Assembly: GCF_032062135.1 (NCBI RefSeq)
Contig: NC_092860.1
Location: 125,472,483-125,536,482, forward strand
Direction: 5' to 3'
DNA: 64,000 nucleotides
From: Pyxicephalus adspersus
Lineage: Eukaryota; Chordata; Amphibia; Anura; Pyxicephalidae
Part shown: positions 1-64,000 of the stretch, piece after piece
Position numbering within the stretch: position 1 is the first letter of the stretch
Layout: each line of letters starts with the position of its first letter
The notes under the pieces: generated by a model
Database searches by the model: none
Told to the model about the DNA's origin: nothing
Seen by the model: the letters and a program-made list of their open reading frames with translations, nothing else
Program-made: the position numbers and the translations under genes

Positions 1-279
1 CATCCATTAACTTCTGGAACAAGCTGTGCTTTGATGTGCAAAAAAAAAAAAAAACTGCAGAGTTTGTCATGGTCATTAAAGAGTAACAAGAGGCTCCAGA
101 AAGAGCTCAACCCCCTAAGATCACCCACAACCTCAGGTGTGTTTAGCAAAAGATTTATTTTGCAAGTCATAAAAACTGCCCCCTCCCCCCATCAAGCCTC
201 CGTCCTGCAGACAAGCAAGCAGGGAAGCCCCGTTCATATCTAGGAGGCATGTTCGTGTCTTTAACTCAGGGACAACCTG
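1..279 (+). mobile_element. TA-flanked CAGGTAGTCC MITE, copy A, cut by window start
   Basis: It matches the copies at 3290, 19551, 36510 and 56957 through shared blocks such as GTTTAGCAAAAGATTT, TGCAAGTCAT, ATCAAGCCTCCGTCCTGCA and CATATCTAGGAGG. It ends in a terminal repeat, GACAACCTG, followed by TA. A TA target site and CAGG-type ends suggest a non-autonomous Tc1/mariner-superfamily (pogo/Tigger-like) element. No transposase is encoded. Confidence 0.7.
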
Positions 280-1455
280 TATATTATTGGCATGTGTGAA
301 GTGGTGATAGATCCTTTTTGGTGAATATTTTAGTAACATATCAAAAATATAGCAGTTATAGACTAGGTAATTGAATTGACCACTTACTGGAAACATTACA
401 TAACTAAGCCAGCTAGTTTCTAACTGTAATGTTATCTGTATGGTAAAGGAAGTGGAAACCATTGTGGAAAGAATAGGCTAGAATTACATGGGCAATTAAA
501 TCTTTCTGCTTGTTGACATTTATCCGCTTTGCATCATTTTTGTTTAAGTGAACTGTCAATAGGATGACTGTCATTGTGTAGTTAAATCTTTCAGCAGCAA
601 AAAGATTTCTTGCTGTGGTGTGAGACTAAATTTGGAATCAAACGCATTGCAGTGTTGCATGTCTATAGCATGGCACAATCTAATTTGGCACATTAGTACA
701 GCAGAAGGAAGAACAATGAATGGTGTAAAGTGGACTGCTCCTTATAAATGAGAATATATTAGTATGTTTTATTATATAAACAAAGAATGGGGTAGGAGGA
801 TTGGTCATATGGCAAATTTGCCTCTGGCCAACAATTACTTATTAGTGTAGCGGCTCAGAATGCAATGTAAGCTGAAATTTTATTCTCTAATTATTAGAGT
901 TTTGGTCTTAAAAATCCTTAAAATAGAAAAAAAAAAAAATTCAACAGTTCGGACATGGCTTCTCATTGTTTTCTCAGCAGGATCAAATATTCAATATACA
1001 TAATTCCCCACACATTACATTGTAAGCATAAAAAGCTAATGATTTCTTTCAGTGGGTTATTGCAAAATCATTATCCTAATTACCTATTTACACACACATC
1101 AGCTCTATGTCTATGACTTTTAATTGCCATTTTGGGGGATTTCAGTCTGTTTTTGTTGCTGCATACTGTGTGATTAATGGCCGCCTATGTTTGTCTTTTG
1201 TATGCTACTGCTTTTAGAATTTTTCACAATGCATGTTTTGTCTGTTTGATGCATACATCTGTGTCTTCAGTATTGGGTGAGTATTTTGTGTTTTACTGTT
1301 CAGGTAAAGCAAAGTTCAGTTGAAGTGAAAAGCCACCTGAAAAGTTTTTCCAGTCCTGGATGTGATAAGAGTAGGAATGGATTCCTATTGGAGTCCTAAT
1401 TGTGGCCATGGTCTACATGCAGGCTTTTTCTTTTACACCTTGTTCTGTCTAGGAC
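280..1455. other. AT-rich non-coding DNA
   Basis: I see no gene, no repeat with clear ends and no splice-bounded open frame here. Confidence 0.6.
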
Positions 1456-1784
1456 TAAAGCTACGTACATACGTCCAACGGTTCTCGCCCAATAATCGGC
1501 TCAGGGCCGATATCGGGCGAGAATCTGGCGAGTGTACAGCGCCAGTCGTCCATCGTCCGAATGACCGTCTTGGCGGATCCACGGACGATGGACGACTAAC
1601 GATCCTAATGCAAGGGAATGTAGAGAGCATGCATCACGGTGCGACTCCATCACTCCCCTCTTCATAGAGCAAAATGGTGCTGTATGTACAGCACTCGTTC
1701 ATGCATCGTGCAATATTAGTTGCTGGAAAGGATCGTGAAATATCCTTTTCAACGACTAATTTTGCACGTGTGTATGTGGCTTTA
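1456..1784 (-). mobile_element. Triple-hairpin MITE, copy 1
   Basis: The terminal inverted repeats are TAAAGCTACGTACATACGT and CGTGTGTATGTGGCTTTA. Inside lie three separate hairpins: about 1482-1522 (TTCTCGCCC... with GGGCGAGAA), 1544-1597 (16-bp perfect arms, AGTCGTCCATCGTCCG) and 1716-1759 (18-bp arms starting TTAGTTGCTGG). The whole element matches the reverse complement of 47167-47476. It is GC-rich compared with its surroundings and encodes nothing recognisable. Confidence 0.75.
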
Positions 1785-1914
1785 GGCTGGACTGTAAGAT
1801 GATTTCCTTGGAGTGTACATTTAATAACACTCCTTGGGGAATTCATAGGAGGGCCAGTAACATTAGATAATAACATAATGTTCAAAATATTATAAAGAAA
1901 ATACAATGTAGAGA

Positions 1915-1925
1915 AGAAGGACCTG

Positions 1926-1964
<39 letters not shown>

Positions 1965-2060
1965 ACCTCTCCAAGTAGAAGATACCCTTTCATCAGGGAA
2001 GCTGGGTGATCCAGCAAACCTGAAATGGATTACTTCAAAGTCATTTGCTATTTGCTAGCC
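1915..2060 (+). mobile_element. Half copy of the palindromic MITE with expanded TTA tract
   Basis: The left end GGACCTGATTTATTA runs into a TTA microsatellite (1928-1964). It then matches the left arm of the element at 33340: AACCTCTCCAAG, AGCTGGGTGATCCAGC, AACCTGAAATGGAT. The right arm is missing. Confidence 0.55.
1928..1964. repeat. (TTA)n microsatellite
   Basis: About twelve uninterrupted TTA units lie where the terminal inverted repeat of the palindromic MITE would have a single TTATTAAA, so the microsatellite probably grew inside that terminus. Confidence 0.9.
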
Positions 2061-2065
2061 CTATA

Positions 2066-2132
2066 ATAGAGAAAGAGGCATAAACATTTTTTTTAATTTG
2101 ATTCAAGAAAAATCTTATGCCTCCTTCTCTAT
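2066..2132. repeat. Inverted repeat, 18-bp arms
   Basis: ATAGAGAAAGAGGCATAA at 2066-2083 is inverted as TTATGCCTCCTTCTCTAT at 2115-2132, with one mismatch and a 31-base loop. It could be a small foldback or part of the adjacent repeat. Confidence 0.6.
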
Positions 2133-2289
2133 TTGTAGCCTTCTGAGTTAAATTTCAATGGTAACCTTTTTGCACAAGCTAACAATAATAATGACAATAT
2201 TCTTCTTTGAAAATCCAACTATTCAAGTCCATGCCTTAGAGTAGCAAGGAAAAGTACAGCTGAGGGGGAGTGTTGGAAATGCCAGATGC

Positions 2290-2578
2290 GGAGCAAAATC
2301 TTATGAATGGCCGCCACTGAAACTCCCTCTTCATTGAAATAGCGCCACTACTAAAACTCCCGGCATTATTTGCGTCTATAACACAGTCCAATGCGGGGCC
2401 ATGCATAGGCAGAGAGCCTGCTTGTCTATAGATGTGAGTGACACCAGGAATTGTAGTAACGGCACTATTTCAATGCAGAGGCGGGCCAGCTGCAGGTCAT
2501 ATTTAGGATTTCTTTGGGGGCCAAAAAAAGGACGTTGGGGGCCAGATTTGGCCCCCACTCCAGAGTTTGACACCCCTG
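2290..2578 (-). mobile_element. hAT-type non-autonomous element, right end
   Basis: It ends in GAGTTTGACACCCCTG, the inverse of the CAGGGGTGTCAAACTC terminus common to vertebrate hAT elements, preceded by a typical GGGGGCC-rich subterminal stretch. The left terminus and an 8-bp target duplication were not resolved. Confidence 0.5.
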
Positions 2579-3289
2579 ATATAGGTATTGACAAAAGAGC
2601 CAGGAACTGCCTGGGAACCACTTACATAGCTGACCATGTTACACATTCATTGCAAAGTGGAATAGAAATTAGTTTAAATTGCTGTATAGTAGTTTATTAC
2701 AAATATAAAAGTATAAAAGTGTGAAAAAAAATCTAAATTAATTTTTGTATTATTACCTTAACTATATCTTGTTACTCCCAAGCATCTGTCTTTGTCGGTT
2801 GTAGTTTGTATTAAAATTCAAATATCCTAAATTTTTTAAACACTTAATACATTCAAAGCATCACAATCTTTTTATCTGTTGAAGTACATTTTATTTTATC
2901 TTCATTTTCATTTTTATCTGTTGGATTACATTTGAATAGACCTTTCTTTACGTGTTTCGAGGTTAATAATATTTCCAAAAGAGTCGATTCAAACAAGATT
3001 TCAAACAACTTCCAGACCATTACATTATGTGTAAATCCATTTTATAATTACAATTCATTTCATATTTTAACTACACATATACTTGTACTTTAATTGTATG
3101 GAGCACACAAGTCACAGATTGTCTAAACCATAGGTGGTGGTGAGGGGAGGTGGTTGCAAGAGTAGAAAAGTAGAAGCATTTAGGAGCAGGGACCGAATAT
3201 CCTGCCCATCCTATAAAATAGACATACATAGTTGTGTTATTTAATTCCTATCTTTAACGAATTTTTCCATTTTCATTATAGTATATATA

Positions 3290-3689
3290 CAAGTAGTCCC
3301 CGGGGTACATAAGAGATAAGGACTGTAGGTTTGTTCTTAAGTTGAATTTGTATGTAAGTTGGAACAGATACATTATTTTAATAAATGCAATTAGGACAGG
3401 TGTTTGTCCCATCAAATTATTAGGCAGCAAGCTGTGTTTTGATATGCAGAAAGAAACAGCTGCAGAGTTTGTCTTGGTCATTAAAGTGTTACAATATGTT
3501 ACAGATCAGCTCCACTCTTAGGATCACCCACAACATCAGTGGTGTTTAGCAAAAGATTTCTTCTGCAAGTCATGCAAACTGCCCCCTTCCTCCATCAAGC
3601 CTCCATCCTGCACACAAACGAGCAGGGAAGCCCTGTTTATATCTAGGAGGTGTCCAAATGTCCAATGTCCTTATCTCTGGTACTACCTG
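3290..3689 (+). mobile_element. TA-flanked CAGGTAGTCC MITE, copy B
   Basis: The left end CAAGTAGTCCCCGGGG follows TA (3288-3289) and the right end is CTGGTACTACCTG, giving terminal inverted repeats of about 15 bp. The 400-bp interior matches copies A and E in the same orientation and copies C and D inverted. It is non-coding. Confidence 0.75.
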
Positions 3690-5500
3690 AAGTAATATAG
3701 TCTTTAATTGCGAGGCTCAAAAAAAAATTCTTATGTATCTGTAAGTGATTAATTGTTATAAAAATTAGATTTTAATTATGAATCCCTTTAAATTGTAAAA
3801 AAAAAAGGTCTGTTTATGATTTTTGGGATGAGACCCATTGTACTGTAAACTTTACCTACAGTTCCATATGTACTTTTTGAGCCTATACACATACCCAACT
3901 GGTTATGGAAAATATTGGCCTGTGAGGTCTATGTGAGGTCTTCATCCCATTTGCTGGAAATTGTTGGAAGAATATGGATTTGGGTTTTCTGGTCAAGTAA
4001 ATAATTGAAAAAAATGCTTTTAGATTTTATTTAAAAGACGTATTCAATAAAACTATACACTTCACTCACATCTCCTGATCTCGTGATCCCACCTTTATTA
4101 CAGAACATGCAGGTGCACGGCCTTCCCTTGGTCCAACACAAAGTGCAAATGTTGAAGGGATCCTTGCAGACATCAAAGTTATGTGTTTTTTCAACTATGA
4201 AACAAAGTCATCCAGTAAATGGCTGTGATCTAGACATGACAGATGAGTTATATGTGAAACATTAGTGATAATATTACTATCAGTCATGAAGGCTTCCTAG
4301 GACATTGTTCTGAAGACAAGTCTAATTCATCATTCTGCATGCTCTGTAGAGAGCGTGGTATATTAGGAAACAAGGGACATATTCACATTGATTTATGTCT
4401 TGTTCTAGATGATAATCTTTATGGACCCTGGGGCAAAATGATATTTAAATAAATTAAGTGACCTGATATTTTTATCATAATATCAATGAAAAAGCTGCTG
4501 CTTGTTATTTAATGTTATAACCAATAAATGCATGAATAAAAATCAGTACAGCCTATGTGTATTTTTATTTTAGAGAAGCTAAAAAATCCATGGTGTTATT
4601 TAATATTTAGTATTTAATTACCCGATATCATTCACCTAGTTCACCTAGTTTTAGGAGATATTATTGTCTGGCAAAATATTTTGTATGTACAGTAGTATGT
4701 TATCCAGAGACATATTACAAGAAAACCTGTGCACCAGATTGGGGCTATTTACTGTAACATATTTTATATTTGTATTTTGTAGAGATGATTTCTAATGATT
4801 GCAAAAAGATCTTAGTTATCAGGGACTCCTTCACTCCTGCTCCATATCATGTTTATGCCTTTTTTATAGTTGTGTATGGATGATCTTTATACATATACAC
4901 CTATATATTTATTCAATATATACCAATATATTTATTCTGAACAAATGTGATTTTCCACAGTGATACTCATTGTTAGTGGTTCACCAGTTTCATGTCATGC
5001 TTTGCAGAGATGATCTGTCAAAGGCTTTTGCTTCACTTCCTCTCACCCTTTCAATGATCAGCACAAATGTCAAAAGCTGGCATTGGGATTGTAGCCTCTC
5101 ATAGTAGTCTTATCCTCCTCCCCGTAGAAGCACCTGTGCGAAACGTGTTGGAAACAAAGACCAAGTTCTTGAAGTAATTGGACTCACTGTATCCTTTGAA
5201 GTATGTTAAATTACCATAATTAGCTATATGTTGCATTTTTCCTGAAATGGTGTCTGCAGAGAGTTGACAGTATTTATGACGAATACAAATGTGCAGCTCT
5301 ATACTGGGTTACAAACTTTGTATTGAGTATTATAGGTATTTAGGGGCCAGTCAACACATACAGGGATTGGTCCTCCTCCTTCCTTTTTATTTCACTTTAT
5401 TTCCCGGTGACTTCATCTAATCTTGGTTTTCATGTCATTTGGTACTATTTCAAATTTACTGTTTATTTTTAAAAAAGGAAAAAATGATGTGGGATCCCTT
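3690..5500. other. Non-coding DNA
   Basis: Mostly AT-rich. GCACCTGTGCGAAACGTGTTGG at 5130 is a fragment of a dispersed repeat motif with GCGAAAC. The 60-codon frame at 4083 lacks splice context and recognisable sequence. Confidence 0.5.
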
Positions 5501-5898
5501 TTAAAGCGGACCTTTCACCAATATTATTCCTTTATTTAAACGAGTGAAGCCCTCCCCACAGTAATCAAGACAGAATGGGAGCACAGAGGCTCTGGCTGCT
5601 CCTTTTGCTCATGCCCGGTGTATCCCTTTAATGAAGGCATTTTCCTACATTGAGAGGAAAGAAAAACTGGTGCGGTGAGATCGGCACCCCTTTTTTTCCC
5701 CTTTACAGCAGGCTACGTCACCCGATCTCACGCTTACATAATGCAATATCGGGTGACAGAACTGGCCTGGCACTTCCTCCGTGCTCGGACTAAGGGGGAT
5801 TCCAAGATGGCGCGGGACCCAATCAAGAACACCTCCAGTAAGATTGAGGGAATTAAAAGTAAGTGGGAGTTTTTATTTTCAGTTTAGTTCTGCTTTAA
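5501..5898 (+). mobile_element. TTAA-flanked MITE, TTAAAGCGGACC ends
   Basis: TTAAAGCGGAC on the left and TTCTGCTTTAA on the right form short inverted repeats bounded by TTAA, the target of piggyBac and Kolobok transposases. The interior is GC-richer than its flanks and includes AAGATGGCGCGGG. Similar starts occur at 7974 and 44111. It is non-coding, and the superfamily is inferred only from TTAA. Confidence 0.55.
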
Positions 5899-7189
5899 AA
5901 TTTAAACCAGAACCTTATTCAGGCATGAATTGGTAAGTGTGTGTTGTGTTTTTATATTATTAAATATTGTTTCCACTGATACACAAGGCTCACCAGATAT
6001 TTGGATTCCAAGCAATTTGAACCAGTTCATAGTTTAGCAACACTTCTGGATAATAATACCGATATTTGGGGACACTTTAATTACTTATTTAGGAAGGATA
6101 GATACATTCATTGATGATTTCCATCTACTAGATGCTTGACCGTGCCACATGAAAGTGCGTGCAAATAAAGTGTAAGAATTTATATACATGTTCTGGACCT
6201 TAGATTCAGCATTAAAGCAAAATTATCATCATGGCAACCAGGGAAGTAGCATTCTCGTATAGAATTTAGCTTTTCTGGAGCAACAGAATTGCTTTCGGTC
6301 TTATACAATGGACATAACTGGATGGCAGAAAAATAGGTATAATAATATTCTCATACTACAAATTAATTTAAAAGCAATGTTAAGGATAATGAACCTTAAA
6401 TGCAATGTGCTGTACACCTTTCAGTAATGTTCATTAAATGCTTGTCATGCTTATTTCCTGATTATCACACGTCTTGTCTTGAAAGACTGATTTTGAATTC
6501 TCTAATTTGCCTAAATTATACTGCGTTAACTGTGAAACGCGGCGGAATATTTCTGGAGAAGTAAACTGTAATCAGGTATTAGACTATTTTTCCATATGCA
6601 GATACTGACTACATCTCTGTGATAGGGGGAAGTAATGTACATTTATGATAAGACATGCATCTGCAACTTAGTCATGTCAAGAAACGGCAGTTTTGTGCAA
6701 ATTTTTGCTGCATACGGTATACTGGGGCACTAGAGATAAGAGGCTTTTTTAATGTGAACTACAAACCAGAGGCTAAGAAAATCCAAACGGTGACAGAATA
6801 TCCAGATTACTGTCAGATTTTACTATATCAAGTGCGAAAAATAAAACGGAAAAAGGGGATGCAGAAAAGTACCAATATTGGCTAGTATGACCAGAATCTA
6901 CTTTTTTAGAAAAGTAATTTTTAAATTCATATGGCACAGTACAGCATGACAGTAATTTTCATTTGAAGTCTTGTCATTGGATCTTGACAATTTGTATAAG
7001 CAGTAAAAACTAATTTCATCATATGGATTAAATTTATACATTTCTTTTTAATCATCTCAATGGCTAAGTAGAAGATACCAGTGTAATGCTCTCATTTTTT
7101 CCTGCTCAGAAAATTGTCGAAGCCGTGGTGACAACCATTCTGAATTTTTCTGGGAGAAGGAAGCAGATTTATTAGTCCACACCCTGTAT
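5899..7189. other. Non-coding DNA
   Basis: AT-rich sequence with no element ends or supported coding. The 76-codon frame at 6655 is not protein-like. Confidence 0.5.
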
Positions 7190-7510
7190 TATTATTATAA
7201 TTATTATTATTAGTAACAATAATATTAATAACAACAAAAATAATAAACAGTTTTTATATAGTGCCAATTTATTACAAAGCTCTCTACAATAAATAGGGGT
7301 TGCAAAAGAAAGACAGATACAGACTGTGACACAGGAGAAGGAGAGGACCCTGCCCAGAAGAGCTTACAATCTAAAAGATTGGGGGAGTAGCACACAATAG
7401 GAGGAATGATATGGAATGGTCGGTAAGTAGTGAGGGTTTTAGGACACAGGATGGGTAGGCAAGTTTGAAAAGATGGGTTTTTAGTGCTCTTGACTCCAGG
7501 TAAATGACAA
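7190..7510 (-). mobile_element. LINE 3' end (5'-truncated)
   Basis: Read on the minus strand, it encodes the remnant of a LINE C-terminus (ALKTHLFKLAYPS), then the tail TTGTAAGCTCTTCTGGGCAG, then an ATT/AAT-rich 3' tail. The same protein motif and tail occur on the plus strand at 50680-51225. The motif is typical of the end of CR1/L2/Rex-group ORF2, but the exact clade is not resolved. Confidence 0.55.
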
Positions 7511-7973
7511 AACTTGCTTTGCAGGGGTTCTCTCCTCCATCCTGCTTACATTTTTATAGGAAACAAGGAATTACGAGGGTACCAGTAGAAATAACCCTTA
7601 CTTACTGTACGTCATTCCTTGCTTGTCTCCTCAGCAGCCTGTGTGTTCTTTGCTTTAATGCCCCAGATTATGAGCAGGTCCTCAGTATCTTCACTTACAA
7701 TGCAGGGCTACTAATCCTGAATTGTACATGATGATGTCAGGCCTATGACCAATGGACTGAGTGCCCAATAGAAAAGGCTGTAGGAGACTGGTGTCAAAGG
7801 AGCCTTGTTGCAAGGGTAGTTTTGTAATTTACATGGTGTTTTAAATCTATCAAGGGCTAAAGTAAAACATTTCTTCTAAAAGTGTATCCTACTTTCCCAA
7901 ACACACATCTTCCCTATGGCAATAAGGAGGTGATATAGTAGAAGAAAGCACAGTCTGCCTTTTGTTTAGCTCC

Positions 7974-8170
7974 TTAAAGCAGAACTAAACATACCACTAC
8001 TTGCACCCGTGACAGCACCATTGGTCTTTCCATAGCCACCATTTCAGTTTGCAACCATCTTTGACCATCTTGATTAGCATGGGAGTTCTTTCCAGTCCCT
8101 ACGATACATAATAGCACTCACAGGTCAGTGTATGTTCTGATGCCCCAGGTAGGTAAAAAGTTTTATTTTA
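7974..8170 (+). mobile_element. Decayed TTAA-type repeat
   Basis: It starts TTAAAGCAGAACTAAAC, related to the end at 5501. It contains CCATCTTGATTAGCATGGG, and a similar CATCTTGATTGGCCAGGGC occurs near 52960. The right part dissolves into an AT-rich ATT tract, so the end is not defined. Confidence 0.35.
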
Positions 8171-8354
8171 ATAATATTATTAATATATTATTATTTACCA
8201 TTTTCTTCTGCAATAAACAGCTGCATTTTTGCCTTTTCAACTTAAGTTACACTTTAATTTTTGGCTTTTCGGATGCAGCTGTGACTAAACTAAAGATGCA
8301 GATGTTCCTTTTTCATTTAGCTGACTGAGGCTACTCATACAAATCATACCATAC

Positions 8355-8530
8355 CAAGCACCCTGTGTCCAACCTGTGGCCCTTTGTCACTTGCTGAGTG
8401 TCCGTGAGAGCTCCTGCACACGGAACTCTTAGTTTCATAAAGTGAACAATTTTTTAGTAAAGGAGATATCTGAAGTCTCTGATTATCCTCCGTAGTGTAT
8501 CTGCAGTCACCAACAATGTCCTGTAACACT
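8355..8530. repeat. Probable dispersed repeat fragment
   Basis: GTGTCCAACCTGTGGCCC resembles the start of a hAT-like element, and the GC content differs from the flanks. Ends are not defined. A short reverse-strand open frame here has no recognisable domain. Confidence 0.3.
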
Positions 8531-11500
8531 AGATTTGTAAGTTTTATGTTAGCCTTTTGTCAGTTTCAGAAGCCACTTTTTAGGCCCCCATATATAAAGT
8601 AAGTTGACTGCCACTGATCTACCATCTCCAGGAGAATGACATGTACATGTATGGTAATAATCTATTGATTTCATTGGTAAATAGTACTAATTCAATCATT
8701 GTAGTACATTTAACAATACAATTATTGAATGCAATCCAAATCTCAGCTTTGAACTTTTGTGGTAATAATAATAAAAAAATCCAAGCTTGGGAGTGTTGTC
8801 AGAGAAATGTATCAGTAGGTTAAATTGATTTAATCCAAATGTCTAAATAATTCTTATGGTATGGGACTGCAATAGCAGAAGGGTGATTAGACTGTAGGTT
8901 TCACTAAATAGGGCCAGATTTAACTGGTGAAAAAGCACTCTGTAAAAGGCTCCAAGATGTAAATCACAGCTATATATGTAAATATAGGAACTAAATAAAA
9001 GTAGATTATTAATCCTCATTACAGGTACTTCTGTAATTCAGAATAATCTAAATGTATTGAAAGTGCATATCATCCAACACTGTAGAACTTTACTAGAGAT
9101 TTATGTAATGTGCCTGAATTCTTTGTGACTGATACACATCAGATGCTTCCGTCTAGTTTTTCTACGCACAGAAGAATTCAGACAATCAATTCCAGACAAG
9201 GAATTATTTTAATGCATTTTAGATTAATCTGAACCTTTCTATTATAGTACAGATCTATATTATTCAGTGCTTGGAGCACAGAGGTATAAAGGAAGCTCAT
9301 AAAAATATACAATAAAAAAGAAAAGAATCCAGTTGCTAGCGAAAGGCTTAAATGGCGATAAACTGCCCCCTGGTTAGATGCATCTCATGATCGTACTATC
9401 TAAAAAACGTTTTTTTATCATATCAGTGTCTCAGTGTGACATTGTGAAATCTGTATGTATCTTAGATAGTAATAAAATGTGCCCGATGTAATTATTTTAC
9501 CGTGGCAACTAAATAACACAGGTGGTAGGTGCCGAAAGTAGCTAAGCAACCACCTCATTGTTGCCTATGGCCTTTACCAATACCAAAGCCGGAAATGCTA
9601 TCTGATTAACCAGTAATGATCAATATTATAACTCATAAAGTTAAGGTGTAACATCATTTTGTGCTTATATACTACCACATTAATGAAGATGTATGAAGAA
9701 AATAAAGAATACATATATATANNNNNNNNNNNNNNNNNNNNNNNNNNNNNNNNNNNNNNNNNNNNNNNNNNNNNNNNNNNNNNNNNNNNNNNNNNNNNNN
9801 NNNNNNNNNNNNNNNNNNNNNNNNNNNNNNNNNNNNNNNNNNNNNNNNNNNNNNNNNNNNNNNNNNNNNNNNNNNNNNNNNNNNNNNNNNNNNNNNNNNN
9901 NNNNNNNNNNNNNNNNNNNNNNNNNNNNNNNNNNNNNNNNNNNNNNNNNNNNNNNNNNNNNNNNNNNNNNNNNNNNNNNNNNNNNNNNNNNNNNNNNNNN
10001 NNNNNNNNNNNNNNNNNNNNNNNNNNNNNNNNNNNNNNNNNNNNNNNNNNNNNNNNNNNNNNNNNNNNNNNNNNNNNNNNNNNNNNNNNNNNNNNNNNNN
10101 NNNNNNNNNNNNNNNNNNNNNNNNNNNNNNNNNNNNNNNNNNNNNNNNNNNNNNNNNNNNNNNNNNNNNNNNNNNNNNNNNNNNNNNNNNNNNNNNNNNN
10201 NNNNNNNNNNNNNNNNNNNNNNNNNNNNNNNNNNNNNNNNNNNNNNNNNNNNNNNNNNNNNNNNNNNNNNNNNNNNNNNNNNNNNNNNNNNNNNNNNNNN
10301 NNNNNNNNGTGCAAGTGCCTATGGTCTGGTGAATGTCCAGTGGTAATTTTTGTAGTTGGGTACAACTGTGTTTATTCCATTTAAAAATACCTTTGTAGGC
10401 TTTTTTGTTTGATGGGGAAAATTCATGCATTACAGACAATGTAAACAGGGATGCTTATTCTATGCCTTTCCCTATCAAAGTCAATAGAAACAATGGAAGG
10501 CCAAATCTGGTACCTTGCCTATGGGCCGTTTCTGCCTTTGTCTATCTCTGCTTCCTCTCTATAGATTCCTTGGCAACATTCAAAGGGCTGCGGTCTCAGT
10601 GTCTAATTAGATCTGCCCTTAAGGTAGTCAGTAGTACAGATGTCCTTTAGGTGCTTACCTGTCGTGTTTCTCTGATTGAAATTCATTTTGTCTAAGTAGC
10701 ACTGGGCTATGTCAGCATATCTGCAATTTAGCAGAGGAAAGTCAAGGGTAAACCAGCTTTTTTTTCAGACCACTGCAAGTGTTGATTTCTGTTTGAATGT
10801 GCTATTGGCCTGCATGTCTTTAATTTCAGTATGTTATGTTAATGATCTGGAGCCAACATTCAGCAAATGAAGATATAACTTCTGATCACCATATTAGTTG
10901 TAAATGAGTGATTCAGAAACAGTTAAAGCTGAACTCAACAAAAAGAGTTCTGACTATCTCAAAGCCTAGACCCTGAAAGGGAAAATTATGGACTGAAAAA
11001 GAGCATCTGGAGCCAAGGCTACTTTTTTAATGTCTAATAATGACCAGGGTATTATACCGGTATAACTAAATTCATATTCGTCCTGCAATTGATTTTAAAG
11101 TTTAGAGGTAAGGGCCATAATTTTAATCCAGCAATAAATAGGGAGCCACAGATATTTCTGCATATATCATTATTATCAGGCCAACCTAAGAGTCCTAAGA
11201 CCCATGGTGCCCTTCATTGCATATTATTCTCATACAGACTTTTAGCCAGTCTGGTGAGAAATAAGCAGCTTGCCCTTCTTCCTCAGTGATGGTGACAGGT
11301 GGGCATTCTTCCAGGACTGAGCAGCACTCGTGTGTGGGCACGGCACAGTACTAGAGTACTGTAAGCTCAGTCTGTGTGATGGCACTCACCCCATGGGGTT
11401 ATAAAAAAGGCACAGCTCATAGGAAATGGGAAAAAAAATATTTACTCAAAGAGGGCATCTGTAATGAGGTGTTATTCATTTCTGAGGATGTACAATCAAT

Positions 11501-11840
11501 GTAGCAACTTTAATAGAAAAATAGAATATTTCATGCATAGGTACAAGTGTATTATTTTTACCAATTCATCTTGGGATGAGTTATAAATACATTTACAACC
11601 TTTTTATATTAGAACATAAGATAGCATTCAATTAAATGTTTCTAAATTAAACAAAGCTAGAATACACATGTATGTAAGTTAATAATTATCCCAGAATAAA
11701 TGTTTCTCCGAATTTGAGCTGATGGAAAAAAACAACAACACACAATGTATGGACAGTAACAAAGTAAATACAAACAACGGAGACTGTAATGCTAAGTTGA
11801 GACAGGCAGTGGGACATTGGCAAATTTCCAACTTCTTTAT
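8531..11840. other. Non-coding DNA with one gap
   Basis: Apart from the gap at 9722-10308 I see no feature. Short frames at 8641, 10405 and 11089 have no family signature. Confidence 0.5.
9722..10308. other. Assembly gap (587 N)
   Basis: This is a run of undefined bases. The left edge is ACATATATATA, so a TA microsatellite probably broke the assembly. Confidence 0.98.
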
Positions 11841-12146
11841 GGGCAGCACGGTGGCATGTAGGTTAGCATTCTGGCCTGTACAACGTTAGGTCCCAGGTTG
11901 GAATCTCGGCCACTATCTGCGTGGAGTTTGCAGGTTCTCCCTGTGTCTGCGTGGGTTTCCTCCGGGTACTCCAGTTTCTTCCCACATTCCAAAAACATGC
12001 AGTTAGGTTAGACTGTATTAAAGACATATATCTGAGGTAGGGTCATTAGATTGTGAGCCCCTTTGAGGGGCAGCTAGTGACATGACTATGGACTTGGTAA
12101 TAAGTGTGGTGTTTTATACTGTAAATACTGTGTAATAATAATAATG
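11841..12146 (+). mobile_element. tRNA-derived SINE, near full length
   Basis: It starts GGGCAGCACGGTGGCATGTA, with A-box-like GTGGCATGTAGGTTAGCATT and B-box-like GTCCCAGGTTGGAATCTC, the split RNA polymerase III promoter. A conserved body follows (CGTGGAGTTTGCAGGTTCTC, CGTGGGTTTCCTCCGGGTAC), as in V-SINE/HE1-type vertebrate SINEs. The 3' part (TTAGATTGTGAGCCC, GGGGCAGCTAGTGACATGAC, AATAATAATAAT) resembles the LINE tails elsewhere in this window. It makes no protein, and transposition would need a LINE partner. Confidence 0.8.
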
Positions 12147-15100
12147 ATCTAGCAGGCCTAATTATGTATGACATTGCTACTCAACCACTCATCTACTGTC
12201 ACGCTTATTCATTCCCTAGAGACCTCTATAACTCAGATCCTACATGTAGCACTTCCACTCCCAATTCTGGGGTGTGTGGAATGGGTAGTTACACTGCTAC
12301 CTCCATGCCCCTCTGAAGAGTTTTTTAAAGCCCTGTACTGATGTACCGTATTTAGTGAATTGATACAAATAATTTAAAAAGAAATTATTTACACTGAGTG
12401 CATAAAGTGTTTAATGGAGAGGAACACAAGTGAATGAATATGGTATCATCAAGTGACCACTTTTGACACCAGTAATTCTGGAGTTACACCACTTTTTTGC
12501 CTAAAACCCTTGAGATGATATGCGCTAACATGTATTTTTTTTATGCAATAGATTGTTTTGAATTGTTTTTTACAGCGGGTGTCAAAATACTTTCTTTTCA
12601 TATGATGTGATGTATTGTAATGTGCTGTTCTGTCTTACGCTTTCATTTAGTTATATTTAGCATGTTCCATTTTCATACATCACACCAACGCGGCACATTG
12701 GTGTAAACTGTGCCTATTTTGAATAATGGATCTCAGCCTGTCATCGCCTTGGACCGGTGTTGATCAGTTCTGCCTAATAATGTCACGTGAAAAGGCCCAA
12801 AATAAAGGGATTAAGAGTATATGTACTGGCGGATCGACTTGAACAGAAAGGCACATTAACTTTTCTTAATATCAGTATAAAACCCATACTCTTCAGTCAA
12901 TGCAGGGGTTGAGATATAAAAAAAAATCTGCATCCAGATTACGAAACATTGCAAATTCAAGATGACACCTCACAGTGGTAATGCTTGCCAGATAGGTTAT
13001 CAGTTCTACATGTCTAACTGAAGTCCAAAAAGTGCAGAGGTAGTGGCCAATCTACAGGCATATGGACCCGGATGTGAAATTTGGATCCCCTCATTTTTCA
13101 CTGTGATTCTGCATCCCATAAACAGAATGCAACACAGCTTAGATGACCTCTACAAGTGACAGATCTCTTTATATACCAGTAACATACCCCCATCAGTAAA
13201 CCATCTTCAATGCGGACCCCTCAGTTTCTCTCTTTCCTACAGTAATAGATTTCCACAAAAACAGACCATTCACACCTGTGACCAACCCACTTTCCCCCAA
13301 TGACAGACCCTCAGTGTAGACCCCTATACCAGTGATAGTCCCCCCCCCCCCCAGTGCACCAGTGACAAACCCCAGTGCATAAAACACAAAGTACAGACCC
13401 CTGACAGTTCCCTTAGTACAGTCCCCCTACCACTGACAGATACCCCCCTTCCCCCAGTGACAAACTTTACCAGTGCAAGTTTCCGTCTATCAGTTCAACC
13501 CCCTTTAGTGATAGTCTTCCTTCCTAGTGTACAACCATTATATTACCATACAATTTAAATTAAAGTTGATTCTACATTTCAAAAGTCAAAACATTTTTCC
13601 CACATTTTAATGGTTCAGAAATGTTTATTTGTCAACAAATATTTGCTAGATCCATGATATATTTTCCTTGACTTCTTGTAAACACATGAAATGAGAATAA
13701 AATTTCTACCAAGTGTGGTAAATCCACTTTTGTGAAGCAGTTACTAGAATATGTCCCATCATTAAACAATATCCAATATTTATTGTCTGATGACAACTAA
13801 CAATATATTTCTCTGACTTTCTTTCAAGCAAGGACACAGATACAAAATGAATCTGACTGGGGTTGCATCATTTGCCTATTTCACCCCCCCCCCCCAAAAA
13901 AAAAATACTTGGACTTTAGATACACTTTAATAAGTCATATTTTAAAGGTTTTTTTAAACCAAATTGTTCTGCATACACGTGTGCTAACAGGAGAAGAGAG
14001 TAGCATAAGCATTGTTAGTATCTTGTAGTTATAATGCTTATCTTTCACTGTTTAATCATCAAACTGCAAGTAGAGAGATGCCAGTAATATACCCATAACT
14101 CTTACAGAAAATGTGAAAAAGTGTTAATTGGCTGTGCTGTCCTACCAATATTACAAAACTAGATAAAGGGAACTACACAGATGATTTTTGCAGATGATAC
14201 AGATCATATGTATGTTTAGCCATTTGCCTGCAGTTCTGATTTAATCAACTCTCTTCAAATCTAAAAACGCCACTTAGGCATTAAAAATGAAGAAATCAGT
14301 GTAAACATTCCCATTTAGAGGATATTCATTTCACTTAAAACGGAGTGAAACTGCAAGGGAAAAACAGTAGACTCTTAAATCCAATAACAGCTTGCTGCTG
14401 TGTTTATTAATTAGATTAATTATCCCTTACAGTGGCAACTAGACATTTTTACTGCCAACTTACAGATCTTATGTACCATGGGGTTTTAGAGGAACGCAGG
14501 TTTAAACCATTTCTCTAATGGCATTCAGCTGCTAAAAATTGATAAGGGAATCCATTTAAAAGTTTGTTCTTGCAAATTATAAAGTGACAGAGACACAAGA
14601 AAATGCATAAAACACCATCTTCCAGGCCATTGTGTACTTTGAACTGGGCTAATAAAATGACTGCAGTGTATTGTTTAGCTTCCAACTATGTTCTGCGTTT
14701 TTAAGTGATATTCCCCACAAGTGTGGTAGCATTCTCTATATTGTGTATTTACACAAAGCTGATACTGACCCTTCTGCAAATTAGGCACACTTTATTTAAT
14801 GAAATGCAATGGGTACATTGTGACCAATTTGTGCAGAGTCGGTAATATTTTAGCTTTGTCAGCTATGTACGGACATGCACCTGGGAGAGCTTTGCTTTTC
14901 AACTATTGTTGTTTTGAGATTTCGAACATCTACAGAAACTTATTGAAAATCTGGATGGGCCTTTTTATTAGAACTGGGGATCTTACAAATTTTGCTAAAG
15001 GAATTGTGTCTATTCACTAAACAAGGTAGGTTAATAAAATGCAAGGGATAAGAATGGGCCTTAGTGAATGTGAAAATTTGCATTGCAAAGAATAACCAAG

Positions 15101-16499
15101 CAAGACAATCTTTAAAACAATTTTTTTTTATCTTCCACATGATTAGATGTTTTAAGTCAGCAGCGCTTCACCCCATTCACTAAGCAAAATATCCCTTAAA
15201 AGGTGATAGTTCACTATGTGAACAGCCTATATTCCCCTAGTAAAACCCAACTCAGCCCCATTGGATTTCACTGGTTTATCAGTTTAAGTGTTTTTTCAAC
15301 ATAAAATTATGGAGGCATTAAAGTAACCATCTGTAACCAGGAGTTAATAACTTTAGATAAACTTCTTCAGATTTCCTGGTCAGCAAAATTTGTGCAAACG
15401 AAGCAAATTGCACTATTCAGTACAAAACTGCAATTCTTGTAAATAGCTTACTTCCAAAGAACACACAGTGAATATAAAATAAAAGTGGAAGCAACAAAAA
15501 AAAACCAAAAAACACAATATAAGTCTGTATTGAATACCTAGCATTGTATATACATTTTTTATATAAAATATATAAGATATAGATAATATGTATGTATCAC
15601 ACATTGATCTCTGAAAAAATGACAAATTTAAAATACATCTTTACTGTTTTCAAAGGAAATCAGCCAAAATAAACTTAAACTAGTTCACTTTCTTTGGCTG
15701 TCATTTCCCAATTCTAATTGAATGCAATTCACAAAACTTCTGCCAGTTCAGAAGTTTTCTGTATGCTGTCAAAGCTGTCTTTAAGCTCATGTCTTTTCTT
15801 ATGAATATATTATTATATCAATGAACATATTATTAGCATTTTTTTAGATGTGAATGCTCTCCAGACTAGCATAAAGTAATTATTCAAATAGAGCTAATTA
15901 CACTTCACGGGAGCCCTTAGGTACATTCTTTGGTTCCCAAAACAATACCCCATGTCAGGATCAATTTAATCCAAAAATGTTCTTTTAGTTTTACTGGTCC
16001 CTTACTTGTCCTTGGCAATGCATAGATACTGTAAGTTTATATATGGGATATTCTTACTGATAATATGAGTAACTGTGTGGGACAAGCTACATTTTTAAAG
16101 ACCTTTTCCAATGCCCACTCAAGCTGTGACTGCTCTGGTTGTGGGTCTGCATACAGCACATTTTAACATTCAGCCATCCTGCAGTCCCACAATAGTGGAG
16201 GGGCCCCATGAGCGCTCAGGGAGCAGGTGGTGACTGTAGCAACCCCTGTTTCTAAATTAGTTCTAATGGTAAAAGATAGAGTGTCCCAGGAAAGTGGGAT
16301 TGCTATAATACTTGTTGGTATAAAGTTCCAACTGAAAAAAAGTTATGATTTAGGGTATTTTAATAAAGATAGTTTTGACCATAATTTTACTGCATATAGT
16401 AACCCTGTGTTGCAATAGAAAAGGATCTTTGGACATTGGACATGCGATTGCAAAACTTTCTAGAACTGTCCCTAGTTTTTTATGTGTACATGGAGTCAG
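12147..16499. other. Non-coding DNA
   Basis: It contains the C-rich array (13140-13530), a C12/A9 junction near 13885 and otherwise AT-rich unique sequence. The stretch 14340-14460, with TTTATTAATTAGATTAATTAT, looks regulatory in texture but is unproven. Confidence 0.45.
13140..13530 (-). repeat. Degenerate C-rich tandem array
   Basis: Irregular units of roughly 25-35 bases recur around words such as CAGTGACAGACCCC, CAGTGTAGACCCC, CAGTGATAGTCCCC and CAGTGACAAACCCC. A run of C lies at about 13339-13352. The reverse-strand 64-codon frame (Gly-rich) is a product of this array. Confidence 0.55.
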
Positions 16500-17134
16500 C
16501 TGCTACTGTAAAATAATGTCTATTGAATCACCTTTTCCATATACCCATTCTCCAAATAATCTATACCAACGGTTTGCCATGCAGTGAACCATCTTTCTCC
16601 CTTTTCTTTGGTTGGGGTCAGTTAACCCAGTCCAAGCCTTTGCCCAGTTTTTACATTTAAAGATTATATCGATGGAAGGCCACTGTAACTTTTTTGCTGT
16701 CCATGTCCCCACTGGAGATTTACCCCCTTTATTTTTCTTTATTACCACTGTTACTAAGACATAAAGTGAGGTTAACCCCCACCTACTAGATTGTAAGTTC
16801 TTCGGGGCAGGGTCCTCTCCTCCTATATCATTGTCTGTATTAGTCTGTCATTTGCAATCCCTATTTAATGTACAGTGCTGCGTAGTATGTTGGCGCTATA
16901 TAAATCCTGTTTATTAATAATAAAAAAATAATAACCCCGACATTGTTAGTCACTAGACCAACAGGTAAAGTAAAATCTTCCAATGGGTTCATGGGACAGC
17001 TTTCTGCAATAAACATTTTGGAGATATTTTCTCCAATATCCAATTGCATTTGTAGGATGGGAAATAAGGATAAATCCCCATAGCAGGTTGCAGACAGCAA
17101 ACAATATTCTGATAGGGGTTTTATTTCCTCCCAT
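16500..17134 (-). pseudogene. Possible decayed coding relic split by a LINE-tail insertion
   Basis: On the minus strand, 17134-16946 starts with Met and a signal-peptide-like stretch (RILFAVCNLLWGFILI), and an overlapping frame contains LEDFTLPVGLVTNNVGV. Beyond an inserted repeat (16780-16931), frame 16748-16503 continues with Trp- and Cys-containing sequence (WPSIDIIFKCKNWAKAW, HCMANRWYRLFGEW). The composition looks protein-like and faintly recalls a surface glycoprotein, perhaps an old retroviral env, but I cannot name the family. There are frameshifts and stops. It could also be chance. Confidence 0.22.
16780..16931 (+). mobile_element. LINE-tail insertion with 7-bp target duplication
   Basis: It contains TAGATTGTAAGTTCTTCGGG, TGTACAGTGCTGCG, GTTGGCGCTATATAAATCC and a TTAATAATAA 3' end. 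Both sides carry TAACCCC (16773-16779 and 16932-16938), so this is a clean 5'-truncated retrotransposition. Confidence 0.75.
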
Positions 17135-19550
17135 CTATATACGAAACTAAAATAAACATTTTTACCTGGTTGTACATTGTAAGAACATTTCCCTATGGCA
17201 CTCTGGGCCCCACATTGGCTAATAGGGTCTGAAGATCATGTCTGAAGGTCCTGGCTGATGGTGGCTATACATACACTTCCCAAACTCGGGCCAATAATTG
17301 GGAGACATCAAATAAAAGGGCATGGGACTAATTTACTAGAAATCATAAAAAGCATGTCTAAACAGGATATGTACAGAAGTTTTGTTCAATAGGGCTGATT
17401 ATTCATGTCATATCTTGATTATTAGCATTGTTTTGCTGGAAAAAAGGGAATCATGCTTTTGACCTTGATAAAAGAGGTATTTAACAGAGAAAATAAAATG
17501 TGTGCACAGTCATAGCTAAATTCTCATTCTGAAACTGGTATTTACATGAATGATGATCTAATAACTTCCATAATTTAAGCCATGACCCAGAACGAGTGAA
17601 CAGATCAGATGTGTTATCTTTGATCCCACTTTACTTGCTGTGTTTTTGTTGAGGGTCAGTGACTGCAATCAGTCCAAGGCAAGTCTTGGCAGCCTGCATG
17701 TTTAACTCGGTACATATTTATTTTAAAGCTAAATCCAGGCAGATATAATTGACTCTTTAAGACCTTCCAAGTACATGAACGAGAAAAATACATTTATGAG
17801 GTGTATTATGTACCTTTTGTGTAAAAATGGCATCATTTGCAAAAGTAAATGTTTGTAAGTATAAGTCTATGGAAAGTCAAATCATTTTTTTAGAGTAGGG
17901 AAGGGGGTTCAAGTGTACAAGTTGAAACAAATACAGAAAATAAAAATATGGTCTAATAGTAGATGCAGAAACTTTTAATAAAAAGTACAAAGAATACTAA
18001 TGAAGGATATTAGACCAAAGCACAGCTAAAAGGTGGGAATAGACAATCGGGAAGTCAGGTTAAAAGGATCTATGTGCTAATGGAGGTGGCCCAGAAAAGT
18101 CTGAACAAGCCATAAAGATTTAAAGGGATGATATCTACATAAACAAGACTCAAGGGATTGATGGGTAAGCTAGCCAGCTAAGGGTTTTCAGAACACCAAA
18201 GCTATCTCAAAAAAAAGAGGGGGCCACATAGGGAATAATAAAAAAAGAACGAAGATGCAATTGGCTTAAAAGATGAAAAAGAAGACAAATAGTAGGTTAT
18301 ATTTTGTTGTGTTCTGCCTTTTTTGGGGTTATAAAGGCCCCCCAATAAAATCAAATCTTCTGCAAAGTGAATGGAAATCCAAAGACAAAGATCACCAAGG
18401 CAAATCCCCCAGTGTGGACACAGACGACAATTAATAGGGGGTCTAATCCTAACAGAATGTCCAATGCTGCAACTTATGTACTTCTCTCGCTCAGATTTTC
18501 TCAATGTTCTGGAGCGTTGCAGGTAAATGGGTTCATACAAAGGCAAAAAACAAAAAAGTACATCTTGCTAAAAATAAACAATGTCAGTGAAATAAATTTG
18601 CATCTCTCCTGAGGAGACAGTGCTGAGTAGTGTTTTGCTGGGACTTACAAGAAATACTTGCTACTCTCAGTTATATTACATAATACAGTTTCTAAAATGG
18701 CAGAAGACACTTTCATAAAATGTTGCTTTATTAATATCTGTGGGTCACTGCTCTGTATATAGGTATAATATCATTTTTGAAGAATCTTGAATGTGTTGTC
18801 TGGGGTCATTACCCTAACAGACAGAGGCTTATGGGTGTATGGTGCACACCTGCTGAATCTTCAGAGACTTACAGACTATTCGTGCAACCTGAAGGATGAT
18901 TGCAAATAACCATACAGAAGTAAATGAAAAAACAAGTACAGGAAGGTTCACCTACATTAGTTATTAGCAATATATATTTTTTAAATTATCAAAAACAAAT
19001 ATTGCCCACACAAGAAATAAGCCAACACGAAATAAGCATGTACCCACCTTGCAGCAGATATCCTAGGAGCTGAACTGCACAAAGGGTAGTAGTTCCTCAA
19101 AAATGCACTGCCAACCAACTAACTCTTTAGTATCCATAGGCTGAGAACAACAGTCATTGTATATCGTATTCCTGAGGGTATATGTTATCGTCATAACATA
19201 CCATAATAATAGACATACCATGGATTATACTTAATGCCAGTTCTTCTTACTGTTCCTGTTTTTCAACTACCCTTCTTAAAGCTGGGGGCTGCAAACCACC
19301 CTAGGAACATGCATGTAGTGTGTGGAAAAAATGCATGCTACATTGCTGCAAGCTACTAAGAAAAAAAAAAAATTTTTTATACAATTATTACGATTTTTTA
19401 TGGCGTGACTAAATACAGTTCGCTACCCCATACATAACAGTTTATAGTAATGGTTAGTGTGATCTATAGCCAAATATATTATACTATAACTGCTACAATT
19501 TCAAATTTCTTTTCTTTGCTATATGGCAAACTGGGGACATTTCATGCATA
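17135..19550. other. Non-coding DNA
   Basis: No clear element. A 114-codon reverse frame (18546-18202) has low-complexity Phe/Ser/Leu content and no motif. TTTAAAGCTAAATCC near 17724 may be another TTAA-type repeat end. Confidence 0.45.
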
Positions 19551-19790
19551 CAGGTAGTTTCTGAGTTAAGGACATCGGACATACAAACAACTCCTAGATA
19601 CAAACAGGGCTTCCCTGCTGGCTCATGTGCAGCATGGAGGCTTGATGGGGGCGGTTTGCATGACTTGCAGAAGAAATCATTTGCTAAACACAGCTGAAGT
19701 TGTGGGTGATCTTAAGGACTGAGACCTTTCTGCAACATCTTGTAACTCTTTAATGACCACGACAAACTCTGCAGTTGTTTCTTTTGGCAA
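19551..19790 (-). mobile_element. TA-flanked CAGGTAGTCC MITE, copy C, truncated
   Basis: It starts with CAGGTAGTTTCTGAGTTAAG after TA (19549-19550) and carries the family blocks in reverse orientation, for example GGTTTGCATGACTTGCAGAA and CACAGCTGAAGTTGTGGGTG. The opposite terminal repeat is missing, so the right edge is approximate. Confidence 0.7.
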
Positions 19791-20972
19791 CAGAACTGGA
19801 TTTGTGAACAGAACTGGATTGGCTCATTAAACGTTTGCACAGCTTCTTTAAGTATACAGTTTGAATAATTAAAACTGGTTTTAGTTTTGGAAAGAGTAGG
19901 AAATTTTATGTCATTTTATGGTTTGCTGCCTGTGTAACTGATAAAATTACCTTTTGATTTCTGCCCCAGAAATGCAGCAGTAAGTTAAGAGGAGAGAGAG
20001 TTCCTAGAATTCATAGAGAGTTGTCCTTGGAAATAGATGTCTTCATTCTAAAATTTTTAGATTTACATGTGTTATTGTTCCTAAATAAATATCCTTTAGT
20101 TCAGAGTAAAAGTTTTACTGTTAGAATAAAAAATGAATAAAAATGTATAGATTATCCATAATGGACAGTATGAGGATAAATCATCCAGGCTCCTTATGTA
20201 CCTAGACATTATTGTAAAGTTTGTTTCATCATAATAATTGTCCTTGGATAAAAAATTGACATTCTTTTTTTTACTACTGGGATAAACACGGCATTAATCT
20301 TTTCTATGTAGGTATTCATTCTGATACAAATTTTCACTGTCCATTTGTGAGATATATTGGACTAGTGTCACGTATTGAATATAATATATGTATATAAATA
20401 GATTTATCAATGCTGGCAGATGCAGAATTATATGAGCACCTGATCTCTAAATATTGCGTGTGATAAAATTCCCCATTTAGGTTCATCAGAAGATGTAAAT
20501 TGCTGCATCCCAACTGATTTGAAAATGTAAAACTGAGCCAACACACCTGCTTCATAACACACTTATTCACGGCTCATTGATGTTAAAATATCGTTATTAA
20601 TGCAGCAAGCTCAAATCTGCATATATAATAATATATAAAAGTAAGCCCTAACAATTTGTCTTAATTTTCACCATTTCAAATTAATTTATAATGCTTTAAT
20701 TGATAGAAATGTATTTATGTATTTATTTTCTGGTGTTTTGAGACCCGCAACACAACAATCACTGAAGATCACACATGGAAAGTTCTTTCCTGGCTCAATT
20801 CACAATGCTAAAACACCAGGATGAGTTGGGTAAGATTTTATAAATTACATTTACATTGCTGAAAATGACATGTAAAATTTCCTAAATAAAGTCAGTCCAA
20901 CAAATAAACACTTTTAGGTCAAAGAACACCTTATAAAATATAGGTATATTCTAAAACTGAGATGATTTAAAG

Positions 20973-21232
20973 CAGGAGTCCCCAACCCCCAGTCTGCGGA
21001 CCACTAGCCGACTGACAGCTGGGCCGGTAGAGCAGGGAGACCAGCGGGCCCCAACCTGTGGTCCATGAACCCCAGTTGGGGGGGTGCACCGGCCCGAGCC
21101 GCAAACCATGTCCCTTCTATGTATCGCAGGCACAGGATCAGTTGTGTCTCTGAACACAACCCCCCAATCTCCCATCGCAGGGGAGTCCAAAAGTTTAGTG
21201 GTCCATAGGTCGGAAAAGGCTGGAGACCACTG
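20973..21232 (+). mobile_element. hAT MITE, CAGGAGTCCCCAACC ends
   Basis: The left end CAGGAGTCCCCAACCCCCAG and right end GGCTGGAGACCACTG are inverted termini of the hAT class. Flanks ATTTAAAG and GCATAAAG are a weak 8-bp target duplication (5 of 8). It carries CTCCCATCGCAGG, shared with the other hAT copies in this window. Open frames across it are incidental. Confidence 0.7.
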
Positions 21233-22615
21233 GCATAAAGGACATCTAATGGGGGGGAGTCAAACAATGTGGAGCTGTATAGCAGATAACATTAGATGAT
21301 ATACTTTATCTTTCCTATGCCCTTCCAGAAATGTTTTGCAAAAATTATTTCTGAAAGTTGGTATAGTCATGGCACCCATGCCATCAAGTTGCGCCAGCCC
21401 CAGTATTCTATGGTGGTGGAGGGTGCTTGCATCTTTTCCACCTACTCATCAATGTGAGGTTTACCAGCTCTTCAAGCGATCATCCTATTATGCAAAAGCT
21501 ATTATTTATTTTTGGGGGTCTGTTGTGCAGTAGATCCTTTGAATAGTTTTCTCTACAGAAAAAATATAAAAGGTTTAAATATGTGTATTTTGAATATGTG
21601 TGTGTGAATGTTTAGGTTTATTTGTGCTTATGGGCAGCTATGTTTGTCCATCATAAAGACAGGCTGTGGATCCTGTTTAGCAAGGGTTGTATAGTGCATT
21701 TCTGCTTCTGTTCAAGTCTGTCACTTTGTTCAGACAGGCTAAATACAATACACTATCTATTTGGTTTATCCTGCTGTCAAAGCAGTGACTCCTATGGGGA
21801 TCTGTCTTTAGCTTGATATACTAATAGCCACCAGAGGGAAGATATTTAGATCTGCTTGCCCTCATCTCAGGAGAACCCTAAAGTCCTAACTCATCAAAAT
21901 GTTGTATAGTTTTGTTTTAAATATTATGGCACTGATGAAATGTAACCCTTTGCCAGCATTAGTACCATTTATATTATATATATTACTATTCTGCCCTTTT
22001 TCTTACCTCTGGAACCAAACCTTTAAACGGGAAAGATGTTGCTTTGTTTGGTCTTGGACAACTGGAGAGAATATGTTCCTGCAAGCATTTACCTCCTTTC
22101 TAATTTTCTCATTTCACCCTCTTTACACCCCAGCCACATAGGAATAGACAGCAGAGAGCCATATGAACACAGTTTAATTTAAAATATTTATTGTGGAAAA
22201 CAACCAGTGTTCGTTGTCTTTAAATGTCAAATAGTAGATGTTCCTTTATTCACCTTATCTGCAGCAAAATATACTTAGCTTCTACTCACTCTTTTAAGCT
22301 GCAGGCAAAAAACAGCCCTTTGTAGGCTAAAATTGGATTTCACACAGGACTGACTAATTCCCACCTCCATGTGATAGCACTAAACCAATCTCCAAGCACC
22401 AGTGGCGTTACTTCTCAGTACTCTACAGTAAGTAACCAATATTTTACGCCGTTCTTGATGGCCAAAAAGAGCAATAGATAAATAATGAAATGATAGTGAA
22501 GGACCAACCTTAAAAACAAAAGTTATTTACCCCTACTTGGACAAACCACAGTTTTTTTGAAAAGATTTTGAAACAATCAGTTTACTAATACAAGGGTTTA
22601 TTAATTTGTGTCTTT
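21233..22615. other. Non-coding DNA
   Basis: Several short forward frames (21336, 21622, 21899) lack any recognisable domain or good splice context. Confidence 0.45.
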
Positions 22616-22619
22616 TATA

Positions 22620-23885
22620 CGAGGGGGTGCTGAGAAGTTCCTGGCTTTGCCCAAAAAGAAGTGAGCCAGAGTTATGAAATAACACATTTATTTAACATAT
22701 TCTCCCCTGAGACTGATGCACTTGGTACGGCGTAGTTGCAGCTTTTCTAGACCGTTCAAAAAAAAAAAAAAAGTCATTTGGTTGGGCCGCAAGCCAGCTC
22801 TCCGTAGCATGTTTGACATCAGAAATGTCCTCAAAACGTTGCCCCTTCAGGTGTTTCGAAATTCAGGAACAGATAATAGTCCGAAGGGGCCAGGTTAGGT
22901 GAGTAGGGATAGTGGACCAATTGGAAACCCAGGGTGTTCAATGTGGCAGCCATAACATTGGACGTGTGTGCAGGTGCATTGTCCTGCAAAAAAAGGATCC
23001 TGTTGGTCAACTTTCCACTGCGTTTTGTCTTAATTGCCTCCTTCAGCTCGTCCAGGAGGATAGCAGAATACTGCCCAGTGATGCTAGAGCCTCGAGGTAG
23101 GTAGTCCAACAACAGAATACTGTCTTTTTCCCAGAAAACGCCATGATTTTTGGGCCAATTTCTGGGTTTGGAACTTCTTCGGGAGCGGGGACCCGCTGTG
23201 GCGTCATTCCTTTGACTGTTCCTTGGTTTTAGGATCATATATATTTCACCCTCGGGCACTAACCTAGCCAAAAAGAACTGTGGAGCTTCTAAATGGGCCA
23301 AAATGGCTTTGGATGCTTCAACTCGTTCCTATTTCTGATCACTGTTCAAACATTTTGGCACCCACTTCGCTAAAAGCTTGAGCATGTCTACGATAGTCTT
23401 GATAACAAACCCCACATGCTCCCGTGAGATGTCAAGTATCTGGGCTATCTTTTTTGCGGATATTGGCCGGTCCTTAATAATCAGCTCATGGACAGCATCG
23501 CAGGTTGCAGGGTCAGTTGAGGTTGGGGGGCGCCCACTGCAGGACGGTAAAATGCCCAGTCTTGAAACGAGATATCCAGGTTTTGACAGTGCTGTAGGAA
23601 GGATACTTCTCCTCCAGTGTTTGTGACATCTCAGTGTGAATGTCCTTTGCTGACTTTCCCTGGAGAAACAAAAACTTAATGACGGCCCATAACTCCAACA
23701 ACGTGAAACTTGCTTGTGCCTTTGCCATCACAGCTTCTTACTAAAAGAAAAACAGTTTTAGGAATCACAAAGACCTGATATTTGCACAGTTACATACTAA
23801 GATATTAGGCTGTCATATGCCTCACACTCATTCTTCTATTTTATCTGAAGGGGGGCAAAGCCAGGAACTTCTCAGCCTCCTCTCG
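22620..23885 (-). mobile_element. Mariner element, nearly full length
   Basis: Terminal inverted repeats of about 33 bp (CGAGGGGGTGCTGAGAAG... against CGAGAGGAGGCTGAGAAG...) differ at three positions. TA lies outside each end (22618-22619 and 23886-23887). The 1266-bp length fits mariner (about 1.3 kb). The minus strand encodes a broken transposase between the ends. Confidence 0.9.
22831..23731 (-). pseudogene. Mariner transposase, frameshifted
   Basis: The N-terminal piece (23731-23513) starts MMAKAQASFTLLELWAVIKF and holds a helix-turn-helix DNA-binding region (EKYPSYSTVKTWISRF). The C-terminal catalytic piece (23301-22831) is in a different frame. It has LFLQDNAPAHTS with the second catalytic Asp and YSPNLAPSDYYLF with the third. 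Thirty-three residues separate these two Asp residues, against 34 in typical DD34D mariner enzymes, so a codon appears lost. Canonical PYSPDLAPSD reads PYSPNLAPSD here. The first catalytic Asp region falls in the disrupted middle. The enzyme would have cut and pasted TA-flanked mariner DNA but is now dead. Confidence 0.85.
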
Positions 23886-24593
23886 TATATACCTGCAATT
23901 CAGGTTAAATGAAGTAACATGTAAACTGAATGCAGAAAATAAATCATAAGCTTGTGCTGCCTGTAACGGGCTTCTTGTACAGGAATCATACAGTCAGCCC
24001 CGGGGACCATCCAGAACATAATTGGCCTTCCTCCAGGGTTCAATCATTTTTCTAAGGTAATACATCCATGCTTCATTACTTAAATCCTCAATTGTCTCTT
24101 GTGGGTCATTATATGGGAAAATACTAAAACATAAACACTAGAACTGTTCCTGAGGCTTTACAGAAAAAAATACTGAAATTATAATGTTGGAATGACAATT
24201 TATTACTACTATCTATTACTCATTACTGAAAATAATGGAGGTTTCATGAACATCTTTACAGCTTAGTAAATAGAACTTTAGTTTTAGTGGCTTGATATAT
24301 CACTAGCACAGCAGAATTGTGTTTTATTAAAAGACCCAGTGTAAAAGTGGTAATGTGTTTTTTTGCAAGCCATGATAGTACCAGAATTTTGGGAAATTGA
24401 GAAACAAGGGGTCAATCATTTGTGCTCCAGTTCTCATCTGCTGATGGGAGTGGGGAACAGAATGACAACCGAAGTTCACCAGTCTCCTTTTTTCTCTTTT
24501 TCTTAAGGGACAGCAAAGATCGATCAGATCCCCTGCCCAACGGGATGCACAGAAATAAAAATCTTTTGACATACATACAGCTACCTTTTAAAT

Positions 24594-24651
24594 GTATATC
24601 ACATATCACGTATATATAAATCACATATCACATATCACGTATATATAAATG
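24594..24651. repeat. Short tandem duplication, ATATCACATATCACGTATAT units
   Basis: The block TATCACGTATATATAAAT occurs twice, linked by repeated CACATATCA words. It is low-complexity sequence. Confidence 0.75.
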
Positions 24652-24804
24652 AATTACTCCAGAACCCTTATACACCCCCAGGCTCTTCTAAACCCTTATT
24701 ACAATTTCAACAATAATAAAGAAGAGAATTCAAAATGGCCAAGATAAAAAAAATATGTATCATAAAATCCCCAACACATTTCATTAAAATTAAGAATTAA
24801 AACA

Positions 24805-24893
24805 TTAGATTGTGAGCCCTTTCAAGGGACAGCTAGTGACATGACTAAAGCGCTGCGTAATAAATTGACAGTATATAAATATTGTGATAATAA
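24805..24893 (+). mobile_element. SINE tail-only insertion with 7-bp target duplication
   Basis: It starts TTAGATTGTGAGCCCTTTCA, includes GGACAGCTAGTGACATGAC as in the SINE at 11841, and ends in GATAATAA. TAAAACA flanks both sides (24798-24804 and 24894-24900). Only the last 90 bases of the SINE were copied. Confidence 0.7.
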
Positions 24894-25046
24894 TAAAACA
24901 CGCTACGCCAGAATAGGTTTTTAAAATCAATATTAAACTGTGCCTTAACAGTATCGATAATCAAAAAAGCACAGAATAATGCACACGCACAATTGAAACA
25001 TTGTTAATGCAATATTTCAAAATATGCTTCTGGATTTTAATGTCCT

Positions 25047-25354
25047 CCAGGATGTTTTAAAAGCAAGTCTGAGCCTGCGATGGGAGAATGCTTCTGACAT
25101 CATCACGTCATTCTGGGGGAAGTTTCTTCCCTTTAGAGTGACACACTGCTCACCATGCATGGGCGGGATTTAAAATTATGAGTTTAGTATTTGAAGGTAA
25201 TTCAAGACGAACTCTGTAAACCTGATGCATTCATTATGTTTAAACATTACCTGTTCTCTTTATTTAATTGTTGTGTACAATTTATTGAATAAAATGTATT
25301 GAAATAAAATATGAATTTAGTAGTCTGTGAGGTCCGAAAGTTTGGCGACCACTG
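25047..25354 (-). mobile_element. hAT MITE fragment
   Basis: The right end TTTGGCGACCACTG is the inverse of the CAGTGGTCGCCAA terminus of 35958 and 41620. It also contains GAGCCTGCGATGGGAGAATG and a TGACATCATCACGTCATTCT stretch shared with 35958. The left terminus is missing and its limit approximate. Confidence 0.55.
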
Positions 25355-25591
25355 CTCTATATCTCCCCAATTAAAATAAATGAGGCTTCAAAATCTAGTT
25401 GAAAAAAATGAATGTAAAATAAAAATAGTAACCAGACATGGACAACAGTCAAAGTATTACATTAAAGTCTGAATACTAATCTGGAACTACCCATGTAGTA
25501 ACACACTAACCTTACAGCTGACCAGTATGGCATCGGAGACAGAGTTTGCTTACGCCATTAGAGAACGGCATCCTCTGATGGCTTCAGCTTT

Positions 25592-26752
25592 TTAACCACC
25601 TGGGCGTTTCACTGATGTCTAGATTTCTGTACCAAAAGCGGTACACTGTTTTTCATGAAATTTTTTTTTTTAATTGTAGACCTGTAACTTACAGAAATAT
25701 GTTTGAACAAGGGTCTAGTAGATATCATGTAATCAATANNNNNNNNNNNNNNNNNNNNNNNNNNNNNNNNNNNNNNNNNNNNNNNNNNNNNNNNNNNNNN
25801 NNNNNNNNNNNNNNNNNNNNNNNNNNNNNNNNNNNNNNNNNNNNNNNNNNNNNNNNNNNNNNNNNNNNNNNNNNNNNNNNNNNNNNNNNNNNNNNNNNNN
25901 NNNNNNNNNNNNNNNNNNNNNNNNNNNNNNNNNNNNNNNNNNNNNNNNNNNNNNNNNNNNNNNNNNNNNNNNNNNNNNNNNNNNNNNNNNNNNNNNNNNN
26001 NNNNNNNNNNNNNNNNNNNNNNNNNNNNNNNNNNNNNNNNNNNNNNNNNNNNNNNNNNNNNNNNNNNNNNNNNNNNNNNNNNNNNNNNNNNNNNNNNNNN
26101 NNNNNNNNNNNNNNNNNNNNNNNNNNNNNNNNNNNNNNNNNNNNNNNNNNNNNNNNNNNNNNNNNNNNNNNNNNNNNNNNNNNNNNNNNNNNNNNNNNNN
26201 NNNNNNNNNNNNNNNNNNNNNNNNNNNNNNNNNNNNNNNNNNNNNNNNNNNNNNNNNNNNNNNNNNNNNNNNNNNNNNNNNNNNNNNNNNNNNNNNNNNN
26301 NNNNNNNNNNNNNNNNNNNNNNNNNNNNNNNNNNNNNNNNNNNNNNNNNNNNNNNNNNNNNNNNNNNNNNNNNNNNNNNNNNNNNNNNNNNNNNNNNNNN
26401 NNNNNNNNNNNNNNNNNNNNNNNNNNNNNNNNNNNNNNNNNNNNNNNNNNNNNNNNNNNNNNNNNNNNNNNNNNNNNNNNNNNNNNNNNNNNNNNNNNNN
26501 NNNNNNNNNNNNNNNNNNNNNNNNNNNNNNNNNNNNNNNNNNNNNNNNNNNNNNNNNNNNNNNNNNNNGTGTCCGGAGGAGCTGCGGGGACTGGGTAAGT
26601 ATATTCTTACAGTTGTAATCCAATTGTCATACAATGTATGACAATCGGATTGCAATATGTTTGTTTAACCACCTGAGAAGAGTTCGGGTTTAACACTTTT
26701 TGCAAGTGTTTTTACCCCGAACCAAGGTCGGGTTTAATGGCCGGGTGGTTAA
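25592..26752. mobile_element. TTAA-flanked TTAACCACC element spanning an assembly gap
   Basis: The left end is TTAACCACCTGGGCG (25592) and the right end GGCCGGGTGGTTAA (to 26752). These are inverted termini sharing TTAA. Most of the interior is the gap 25739-26568. Alternatively, 26665-26752 is a separate 88-bp foldback (TTAACCACCTGAGAAG... GGGTGGTTAA) inserted beside a truncated copy. A 15-bp-arm hairpin (AATCCAATTGTCATA and inverse) lies at about 26614-26650. Confidence 0.5.
25739..26568. other. Assembly gap (830 N)
   Basis: This is a run of undefined bases within a repeat flanked by TTAACCACC-type ends, probably unassembled repeat interior. Long open frames across it are artefacts. Confidence 0.98.
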
Positions 26753-26962
26753 AAGAAGAGTGTGTGACATCACCATCATAACGGAAATTACAAACAGGAA
26801 GTCTGACCTAAAACTGGCATATTCAACATGATCTAATCTTACAATAAAACACAGGTCCCATGGACAAAGTCAGATTCTTCATGGAATAGAATGGTGAATG
26901 ATAGGTGTCTAAATGGAGATCCAGTCTGAGGTCTAACATTTAGCTTTCTTTCCTTCAGCCAC

Positions 26963-26993
<31 letters not shown>

Positions 26994-27076
26994 AATAATA
27001 ATAATATTAATTAATATATTATTAAGAACATTATTTATATGGCGTCAACATATTACACAGCACTGTACATTAAAAG
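26963..27076 (-). mobile_element. LINE/SINE tail fragment with TTA/AAT palindromic tract
   Basis: Minus-strand words TGTACAGTGCTGTGTAATATG and GACGCCATATAAATAATG match the retroposon tail at 16780. Its 3' tail is a TTA tract (26963-26990) that switches to AAT (26991-27006) and can fold on itself. Confidence 0.55.
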
Positions 27077-27094
27077 GGGGACCACTCTGACTAC

Positions 27095-27470
27095 TACATG
27101 GTCAATGTTTCTGTGTGCTTCAGGTCATTATCATGAGGGCAGTAGGTTTCCTAAAAATAATGTGATGGTATTTTGCCCCATCCATATATCCTTTTATCCT
27201 GACAAGTGCCCCAGTTCTTGATATATCCCCACAATAGGCTACCACCCTCATGCTTTACTGCAGGTATGGTGTTCTTTGGATGTTGAGCTCTATTGCCTTT
27301 ATGCCAGATGTTTTGTTTAGTGCCAAAAAGTCTAATTTTGGCCTCATCCGAGCATGCCCCCTTTTTTGACACCTTGAATTTTCAGTGTGCAAAGCTCAGT
27401 TAAATGTGGCCTTTCTTCTTTTTTGCAGCCCTCCAATACAAGCCACAATATGTTTAATTGCAGAAGGGAC
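27095..27470 (-). pseudogene. Tc1-type transposase relic
   Basis: On the minus strand, frame 27372-27151 has ACSDEAKIRLFG, the first catalytic Asp region of Tc1 transposases (usually SDESK.LFG), followed by VKHEGGSLLWGY, which matches the family's VKHGGGS.MLWG. Just downstream, 27138-27095 reads HDNDLKHTET, the decayed second Asp motif (QDNDPKHTSK in the family). Upstream sequence GLYWRAAKKKK matches the pre-catalytic region but has stops. No terminal repeats were found, so this is a mid-gene fragment. Confidence 0.7.
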
Positions 27471-28305
27471 ATTGCATGTCTCTTCTGCAATAAAAATCCT
27501 GTCTGTTCACAATTTTTGAATGTGGAACTAGAGTTCCGCTTTATTTGTCAAACATAGCGGGAGTTCCTAGCTGATTATTGTATACGTATGTTTACTTTTG
27601 GTCAAACATTACCTTAAACATCTGGATATTGGATGACCCAAGACATATTCAATTAGTTGTATTTTAACTGAACTATGATCCAGGACTACCTAGACTAGAT
27701 TATTAGACTTTAACAATACAGATACAAAACTGTATTGTCCTTATAATTATCATTATACAGGTTATACATCAAAAAAGTGTATGCTGCTGAGTTATCTTGG
27801 GTTTAACCCTAGAAACAAATATTATGCAAAAGATTTAAAATGAACTTGTGGCCAGAGTATGGATATTGGAGTATATACATTTTTTACATATTTTTAATAA
27901 GCAGTTTAGAATATGTTATTCTTGAGTAGCTCAGCTCACGTTGTTCTTACATTAAAGATTGGAAGGCTACTGCTGGGAGAAGGGGGAACAAAGCTGCTGA
28001 GAGGACAAGTTAAAAAACTTCAGTGCATTTGCTATGAAATTAGAGGATGTTATTACCAGCACATGCAGCTACAGTGGTCAGTGAGGACTTGTTTTAGGTT
28101 TGTTTGCAAACTCAGCTTCAATCAGAATTGTGAATAATAAGGAGAATGTTTAGAACCTCTATTCAGTTTTTAGGCTGTCTGTTATACAATTAGGGAAATG
28201 CCATCTTTGTAAGTTTAGTAATACACCTGTGACACCAAGAAAAAAGGAGGTAAAAGTAAGCACTGTGCTAGGAAGGCATGCAAAAACAATTAAAACCTCT
28301 CATAG

Positions 28306-28326
28306 CATAAGCATAAGCATAAGCAT
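28306..28326. repeat. (ATAAGC)n short tandem repeat
   Basis: Three to four perfect six-base units (CATAAGCATAAGCATAAGC) are followed by unique sequence. Confidence 0.8.
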
Positions 28327-28424
28327 TCTAAACTTTTGAGTGCTTTAGATACCAGCGACACCCTGCTGCTTGCCATGGCTCCTTCCTCTGGTCAATATGA
28401 CACTAGTGACGTAGTAGGCATTGA

Positions 28425-30331
28425 TTGTGGGGGAGGAAATGCCTGTGCCTCTTGGCTGATGTGATCAGTAGCAACATGGAAATAAAACATTTTCTTAGAA
28501 ATAACTCTTGTGGAACAAGACAGGGGTGTCCACTGTCTCCCCTGCTTTTCGCAATGTGTATTGAACCCCTAGCGGCTTGTATCCGCTCCAATTTCAATAT
28601 ACACCGGATTCCTGTAAAGGGGCAGGGGTACAAACATTCCCTATATGCTGACGATGTTCTTCTAACCTTATCTCAGCCAGTTATATAGCTCCCTGATTTG
28701 TGGAGGGAGCTGGGGGTGTACGGTGAGGTCTCGGGTTTTAAAATCAACTCCTCAAAAACTGAGGCTCTGCCCCTTCATGTTCCCCCAAAAGAATTACAGG
28801 CTCTACGGGACTCCTTTTCCTTTATTTGGCAGGAGTGTTCCCTTCATTATTTGGGGACGCATATCACCTCCTAATATTCCCACCTGTATTCCCACAACTT
28901 TCCTCCACTGTTTCAGGAAGTGAACAATTTTTTACATAAGTGGCGGAACCATCCGTTGTCATTGTTGGGGAGGATAGCCTCAAATAAAATGATGCTTCTC
29001 CCTAAATTGCTGTACTTATTTGAGACATTACCAGTGAGAGTACCACCCCGAGCATTGAAAAAGATCCAAATGGATTTTATGCGTTTTATTTGGGCTTATA
29101 AAAGACATAGAGTGACTAGAATTATTGTTTGTACACCTAGGGATAGTGGGGGTCTGGGTGCCCCTGACATTTATAAATATTATCTCGCAGCCCATCTACG
29201 ACACCTACAATTATGGACCTTTCCGTACCCCCCAAGTGTCTGTGTCGAACTAGAACATAAATGGCTGGCCTCCCATACATGCCAATGTTCTGCTTTGGAG
29301 CTCTTCCTTAACTTTGTCGGATTCAGACTTAATGGCTCCTATGATTTTCAAAAGAACCATATGGAGGGCTTGTAAAACTAAATATGGTCTCATATCCCCG
29401 GCCTCGAGACTAACCTCCATAATACTCACTCCACAAATCCCTGATAGTCTATCGGACTTTATGTCCGGTCCTTGGAGGGCTAGAGGCCTTTATCAAATTA
29501 GGCATGTCCTGCACCCGATGGAAATAAGGCTGCTCTTCTTTGCCGAATTGGGGGAAAAAGTAGATCTGCCTCGTACTTCTTTTTATGCCTATCTACAGAT
29601 ACGGCATTATATTCTATCTATTCAGCCCACGGCCACTTTTCAGGCCCTTACTGCTTTTGAGAGGCTTTGTATGGAGGGTCCTCATATTCAAGGAGCAGTC
29701 TCCTCTATTTATCGCATCTTACATGCTTCCACACAGGGAACTACTCATAAATTTAATTAGATGATGAAATGGTAGGAGGTCCTGGGACGCTCTCTGTCCC
29801 CTGATGAATGGCTTGAGATCTGGGAAGCGGCACACAGAAGTTCAATTTGCACATTGTATAAAGAAAACTTGTATAAAATAGTCCTCAGATGGTATCACAC
29901 ACCAACGGTTCTTCACCGCCTTTTCCCTAATGTAGATCATATTTGTTGGAGATGCGGTACCCACCGAGGTACCATAGAACATATATTTTGGTTTTGTCCC
30001 ATTATTCAACAATATTGGTCACGTGTTAATGCTTTAATGTCAGAAGTGATTCAACAACCAATAACGTTATCCCTTCTCACCCATCTATTGGGTCAACCAT
30101 GCCCTCCCTAGGATTTCTGGCAAATTAGTCTCCCACTTGCTTGTTGCAGCACGTACGCTGATTCCCTCTAGATGGAAAACAGTTTTCTCTCCCTCCATGG
30201 AGGATTTGTATGCGAGAATCCAAGAGATCCACCTTACGGAGTACCTCACGGCACTCCTTAGGGACACAGTGGCCAAATTTGAGATGGTTTGGGAGGCTTG
30301 GGACCACTATTATGCTGGTTTACCCATTTGA
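28425..30331 (+). pseudogene. L1/Tx1-type ORF2 relic: RT C-terminal half and zinc-knuckle region
   Basis: The first part has GTRQGCPLSPLLFAMCIEPL and SLYADDVLL, the RT motif with the two catalytic Asp residues. The same frame continues, past stops at 28686-28688 and about 28871, into 28920-29320 (LLGRIASNKMMLLPKLLYLF, MDFMRFIWAYKRHRV), then shifts frame near 29310 (GPWRARGLYQIRHVLHPMEI). At 29854-30111 a Cys-rich C-terminus follows (CWRCG... GTIEHIFWFCP). The last piece ends at 30331. It would have copied LINE RNA into DNA at the nick, but several stops and at least two frameshifts make it inactive. Confidence 0.85.
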
Positions 30332-30573
30332 CCGCTCCCCCGCCTGGTCTCTATCCTATTGAACAATGCTTTAGGTCCTATATCTTCATAGATTCACCTG
30401 ATATTCTAGGAATCTTTGTGATATGCTCGGTTTGAGAACTGGTTGTTACTGTTACTGTTTTTGAAACTAAAACTCTGATGTTGCCTTCCCCCTTTGTGTT
30501 ATTTTCCCCTTTTTCTTTTCTGTACCCTGTTGAAAATTTCTCAATAAAAATACAATTTCAAAAAAGAAAAAAC
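28440..30573 (+). mobile_element. L1/Tx1-like LINE, 5'-truncated
   Basis: It begins inside the reverse transcriptase and runs through the ORF2 C-terminus and a short 3' UTR to AATAAA (30543-30548) and an A-rich tail (about 30560-30573), the usual result of 5'-truncated target-primed insertion. Clear target duplications were not identified. The left edge is approximate. Confidence 0.85.
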
Positions 30574-33225
30574 ACTTGGATATCCTAAAACTATAACTCT
30601 TTTTTTTATCCCTGAAGTTCACATGATCACCAATCCTTGTATCTTAAGAGTGTATGTTGTGCCTTGAGAGTGTAAAATGTATGCCAGCCTCTACAGCCTG
30701 TAGTGGTACTCAATGTATTTTCATTATAATTAATTCACACATTTATTATTTTACTTTATGACAATACCATTCAATGGAAGATGAAATCTACATGATGGCT
30801 CTTGTCATTTTAAAATGCATTGTTGTTGAGTGTAAGAATGACACTGAAAGCATGGGGGTTGTTACTGAACATCATTTTTTATACAATGCTAAACACGTAT
30901 CTATCATTAGTTTAAATAAAACGTCACTACATTAGCATAAAATTGCAATGTTTACGTACCGTTAGTTAATATGTTATGTCAAGTCTAAACTGTGTAGAAT
31001 TACAGACATTTTCATGCTGTAGAATATTTGACAAATCTATGTATTTAATATTTATGGCGCACTACGCTTTACTTTTTAGGACCAAATTTCCAACCCAATC
31101 TATTTTTGGCTTACTGAGAGCTTAGCATCTCACCGTATGAGAGGGAACAAAATTGAGCAACAATAATAAGATGTAAGTAATCAGTCATTTTTTTGTAGTT
31201 TATATACAGACATTTGCTAGCAGTTACTCTTTGATATGTAGCTCTGTTGACACTTATACTGATTAACGGTGATCTAGTGGCAAAGCAGAATTTAAAATTT
31301 GGGATATGGGAAGAAGGTCCTAGAACTTTTAAAGGGAACCTATCAGTTCATTATGTATTTTTGTCAGCCAAGACCCCTATTATTGAAGGCTTTTATTATG
31401 TCAAGCCCTCTAGTCGGTATTAGTTTTAGGACACTGGACACTCTGTGCCTGTCCTAGAACCAGCACCAATTCTGGGTGATCCAGGATAATCCACAAGCAT
31501 TGGATAAGAGGCATGGCTGACACAGGTTTATAATGATGTAACAGGTTGACTTACGTGAACATTTTTTTCCTACAAATTGGTGTACTACAAATAATTAGGA
31601 TGTGTTCTGATTTCCATTTGTAAAGGTTTTTAGTACTTTTTAAAAGGTCAATAAACTTCAATATTAAAATAAAACAATCAGAGAAAAGGGGTATGCAGTA
31701 TTGATAGGCTAATTAACTAATATGTTAATATAAACATCTGAAAATTTTAAAAATAAACTACAGTTGTGTTTACTAGAGTGCCCAGTGGTCCTTCAGAAAA
31801 GTAAGGCAAGCCGTTAGGTTTCCTCTCTTTCTATTGTCAGCGCGTGGAAATGTGTTACTAATTGTTTGAGAAATCCCTTGGTAATTTCAGAAAAAATAAG
31901 TATTGGGATAANNNNNNNNNNNNNNNNNNNNNNNNNNNNNNNNNNNNNNNNNNNNNNNNNNNNNNNNNNNNNNNNNNNNNNNNNNNNNNNNNNNNNNNNN
32001 NNNNNNNNNNNNNNNNNNNNNNNNNNNNNNNNNNNNNNNNNNNNNNNNNNNNNNNNNNNNNNNNNNNNNNNNNNNNNNNNNNNNNNNNNNNNNNNNNNNN
32101 NNNNNNNNNNNNNNNNNNNNNNNNNNNNNNNNNNNNNNNNNNNNNNNNNNNNNNNNNNNNNNNNNNNNNNNNNNNNNNNNNNNNNNNNNNNNNNNNNNNN
32201 NNNNNNNNNNNNNNNNNNNNNNNNNNNNNNNNNNNNNNNNNNNNNNNNNNNNNNNNNNNNNNNNNNNNNNNNNNNNNNNNNNNNNNNNNNNNNNNNNNNN
32301 NNNNNNNNNNNNNNNNNNNNNNNNNNNNNNNNNNNNNNNNNNNNNNNNNNNNNNNNNNNNNNNNNNNNNNNNNNNNNNNNNNNNNNNNNNNNNNNNNNNN
32401 NNNNNNNNNNNNNNNNNNNNNNNNNNNNNNNNNNNNNNNNNNNNNNNNNNNNNNNNNNNNNNNNNNNNNNNNNNNNNNAAAATGTAAAAATAGTATTGCA
32501 TACATATTAAAATAAATTAAATATCATTTCATGGTAATAGTAGTTAGTGTTTGTTTTTTAGATGAAGTAAAGAGGTTTAAATCTCTTTTAGACTTGTTAT
32601 CTTCGTATGTTGATGGGCAAAGTTTCTCCTAAATTACAATAGGAAGTAGGGGGAATATTCATTTGGCATTTATGGGGTAATTAACATTGCTTGTTTTTAA
32701 TACATTACCTTACATACATTTTACTTACTAATTTTAATTAGTTAAAATAATATTTATATTTAATTACATTTACTTTATTGCTGATGGAGTGATTATCCTT
32801 AATTTCTGTATAGTCCCTCTTCCAGGATAAGAGACAGCAAATAAAACTGGACACCCTGAAGTTGGAAAATGTTTTGCCTATAGTTTTATTTTAATGTTGT
32901 ATCAACCTCATGTAATTTTTTCTCATTTTAAGCATCCATTCTTGCCATTCTATCAAGTAAGCAGTATTCTAGCACCATAATACCCAAAGCAATGTACTGA
33001 GAAAACACATTTGCTACCCTCCTTATTTGCATCATTAGATGACTAAGAAATTTTAGTTAAGTAAATATGATATATAACAAAAATATTTTGCATTCTGCTT
33101 TTGATTCAGCAAGCGGAGCAGTAGATTCCTCTTTTATATTTAAAGGCTCTCTGTGTGTTTCTTTGATGTGAATTGCCCATTGTTTTACTCAAAGACCTAT
33201 CAGCAGAGAATTATTCCATTAATTC
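30574..33225. other. Non-coding DNA with one gap
   Basis: AT-rich, with the gap at 31912-32478. I see no genes or element ends. Confidence 0.5.
31912..32478. other. Assembly gap (567 N)
   Basis: This is a run of undefined bases in AT-rich surroundings. The open frames reported across it contain only undefined residues. Confidence 0.98.
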
Positions 33226-33295
33226 ATAGTTGCATAGCCAGTCATGTTGAAAAAAGTCCATTAAGTTCAACCACCTATCCATCCATTCATCCATG
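33226..33295 (+). repeat. Dispersed repeat fragment (frog ATAGTTACATAG type)
   Basis: TCATAGTTGCATAGCCAGTC followed by GTTGAAAAAAGTCCATTAAG and TTCAACCACC matches a motif widely repeated in amphibian DNA, recalled from general knowledge and not checked by search. It is followed by CCATCCATTCATCCATG tandem words. Confidence 0.45.
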
Positions 33296-33339
33296 TTTTC
33301 ATTGAGTGGTTCAGTCTGACAAGTTTCGGTCAGACAAAT

Positions 33340-33525
33340 TGGCCCTGATTTTTTAAACCTCTCCAAGGCTGGAGAGGATACACTTTCATTGGTGAAGCTG
33401 GGTGATCCAGCTAACCTGAAATGGATCTTGGCCAGGATTCAAAACATTTGCTAACAGATCACCCAGCTTCACCGATGAAAGTGTATCCTCTCCAACCTTG
33501 GAGAATTTTAAAAAAATAAGGCCCA
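33340..33525. mobile_element. Palindromic MITE with arms of about 55 bp
   Basis: The left arm (33351-33407: CTCCAAGGCTGGAGAGGATA... GCTGGGTGATC) is repeated inverted at 33457-33514 with few mismatches, around a 49-base loop. The outer ends, GGCCCTGATTTTTTAAA and TTTTAAAAAAATAAGGCCC, extend the inversion. The element is nearly a full foldback, with no coding capacity. A half copy is at 1915. Confidence 0.8.
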
Positions 33526-35957
33526 GTGTGCTTTAAAGGAAGCAGCTTTGCTCTGCATTTTCTTAGCTAACCCCTAGTGCTCTGAAAAGTGTTTGACTAA
33601 TTAAAAATGGTATAATACAGCAGTTTAAAAAACTATTTTTTTTTAAGAAAAACATTAATATAATAAAAATATAATTTTCATTAATTAAACTCTGTCCAAG
33701 TGGCAAAAATATATATATGTATTTACATATATACTTATATGAATATATATATACAAACAAATTTTTGTCAGCTGATGGATAAACCAAGGAAGGGTGAGTA
33801 GTAAATCAAATAAATATTTAATGATAAAAAAAGAATCCATAAATTGCCTTAGGGGAATTTTGCTCTCTTGCTTGATGCTGTTATCATTTATCATATTTGT
33901 TTCTAGACCTAAACACTAAATCCTGCTTGTAATGAAAGTGATAGATATATTATTAACACACCACTCAGCATATTACACCACTTTACAAATGTTTATGTCT
34001 ATTTAAGTGTAAGAAGAACTTTGTCTTGTATACCTTGTAATAATTTGAGTTCATTGATTCTATCTATGAAGTCATAGGCAGTTGAAAGCAATTACGATTC
34101 TGTATTTTCTACATGTCTCAGTTCCGGATAATGTTTTTTTTTATACTAAATTCCACTAGCCACCTTCCTTGTTTAGCACAGGTTGTTCTTTTACATCTTT
34201 TAAGTTTTGGCTGTTATAACTTACCATTTAATTTTAAATACACACATTTGATTTCAAGACCATAAACTTGTCTCTTGCAGTATGTGGTTCATAAAATATC
34301 TTCCCCTATTTCCCAAGGGATTACAAACATCTTATAAGCTTTGCCTTTCATCAACGTCACAAACAGGATTGTGGCATTAAAAGGAAACCTGTCAATGAAA
34401 AGCAAAATTAAGACACCACTGCTATCATCATTATCTTTGCTTTATATTTGTGATTCACTGATCTGGAGCACATATGCACCTCCTGCAGTTGAATCTCAGG
34501 ACCTGAATACTTTTTGTACCAGTGACTCATTATGTAACAAACTAATAATGATAATTATAGCCCGTATCTTCTGAAACAATTAGTCAACTGCAGGGGTGTG
34601 ACAATGGCTATTTTAGTGATTTTTTTTTATAGCAAATATAAAAATAATTAAGCTAAAATCTGGACATTTGATTATATTTCTGTTATGGCCTGTCTCTTTC
34701 TATTGATGTGCAAATTAACAGTTCTATCCAGCTGGAAAATAAATAGGGCAATAGGCACAGATGAAAACAGTGGCTCAATACACAAGTATACATAACCATC
34801 AACTCTAAACTACATTACTTTAAGCATATACCAATAATTTATGCAATTATTTGGTGCTCGACTTGAATTTAGTGGGATTGGTAGGTTCCAATGGTTAGTG
34901 TGAACATTAGCCTTGGTCCTAATTGATTGATTTGTCATTATTACAGACATGGCTTCTCACCAGTCCTTCTTCAGATCTGTGTATCTATGCTGTGTCCAGC
35001 ACACACAGATGCGACTTGCAACCTCTATAACCACAGCTACACACAGTACATTAATCTGGTAGTCAGTTGGAAGAATGCTTTTTCCATTGCTGGCCAGGGG
35101 GGAGAATGTCACCCCTACAAATAGCTGAAAAAAATCACTCAGTTAAACTGGCCTGAGAGGCACACATTGCTCATGGATCAAGGAACCCCTAGCAATGTCT
35201 GGAGGAACCCTGGTTAATAAATACTGCTCTAGAGGAATATTAATCCCCTATTCCTCAAGCCAGTGCTGTTTGGACACCATAGAGTGAGCTCCCTAGACTT
35301 TGGAAACACCCATTGATAAGCGTAACACATAGTAGCTCTTAAATAGTTCTTTGCACCTTTAGCATCCCCTATGTTGCTTATATTGGGTCACCCACTCTTC
35401 TCTCCCAGTCTTTCTGACCCAGTTTTTTATCTTGTAAAAATCAGGGAATATTATGAACATCTCATATTATCTATTTTGTAACTTGAGCTGTGGTTGTTCA
35501 GATTCAATCTGATGATAAAATTACTTGATTAGGTTTTTTTGGAAAATAACAATTGGCTTTCCCTTCCATTTTCACAATATTTTTCCAAACTATTATCCCA
35601 ATTGATTACATTTGTAATTCATTCAACTCTCCCTGCGCCACCCTATCCTATGATTACCATTTTTTTTCTATCTACATAACCCCCGTTGGTACCTCTTTTT
35701 GTTTCTAAATGACCTCATGAGCATAACCTTTAACTTGGCATTTCTGCTTAACAGCAAGAGCACCTTGTGTATTTTGGTTTTCTATTAGTATCAAATACCA
35801 TCAGATAAATTATACATTTCTCACAAAATGGCATATAACACCCTCTGCCCTAACAAAAATGTACCACACTCTGTTTGCTGGAGATGTCATAAAGAACTCA
35901 ATACTTTAATCCATATCTTCCAAAGCCGTGCAGTTCTGTCCATGTTTTGGTCTGGTG
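33526..35957. other. Non-coding DNA
   Basis: AT-rich sequence with a TATATA-rich patch near 33710-33760. Fragments such as ATGTCTGGAGGAACCCTGG near 35190 may belong to unrecognised repeats. Confidence 0.45.
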
Positions 35958-36217
35958 CAGCGGTCGCCAAGCAGTGGTCCGCAAGAAAATTTTGGTGGTC
36001 CGCGCACTGGACAGAACCGTGGACCATGTGCCCCAGACACAACCTGCCCACTCTCCCATTGCAGGCTCAGATCTGCGATGGGGAAGTGGGCGGGGTTATG
36101 CCATCATGACGTCACTGTGGGGAAGGTTTCTCCCCCTTTGAGTCACAAACGGCTCATGCGTGGTCAGGAGTAGGTAATTTTAGTGGCCCGCGAGACCAAA
36201 AAGGTTGGTGACCACTG
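35958..36217 (+). mobile_element. hAT MITE with 8-bp target duplication
   Basis: The ends CAGCGGTCGCCAAGCAGTGG and TTGGTGACCACTG are inverted termini. GTCTGGTG (35950-35957) and GTCTGGAG (36218-36225) match at 7 of 8 positions, the target-duplication length of hAT transposases. The interior includes ACTCTCCCATTGCAGGCTC and TCTGCGATGGGGAAGTGGGC, an inverted pair. It encodes no transposase. Confidence 0.85.
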
Positions 36218-36509
36218 GTCTGGAGTATATCAGATATTATATATAAGCTTACTGGTATTTCTTTTATTATCAAGCCCCTGATGACACTTCTACATGACTT
36301 TACAACTTCCAGGAAGTGAAACATTAAACTACTGTATTTTAAAGTTCTGTGTTCCACCCCATGTATGTTGTATCCTAATTATTGTTATTGTTATTGTTGC
36401 CTTATTGGATTCATTAAAACATTAAAAAAAATAGCAGGTATAACCACATGGTAAAGAAAAACTCTATTGTGCTCATGAAAATGATACTGAATGGTAATTA
36501 ATGCTTATA

Positions 36510-36990
36510 CGGGTAGTCCCGGGTTAAGGACATCTGATATACGGACGCCTCCTAGATACAAACGGGGCTTCCCTGCTTGCTGTGTGCAGAACAGAGGCTT
36601 GAAGGGGGGAGGGGACGGTTTGCATGACTTGCAGAAGAAATCTTTTGCTAAACACAGCTGAGGTTGTGGGTGATCTTAGAGGGGTGAGCTCTTTCTGCAG
36701 CCTCTTGTAACTCTTTAATGACCAAGACAAACTCTGCAGTTGTTTTTTTTTGCATATCAAAGCATAGCTTGCGCCAGAAGTTAATTAATGTCTAGGTTCC
36801 ATTAGGATGTTTGTGATTAACTCACAGTGAGGATTTTATACAGTAACTGATACCACACTGCCCAATATGTTGTGGCAAACATCTGTTCTAATTTTTTTTT
36901 TAAATAATGTACCTGTTTAGACTTTCATACAAATTCAACTTAAGAACAAACCTACAGTCCCTATCCCGTATGTAACCCGGGGACTGCCTG
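36510..36990 (-). mobile_element. TA-flanked CAGGTAGTCC MITE, copy D, longest copy
   Basis: The ends are CGGGTAGTCCCGGGTTAAGG and the inverted ACCCGGGGACTGCCTG, with TA on both sides (36508-36509 and 36991-36992). At 481 bp it is the most complete copy and best defines the family. The interior has no open frame of note. Confidence 0.8.
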
Positions 36991-40386
<3,396 letters not shown>

Positions 40387-40800
40387 AAACGTTCTATTTA
40401 TTAGTGAATTATTTGCGCTATGTTTGTGTACTAAATTCCGTTCCATACACAACGTTCACCAAGTATACAGTTCTGTATATGGAATTATTGAAATCATTGT
40501 TATACTTATGTGACTTTTTAAAATAATATCATATTAAAACCTTCAGATATACCCACAAAGGTTACCCAACAGTGGAAAATACAATTTTAAAAATGCATGT
40601 GCTCACATTAATGACATTCTGCAGAAACCTTTTCACAACTGTATTTATTATGTCAATTTTTGATTACTTTTATGATAACAAATAAACAGTGATGACAAGA
40701 TTGACTTTTGTAGATGAAACCAGTATACATATTTCTCAAATGCCATTCAATGTAATGCAATAAAATACATAGCTGCATGAGCCTAGCATTAGAAATAAAA
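40387..40800 (+). other. Probable 3' UTR with polyadenylation signals
   Basis: AT-rich sequence directly follows the stop codon of the terminal exon. AATAAA hexamers lie at 40681-40686, 40759-40764 and 40794-40799, 295 to 410 bases past the stop. The cleavage site cannot be chosen from sequence alone, so the right edge is approximate. Confidence 0.5.
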
Positions 40801-41619
40801 CACAGGTTTATCTTTGGCCTTTGTCAATTTTCAATTCAGTAATTGACATTTTTAATACTGAGTGTATCTGTGTAAATTATTATGATATGCTGTATGGTGA
40901 TTTTTTTTAAAGAAGATCTGCTGAACATGTGAGTGTGATCCCTGTGCTCTCACTATACTGTTTGTATAGGAAGTGTAAGGCATTGCCCTGAATATAGAAA
41001 TTGTATGGCATAGATAATCATACCATTATAAATCTTCAGAATACATTTTATTCTAGTTTTGCTATGATGGTGTTAATTGTATCAATATCCACTATTTAAA
41101 ATACTAATGTCATCTGTGAGCCTAATGAAATACACTTCCTTAACATTATTGTGAGCTGTGATTTTATTCAAAATGTAGGGCTATTTTAACTATGTAAAGA
41201 ACACTTAACGTAACTTTCCTGTTCCAGGTTTTCTTTTGTGTACAGATGGAGAGGGTCTTTCTTTGGGTCTCCCCATCCCCATCTTTGTGACACAAATACT
41301 TCCTATTGGTTTTTTAGTGTTAAGGTTCTCTTCAGATCGAGGAGTCTTCAGCCATGACATAAGTGCAGGGGAGTGTTGGAAACCAGTTTTGGTGAGTACA
41401 TTTTGCTTCATGGTAGGTAAGGAGAAAAAAAAGAATGCAGAATGAGTTAGAGGAGAGCAGGATGGGAATTAATATTTGTCTGAAGGTAAGAGTACTTACA
41501 TTTTTTGCATATAATTAAAATATTTTCATAAATAGATTACATAAAAAATGTATAATATTATATAACAGAAACACTAAAACAATACTTGGTACATTTGAAT
41601 ATCTGTACACTGTAGAGAG

Positions 41620-41914
41620 TAGTGGTCGCCAACTTTTCCAACCTCACGGACCACTAAACTTACCAAACTTGTGTGTCACTTCTCCAGAGTGACATCATGA
41701 TGTCAGAACCTGCCCACTCTCCCATCGCAGATCCAGAATTGCTTGCTAAATTCCAGTGGGGACAGTGAAGCAGGGCTGTGGACACAACAAAAGTTGTGTC
41801 TACAGCCCTGCCCTACTGTCCCCCCAGGATGTTTTAGCAAGCCTGTGATGGGAGAGTGGGCAGGTTATATCCATACGGGTGACAGCTCTGTGGACCACCG
41901 GTTGGCTACTGCTG
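41620..41914 (+). mobile_element. hAT MITE with nested palindrome
   Basis: The ends are TAGTGGTCGCCAACTTTTCC and GGTTGGCTACTGCTG. Flanks GTAGAGAG (41612-41619) and GTATAGAG (41915-41922) match at 6 or 7 of 8 positions. The centre folds: CCCACTCTCCCATCGCAG pairs with the later CTGTGATGGGAGAGTGGG, and inside that GTGGGGACAGT.AGCAGGGCTGT-type sequence pairs with ACAGCCCTGCCCTACTGTCC. Confidence 0.75.
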
Positions 41915-42885
41915 GTATAGAGCAATCATAGCTGGGATAATTACCTTGTTTGACTTAAAAGGTTACAAGCTGGCAATCCGGGGAAAAGGCTTGGAATGCC
42001 ACATTGCTGCATAAATCCCATCACATTTAATATAGCAACAATTACAGGCTTGATTGAATAAAGCTATTACATATTCCAGTGAACCAGCTCTAATCAATCA
42101 CACATGTGTCATTTTAAAAACATTGAGTACATTTTTCTATATTGCTTTTCAAAACACAGTTACTAAATTTTTAGGTGTGCAACTTGATAATGCAAAAGTC
42201 ATTCAAATACATTAAATTGTTATTTATCTATGTTATCATAGATATAGTCTCAAATAGCCACACAATAACGCAAGTTAAGAGCATAGGGTTGTAAGATTTT
42301 TTTTAATCATATGTTATTAATAACAAAATGGTAAGTATGACTTGCTGCTTTTTATATGATCACATATTTATGTCTTTATGTTCTATGTGGGCATACAAAC
42401 ATTAATCAAATGCTGAAAAGGAGATACATTTGTAATTTTGATATCATTCAAAGGGATGTAATAAAACAAAGAATTAGAATTATAACTAATTCTAACCAGG
42501 TCTATTTTCAGGTTTCGCTCTTGCTTAGCCTTGTCGTCTACCTTGATTAACTCATAATCTGTTACAAATCAGAACTATGTTGCGTTACATTGATATCCAA
42601 ATCTCTTTCCAGAGTTAGCTAAGAGCTCCTTGGACTACGAAAAGTCCACAACTTTCAGTGGTAGCATATAAGGCCCGTTAATATCCATTGAAATCTGACC
42701 GTGGTTTTGTGTGTCCCTTGAGCCTTTTTTGTTTCACTCATTGGACAAAGGCAATGACATTACGAGGATCTAAGCCTATGTCTGATGGTTTAAATGCGCA
42801 CATAAAAAAAACATGATTTTAGGGACAAAATTACAAAATTTCCAACAAAAGTATTTCTGGCAATGAGGTGCTTTGGTTATCTTAC

Positions 42886-42968
42886 TGGAGGGACGAATGG
42901 TCACCTTGGTAGTGATAATGACAAATAGTCCAATGGAAAAGAACAAGCCAACTGTGGTAAGTGCAGAA
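42886..42968 (-). CDS. Candidate internal exon encoding a membrane segment
   Basis: On the minus strand a T-rich tract ends in GACCACAG (acceptor AG at 42969-42970), and the exon is followed by a consensus donor GTAAG (42881-42885). The 83 bases hold one base of a split codon, 27 codons without a stop, and one trailing base. The peptide starts SALTTVGLFFSIGLFVIITT, a hydrophobic stretch of about 18 residues, then KVTIRPS with positive charges, the usual pattern for a single-pass membrane anchor. The frame stays open through the neighbouring intron-like sequence, so openness is not itself evidence. I do not recognise the protein, and it could be a chance arrangement or an exon of a pseudogene. 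Confidence 0.33.
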
Positions 42969-43300
42969 CTGTGGTCATTAAAAAAAATATATTTTTTTAT
43001 CCTTTTTAAATATATATAGTAATTTATAGTAGACCAGTAACGGTTGTATTTTCTGCTTCTCTTTTTATCTCTGTATGTGAACATGTGGGTTGGTAAGTCT
43101 TTAAAGAATGCACATATATTCACACTTAAACTTGTTTTAGCAATTTCAATAAAAAAGAACATTGAGTAGAAACACTTTACAACATTAAATGCTGCAATGA
43201 AAGAGATTTGATAAACACAAACACTGGCTCTTCTTCTGTTGTTTAGTTATTATTTATCTGAGTTGTAATTCAACTTGGTGCCTCCCGATACATCAAAAAG

Positions 43301-43495
43301 TACCGTATTTTTCGCCGTATAAGACGCTCCGGCATATAAGTCGCACCCAATTTTAAAGGAGGAAAAGCTAGAAAAAAAAAAGATTCTGAACCAAATACTG
43401 TACTATTCCCCTTCTGATCACTCATGTGCCATTCATACCGTATTCCCCTTCTGATCACTCTGTGCCAATTTAAATTCCCCTTCTGATCACTCAAA
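43301..43495 (+). mobile_element. TACCGTATTTTTCGCC repeat with CCCCTTCTGATCACTC array
   Basis: It begins TACCGTATTTTTCGCCGTAT and AAGACGCTCCGGCATATAAG, a terminus seen in dispersed vertebrate repeats. TTCCCCTTCTGATCACTC then recurs at 43406, 43443 and 43475, in units of 37 and 32 bases. Right end unknown. A reverse-strand 74-codon frame simply follows the array. Confidence 0.55.
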
Positions 43496-44110
43496 AAAAA
43501 TGTAACATTTTTAATGTTTAATACAAGGTAACTTATCCAAGTTTGTGTTATAAATTAAAATTTGATCTAACTTGAGTATGGTAGTCCCATTTTAAGCCTA
43601 CTGCGGTCTACAGTATCTCTGAGTTTCTCTATAACGGTGTTAAGAGCAAAGAGGTAGGACCTTGACAGTGCACAGCGCAACACAAAGTCAATTCAGATTC
43701 CATCAGCAACCAGCAGGTCCCAGCAGGGAATGACCTTTAGAACTGCGCATTGATTAGATATTAATTAATTCTGTTACACCGTGACATATTTTGACAACTT
43801 CTAATATAGGGAAGACTTGTGCCAAAAACCTACTTAATTGCTGTTTGGATGTAAAAGCCATGCAAAGTTAAAAATAAAACTAAAAGAAAAAAAACAGTGA
43901 ACAGATTTATAGAAATGGGAAGAAAGGAATGTACATTTTGGACAAGTAAATTTTATGCATTATTACTATTTTCCTTTGTATACATTTTACTGAACTGAAA
44001 ATTAACACATCAACAGTGACTACTTTTAGGCTTATTTATATTTATAAAGAGCAAAGTGCATCAAATCATTGAAAGTAATAAGTGGTGATTTCTCTAGGTT
44101 GTGACTCATC

Positions 44111-44610
44111 TTAAAGCAGACCTATCACTATATGTATTTACTTTATAGAAAAGGGTAGATAATCCTTTTTATCAAGCAAAAAAATGTTTTGTTTTTTTCT
44201 AAATACTTACTAAATAATTTTCTTTAAAAAAAGAAGAGGCCCCACTGTTTCTGTCTGTAGTGCCACGGAAGTAAAGACTAAACAGGAAACCCAGACCCTA
44301 CTGGGATACCTAGATCACATATTCCAGGAGGCTTTGGGGTGCGCCTTCTGCACATGCCTGACCTTGGCCATGCACAGAAGGGTCTTTTTCTGCAATGTAA
44401 AACAAAAAAGTACTGTTCTCATGCATGTACAGTGAAATTGGGAATTTTTTTTTGCATATACAAGATGAAATGTCTGTGCAGGCGTGAGATCAGGAAAGCA
44501 GGAAGACGCCGGAAGACGCAGGAAGAAGATGGCGGCACCCAGTGGTTTCTCTCGGCCAGGACAGAGAATAAAAACAGGACATCGCTGGACCGAATGGATG
44601 CTTTGTGATA
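44111..44610 (+). mobile_element. TTAA-type repeat, partial
   Basis: It begins TTAAAGCAGACCTATCAC and shares the AAGATGGCG motif with the element at 5501 (here near 44527). It includes a short direct repeat of GGAAGACGC units. No clear right terminal repeat was found. The 89-codon frame at 44339 inside it is not credible as a gene. Confidence 0.4.
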
Positions 44611-47166
44611 AATGTATTCTACAGATTATGTGAGATGAATACTTTAGATTTCCTGGGCAATTTTTCTGCCTAAAACCACCTGGAAAAACTAGTTAACACG
44701 AAGCCAAATGGTTTCATTTTTTAAATTTTTTTAATGTCAGGTTGAATTATTCTTAGATGCTGCATATAGCGTCCAGGATAGTTTGCAGCTCTCACTGCCT
44801 CAAAAAACATGAATTAGAAATGCTTGCATCTGCTAACACAAGCATTGTTAAGTGTTTGCAAGTTTTTTTTTTTTTTAGTCGTTTCAGTTCAAAAAAATAA
44901 AAAATAAAAAAATAAAAAACACGAGCACTTTTCGAGGCTTTTGCAGCCGCTTTGCAAATGTTTGAAAAAGCCTAGCAATTAAAGCCTCTTACCTTTTCTA
45001 TGCACGTGATGGTTGCCATTAGGTGCCCAGGGGAGAATAATAAATGTTTCTCAAGAGTTTTTTTTTTTACTCCTAATGCGACTTTACCCTGGGTCTCACC
45101 CAAAAGAGTAAACTTAGTTTAGAAGGAGCAAAAGATGTGATCATTTGAGAACAGCATTGGCTCCATACCCACCGACAGTGTCCATGTTTTCTAATTTGGC
45201 AATCACCAGAGATGGTAAACTTTTGTTGCCGCATGTTGCCGAGAATGATAAATCACAGTTGTGAGTTTATTATGCAGGAAATAAATGATAAAAAAATAAT
45301 GTATAATGTAATTCACCTCGTTAATGTTAAACCGGTTCTTGTGTGGTATCTTTTTGTAACACCTTCTACATCTCTACACAACAAACACATTTTCATTGAA
45401 AATTTTGACATGTAACTTTTAATACATTGGTATCCAGTGCAATAATATGTCTTTAAATTATCCAGTGTAATGTCCTCACATTTACTGTCCCCTTAGCTGT
45501 GATGGACATCCAGAAGTGTTCCATTATAGTAAAGGTCCAGTGGGAGGATGAATTCCATTTAGGCTGGCTTTGTGTGTATAATGGATTTGCATTAATGTTC
45601 AATAGACACAATATGCAAAGATCTTTGAAGACAAAAAACATATTTTCTTTCGAGTTTAGTAGGCAATATGTTATTAGGTAGCATATCTACTCGCGTTGGT
45701 GTTTAGAAGAATGCCCAGGCTATTTACCAGAGCTGCCCAATGTCGGTTCCCCGATTTTACATTTAACACCAAAATACCAAGGAGTATATTTATAAATGAT
45801 CCCCCTGTCAAATGGGCTGACAGCTGTTCAAAATACATTTCTCGTTTCAGTGTCTATTAACAATGACTCGTTTTGTCATGTGGAGGCCAATAGTAAAACA
45901 TTCACAGCAGTCACCATGGGAAAATTAACATAAATTTAGATTAAATTTACAAGGCAATAATTTATAAATACACCCCTAAATGTACTGTTAGGAGATGTAA
46001 ATCTGTAGTATAGATAATAGGTGGACTTAATACAGAAAAGTCAAACCAGACAGAAACCAAATTTTTAAACAGATACACCCCCAACGGAGGGAGGAATGGT
46101 AGGATAGTCGGAATGTTGCCCTAGTGTTTACCTATATTGAGAATCAATATGTGTTTTATTATTGTAAGTTTTAACTATTCTATGGGAAAGGAAAACATAG
46201 AAATGGTAACATTAAAAACAATAGATGCTGACTTTTATTTCCTATACAATTCTCTGCCAAGTCAGGTGATCCATCAGAAAAACTGTAATGACCCATAACG
46301 CAGAGGCTCACATTCTGCAATCAATGGGCACACTCATTTATTGTTTAGAAATAATCAACTTAAAAGGAAACTAATACAGCCATTTTGTATTATAAAGATC
46401 CTAGTTAATATTGAATTATCATCATTAGAGGTAAAGAGATATGGTATCTTCTTACCAAGGTAGGAGATAAAAGTATTGATTTTTGTGGAGGGTTTCTTTA
46501 GAATTGCCAGAAAAATTTACTAAACTACTGTCCTATAGCATTTGCTATTTAAAAAATCAGAAAATGTTTGCACTTTGGTTTGTGCTGTTTGCCAGATTGT
46601 GATATAAAACCTTGCCTGGTTTTCCTACATTTATAAAAAATATAGGTTGGAAGGTTATGGCGGTGAAATGCAAATTTTGAGCAAAGCAAAGAGAAAATAG
46701 TGATTGGAACAGTCTGTTCACCTACTCAAAATTAGTGTCCAAGCGTTAGGATGTTGTACCTCTAGAAATGCTACATTAATAAAAGAAACTAAGGTTTCTT
46801 TTTATCACACCAATACCCAGTCAATCAGGCAACCTCAGAAATAACACATATACAATTTATAAACATACCCCATTACAGTATCTAATTTGGAACAATGAGA
46901 GGGAAACAAAAAAGTATTCTTCTATCAGGGTCTGTTTACTGTAGATTCCCTAGTTCTATCAGGTATGGACAGTTGTGTCTATGAGGGAAATGTGGAAATT
47001 TCTGAATATAGTAATTGTTCTACAAAAATAATGTAAGTTTGTTGTTCAGTTTTGAAGACAGATTTGACCAGTGTTTTTTCACCAAGTCATAAAAGATTAA
47101 AAAGGTGTACCTGTTAGATATTCACCTGGAAGGCCTTGGTCCAGCATTATTGCATAACTAGAAGTA
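44611..47166. other. Non-coding DNA
   Basis: Poly-T/A-rich patches (44865-44925). A segment at about 45770-45950 has higher complexity (TGTCAAATGGGCTGACAGCT) but no proven function. Confidence 0.45.
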
Positions 47167-47476
47167 AGCTGCGTACACACGTGCAATTTTTGTCGTTGGA
47201 AAGGATCTTTCACGATCCTTTCCAACGACAAAGGACTACACGATGCATGAACGGTTCTGCTCTATGGAGAGGGAGGGGGAGAGCGATGGAGCGGCACCCT
47301 GCTGCGCGCTCTCCCCCTTCCCCTGCATTAGGATCGGTCGTTGTTCATCGTCCGTGGATCCGCCAGGACGGTCGTTGGACGATGGACGTCGCCGACTGTA
47401 CACACGCCAGATTTTCGCCCGATATCTGGCCGATGCCGATTATCGGGCGAGAAAAATCTGACGTGTGTACGCAGCT
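47167..47476 (+). mobile_element. Triple-hairpin MITE, copy 2
   Basis: It is bounded by AGCTGCGTACACACGTG and CACGTGTG-type ends (right end GACGTGTGTACGCAGCT). Hairpins occur at 47192-47229 (arms GTCGTTGGAAAGGAT), about 47343-47388 and 47411-47457. The order, spacing and sequence of the hairpins match copy 1 in reverse orientation. Short open frames across it are by-products of the palindromes. Confidence 0.75.
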
Positions 47477-48179
47477 GCAGTGTAGTACTGTTTACCATAA
47501 GACAAGCTCTCACTCTTTAAGTGTCATTTAGTCAGTTGCCTCCATAACGTAGGTACACAAAGATGTTTACAAAAGGATCATGAGCTCACAGAGAAGAATA
47601 AGGCCAAGTGGTACCTGGAGAGGTCAAAGGTCAGAGTCAAAGGTTATATGTAACATTCAAACAGCCACACAAGATTCCAGGGGCAGAGAAAGTTCAAGGT
47701 TAAGGGTCAGACAAAGGGTCAGTCCAGAAGGCAAGCAAGAAGCGATCAGACAAAGCAAGGTTGGAAATGAAGAAATAAATGTTAGGAAACTAACGTTATC
47801 ACAAGTTAGGTATTTTGGTAAGGGAACAGCTTCTATTCTGCCTCATTTACAATTAGGATAATTAAGTGTCAGATGGCAGCCCCAGTCCAGCTGGCTCATG
47901 GTCCTCAGTGTCTGGCAATACCCAACTAATCTGAATAAAGGGTACATTTATAATAATGATGCACCCAAAAGGATAGAAGTAATCCTATATCTTACATACA
48001 TTCAGTTTTTACATTTGTCACATTTACCTCTTCCTTGCTGAAGCACAGGCCCCTCTCTCCTGCGCATGCTGGCAGTTCTGACCCTGGACACGCCTGTCCT
48101 TACAAGTTTTATCAGCATCACCCATCCCGCCGGTATATCAGGAAATAGACTCTTAATCACCCTTGGCTATTTAGCTAGC

Positions 48180-48650
48180 TTAGACACAGCCCCCTAGCTC
48201 TGCTGAGCATTTCCTCTACACCTGTTGATGAATTCAGTGCTTTCCCTGTCCAGCTCCTGTGTTACCCCTTATTGCCCACTCTGGTGTTTCTCGGCCTTTT
48301 CCTTTGTGCTGTTCTAGTGTTCCTCTGTGTCTGTAGTGTTCCCCATGCCTCCCGTGTCACCTGTGCCTCCTGTCACTTCCTATGTCTCTTGCGTTCTCCT
48401 GTGTCTGCAGTGGGCCCCATGTCACCGGTGTCTACTTCCTGGAGCTCTGGTTCTTGACCCCTGGCTTGTTTCTGCCCTTTCTTGGTTGCTGCCTGCCTCA
48501 ACCCTGGCCTTCCTTGTCAATTTCTGCCACCTATCGATTTGGTACTGTGCGTCATCCTGGTTAGATCCTGTGCCTTGGCTCTTCCCAGGCCTCAAGCCAC
48601 TTCTGTGCAAGCTGTAGCGCTTTCTAGAGGCTCCGTCCCCCCAAATGTGA
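48180..48650. repeat. Pyrimidine-rich stretch, probable retroelement relic
   Basis: The region is C/T-rich with recurrent CTGTGT, GTTCCTC and CTGCCT words and overlapping short open frames in all three frames, which argues against coding. A purine-rich counterpart (AAAGGTCAGA, AAGGGTCAG words) lies at about 47610-47770. The pair may be the two sides of one old element, but no terminal repeats were found. Confidence 0.3.
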
Positions 48651-50679
48651 CAATATACCTGTATACATACATATAGGTAAAATTTGTTGCTCAAACATCC
48701 TGTCAGGTAATCATCACAGGTAATGGCTAAAACAGTTGTATTACCTCCAAATATTAGGTCAGCTCTAGACAACAGTTATTATTTGTTGTTTATTCTGTTT
48801 ACACTAATTGCACTGGTGACAGGTTGGAGAAATATTACTCTACTGCTGCAATAAAAGACTGGGAAAACATTCTCGGTAAAGTTTTAATTTATCAAATTAT
48901 TGAACATTATCAACCACAGACGTGATATGCGCTAAATTACACATGATTCCAGTAAAATGGACACCATTTACTTGCTTCCTGGCATTAGTTAAAATTACAC
49001 TATTAACTTAAAACGTGCACTAAACATCCAAAACTCTTAACCCCATATTTTCGAACAATCTTCAAATTTCTTTTGAAAGATCATAAAGATTCAGTCATTC
49101 CTATAAGAATAATAAATATCTCTAAAGAATCACCCTAGCCATAAATAATATTATCAGTTGTTTTGCATTGTGTCTTTTTATTAAACAAGCACTATATTAT
49201 AAGTTCTGTCTATGCAAGGAAAATGATGTGATAATGGAATCTTTGTATTGGGAGACACAAAAATGACTTGCAAATGTAACCTTATAAATATGCCATTTAA
49301 TTCCATTTGCCAAAAAATCCTGACCTCATAGTTCCAGATCAATGTAAATATTGATTTGTTCTCATTTAGTTTGCTTGCTGTCAACACAGACCGACAGAAA
49401 AATGCATTTAGACAATTTGACAGTAGGATTCCCATGTCCATGTTATCAAGGAGGTCCTCATAGAATGTGATTATTTAGATAGAAACTAATTGGATGCAAC
49501 ATGCTTTTTAACCAGGAATACTTTTCAATTGCACAAAGAGAAAAAGTTGACATGCATGCATGTTTCCTAAATTATAAAGAGAATTTAAACTTCCCATAAC
49601 ATCCCCTGCACATATGTCCCTCACAGGTCTCATGCGGAATTCATAGGTAGGTGGAAGACAGGAACAGAAAACCAGGAAAAAGTTATCACAAATTATTAAC
49701 CATTTTAAAGGATATCTGAACTGTACATGGTATATTATACCTTACAAGTCCACAGATGTAATGGGTTCATTGGTTTTATTTGTTTAATTAGTTTTTATCT
49801 GGTTATCCTGCCAGCAACACAGTCCCTGTCCTAGGACGTATAACTCAGTGCATTGTCACACCAAGAATAAAGGTGTATTAGGACTACAGGACACATGCCC
49901 CTCTGGGGCACATTTGAGAAGTAATTAAGGTTTACATATACATAGTATACTTATATATGTTTTGTGCTACCCCTTCTAACTGGTCTACATGTGCCTTATG
50001 GTTAACAGCTATGACCAACAGTATAAAGGGGAGAGAAGCATGTCTTCAGTACAAAAGTTAGAACAGATAAGAATGCATCGGGGACCCCTTTATAAATGTG
50101 TACTGGAATAACATGGAATTGAGGTCTAACATGGCTTAGTTAGGACATTCAAGTCATGCATATTTAGAACTATCTTTGGTGAAAGAAGTGCAGTAAACAC
50201 TTTTGGTCACCTAAACAAAGTATCCTTTAACAGCTGAAGCAGAGAGACTCTGGTAGATCAATATTAATGTTTTTCTTTTTTTTTTAAATCAAGTAAGAAC
50301 TTCGAGATTGTAGCAGTACCACTTCAGGAAGTTCCAGTGTTCCTTTGTCTTATTAGCTCCAACCTATGTGTTTTAATCAGCATGCTGATCACTATAATTA
50401 AGCCCCTTGGCGCAGCTCCTTTGCATGTAGGATGTCATCAGGGGCTGAAGAGTCGATTCTAAATTCAGTATTTAACATAACCAAATTACCATAAAACACC
50501 CCCTTCCCTGATACTGCTCCTTCCTCTGACATTACATTTAAGGCGCTTCCACCTGTGAAACATCTCCAGAGAACACCAAACAGGTACACATTCTCATTAT
50601 CTCATCTCAAGTAATGCAAAATTCATTTATCTAGTATTTCACTAAGCAGAATCTTGTCTCTGCAATATATTATAAATTT

Positions 50680-51225
50680 TGCAGCTTGACTTTTCTATCC
50701 TTCTCCTCTGCTGCTCCTATTTACAAATCCCCACATTGGCTTTATTTTCACTTCAGAGTCAAATTCAAGCTATACTGCTTTACCTATAAATCACTCCATG
50801 GCTTTTGTCTCACTTACTATTCCAACCATATTCATAAATACATCCTGGTCTACTCTCTGTACTCTGCTAATGACTCTCTCATAACATGTACAGCTTTAAG
50901 AATTGTTCAGGGCTGTCCCATTTTCAGGGATTTCCTCCCACATCCTATTGATTTACCATTTTTAAGCAAGCTCTCAAAACCTACCTCTTTAAATTTGCTT
51001 GGACCCATCTTCCTCTATTTCTTAAAGTATAAGTAGCCACCTTTATCATCTAAATTCTCGCATGTTATAGATTGTAAGCTCTATAGGGCAGTGCTCTGTT
51101 CTCCACCTGTGTCATAAATTTACTTGTTAGCTTTGCAGGTTTGTCATATACGCCCCCAGGAATTGTACGGTGCTGAGTAATATGCTGGTGCTTCATAAAT
51201 AAAAGTTAATACTAATATTGATAAA
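50680..51225 (+). mobile_element. LINE 3' end with tail
   Basis: A frame at 50686-51036 has KSPHWLYFHFRVKFKLYC, TYKSLHGF and FLSKLSKPTSL, decayed forms of the HWLPV.FRI.YK..L..KSLHG and FK..LKTHLF motifs at the C-terminus of CR1/L2/Rex-group LINE proteins. The tail TAGATTGTAAGCTCTATAGG, GGTGCTGAGTAATATG and an AATACTAATATT end follow, matching 7190 (inverted) and 16780. Confidence 0.6.
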
Positions 51226-51538
51226 CTTACTTTTTCATGAACTTTATTGATTTTTATAGAGGAAAAGAAAAAATATGTCTAAATTGTGATGGGTGATAGG
51301 TGATGTGAGAATAGTTCTTCTGGTCCCTCCTCCCGTTGTGAGGTAGTAGGTGGCTTGGCATTCACTTATTTCAAATCCTTTCTTGCTGCAAGTACTTAAC
51401 TGTATCCCTGCACCTTTTACATCCTTCCTGTATGCCTCAGCCATTGGGTTCCAGTGCTTCAACTGTTCTCTAGGTCCACATGTCATCTAGTGGCAGTTCA
51501 GCCAGTGCACTCCTAGACCATATATCATGTCTCAAGTG

Positions 51539-51710
51539 CAGGGGTGGGCAAACTTTTTTAGTCAGGGGCCACAATCTGAAATAAAATTTGACAGAGGAGC
51601 GGGGCCAAAGGTAGAGTGGGGGCGGGTTATACCATCATGAGCCTGCGATGGGAGAGTGATTATACAAATCTGAGCCTGCGATGGGAGAGTGGTGCTTTTG
51701 ACCTTTACAG
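51539..51710 (+). mobile_element. hAT fragment with duplicated GAGCCTGCGATGGGAGAGTG
   Basis: The start CAGGGGTGGGCAAACTTTTT is a classic hAT terminus, followed by AGGGGCCACAA and a GGGGCC subterminal block. GAGCCTGCGATGGGAGAGTG appears twice about 34 bases apart (from about 51639 and 51673). The right terminus is lost. Confidence 0.6.
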
Positions 51711-53812
51711 ATTTATATGGCTCATTGAATACTGCGTTAAATAGTCAGCGGGGTACAAGTGAAATGTTCACTCATTGTATAAACTGTTCAGTTATTCTTA
51801 AAAGTTTTGATTTTTACTTACAATAAAGCATTCCACAGAACCCTACTGTTTTTAGTGCTGAATAGTATTACAGTGTTTGAAGCTTTCTCGTTAGAAATTC
51901 CCTACTGCTGTGATGTACTGCTGCTTTGTCAATGTAACCAAACGTCACAAGCAGTATTTCTAATGCATGTGCACACAAATGCATGTTATAATGCTGAAGC
52001 TTAACACGGCCATATTGATTAAACACCTTGCGGGTCTATTTTCAATTTTGTAAAAGTATTTGGTTTTAAAGGCAGAATAATTTTCTAGACTACCGAATGA
52101 ATATTTGGAGTATTCTGGAATATGTACAAAACAGAAATGACTGTCTCAACCACTCAAATACCTAGTAGACAAAATGTTATAATATTAATAGAAGACAAAA
52201 ATGTCTGTTATATCAAGGTCAAATGAAGGGCCCACAGGGCTTGCAGATAGAGACGTAAAGGATGAATACTTGAAAACATAGTCTACTGGATTTGACCATT
52301 GTCAGCAGGTACCTAAGGGAATGTTGCACTTTAGACACAATCATTTTACTTAGATCAGGCAAAATGTTTAACAGTTATACTCAGTGTTTTCATGATGCAA
52401 CCTTCTTCTATCATTCAGACTCATATTTTCTGCATAAAATAGTCTGAACCTAATATATGCTAGAGGATCAACGGACTCCCATTGCTAACTTCTCATACAC
52501 AGTGCAGGGTATGGGTAACTTAGCATCTTTATAGACAAACAATATTTTTGTAAGGCTGAGCAGTACAATAGGAAGTTAGTGGTCAATGTAAAATAAATTG
52601 CCATTCATTGATGGGAGGGTTTACACCCCTTTGTAGGTTAGCTGGGGAGGTTCTCCTGTATTGATGTTGGTAGCTACAGGGAGCCTACATACAATAAGTG
52701 GCAAAAATGTAGATTTGTATGTCATGTGTGTTTTTGTAATAGCAATATCTGACGATTTTAAAGCATAACTATACTGTAAGTATAAAAAATTGTGAGCAGA
52801 CGGGTTGTTTATTGCAGTAAGGTCAGACAATATCCCTTCTGCAACTAACTGAAATAAAAAACTCCCTGCTCAGAATTTCTTAAGTACACTGACCTGACCT
52901 TGCTCCATTGTGGGCTCCTGCATTTTCACCCACTCCCTTTCCAGGTTCAGCAACTTTGTCCATCTTGATTGGCCAGGGCAAAATGATGATGTAAATCAGT
53001 GAATTCATTCTTGGCAGTCGGTCATAATAGGTATACATGACTATGGAGTTGTTTAGCTAATTTAATAACCACCACCCAGCTTTTCTTAAACTACATGTAG
53101 GTATAGTAGCACTTTCCTTCATTAAAGATAAGGTACCACATCTATCTTAAAGTATGAATTGTCCTATATTTAATGGCCCATACATACATTTGGTAATTAT
53201 CCTTGACCTTTCCTGGTACCTAATCTAAAGAAAGTACATTTAAATCTCCTCCAATCCGTGTAATAACTACCCCAGCCCTGGTGTCTCTATTGTCCTAACA
53301 TTTATTGAATGGAGTTGGGATTTAAAGCTAAGGTGTCGCTCCCAATCTCTTGGACAGTAGGTAATATTCTATATCCATCATAGGCATAAGATCCAAGTGA
53401 ATTGCAGAGATATGTATATTCCTTGACTAAAACTGATAATTGCCAACACTTGGCTAGGGCTGGTTACCTTTCACAAAATCTCTTATCAGGTTAAGTGCCT
53501 GTCTGAAAATCTTGTTATATAGCCCACATTCCCTGATTGCTGAGGGTATACCAATGTAGGACATTTAAAAACCAAGTAAACATTGCAGAGGAATATATAG
53601 GCATTACAAAAAATGACAAGCAATTATAAAATGTGTTCTAACTGTAAATAACAACATTAATAGCTTCTTCAAGTAGTTGCAGTAAAGGATCTCACTGTTT
53701 AATGTTAATGTTGCTGTTCACTTTCAGTGCATTAGTGGCATAAATGCTTCTTGAGGTTCTTTTCTTTATTGTGTTTCTTCATAGTGAACTTCTCTTTTTT
53801 CCTATTATCTAG
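51711..53812. other. Non-coding DNA
   Basis: A relic around 52790-53000 shares CATCTTGATTGGCCAGGGC with the TTAA-type repeat near 7974. Otherwise nothing is recognisable. Confidence 0.4.
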
Positions 53813-53908
53813 GAGCAGCAGGAAATTCTAATAAACCATCATATCCATCAACCGAACAGTGGTAATTCTATGATATATCAAGAAAAGACTTCTACTCTGA
53901 AAGCCTAA
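53813..53908 (+). CDS. Possible alternative last exon (speculative)
   Basis: A strong acceptor (TTTTTTCCTATTATCTAG) ends at 53812. Read with two leading bases (GA), the frame gives AAGNSNKPSYPSTEQW and stops at TAA 53863-53865. Read from the first base it stays open for 31 codons to TAA 53906-53908. The exon at 39926 also starts with GA and also needs two bases to complete a codon, so the first reading would be phase-compatible as an alternative ending of that gene. Only the acceptor and short open frames support this. Confidence 0.2.
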   Translation, partial: EQQEILINHHIHQPNSGNSMIYQEKTSTLKA

Positions 53909-53929
53909 TTACAGTAAATGAAATGACTG

Positions 53930-54115
53930 GCAGCTAAATATTTTAACAAAATGTTGACCATAATACTAGCATGAGGCCATTAGATATGCGGACTCTGCTG
54001 GTAATTATCCTCTCCCACATGTAGCTGCTATTGATTAACAGAGCTGAGGTGACATTTGTATCTTTGTGCTCGATAAGCAAACAGCAATTTGACATCTATA
54101 TAACTTAAAGAGAAG
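53930..54115. other. Candidate conserved non-coding segment
   Basis: This complex, repeat-free stretch follows the candidate exon. It contains TAATTA-type and ATTGATTAA-type homeodomain-like words and CACATGTAG/CAGCTG-like E-box words. The texture resembles deep-conserved regulatory DNA, but no alignment is available, so this is an impression rather than a demonstrated element. Confidence 0.15.
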
Positions 54116-54631
54116 CAGGAGAGAGATTTCATCCAAATGACTTATATCCCTAAATTATATGCTTGGTGGTTTTCTTTTTTGTCTCCAAAATCTTGTCAAC
54201 AATGTTCAGGCTATGGACTTGTTTTTAGGAAGTGAACTGGTCCCCAGACTATGCATACTACAGTATTTACATTTTCTAAATGGTAAAAACCAATCATGTA
54301 TTTATTCAAGTGGCTGTAGCCATTGTGAGGAAATTTATCTTAAAAATTCATAATCAGGACACTATAATCTGAGCTTGTTGTGCTTTTTTGGCATTCATAC
54401 ACTTGCAACAAAAGTTGCCTAAAATAAAAAACATAGAACAAACTGTCCAACCCCCTAAAAAAAAGCAACCGAAGCTATCTTAAAAGTCAAAATTCTGTAT
54501 GTGCACTTCAGATATTAATATTGTGTATGTAAAAACAAGAATGTTTTTAATATTATGCATGTTGCTGTTAAAAAAATGCACCAGAGCATAAAAAACACCC
54601 ACATTGCCCTGCAGCACACATGGTAAACATT

Positions 54632-54633
<2 letters not shown>

Positions 54634-54665
<32 letters not shown>
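54634..54665. repeat. (TA)n microsatellite
   Basis: About sixteen TA units are followed by a run of A. Confidence 0.95.
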
Positions 54666-54670
<5 letters not shown>

Positions 54671-54983
54671 AAAGATGCGTTGGGTTGTGTTGCAAGCCCA
54701 AAGAATATAATATGCATTAACATATGTGTCCTAATGTGTGAGAAATCATTATTTATTGGTTTACACTAGTCAAAAAGGGGTATTTGACACCAAAACAGAA
54801 GAGTATACCCTGCTGACTGGCATTTATTTATTGGTCCTAAATAAAAAAACACAGATTAGTTAATTCATGGTACATTTCAAAAAGTGGGAACTTTTTATGC
54901 TGTGTCCCTAGTGAGGATACTTCACTTTACCCTGCAGTAGCATGTGAAAATATCTATTATGTGTGTTGGTGTTTATTATATGC

Positions 54984-55846
54984 TGTGAGAGTGTCACAAA
55001 GAATGTCACGGAAAGTGTTAAAAAGGCACCTGGGAATAGAGAGTAAATAGGTCTGTGTACGTTTCTAGGAAGAAACCAGGTTCTATAGGGCCCTGGAGCC
55101 AGCCAAGGGAGTGAAAGGGTGGGTTCCTTGGCCCAACCCTATCCTGGCTGGGTTAATATGCACCTGCACTCGGGTACAATGAAAGGAGGAAGTAATCAGC
55201 CAGAGAGATCCAGGCTGAGGGAGAGCCAGGGGCATCCAGGCTGAGGGAGAGCCAGAGGCATCCAGGCTGAGGGAGAGCCAGAGGCATCCAGGCTGAGAGA
55301 GAGCCAGAGGCATCCAGGCTGAGAGAGAGCCAGAGGCATCCAGGCTGAGAGAGAGCCAGAGGCATCCCCAGGCTGAGAGAGAGCCAGAGGCATCCAGGCT
55401 GAGAGAGAGCCAGAGGCATCCAGGCTGAGAGAGAGCCAGAGGCATCCAGGCTGAGAGAGAGCCAGAGGCATCCAGGCTGAGAGAGTGATCACCAAGACGC
55501 AGCGGGAAGAGGATCAGCACTGTGTTGCAAGCTGGAGGGTGCTTACAAGGCAGCTCAGATAGTTCCCAGAGCTGTGGGGGAACGGAGTTCTGCCTTGCAC
55601 CAGCAACAAGTACATGGGAGTGGAACATGCTTGTTTTGTTATCTAAAGACTGCCTTTGTATTGGTTTTGTTTAAATTGCTTTACTGTTAGTCAGAAAGGG
55701 ACTATCTAAGTAAAGGTATGTAGTTGCTCAGCCAAGCCAGTTCTTTGTTAAAGTGCTAATAAATTGACAGGCATTAACTGCAACTTTGAAGTCTGCTGTC
55801 TGATTCACTGCTGTCTTCTGACCCCGTTGCTACCGGCGATCTCACA
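54984..55846 (+). mobile_element. Solo LTR containing a minisatellite
   Basis: It opens TGTGAGAGTGTCAC and closes GCGATCTCACA, so the termini TGTGAGA/TCTCACA form a perfect 7-bp inverted repeat with TG...CA ends. ATGC lies on both sides (54980-54983 and 55847-55850), a 4-bp target duplication. AATAAA at 55758-55763 lies 83 bases before the end, as expected for an R/U5 junction on the plus strand. At 863 bp it has LTR size. No internal retroviral or gypsy genes lie next to it, so recombination probably removed them. ERV or gypsy origin is not resolved. Confidence 0.75.
55207..55487. repeat. 26-bp minisatellite, 11 units
   Basis: Units such as CATCCAGGCTGAGAGAGAGC plus CAGAGG start at 55207, 55233, 55259, 55285, 55311, 55337, 55363, 55391, 55417, 55443 and 55469. 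One unit carries a 2-bp insertion (CATCCCCAGG). The first units have GAGGGAGAG, the later ones GAGAGAGAG. Twenty-six is not a multiple of three, so all three reverse frames stay open with a 26-residue period. These frames are not genes. Confidence 0.95.
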
Positions 55847-56956
55847 ATGCATATTGATACATTAGACACATCAAGGCATGGCATGGCAAACTGCAGTGTA
55901 AAATCCAGCTGTAGACAGTAGACTACAGAACAGGTTTTCAAATTGAAAGTTTTCCCTCTCCTTTAGTTACTGTGAGAAGTATAACATTTTATATGTCAGA
56001 TGGCAATGAATTTTAGGGCAAAGAGTTGATGTGGACCTTACAGATAACAAAAAACTGACATGGGGGGTCTAACAATTCAATACACTATCTGAAACTATAA
56101 ATAAAAAAAAAAAGTCTAGGGTTTGGAATTGAATATACTTTAAAAGGTAAATCGATAAAAACTAGAGTTTCTTTAAAGATAGAAAACACTTGAGTAAGTG
56201 AAATATAAATAAAGTTTGTTGGAGTTCCAGTAGGAAAAAAGAAATGTAAAAAGGAATATAATGTTTGCAACCTGTATATTATTAAAAACGACAGATGATT
56301 CAGTTGAGATGTAGTGTGCAGTATGTTCTGTTTAACCTGCTTGTTCCATCACTGATTCTCTTACAACTCTGATGAAAGTTCTGCTTCAGAGGATTACAGT
56401 GATTTAAATGCAAAACACAGGGATATAACCAAGTCATCCAGAGCCTTATCTGCCTTTAAGCTTGAAAAGGACTTTGAGATCTCCTTGTCCACAGCACACA
56501 TGCCATATTGCAAGCTTAATTACATTTTTGTCTTTTTTCTTGCTTTAATTTTATATGAGAATAATACATATACTGTATATCATAACATTACAATTAAAGT
56601 TAAAGGGGATATCATCAATCATAAAACACTTTCCCCAAAATCTGTAGCCTCCATTGACTGTGTTCCAAATCTGGCCAGTTAGAGATTTTGGTTGTGTGTT
56701 TTATGCCTTCAGAAGATGTGCCTTAAAGCTCTGGATGGACATGTGTGCTTTGTTGGGATGAATTGCCGTGCAGGACACGTGTGCTGGGGATTTGAATCTT
56801 TAGTGAGAGTGACTTTTTCCTTACTTCAACAAGGTAAAACTGATCATCATTAAGAGATTTTTAATTGTGCAGCACCCTTCAAAGGAACTGTATATCTTTT
56901 AAAATACTATATCCTAGGTAAAGCCATGTAGATATTTTTTGATACTCTTTGATATA

Positions 56957-57266
56957 CAGGTAGTGCCCAGGTTACATATGAGACAGGACTGTAGGTTTGT
57001 TCTTAAGCTGAATTTGTAAGTAGGTCAGAACAGGTACATTCATTAACTTCTGGAACAAGCTGTGCTTTGATATGCAAAAAGAATCAACTGCAGAGTTTGT
57101 CTTGGACATTAAAGAGGCACAGGAGCTTGCAGAAAAGCAAAACTTCATCTGCAAGTCATGCAACTTGCCTCCTCCCCCCTATCAAGCCTTCGTCCTGCAC
57201 AGGGAAGCCCTGTTTATATCTAGGAGTCGTCCGTATGTCGGATGTCCTTAACTCTGGTACTACCTG
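56957..57266 (+). mobile_element. TA-flanked CAGGTAGTCC MITE, copy E
   Basis: It runs from CAGGTAGTGCCCAGGTTACA to CTGGTACTACCTG. The middle is shorter than in copies B and D by an internal deletion around 57125-57140. TA precedes the left end (57955 is not involved; the TA lies at 56955-56956), while the right flank has drifted. Confidence 0.75.
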
Positions 57267-58313
57267 TGTAAGCTTATGATTGATGAGCTAACAGCATATG
57301 AACTGAAGATCTGTGAATATATACTTTAGGTTGAATATTTCGACTCTTTTAAAAATAATTAAATCAAACTTTCAGAAATCAGTCGCTTACTTAGGAAACA
57401 GGGCTAGGATACATTGTTTTGATTGCGTTATTAGGCTAGATATACTTAAGTCAGTCAAACCTACACTAGTTTATGCAATCATAATATTTTCCATATATAT
57501 CACTTTTTTGTTTTCTTCTACAATTTATTTTCCTTCATTATTAATGATATAATTCATATTATAAAAACCTATTTAGAACTGACTTATTGATTCACAATTT
57601 TTTTTTTAATAGCTGCTGAATGGTTTATAGCTACCTACCTACTCCCTGAAGAAGTGGGTTTTATCAGCAAAATGCAAAATAATTTATGCTAGCCTATTTT
57701 AGGAATCTCTGTCCATGCATTTTATTTTCTGCATTGTTTTATGGAAACTGTTTTGATTGAAATTTGAAAATCTTTTAATTAAGTGCCTACGCCACCAATT
57801 CCCTACTTTTTCTCTTAATACCCATTATGACTAAGGTTTTTTGTCTTGTGTGTTTTATGTGTTTTCCCGATATGTTGATCCATTCTGGTTCTCTCCCTGA
57901 CTCACCTTTTTTCCTATGACTATTTTTCTTCTATCTTGCTTTGGATGATGTCTGTACTCTCTTATGTCCCATCTACATTTTGTTATTTAGGTATTCTGGT
58001 CCTGCTAGTTAGGTACATCGTCCTTAGCGAAACATATTCATGTTACCAGGCAGCAGCTTAACCTCCCTGCCATGTTCTGTTCTTATGTTTAAGTTTCAGC
58101 ACTTTAAACCTTGCCCCATTCTTGATCTGTAATTTCTGTACCTGCTTCTTGTTACATCTAATAAAACTCTGAATTTTTTTTTTCTGCCCTAATGCTGACC
58201 TCCAATCAATGTTTGACTAGTTCACAAAATTATAGAAAGAACATACACAAAATGATATATACATCTTAAAAGAACAATATAAAAAAACATGTACAATTAT
58301 TACAGAAACCCTC

Positions 58314-58335
58314 AAAAAAAAAAAAAAAAAAAAAA
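58314..58335. repeat. Poly-A tract
   Basis: A run of more than twenty A, possibly the tail of an unrecognised retrocopy; nothing identifiable precedes it. Confidence 0.9.
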
Positions 58336-58683
58336 TTATCAAGTCAGTAATTCCAATGAAACATTTATATAAAAATGCTAAGTATATGACCAATGTAAAT
58401 GTGCTGACTGTAAGATGGGTTTCACTTGGTGCCAGGATAAGGCCTTTGGCACCCATGGGGAAGATGTCAAAGTGCACACACAATCACCCTAGTGTTTTCT
58501 TATAGCGTTATAGAATCAACACAGAATTAAATGGTTTATATATAAATGGTAAAAAAAGGTAAGAGAGGAAAGCCAGAAAGGGATCCTTTTCTGTCTTGGG
58601 GGTGGGCTCTGGGTATCCACTGTACTAAAGGATGTATTATTGTCTGCTCTCACAGCCAAACACGCACCTCTAGAAAGTGAGAT

Positions 58684-58730
58684 GAAAAAAGTGCAAGAAA
58701 AAAGTGCAAGAAAAAAGTGCAAGAAAAAAA
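58684..58730. repeat. 13-bp tandem repeat GTGCAAGAAAAAA
   Basis: Three units start at 58691, 58704 and 58717, with partial copies at the edges. Confidence 0.85.
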
Positions 58731-59480
58731 AGAATAAGCACCAAAAAAATGTGTAAGTTTTTTGTATAGTGTTTACTTTTAAATTGTAAAAAAAAAAAAA
58801 AAAAACCAACAGTGGCTGGTTCTCTTTCCTGGACATACTGACATCATAGATAAACAAGTTAATTAGTGCCAAAAATTAAAATAGTTTGTTTTCTAAAATG
58901 TCAAGAGTGAAAGCAAGGACTGTGAACGTTCCTTGCGCAGTATTTGCATAAACTATCATATGAGAACATAATGAAAAAAATGTGTTCCTGTCACTGCAAA
59001 TACTCTGCAGCCCTGAGATAGCAGCTGATGACTGCAAGCCACAGTCTTCCATTATCCTTCAGGTCATTTTGCTCAGGTGATGTTTGGCATGTTTAAACCA
59101 TCTGTTTCCACTGTACACAAATTTCCCAGGGACAGGATTCCAGAAGAAAATACATTTCTTCATATGGTAAGAGGGGATATTTTTTTTTGCTTGTTGATCT
59201 GTATGTAAACATTATTAATAATTTATACAAAAGAAGCCATATTAAAGGGAACTTGCCATTATGCCAAATACCAATAGGTTAGATATTAGTTTCCAGTATT
59301 ATAGTCCATTTAGTAATTGTTAGCCTGGGAATAGTATGTATTAAATGACTGCTTTCATTAAAGCAACATGGCTTTCGCCAAATAAAGGTGTAAATTTTTT
59401 TGGAATATCAAATGTATAATCCACACGTGAAGTCTGGGGATTAGCTCAGACCACAGCCAGCATGCTTTTCACCAAAAGGG

Positions 59481-60060
59481 TGTAACAAACACAAGTCTTT
59501 TTTAGAATACCTAAAAAACTGCTTTTTTATTTCAAACAATAGTGAAAATGACTTACTTCAGCCAAGTGATATAAATGTCCATAGTTCATCAGAGTGTCCC
59601 CACGATAAGGATGAGTCCAATCCCCAGCCTGGGGTTTCCACAGTCTATAAATCCATGATGTCAAAGCAACAGCACTTCTCAGCTTGATTTCCCATAAGCT
59701 TGTTTGCAGGTCACTTCCTGCAATTCCACTTCTCTTTCCCTCTTGCACACCTGAGCCCTTTTGGGATTCCCACCTTCCTGCTGAGCAGGTGCAAGTCCTG
59801 GTGTGTACTTGGTAGGACTGAAGAGGCTCACCCAATCCGTCCCCTTCAGTCCAGAGTCCGAGTCCAAGTCAAATAAGTGACAACTAGGAATAAAAAACAG
59901 CAACATAGTTGCCTAACATAAAGAAAATTCCGAACTCCTTTACCAACACACCAGTCTAAAAGGACCAGCGCCCATTTATAGGGGAAATGTACCTTCCATA
60001 TATATTTATAGTCAGATAGATACACCAAGTGGGCTCTGGTTCCCCTGGCTTCCTAAATAT
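59481..60060 (-). mobile_element. Possible LTR relic (uncertain)
   Basis: Read on the minus strand, AATAAA (opposite TTTATT near 59526-59531) is followed by about 45 bases ending GTGTTTGTTACA, which resembles R/U5 of an LTR with a ...TTACA end. I could not find the matching TGTAA start at the far side or a target duplication, so this may be ordinary AT-rich DNA. Confidence 0.25.
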
Positions 60061-60169
60061 CTTAAATATTCCAACAGCAACATCTTGCTTTAGTTACTCT
60101 TTAGTTAAGCCCAACATATTTTGCATGAAAGATAAATAATTTAAACTGGGCTGCTTTTTAACCCAGGTT

Positions 60170-60923
60170 ATTAGGTAATAAACTGGGACAGCAGTACATG
60201 ACGCAGGTAGCTCGGATCATCGCCCCCTCTCACCCCAAACCCTCTAAAAACCGTTTTTCCTTGCTCTCCGTCATTTTCAATAAACATTTCCAACTTAAAA
60301 CATTTCCCGCACTTAACTAAATTTTTGATTTTAAACTTTTTCCGCACCCAACGTTCACTATCCTTGCCTTCCCTCCTTCCCACTATTCCTCACCCTTTCT
60401 CCAAAAAACACAAACACCTGTTTGGGATTAAAATGGCTGGCAAGCAGCTGTTTATTTACCAAATATAAACCTATGTTATTAAACAATAAATAACCAATAA
60501 ATACCATACATTACCATAAGTTAACATTCAAATTATCATCACATTAACATAACATAACATAACATATTAGTATATTAATACACCAATAATATTTCAAAAT
60601 TGCTAAACCTATAAAACTTTCTTTAACCAATTATAACTAAGTCTGTAAACCAAAACCCATTATTTAAAACACTGTGCCCTATATCCAACAATCCAACTCC
60701 ACTTTTAACCACCAGGCTGCAGGTCTAGGAAAGGTAAAGTCCGCTCCACCAAGTGTAATTAACCATTTGTACCACACTGGCCCCTAGCCACCCAGCACCG
60801 CCTCAGGGGCCCCACCATTACACCAATAATGGGCACCCTACCACTGAGTTGCCCTACCAAAAATGACCAACAGGACTCTTACCCTCCTAAACCCCAACCA
60901 TCACAGCGCTCAGGTGGGACACC
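60170..60923 (-). other. 3' non-coding region of the Ngaro-like element
   Basis: It is C-rich on the plus strand at 60190-60420 and 60690-60920, with an AT-rich centre that contains a short ACATA repeat (about 60545-60566). A 70-codon reverse frame at 60383-60171 is not recognisable. I could not identify the repeat pattern expected at a Ngaro end. Confidence 0.4.
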
Positions 60924-61345
60924 TCATGCATGAGTTCTCCTCCACACCCAAAATGCTCTCTGCACTCCATCCTGCAAACCTAAAAAACACATATCTGTAC
61001 CTATGGCATTAAGGTGTACCCCGTCCCTGTGCAGAAACCTCCACGTTTCCTGCTCCAATTCTCTGTGCCGAACAATGATCCCCCCATTCCGTGCTACAAA
61101 CTCCTGCATGGATTGCTGACCTAAGTCATTGCCCACAGCATGTATTACTACCACATCCTGGTGACCGTCCAATTCCGCAATTCTTCAGAGCTCTGGCACC
61201 ACCCTGCTCCATAACATGCCACGAGCTCCCAGCCAGCGCACAGTAGCCTCCTCCCTGGGTACTCCTAGCTGTCGGCCCTCTGGCCGGACGTCTGCTCTTC
61301 TGGCACCCCACCACACATAGGAGTGACCCAGTATCCAAACTAAGC
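60924..61345 (-). pseudogene. SGNH-type hydrolase domain of the Ngaro element
   Basis: One frame holds VWILGHSYVWWGARRADVRP (block I, catalytic Ser at 61320-61322), later VVVIHAVGNDLG (block III, Gly and Asn at 61128-61133) and HRDGVHLNAIGTDM (block V, Asp and His at 61014-61025), ending at 60924. Ser, Gly, Asn and His of the SGNH set are all present. The only interruption in this span is TGA at 61185-61187, where relatives would be expected to have an Arg codon. The family contains esterases and lipases. What it does for a retrotransposon is not established. It sits last, after the recombinase, as in hydrolase-bearing Ngaro elements. Confidence 0.75.
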
Positions 61346-61452
61346 AATGATGCTGTCCTGTAATAAAATAAACATTTTACCAACCAAACAACAACTTCCT
61401 CTGCCCTGTAAACAACACCTTTTAACCCTACTATGAACCCCCCCCCCTCATC

Positions 61453-62373
61453 TTACAACAGATGCGTCCGAATGTACAACTGGAACCTTCTAGATTCCCA
61501 CTGCCTAATTCTCTGAATAACTCTTTCCCCTAGGCCCCATCAGGCCGACCCAATCCTTCGGATCTTTCCCTATACTGACCAAACATTTCTTAAACACTGC
61601 TGTGAACTGAAAACGAGACAAAAAGGTCCCGTTTTCATGCAGCAACAAAGGCCCTTCTATCCTAGGCCTCTGTCTGATGAACTCCCCCACTACCGTAACT
61701 GGGCAGCCAGGGGATCCCACATCCTAAAAAGTTGTACTCGAAAACCTTCCCAAACTGGTCAGTCTTAGACTTGCTGATCCACACACTCACCTCCTCTGCC
61801 GTCCAAGTGACATCCTGCCACAAACTCGCCCAGCCCGGTCCCGGGCCGGGCTAACCAATTTTCCAATCCTCATTGCCCCAAAGAACGTCAAAACAAACGC
61901 TGCCTTAAAGAGGAATTTTTCATATAGACCCCTGCACACCCCTGCTATGCTATCCAACAACTCCCCCAACAACGCAAAGGAAACCGGCCTCCTAGTATCC
62001 AGCGTCCCTTTTCCTTTCCTATAACCTTTAACAGCCTGTCTTACTAAAAATTCCTCTCCCCTTTCAACTTAAACAAAAATGCCATACCCACCAATTTCCT
62101 ATTGACCACCGCCACCGACACACCTCTAGCAAAATCCTGCGCCTACCAAAACAACAGTAAGTGCACCAAGTCCCCTCCTGACCTCCCACCCCCAAACTGC
62201 CTGCATAACTGATCCCACTCTCTCCAAACCCCCGCATAAGTGGTCCAGGTGCGCTCACTCACCAACCTCTGTATCATCTCACCAATCAGTCCCATGCAAG
62301 TCCCCACAATTCTACCAGACAAGGCTCCCCTTGCTGTTCCGCCTCTGGCGCCAGCGCGTGAAGCCCGTCCCAC
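61453..62373 (-). pseudogene. Tyrosine recombinase, decayed
   Basis: The core-binding part is visible in 62373-62143 (LVSERTWTTYAGVWREWDQL). The catalytic part follows in 61972-61787 with FFGAMRIGKLVSPARDR, whose Arg codon (61868-61870) is the first of the R-H-R-Y set. Frame 61720-61505 has RPRIEGPLLLHENGTFLSRF and FKKCLVSIGKDPKDW. The C-terminus, in another frame, reads VIQRIRQWESRRFQLYIRTH and stops at 61453. Its Tyr codon (61474-61476) fits the nucleophile. The GTHSFRIGAATEA-like box carrying the central His and Arg was not found and appears deleted. The enzyme would insert circular cDNA by site-specific recombination. Confidence 0.8.
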
Positions 62374-62962
62374 TGGAAACGAGGCAATGCATCAGCCACA
62401 TTTTTAACTCCCGAGGTATGTCGCGCAAACAGATAGGTGTTATACTGCAAAAACCTCGGCACTAAATGCCTCAACAGCCGCACCGCTGGCCCTGACGATA
62501 CTGACAAACTATTGATGGCCTGTACTACACCCAGGTTATCGCAATAAAATCTATCTTTTTTGTTCGCCAAATCCTTCCCCCACAACTCAACTGCCACCAC
62601 TATAGGGAAAAGTTTCAGCACCACCAAATTCTTTACCAGCTCTGCTTCCACCCACGTTGAGGCCACGCCCCCGCATTCCACTTACCCTGAAAATAGGAGC
62701 CAAAACCCGCGCATCTGTGTACAACTCCAAATCCACCGCTGTGATAGGCCCCTCCAACCACATAGCCTTCCCATTGAACAAAACCAAAAACATTTTCCAC
62801 ACCATCTGCCTTCACTTGCTTGGACAAGTGCACAAAGTGTGACGGCAATTTGACTCTGGCCGTCCCAGCTGCAAACCGTCTACAAAATATCTTGCCCATC
62901 CTCACCACCCTACATGCAAAGTTCAACTTAGCAAGGCATCTTTTTTCTGTCACAAACTCCAA
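62290..62962 (-). pseudogene. RT-RNase H connection and RNase H domain
   Basis: Residues from KLNFACRVVRMGKIFCRRFA lead, across a frame change, to LELYTDA (first RNase H Asp region), then ELVKNLVVLKLFPIVVAVEL, FYCDNLGVVQAINSLS (second Asp) and GVKNVADALPRFQWD. The last motif is usually ADALSRFQW in this family, so a Ser has become Pro. RNase H removes the RNA strand during cDNA synthesis. At least two frameshifts are needed to read the domain through. Confidence 0.8.
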
Positions 62963-63003
62963 CCACTTCCGCCCTCAGTGCCACCAGCTTGTCTTGTGGC
63001 AAC

Positions 63004-63770
63004 CTACTCTCTATAGCAACGGAATCTAACTCTTTCCACCGCTGAAGGTACGCCAAAACGATCCGCCACATGCTGTAACGTTCCCAACAAAACCCTACAA
63101 ACTGAACTATCCAGGGGCCCGATTAACATAAAATCATCCAAATAATGGATGACCCAATTTACCCACGCCACTGTCTTAGCAACCCACTCTGAAAACGTAC
63201 TAAATTGTTCAAACAGCGCGCAGGAAATGGAGCAACCCATGGGCAGGCACCTGTCCACGAAATACTCCCCCTGCCACTTGCAACCTAACAAACGCACACA
63301 CTCAGGGTGTACCAGCAATAAACAAAAGGCGGCCTCAATGTCCGCTTTTGCCATCAAAGCTTCCTCACTATTGCGCCGTACCCACCTAATAGCAGCATCC
63401 AGCAATGTGTAAGCCACGGAGCACAATTCCGGGTTAATTCCATCAATTACCAACCCCCCCGGCGGGAATGATAAATGATGGATCATTCTAAACTTACCTG
63501 GCTCCTTCTTGGGGACCAAACCCAACGGTGATACCACCAGGCCGTCAATTGGCGGCACATCAAAAAGGCTGCTCATCCTTCCTAGCCCCACCTCTTTCGC
63601 TAATTTCGCTGCCACTACCTCTGGATGCTGCAATGCCGACCTCAAATTTTTGGGTTCCTTTGGAATAACATTCAATTTGCAGGGAATCCAAAAACCTTAT
63701 GTAAAACCCTCCTCCAATATTCTATCCGCCACTCGGTCAGGATACTTACTTAGAAAAGGCCGCATCCTTG
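63004..63770 (-). pseudogene. Reverse transcriptase domain of the Ngaro/DIRS element
   Basis: It starts around RMRPFLSKYPDRVADRILEE (near 63760). After one in-frame stop it runs from 63675 without interruption to 63004, with VSPLGLVPKKEPGKFRMIHH, SFPPGGLVIDGI, KADIEAAFCLLLVHPE (first catalytic Asp), CLPMGCSISCALFEQFSTF and VIHYLDDFMLIG. YLDD with both catalytic Asp residues is at 63133-63144. The enzyme copies element RNA into DNA. Frameshifts at the C-terminal edge (after RFGVPSA) break the link to RNase H. Confidence 0.88.
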
Positions 63771-63835
63771 CAATGATCACTGGTGTCATTCCTTTTTACA
63801 GCGTCATCCCCCCTCCGACTTACCCCGTTTATTAA

Positions 63836-64000
63836 ACACCTGGCAAGCCAGTGGTTACCTCCACATCCGGAGCATTCGTGGCAGAAACGGTAGGTCCCAC
63901 CAAATTTGCATGTGCCCTCCTTGAACAGCCAGCATACTCCATACTTCTTTCCAGCAAGCGATCCAACTCCTTGTGGCCCACCGGTCCCCCCCTGAAAAAA
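63836..64000 (-). pseudogene. gag-like C-terminus with two zinc-finger motifs (partial)
   Basis: The minus frame reads GVCWLFKEGTCKFGG, then RFCHECSGCGGNHWLARC. The first part is a C-x7-C-x8-C-H finger, the second a C-x2-C-x3-H-x4-C knuckle. Such a pair closes the gag-like protein of DIRS/Ngaro elements, where it presumably binds the element RNA. The rest of gag is outside the window. All motif Cys and His residues are present in this piece. Confidence 0.75.

What the first reader, a model, noticed from the sequence alone, without database searches (positions are those of the whole stretch)
60924..64000. Ngaro/DIRS-type retrotransposon carrying an SGNH hydrolase
Five protein modules (gag zinc finger, RT, RNase H, tyrosine recombinase, SGNH hydrolase) are readable in one order on the minus strand. 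The hydrolase keeps block I Ser, block III Gly/Asn and block V Asp/His. Why a recombinase-type retroelement carries a predicted esterase is not known to me, and its retention of all key residues in a decayed copy suggests it was under selection in the active lineage.
Basis: partly seen in the sequence, partly recalled or inferred. Interest (0 to 1): 0.75.

Follow-up and report, generated by a model that had tools for sequence, protein, structure and literature searches.

The report
Frog retrotransposon carrying an esterase gene
The window ends in a worn-out copy of a frog jumping gene of the tyrosine-recombinase type that carries an extra esterase-like gene, an arrangement already described in frogs, although its ends and the selection on the esterase add some detail.

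Summary
A decayed minus-strand copy of a tyrosine-recombinase (DIRS-order, Ngaro-like) retrotransposon runs from its 3' end at 60197 past the window end: gag end, RT/RNase H region, recombinase, SGNH hydrolase. The host is almost certainly the African bullfrog, Pyxicephalus adspersus. The hydrolase keeps Ser, Gly, Asn, Asp and His, but this copy has a stop codon and lacks 54 central residues. The domain belongs to the element: at least part of it is present in 10 of 11 other copies chosen through RT, and the exception lost the recombinase too. It evolves under purifying selection (median dN/dS 0.165; RT/RNase H 0.102; recombinase 0.213; better-preserved copies only). This is not new in kind: an SGNH ORF after the recombinase is published for amphibian Ngaro-like elements (PMC9210276). 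One point departs from textbook Ngaro: 8 of 8 copies with both ends readable share similar 5' and 3' termini, and no split direct repeats were found in them. The hydrolase's role is inferred; I favour a lipid- or membrane-acting accessory enzyme, as proposed for the LINE ORF1 esterase. Known kind, modest interest.

The parts
60197..60923 (-). 3' noncoding region and 3' terminus of the element (ends ...GTCATG at 60197)
   Evidence: Similar terminus in L007 and L041-L045; 77% identical to L007 over 839 columns and 75% to L040 over 525 columns. No direct repeat within this stretch at 14 nt or more.
60924..61376 (-). SGNH hydrolase, one in-frame TGA at 61185-61187 and 54 central residues missing; blocks I (GHSYV), III (GNDLG) and V (DGVHL) kept
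   Evidence: 17 homologues, best E 7e-53; alignment A1; tblastn 61364-60939, E 1e-47
61456..62382 (-). Tyrosine recombinase, in three tblastn pieces; H-x-x-R stretch unmatched, C-terminal Tyr kept
   Evidence: pieces 43-65% identical to the L043 ORF, which matches Pfam Phage_integrase at E 2e-6; for the C-terminal end
62295..62974 (-). Region homologous to the C-terminal half of the RT/RNase H ORF (RNase H by position; no Pfam match)
   Evidence: pieces at 62974-62657, 62802-62710 and 62708-62295; Pfam named no RNase H in the relatives either
63004..63696 (-). Reverse transcriptase, 230-aa open stretch
   Evidence: Pfam RVT_1 E 2.7e-6, just under the cut-off; 151 matches in the own genome, the window's own included
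63755..63949 (-). End of gag-like ORF with Cys/His zinc-finger-like motif; continues past the window end
   Evidence: 62% identity to the L044 gag end; that ORF weakly matches zf-CCCH_4, E 0.006, below the cut-off

Best explanation
A dead copy of a multi-copy Ngaro-like tyrosine-recombinase retrotransposon of the African bullfrog. In the better-preserved copies the order is gag - RT/RNase H - tyrosine recombinase - SGNH hydrolase, about 6 kb. Shown: the order, a lower bound on copy number, similar termini in several copies, purifying selection on the hydrolase, and conserved Ser, Gly, Asn, Asp and His. Inferred from the class: the RNA is copied to DNA by the RT and inserted by the recombinase. 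Inferred, and the weakest step (about 0.4): the hydrolase is a catalytically competent lipid or acyl esterase acting as an accessory protein of the element's RNP at membranes, as proposed for the SGNH domain of LINE ORF1 proteins.
For: Homologous modules in order. SGNH lies after the recombinase in 8 of 8 copies with both ends (the recombinase itself is internally deleted in c21 and c27), and at least part of it is present in 10 of 11 copies chosen through RT. dN/dS medians: SGNH 0.165 (30 pairs kept), RT/RNase H 0.102 (22), recombinase 0.213 (32), of 78 possible pairs each; shifted frames 1.25-2.4. Ser, Gly and Asn in 13 of 13 copies; Asp and His in 12 of 12 that reach block V. Same arrangement published for Xenopus (PMC9210276). 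Host: protein P0059, named Pyxicephalus adspersus, lies on a contig of 108261872 bases, the length of C6 here. LINE esterase precedent: PMC3905857 (passages).
Against: No split direct repeats found in 8 of 8 copies, a defining Ngaro feature. The hydrolase has the higher dN/dS than RT/RNase H in 11 of 11 common pairs (and the lower than the recombinase in 8 of 11). Resemblance to the LINE esterase is weak: 4c1b at E 0.008, ranked below two prenyl synthases; hhalign probability 14%. No activity, localisation or expression was measured. The copies used were picked for being readable, L051-L058 also for having an SGNH match.
Confidence: 0.85

Rival explanations
1. The hydrolase is a host gene, or the ORF1 of a CR1/L2-type LINE, that merely lies next to the element.
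For: The genome also holds LINE SGNH copies: L001, L005 and L006 have another SGNH type (PF13472 above the cut-off), with a LINE-like endonuclease in L008 and RT in L003 beside such matches.
Against: The window's domain is of the type that follows the recombinase at many separate insertion sites, inside the shared termini; L001-L006 and L008 gave no tblastn match to it at 1e-4.
Confidence: 0.02
2. The SGNH ORF is a passenger without a function for the element, kept by hitch-hiking.
For: Its role is unproven in print (PMC9210276).
Against: dN/dS 0.10-0.25 in 30 of 30 unsaturated pairs and conserved key residues. The one RT-chosen copy without SGNH, L040, lost the recombinase as well.
Confidence: 0.1
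3. The hydrolase is conserved for its fold, as a non-catalytic binding or scaffold protein.
For: Inactive SGNH relatives with other roles exist (named in PMC3905857); block I reads GHS rather than GDS.
Against: Ser, Gly, Asn, Asp and His are invariant in all copies that reach them.
Confidence: 0.3
4. The missing split direct repeats are an artefact: all 8 copies were truncated, and full copies have longer ends.
For: SDR loss is common in Xenopus copies, and DIRS-54_XT shows SDRs only in copies 5 and 10 (PMC9210276). Only 8 of a much larger number of copies were looked at.
Against: Similar termini recur in 8 of 8 copies, and the 3' terminus also in L007, L044, L045 and the window.
Confidence: 0.3

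Closest known systems
[quoted passage not shown] PMC9210276, passages and section 8 seen)
   Same: gag, RT/RH, YR, then an SGNH hydrolase ORF; frog host; degenerate and preserved copies side by side
   Different: DIRS-53_XT has SDRs (A 236 bp, B 152 bp); none found here. Sequence identity to those families not measured (no Repbase sequences on hand).
DIRS-like elements (DIRS order)
   Same: RT/RH and tyrosine recombinase
   Different: DIRS-like can carry a methyltransferase and have inverted terminal repeats (PMC9210276); neither was found here.
SGNH esterase of CR1/L2-type LINE ORF1, structure 4c1b (PMC3905857, passages seen)
   Same: SGNH superfamily domain in a retroelement; a LINE type also occurs in this genome
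   Different: Lies before the RT, in ORF1; sequence relation to the Ngaro type weak
GDSL ORF3 of rotifer Vesta LTR retrotransposons (PMC5408684, passages seen)
   Same: An SGNH/GDSL ORF placed after the replication genes of a retroelement
   Different: LTR element with an integrase; that paper reads the LINE esterases as captured independently of the rotifer ones

Membership tests
DIRS order (tyrosine-recombinase retrotransposons) | RT plus tyrosine recombinase in one element | tested here: met
   RVT_1 and Phage_integrase both above the Pfam cut-off in L042 and L043; homologous pieces in the window
Ngaro-like | Split direct repeats A1 ... B1 A2 B2 | tested here: not met
   No terminal direct repeats beyond chance-sized matches (at most 18 nt aligned at 89-94% for the best-scoring) in 8 of 8 copies with both ends; none in the window's 3' region. 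The window copy's own 5' end is not readable.
Ngaro-like | SGNH ORF after the recombinase (amphibian Ngaro) | tested here: met
   feature taken from PMC9210276
Ngaro-like | RT/RH or YR falls in the Ngaro clade | not tested
   No labelled reference sequences of the superfamilies were on hand
DIRS-like | Methyltransferase after RNase H, inverted terminal repeats | tested here: not met
   No methyltransferase match in the 967-aa L042 ORF; no inverted repeats of 40 nt or more in L040-L045
SGNH/GDSL hydrolases | Ser (I), Gly/Asn (III), Asp/His (V) | tested here: met
   All present in the window and in the copies; PF13472 matches relatives, several below the curated cut-off
SGNH/GDSL hydrolases | SGNH three-dimensional fold | not testable with these tools

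The most novel reading that the evidence does not exclude
Frogs hold a Ngaro-like lineage with unique, fixed termini and no split direct repeats, so it must restore its ends and build its integration substrate by a scheme other than the published SDR model, with an SGNH hydrolase that selection keeps almost as tightly as the replication enzymes.
Probability: 0.3. Interest if true: 0.5.

Novelty: new member of a known kind. Interest (0 to 1): 0.25.

Why it matters
Retroelements of at least three classes (LINE, LTR, tyrosine-recombinase) carry SGNH hydrolases whose role in the element is not settled. The dN/dS result suggests that in this element the gene is needed, not baggage, which makes a lipid or membrane step in its life cycle worth testing. 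The termini without SDRs, if general, would need a revised replication model for part of the Ngaro group.

Tried and rejected
Host gene or LINE beside the element: rejected. Direct Pfam match of the window's SGNH pieces: none. PDB search of the read-through window piece: five hits, best E 0.02, none an SGNH hydrolase. A Pfam scan of two LINE loci was on the wrong strand and says nothing; one search repeated it on the right one. Split direct repeats: sought in the window, in six loci by self-comparison, in the 3' parts of three, in the termini of three, between added flanks and elements and in eight copies: none; the self-repeats of copy c35 lie beyond its 3' terminus. 5' end of the window copy: not settled. 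The held sequence reads N just past the window; a 5' terminus in the right orientation lies about 2 kb beyond the window, but some 70 bases further in resemble the post-SGNH 3' noncoding sequence of other copies, so a second copy or a rearrangement is possible. Searches for papers on the bullfrog genome and on Ngaro with SDRs were used as listings only, apart from passages of PMC8547959, which has no hydrolase or esterase.

Full report
What is there. The window is G000:C3:125472483-125536482 of a 1.44-Gb genome. The host is almost certainly Pyxicephalus adspersus: homologue P0059, so named, lies on a contig of 108261872 bases, exactly the length of contig C6 here. On the minus strand the last 3.8 kb hold a decayed retrotransposon. 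tblastn with ORFs of related copies finds the gag end, the RT/RNase H ORF in several pieces, the recombinase in three pieces and the SGNH hydrolase in that order. The RT piece matches RVT_1 at E 2.7e-6, slightly under the curated cut-off. RNase H was not named by any profile and is assigned by position and by published architecture.

The window's hydrolase. The read-through frame (60924-61376, one TGA) finds 17 homologues among 29 candidates, best E 7e-53, 43-48% identity for the best five. Aligned with 13 of these 17 (the four short or partial ones left out), the window copy keeps GHS (block I), GND (III) and DGVH (V) but lacks 54 consecutive residues between blocks III and V. So the key residues survive, yet the protein would hardly fold normally (inference). 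The recombinase has lost the stretch with H-x-x-R and has a stop just after it, but keeps the C-terminal tyrosine.

Other copies. The RT piece gives 151 matches in the genome, the window's own included; 2474 first-look candidates were found and 150 scored, so this is a lower bound. Six copies were taken from the first 25 rows of that list, partly for their long open frames (L040-L045): three have nearly full-length SGNH (L041-L043), L044 has residues 4-151 of 219, L045 only residues 160-219 with most of the recombinase gone, and L040, the nearest relative (89% over the first 957 columns), lacks recombinase and SGNH together. Five more from the RT list, chosen for a recognisable 5' terminus (three weaker or edge cases, L029, L036 and L039, were left out), all have SGNH behind recombinase sequence; in L021 and L027 the recombinase is internally deleted. 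Hence 10 of 11 copies not chosen for SGNH carry at least part of it. Eight further loci (L051-L058), picked by eye because an SGNH match lay near an RT match, all show RT/RNase H, recombinase, SGNH in order; these are biased by choice.

Selection. Pairwise Nei-Gojobori counts on 13 loci (78 possible pairs), leaving out the overlaps between ORFs, stop codons, pairs with fewer than 60 codons and pairs with pS of 0.70 or more: SGNH median dN/dS 0.165 (30 pairs kept), RT/RNase H 0.102 (22), recombinase 0.213 (32). On the 11 pairs common to all three: 0.134, 0.109, 0.196. Reading the same sites in shifted frames gives medians of 1.25-2.4, on 66-78 pairs; this control is rough, since constraint in the true frame pushes it above 1. 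Ser, Gly and Asn are present in 13 of 13 copies, Asp and His in 12 of 12 that reach block V. Pairwise values mix selection during activity with neutral decay afterwards, the pairs share loci, and the loci are the better-preserved ones, so these are estimates.

Termini. L041, L042 and L043 share sharp ends 5.7-6.2 kb apart, two of the three holding unread stretches. A 5' motif like GAGAGGCCCGTAGCAGGG and a 3' end like CTACCCTAGTCATG recur in other copies; the window's 3' end is at 60197. Shuffled sequence gives 1-4 hits for the 5' pattern and 6-12 for the looser 3' pattern at the mismatches allowed, against 14 and 19 rows seen, so single weak 3' hits mean little; the window's 3' end is also backed by alignment to L007 and L040. 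In 8 of 8 copies with both ends there is no direct repeat between the first 400 bases and the 3' part beyond chance-sized matches, and none within the 3' noncoding part. Ngaro is defined partly by split direct repeats. In Xenopus, DIRS-53_XT has them, and DIRS-54_XT has them only in copies 5 and 10 (PMC9210276, section 8). So the SDR test is not met here, and I call the family Ngaro-like on architecture only.

What is known. PMC9210276 (passages and section 8 seen) states that amphibian Ngaro-like elements carry an SGNH hydrolase ORF after the recombinase, with no proven function, citing Goodwin and Poulter 2004 and Poulter and Butler 2015, which I did not see. A search for Ngaro with SGNH listed only that paper. 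All proteins that carry an organism name among the 120 listed of 297 homologues are from frogs; 177 were not listed.

How it may work. LINE ORF1 proteins of the CR1/L2/RTEX kind carry an SGNH esterase; the zebrafish one has hydrolytic activity and binds acidic phospholipids and liposomes, and its authors favour membrane targeting (PMC3905857, passages). Rotifer LTR elements also carry one (PMC5408684, passages). In this same genome there are LINE loci of another SGNH type: L001, L005 and L006 match PF13472 above the cut-off, with a LINE endonuclease in L008 and RT in L003 beside such matches. The two types are only weakly alike: hhalign probability 14%, E 0.0019 with a three-row template; the LINE structure 4c1b reaches E 0.008 over 76 residues, below two prenyl synthase sequences that are presumably chance. 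Shared descent within retroelements or separate capture cannot be told apart here. I favour a lipid-acting accessory protein, at about 0.4, as inference.

Noticed in passing
window 55198-55485: Minisatellite of 11 copies of a 26-base unit, 96% matches, open in several frames on the minus strand.
   Followed up: no
G000 contig C13 (14.4 Mb): This short contig holds many of the best PF13472 matches; the three looked at (L001, L005, L006) are of the LINE type. It may be a repeat-rich, possibly sex-linked chromosome; the sex link is a guess.
   Followed up: no
L001, L003, L005, L006, L008: SGNH matches of a second type (L001, L005, L006), with a LINE-like RT in L003 and an endonuclease in L008 beside such matches.
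   Followed up: partly
P0113: A Nanorana gene model named NXPE family member 1-like holds an element-type SGNH domain besides PF24536; probably a gene-model fusion, possibly an exon capture.
   Followed up: no
L009 near position 3037, minus strand: A Ngaro-like 5' terminus followed within about 230 bases by sequence like the 3' noncoding part of other copies, suggesting a second or internally deleted copy just beyond the window.
   Followed up: partly
L021 and L027: Recombinase internally deleted (reference residues 130-284 and 35-235 unmatched) while SGNH is kept; such copies could only move with help from intact ones.
   Followed up: no
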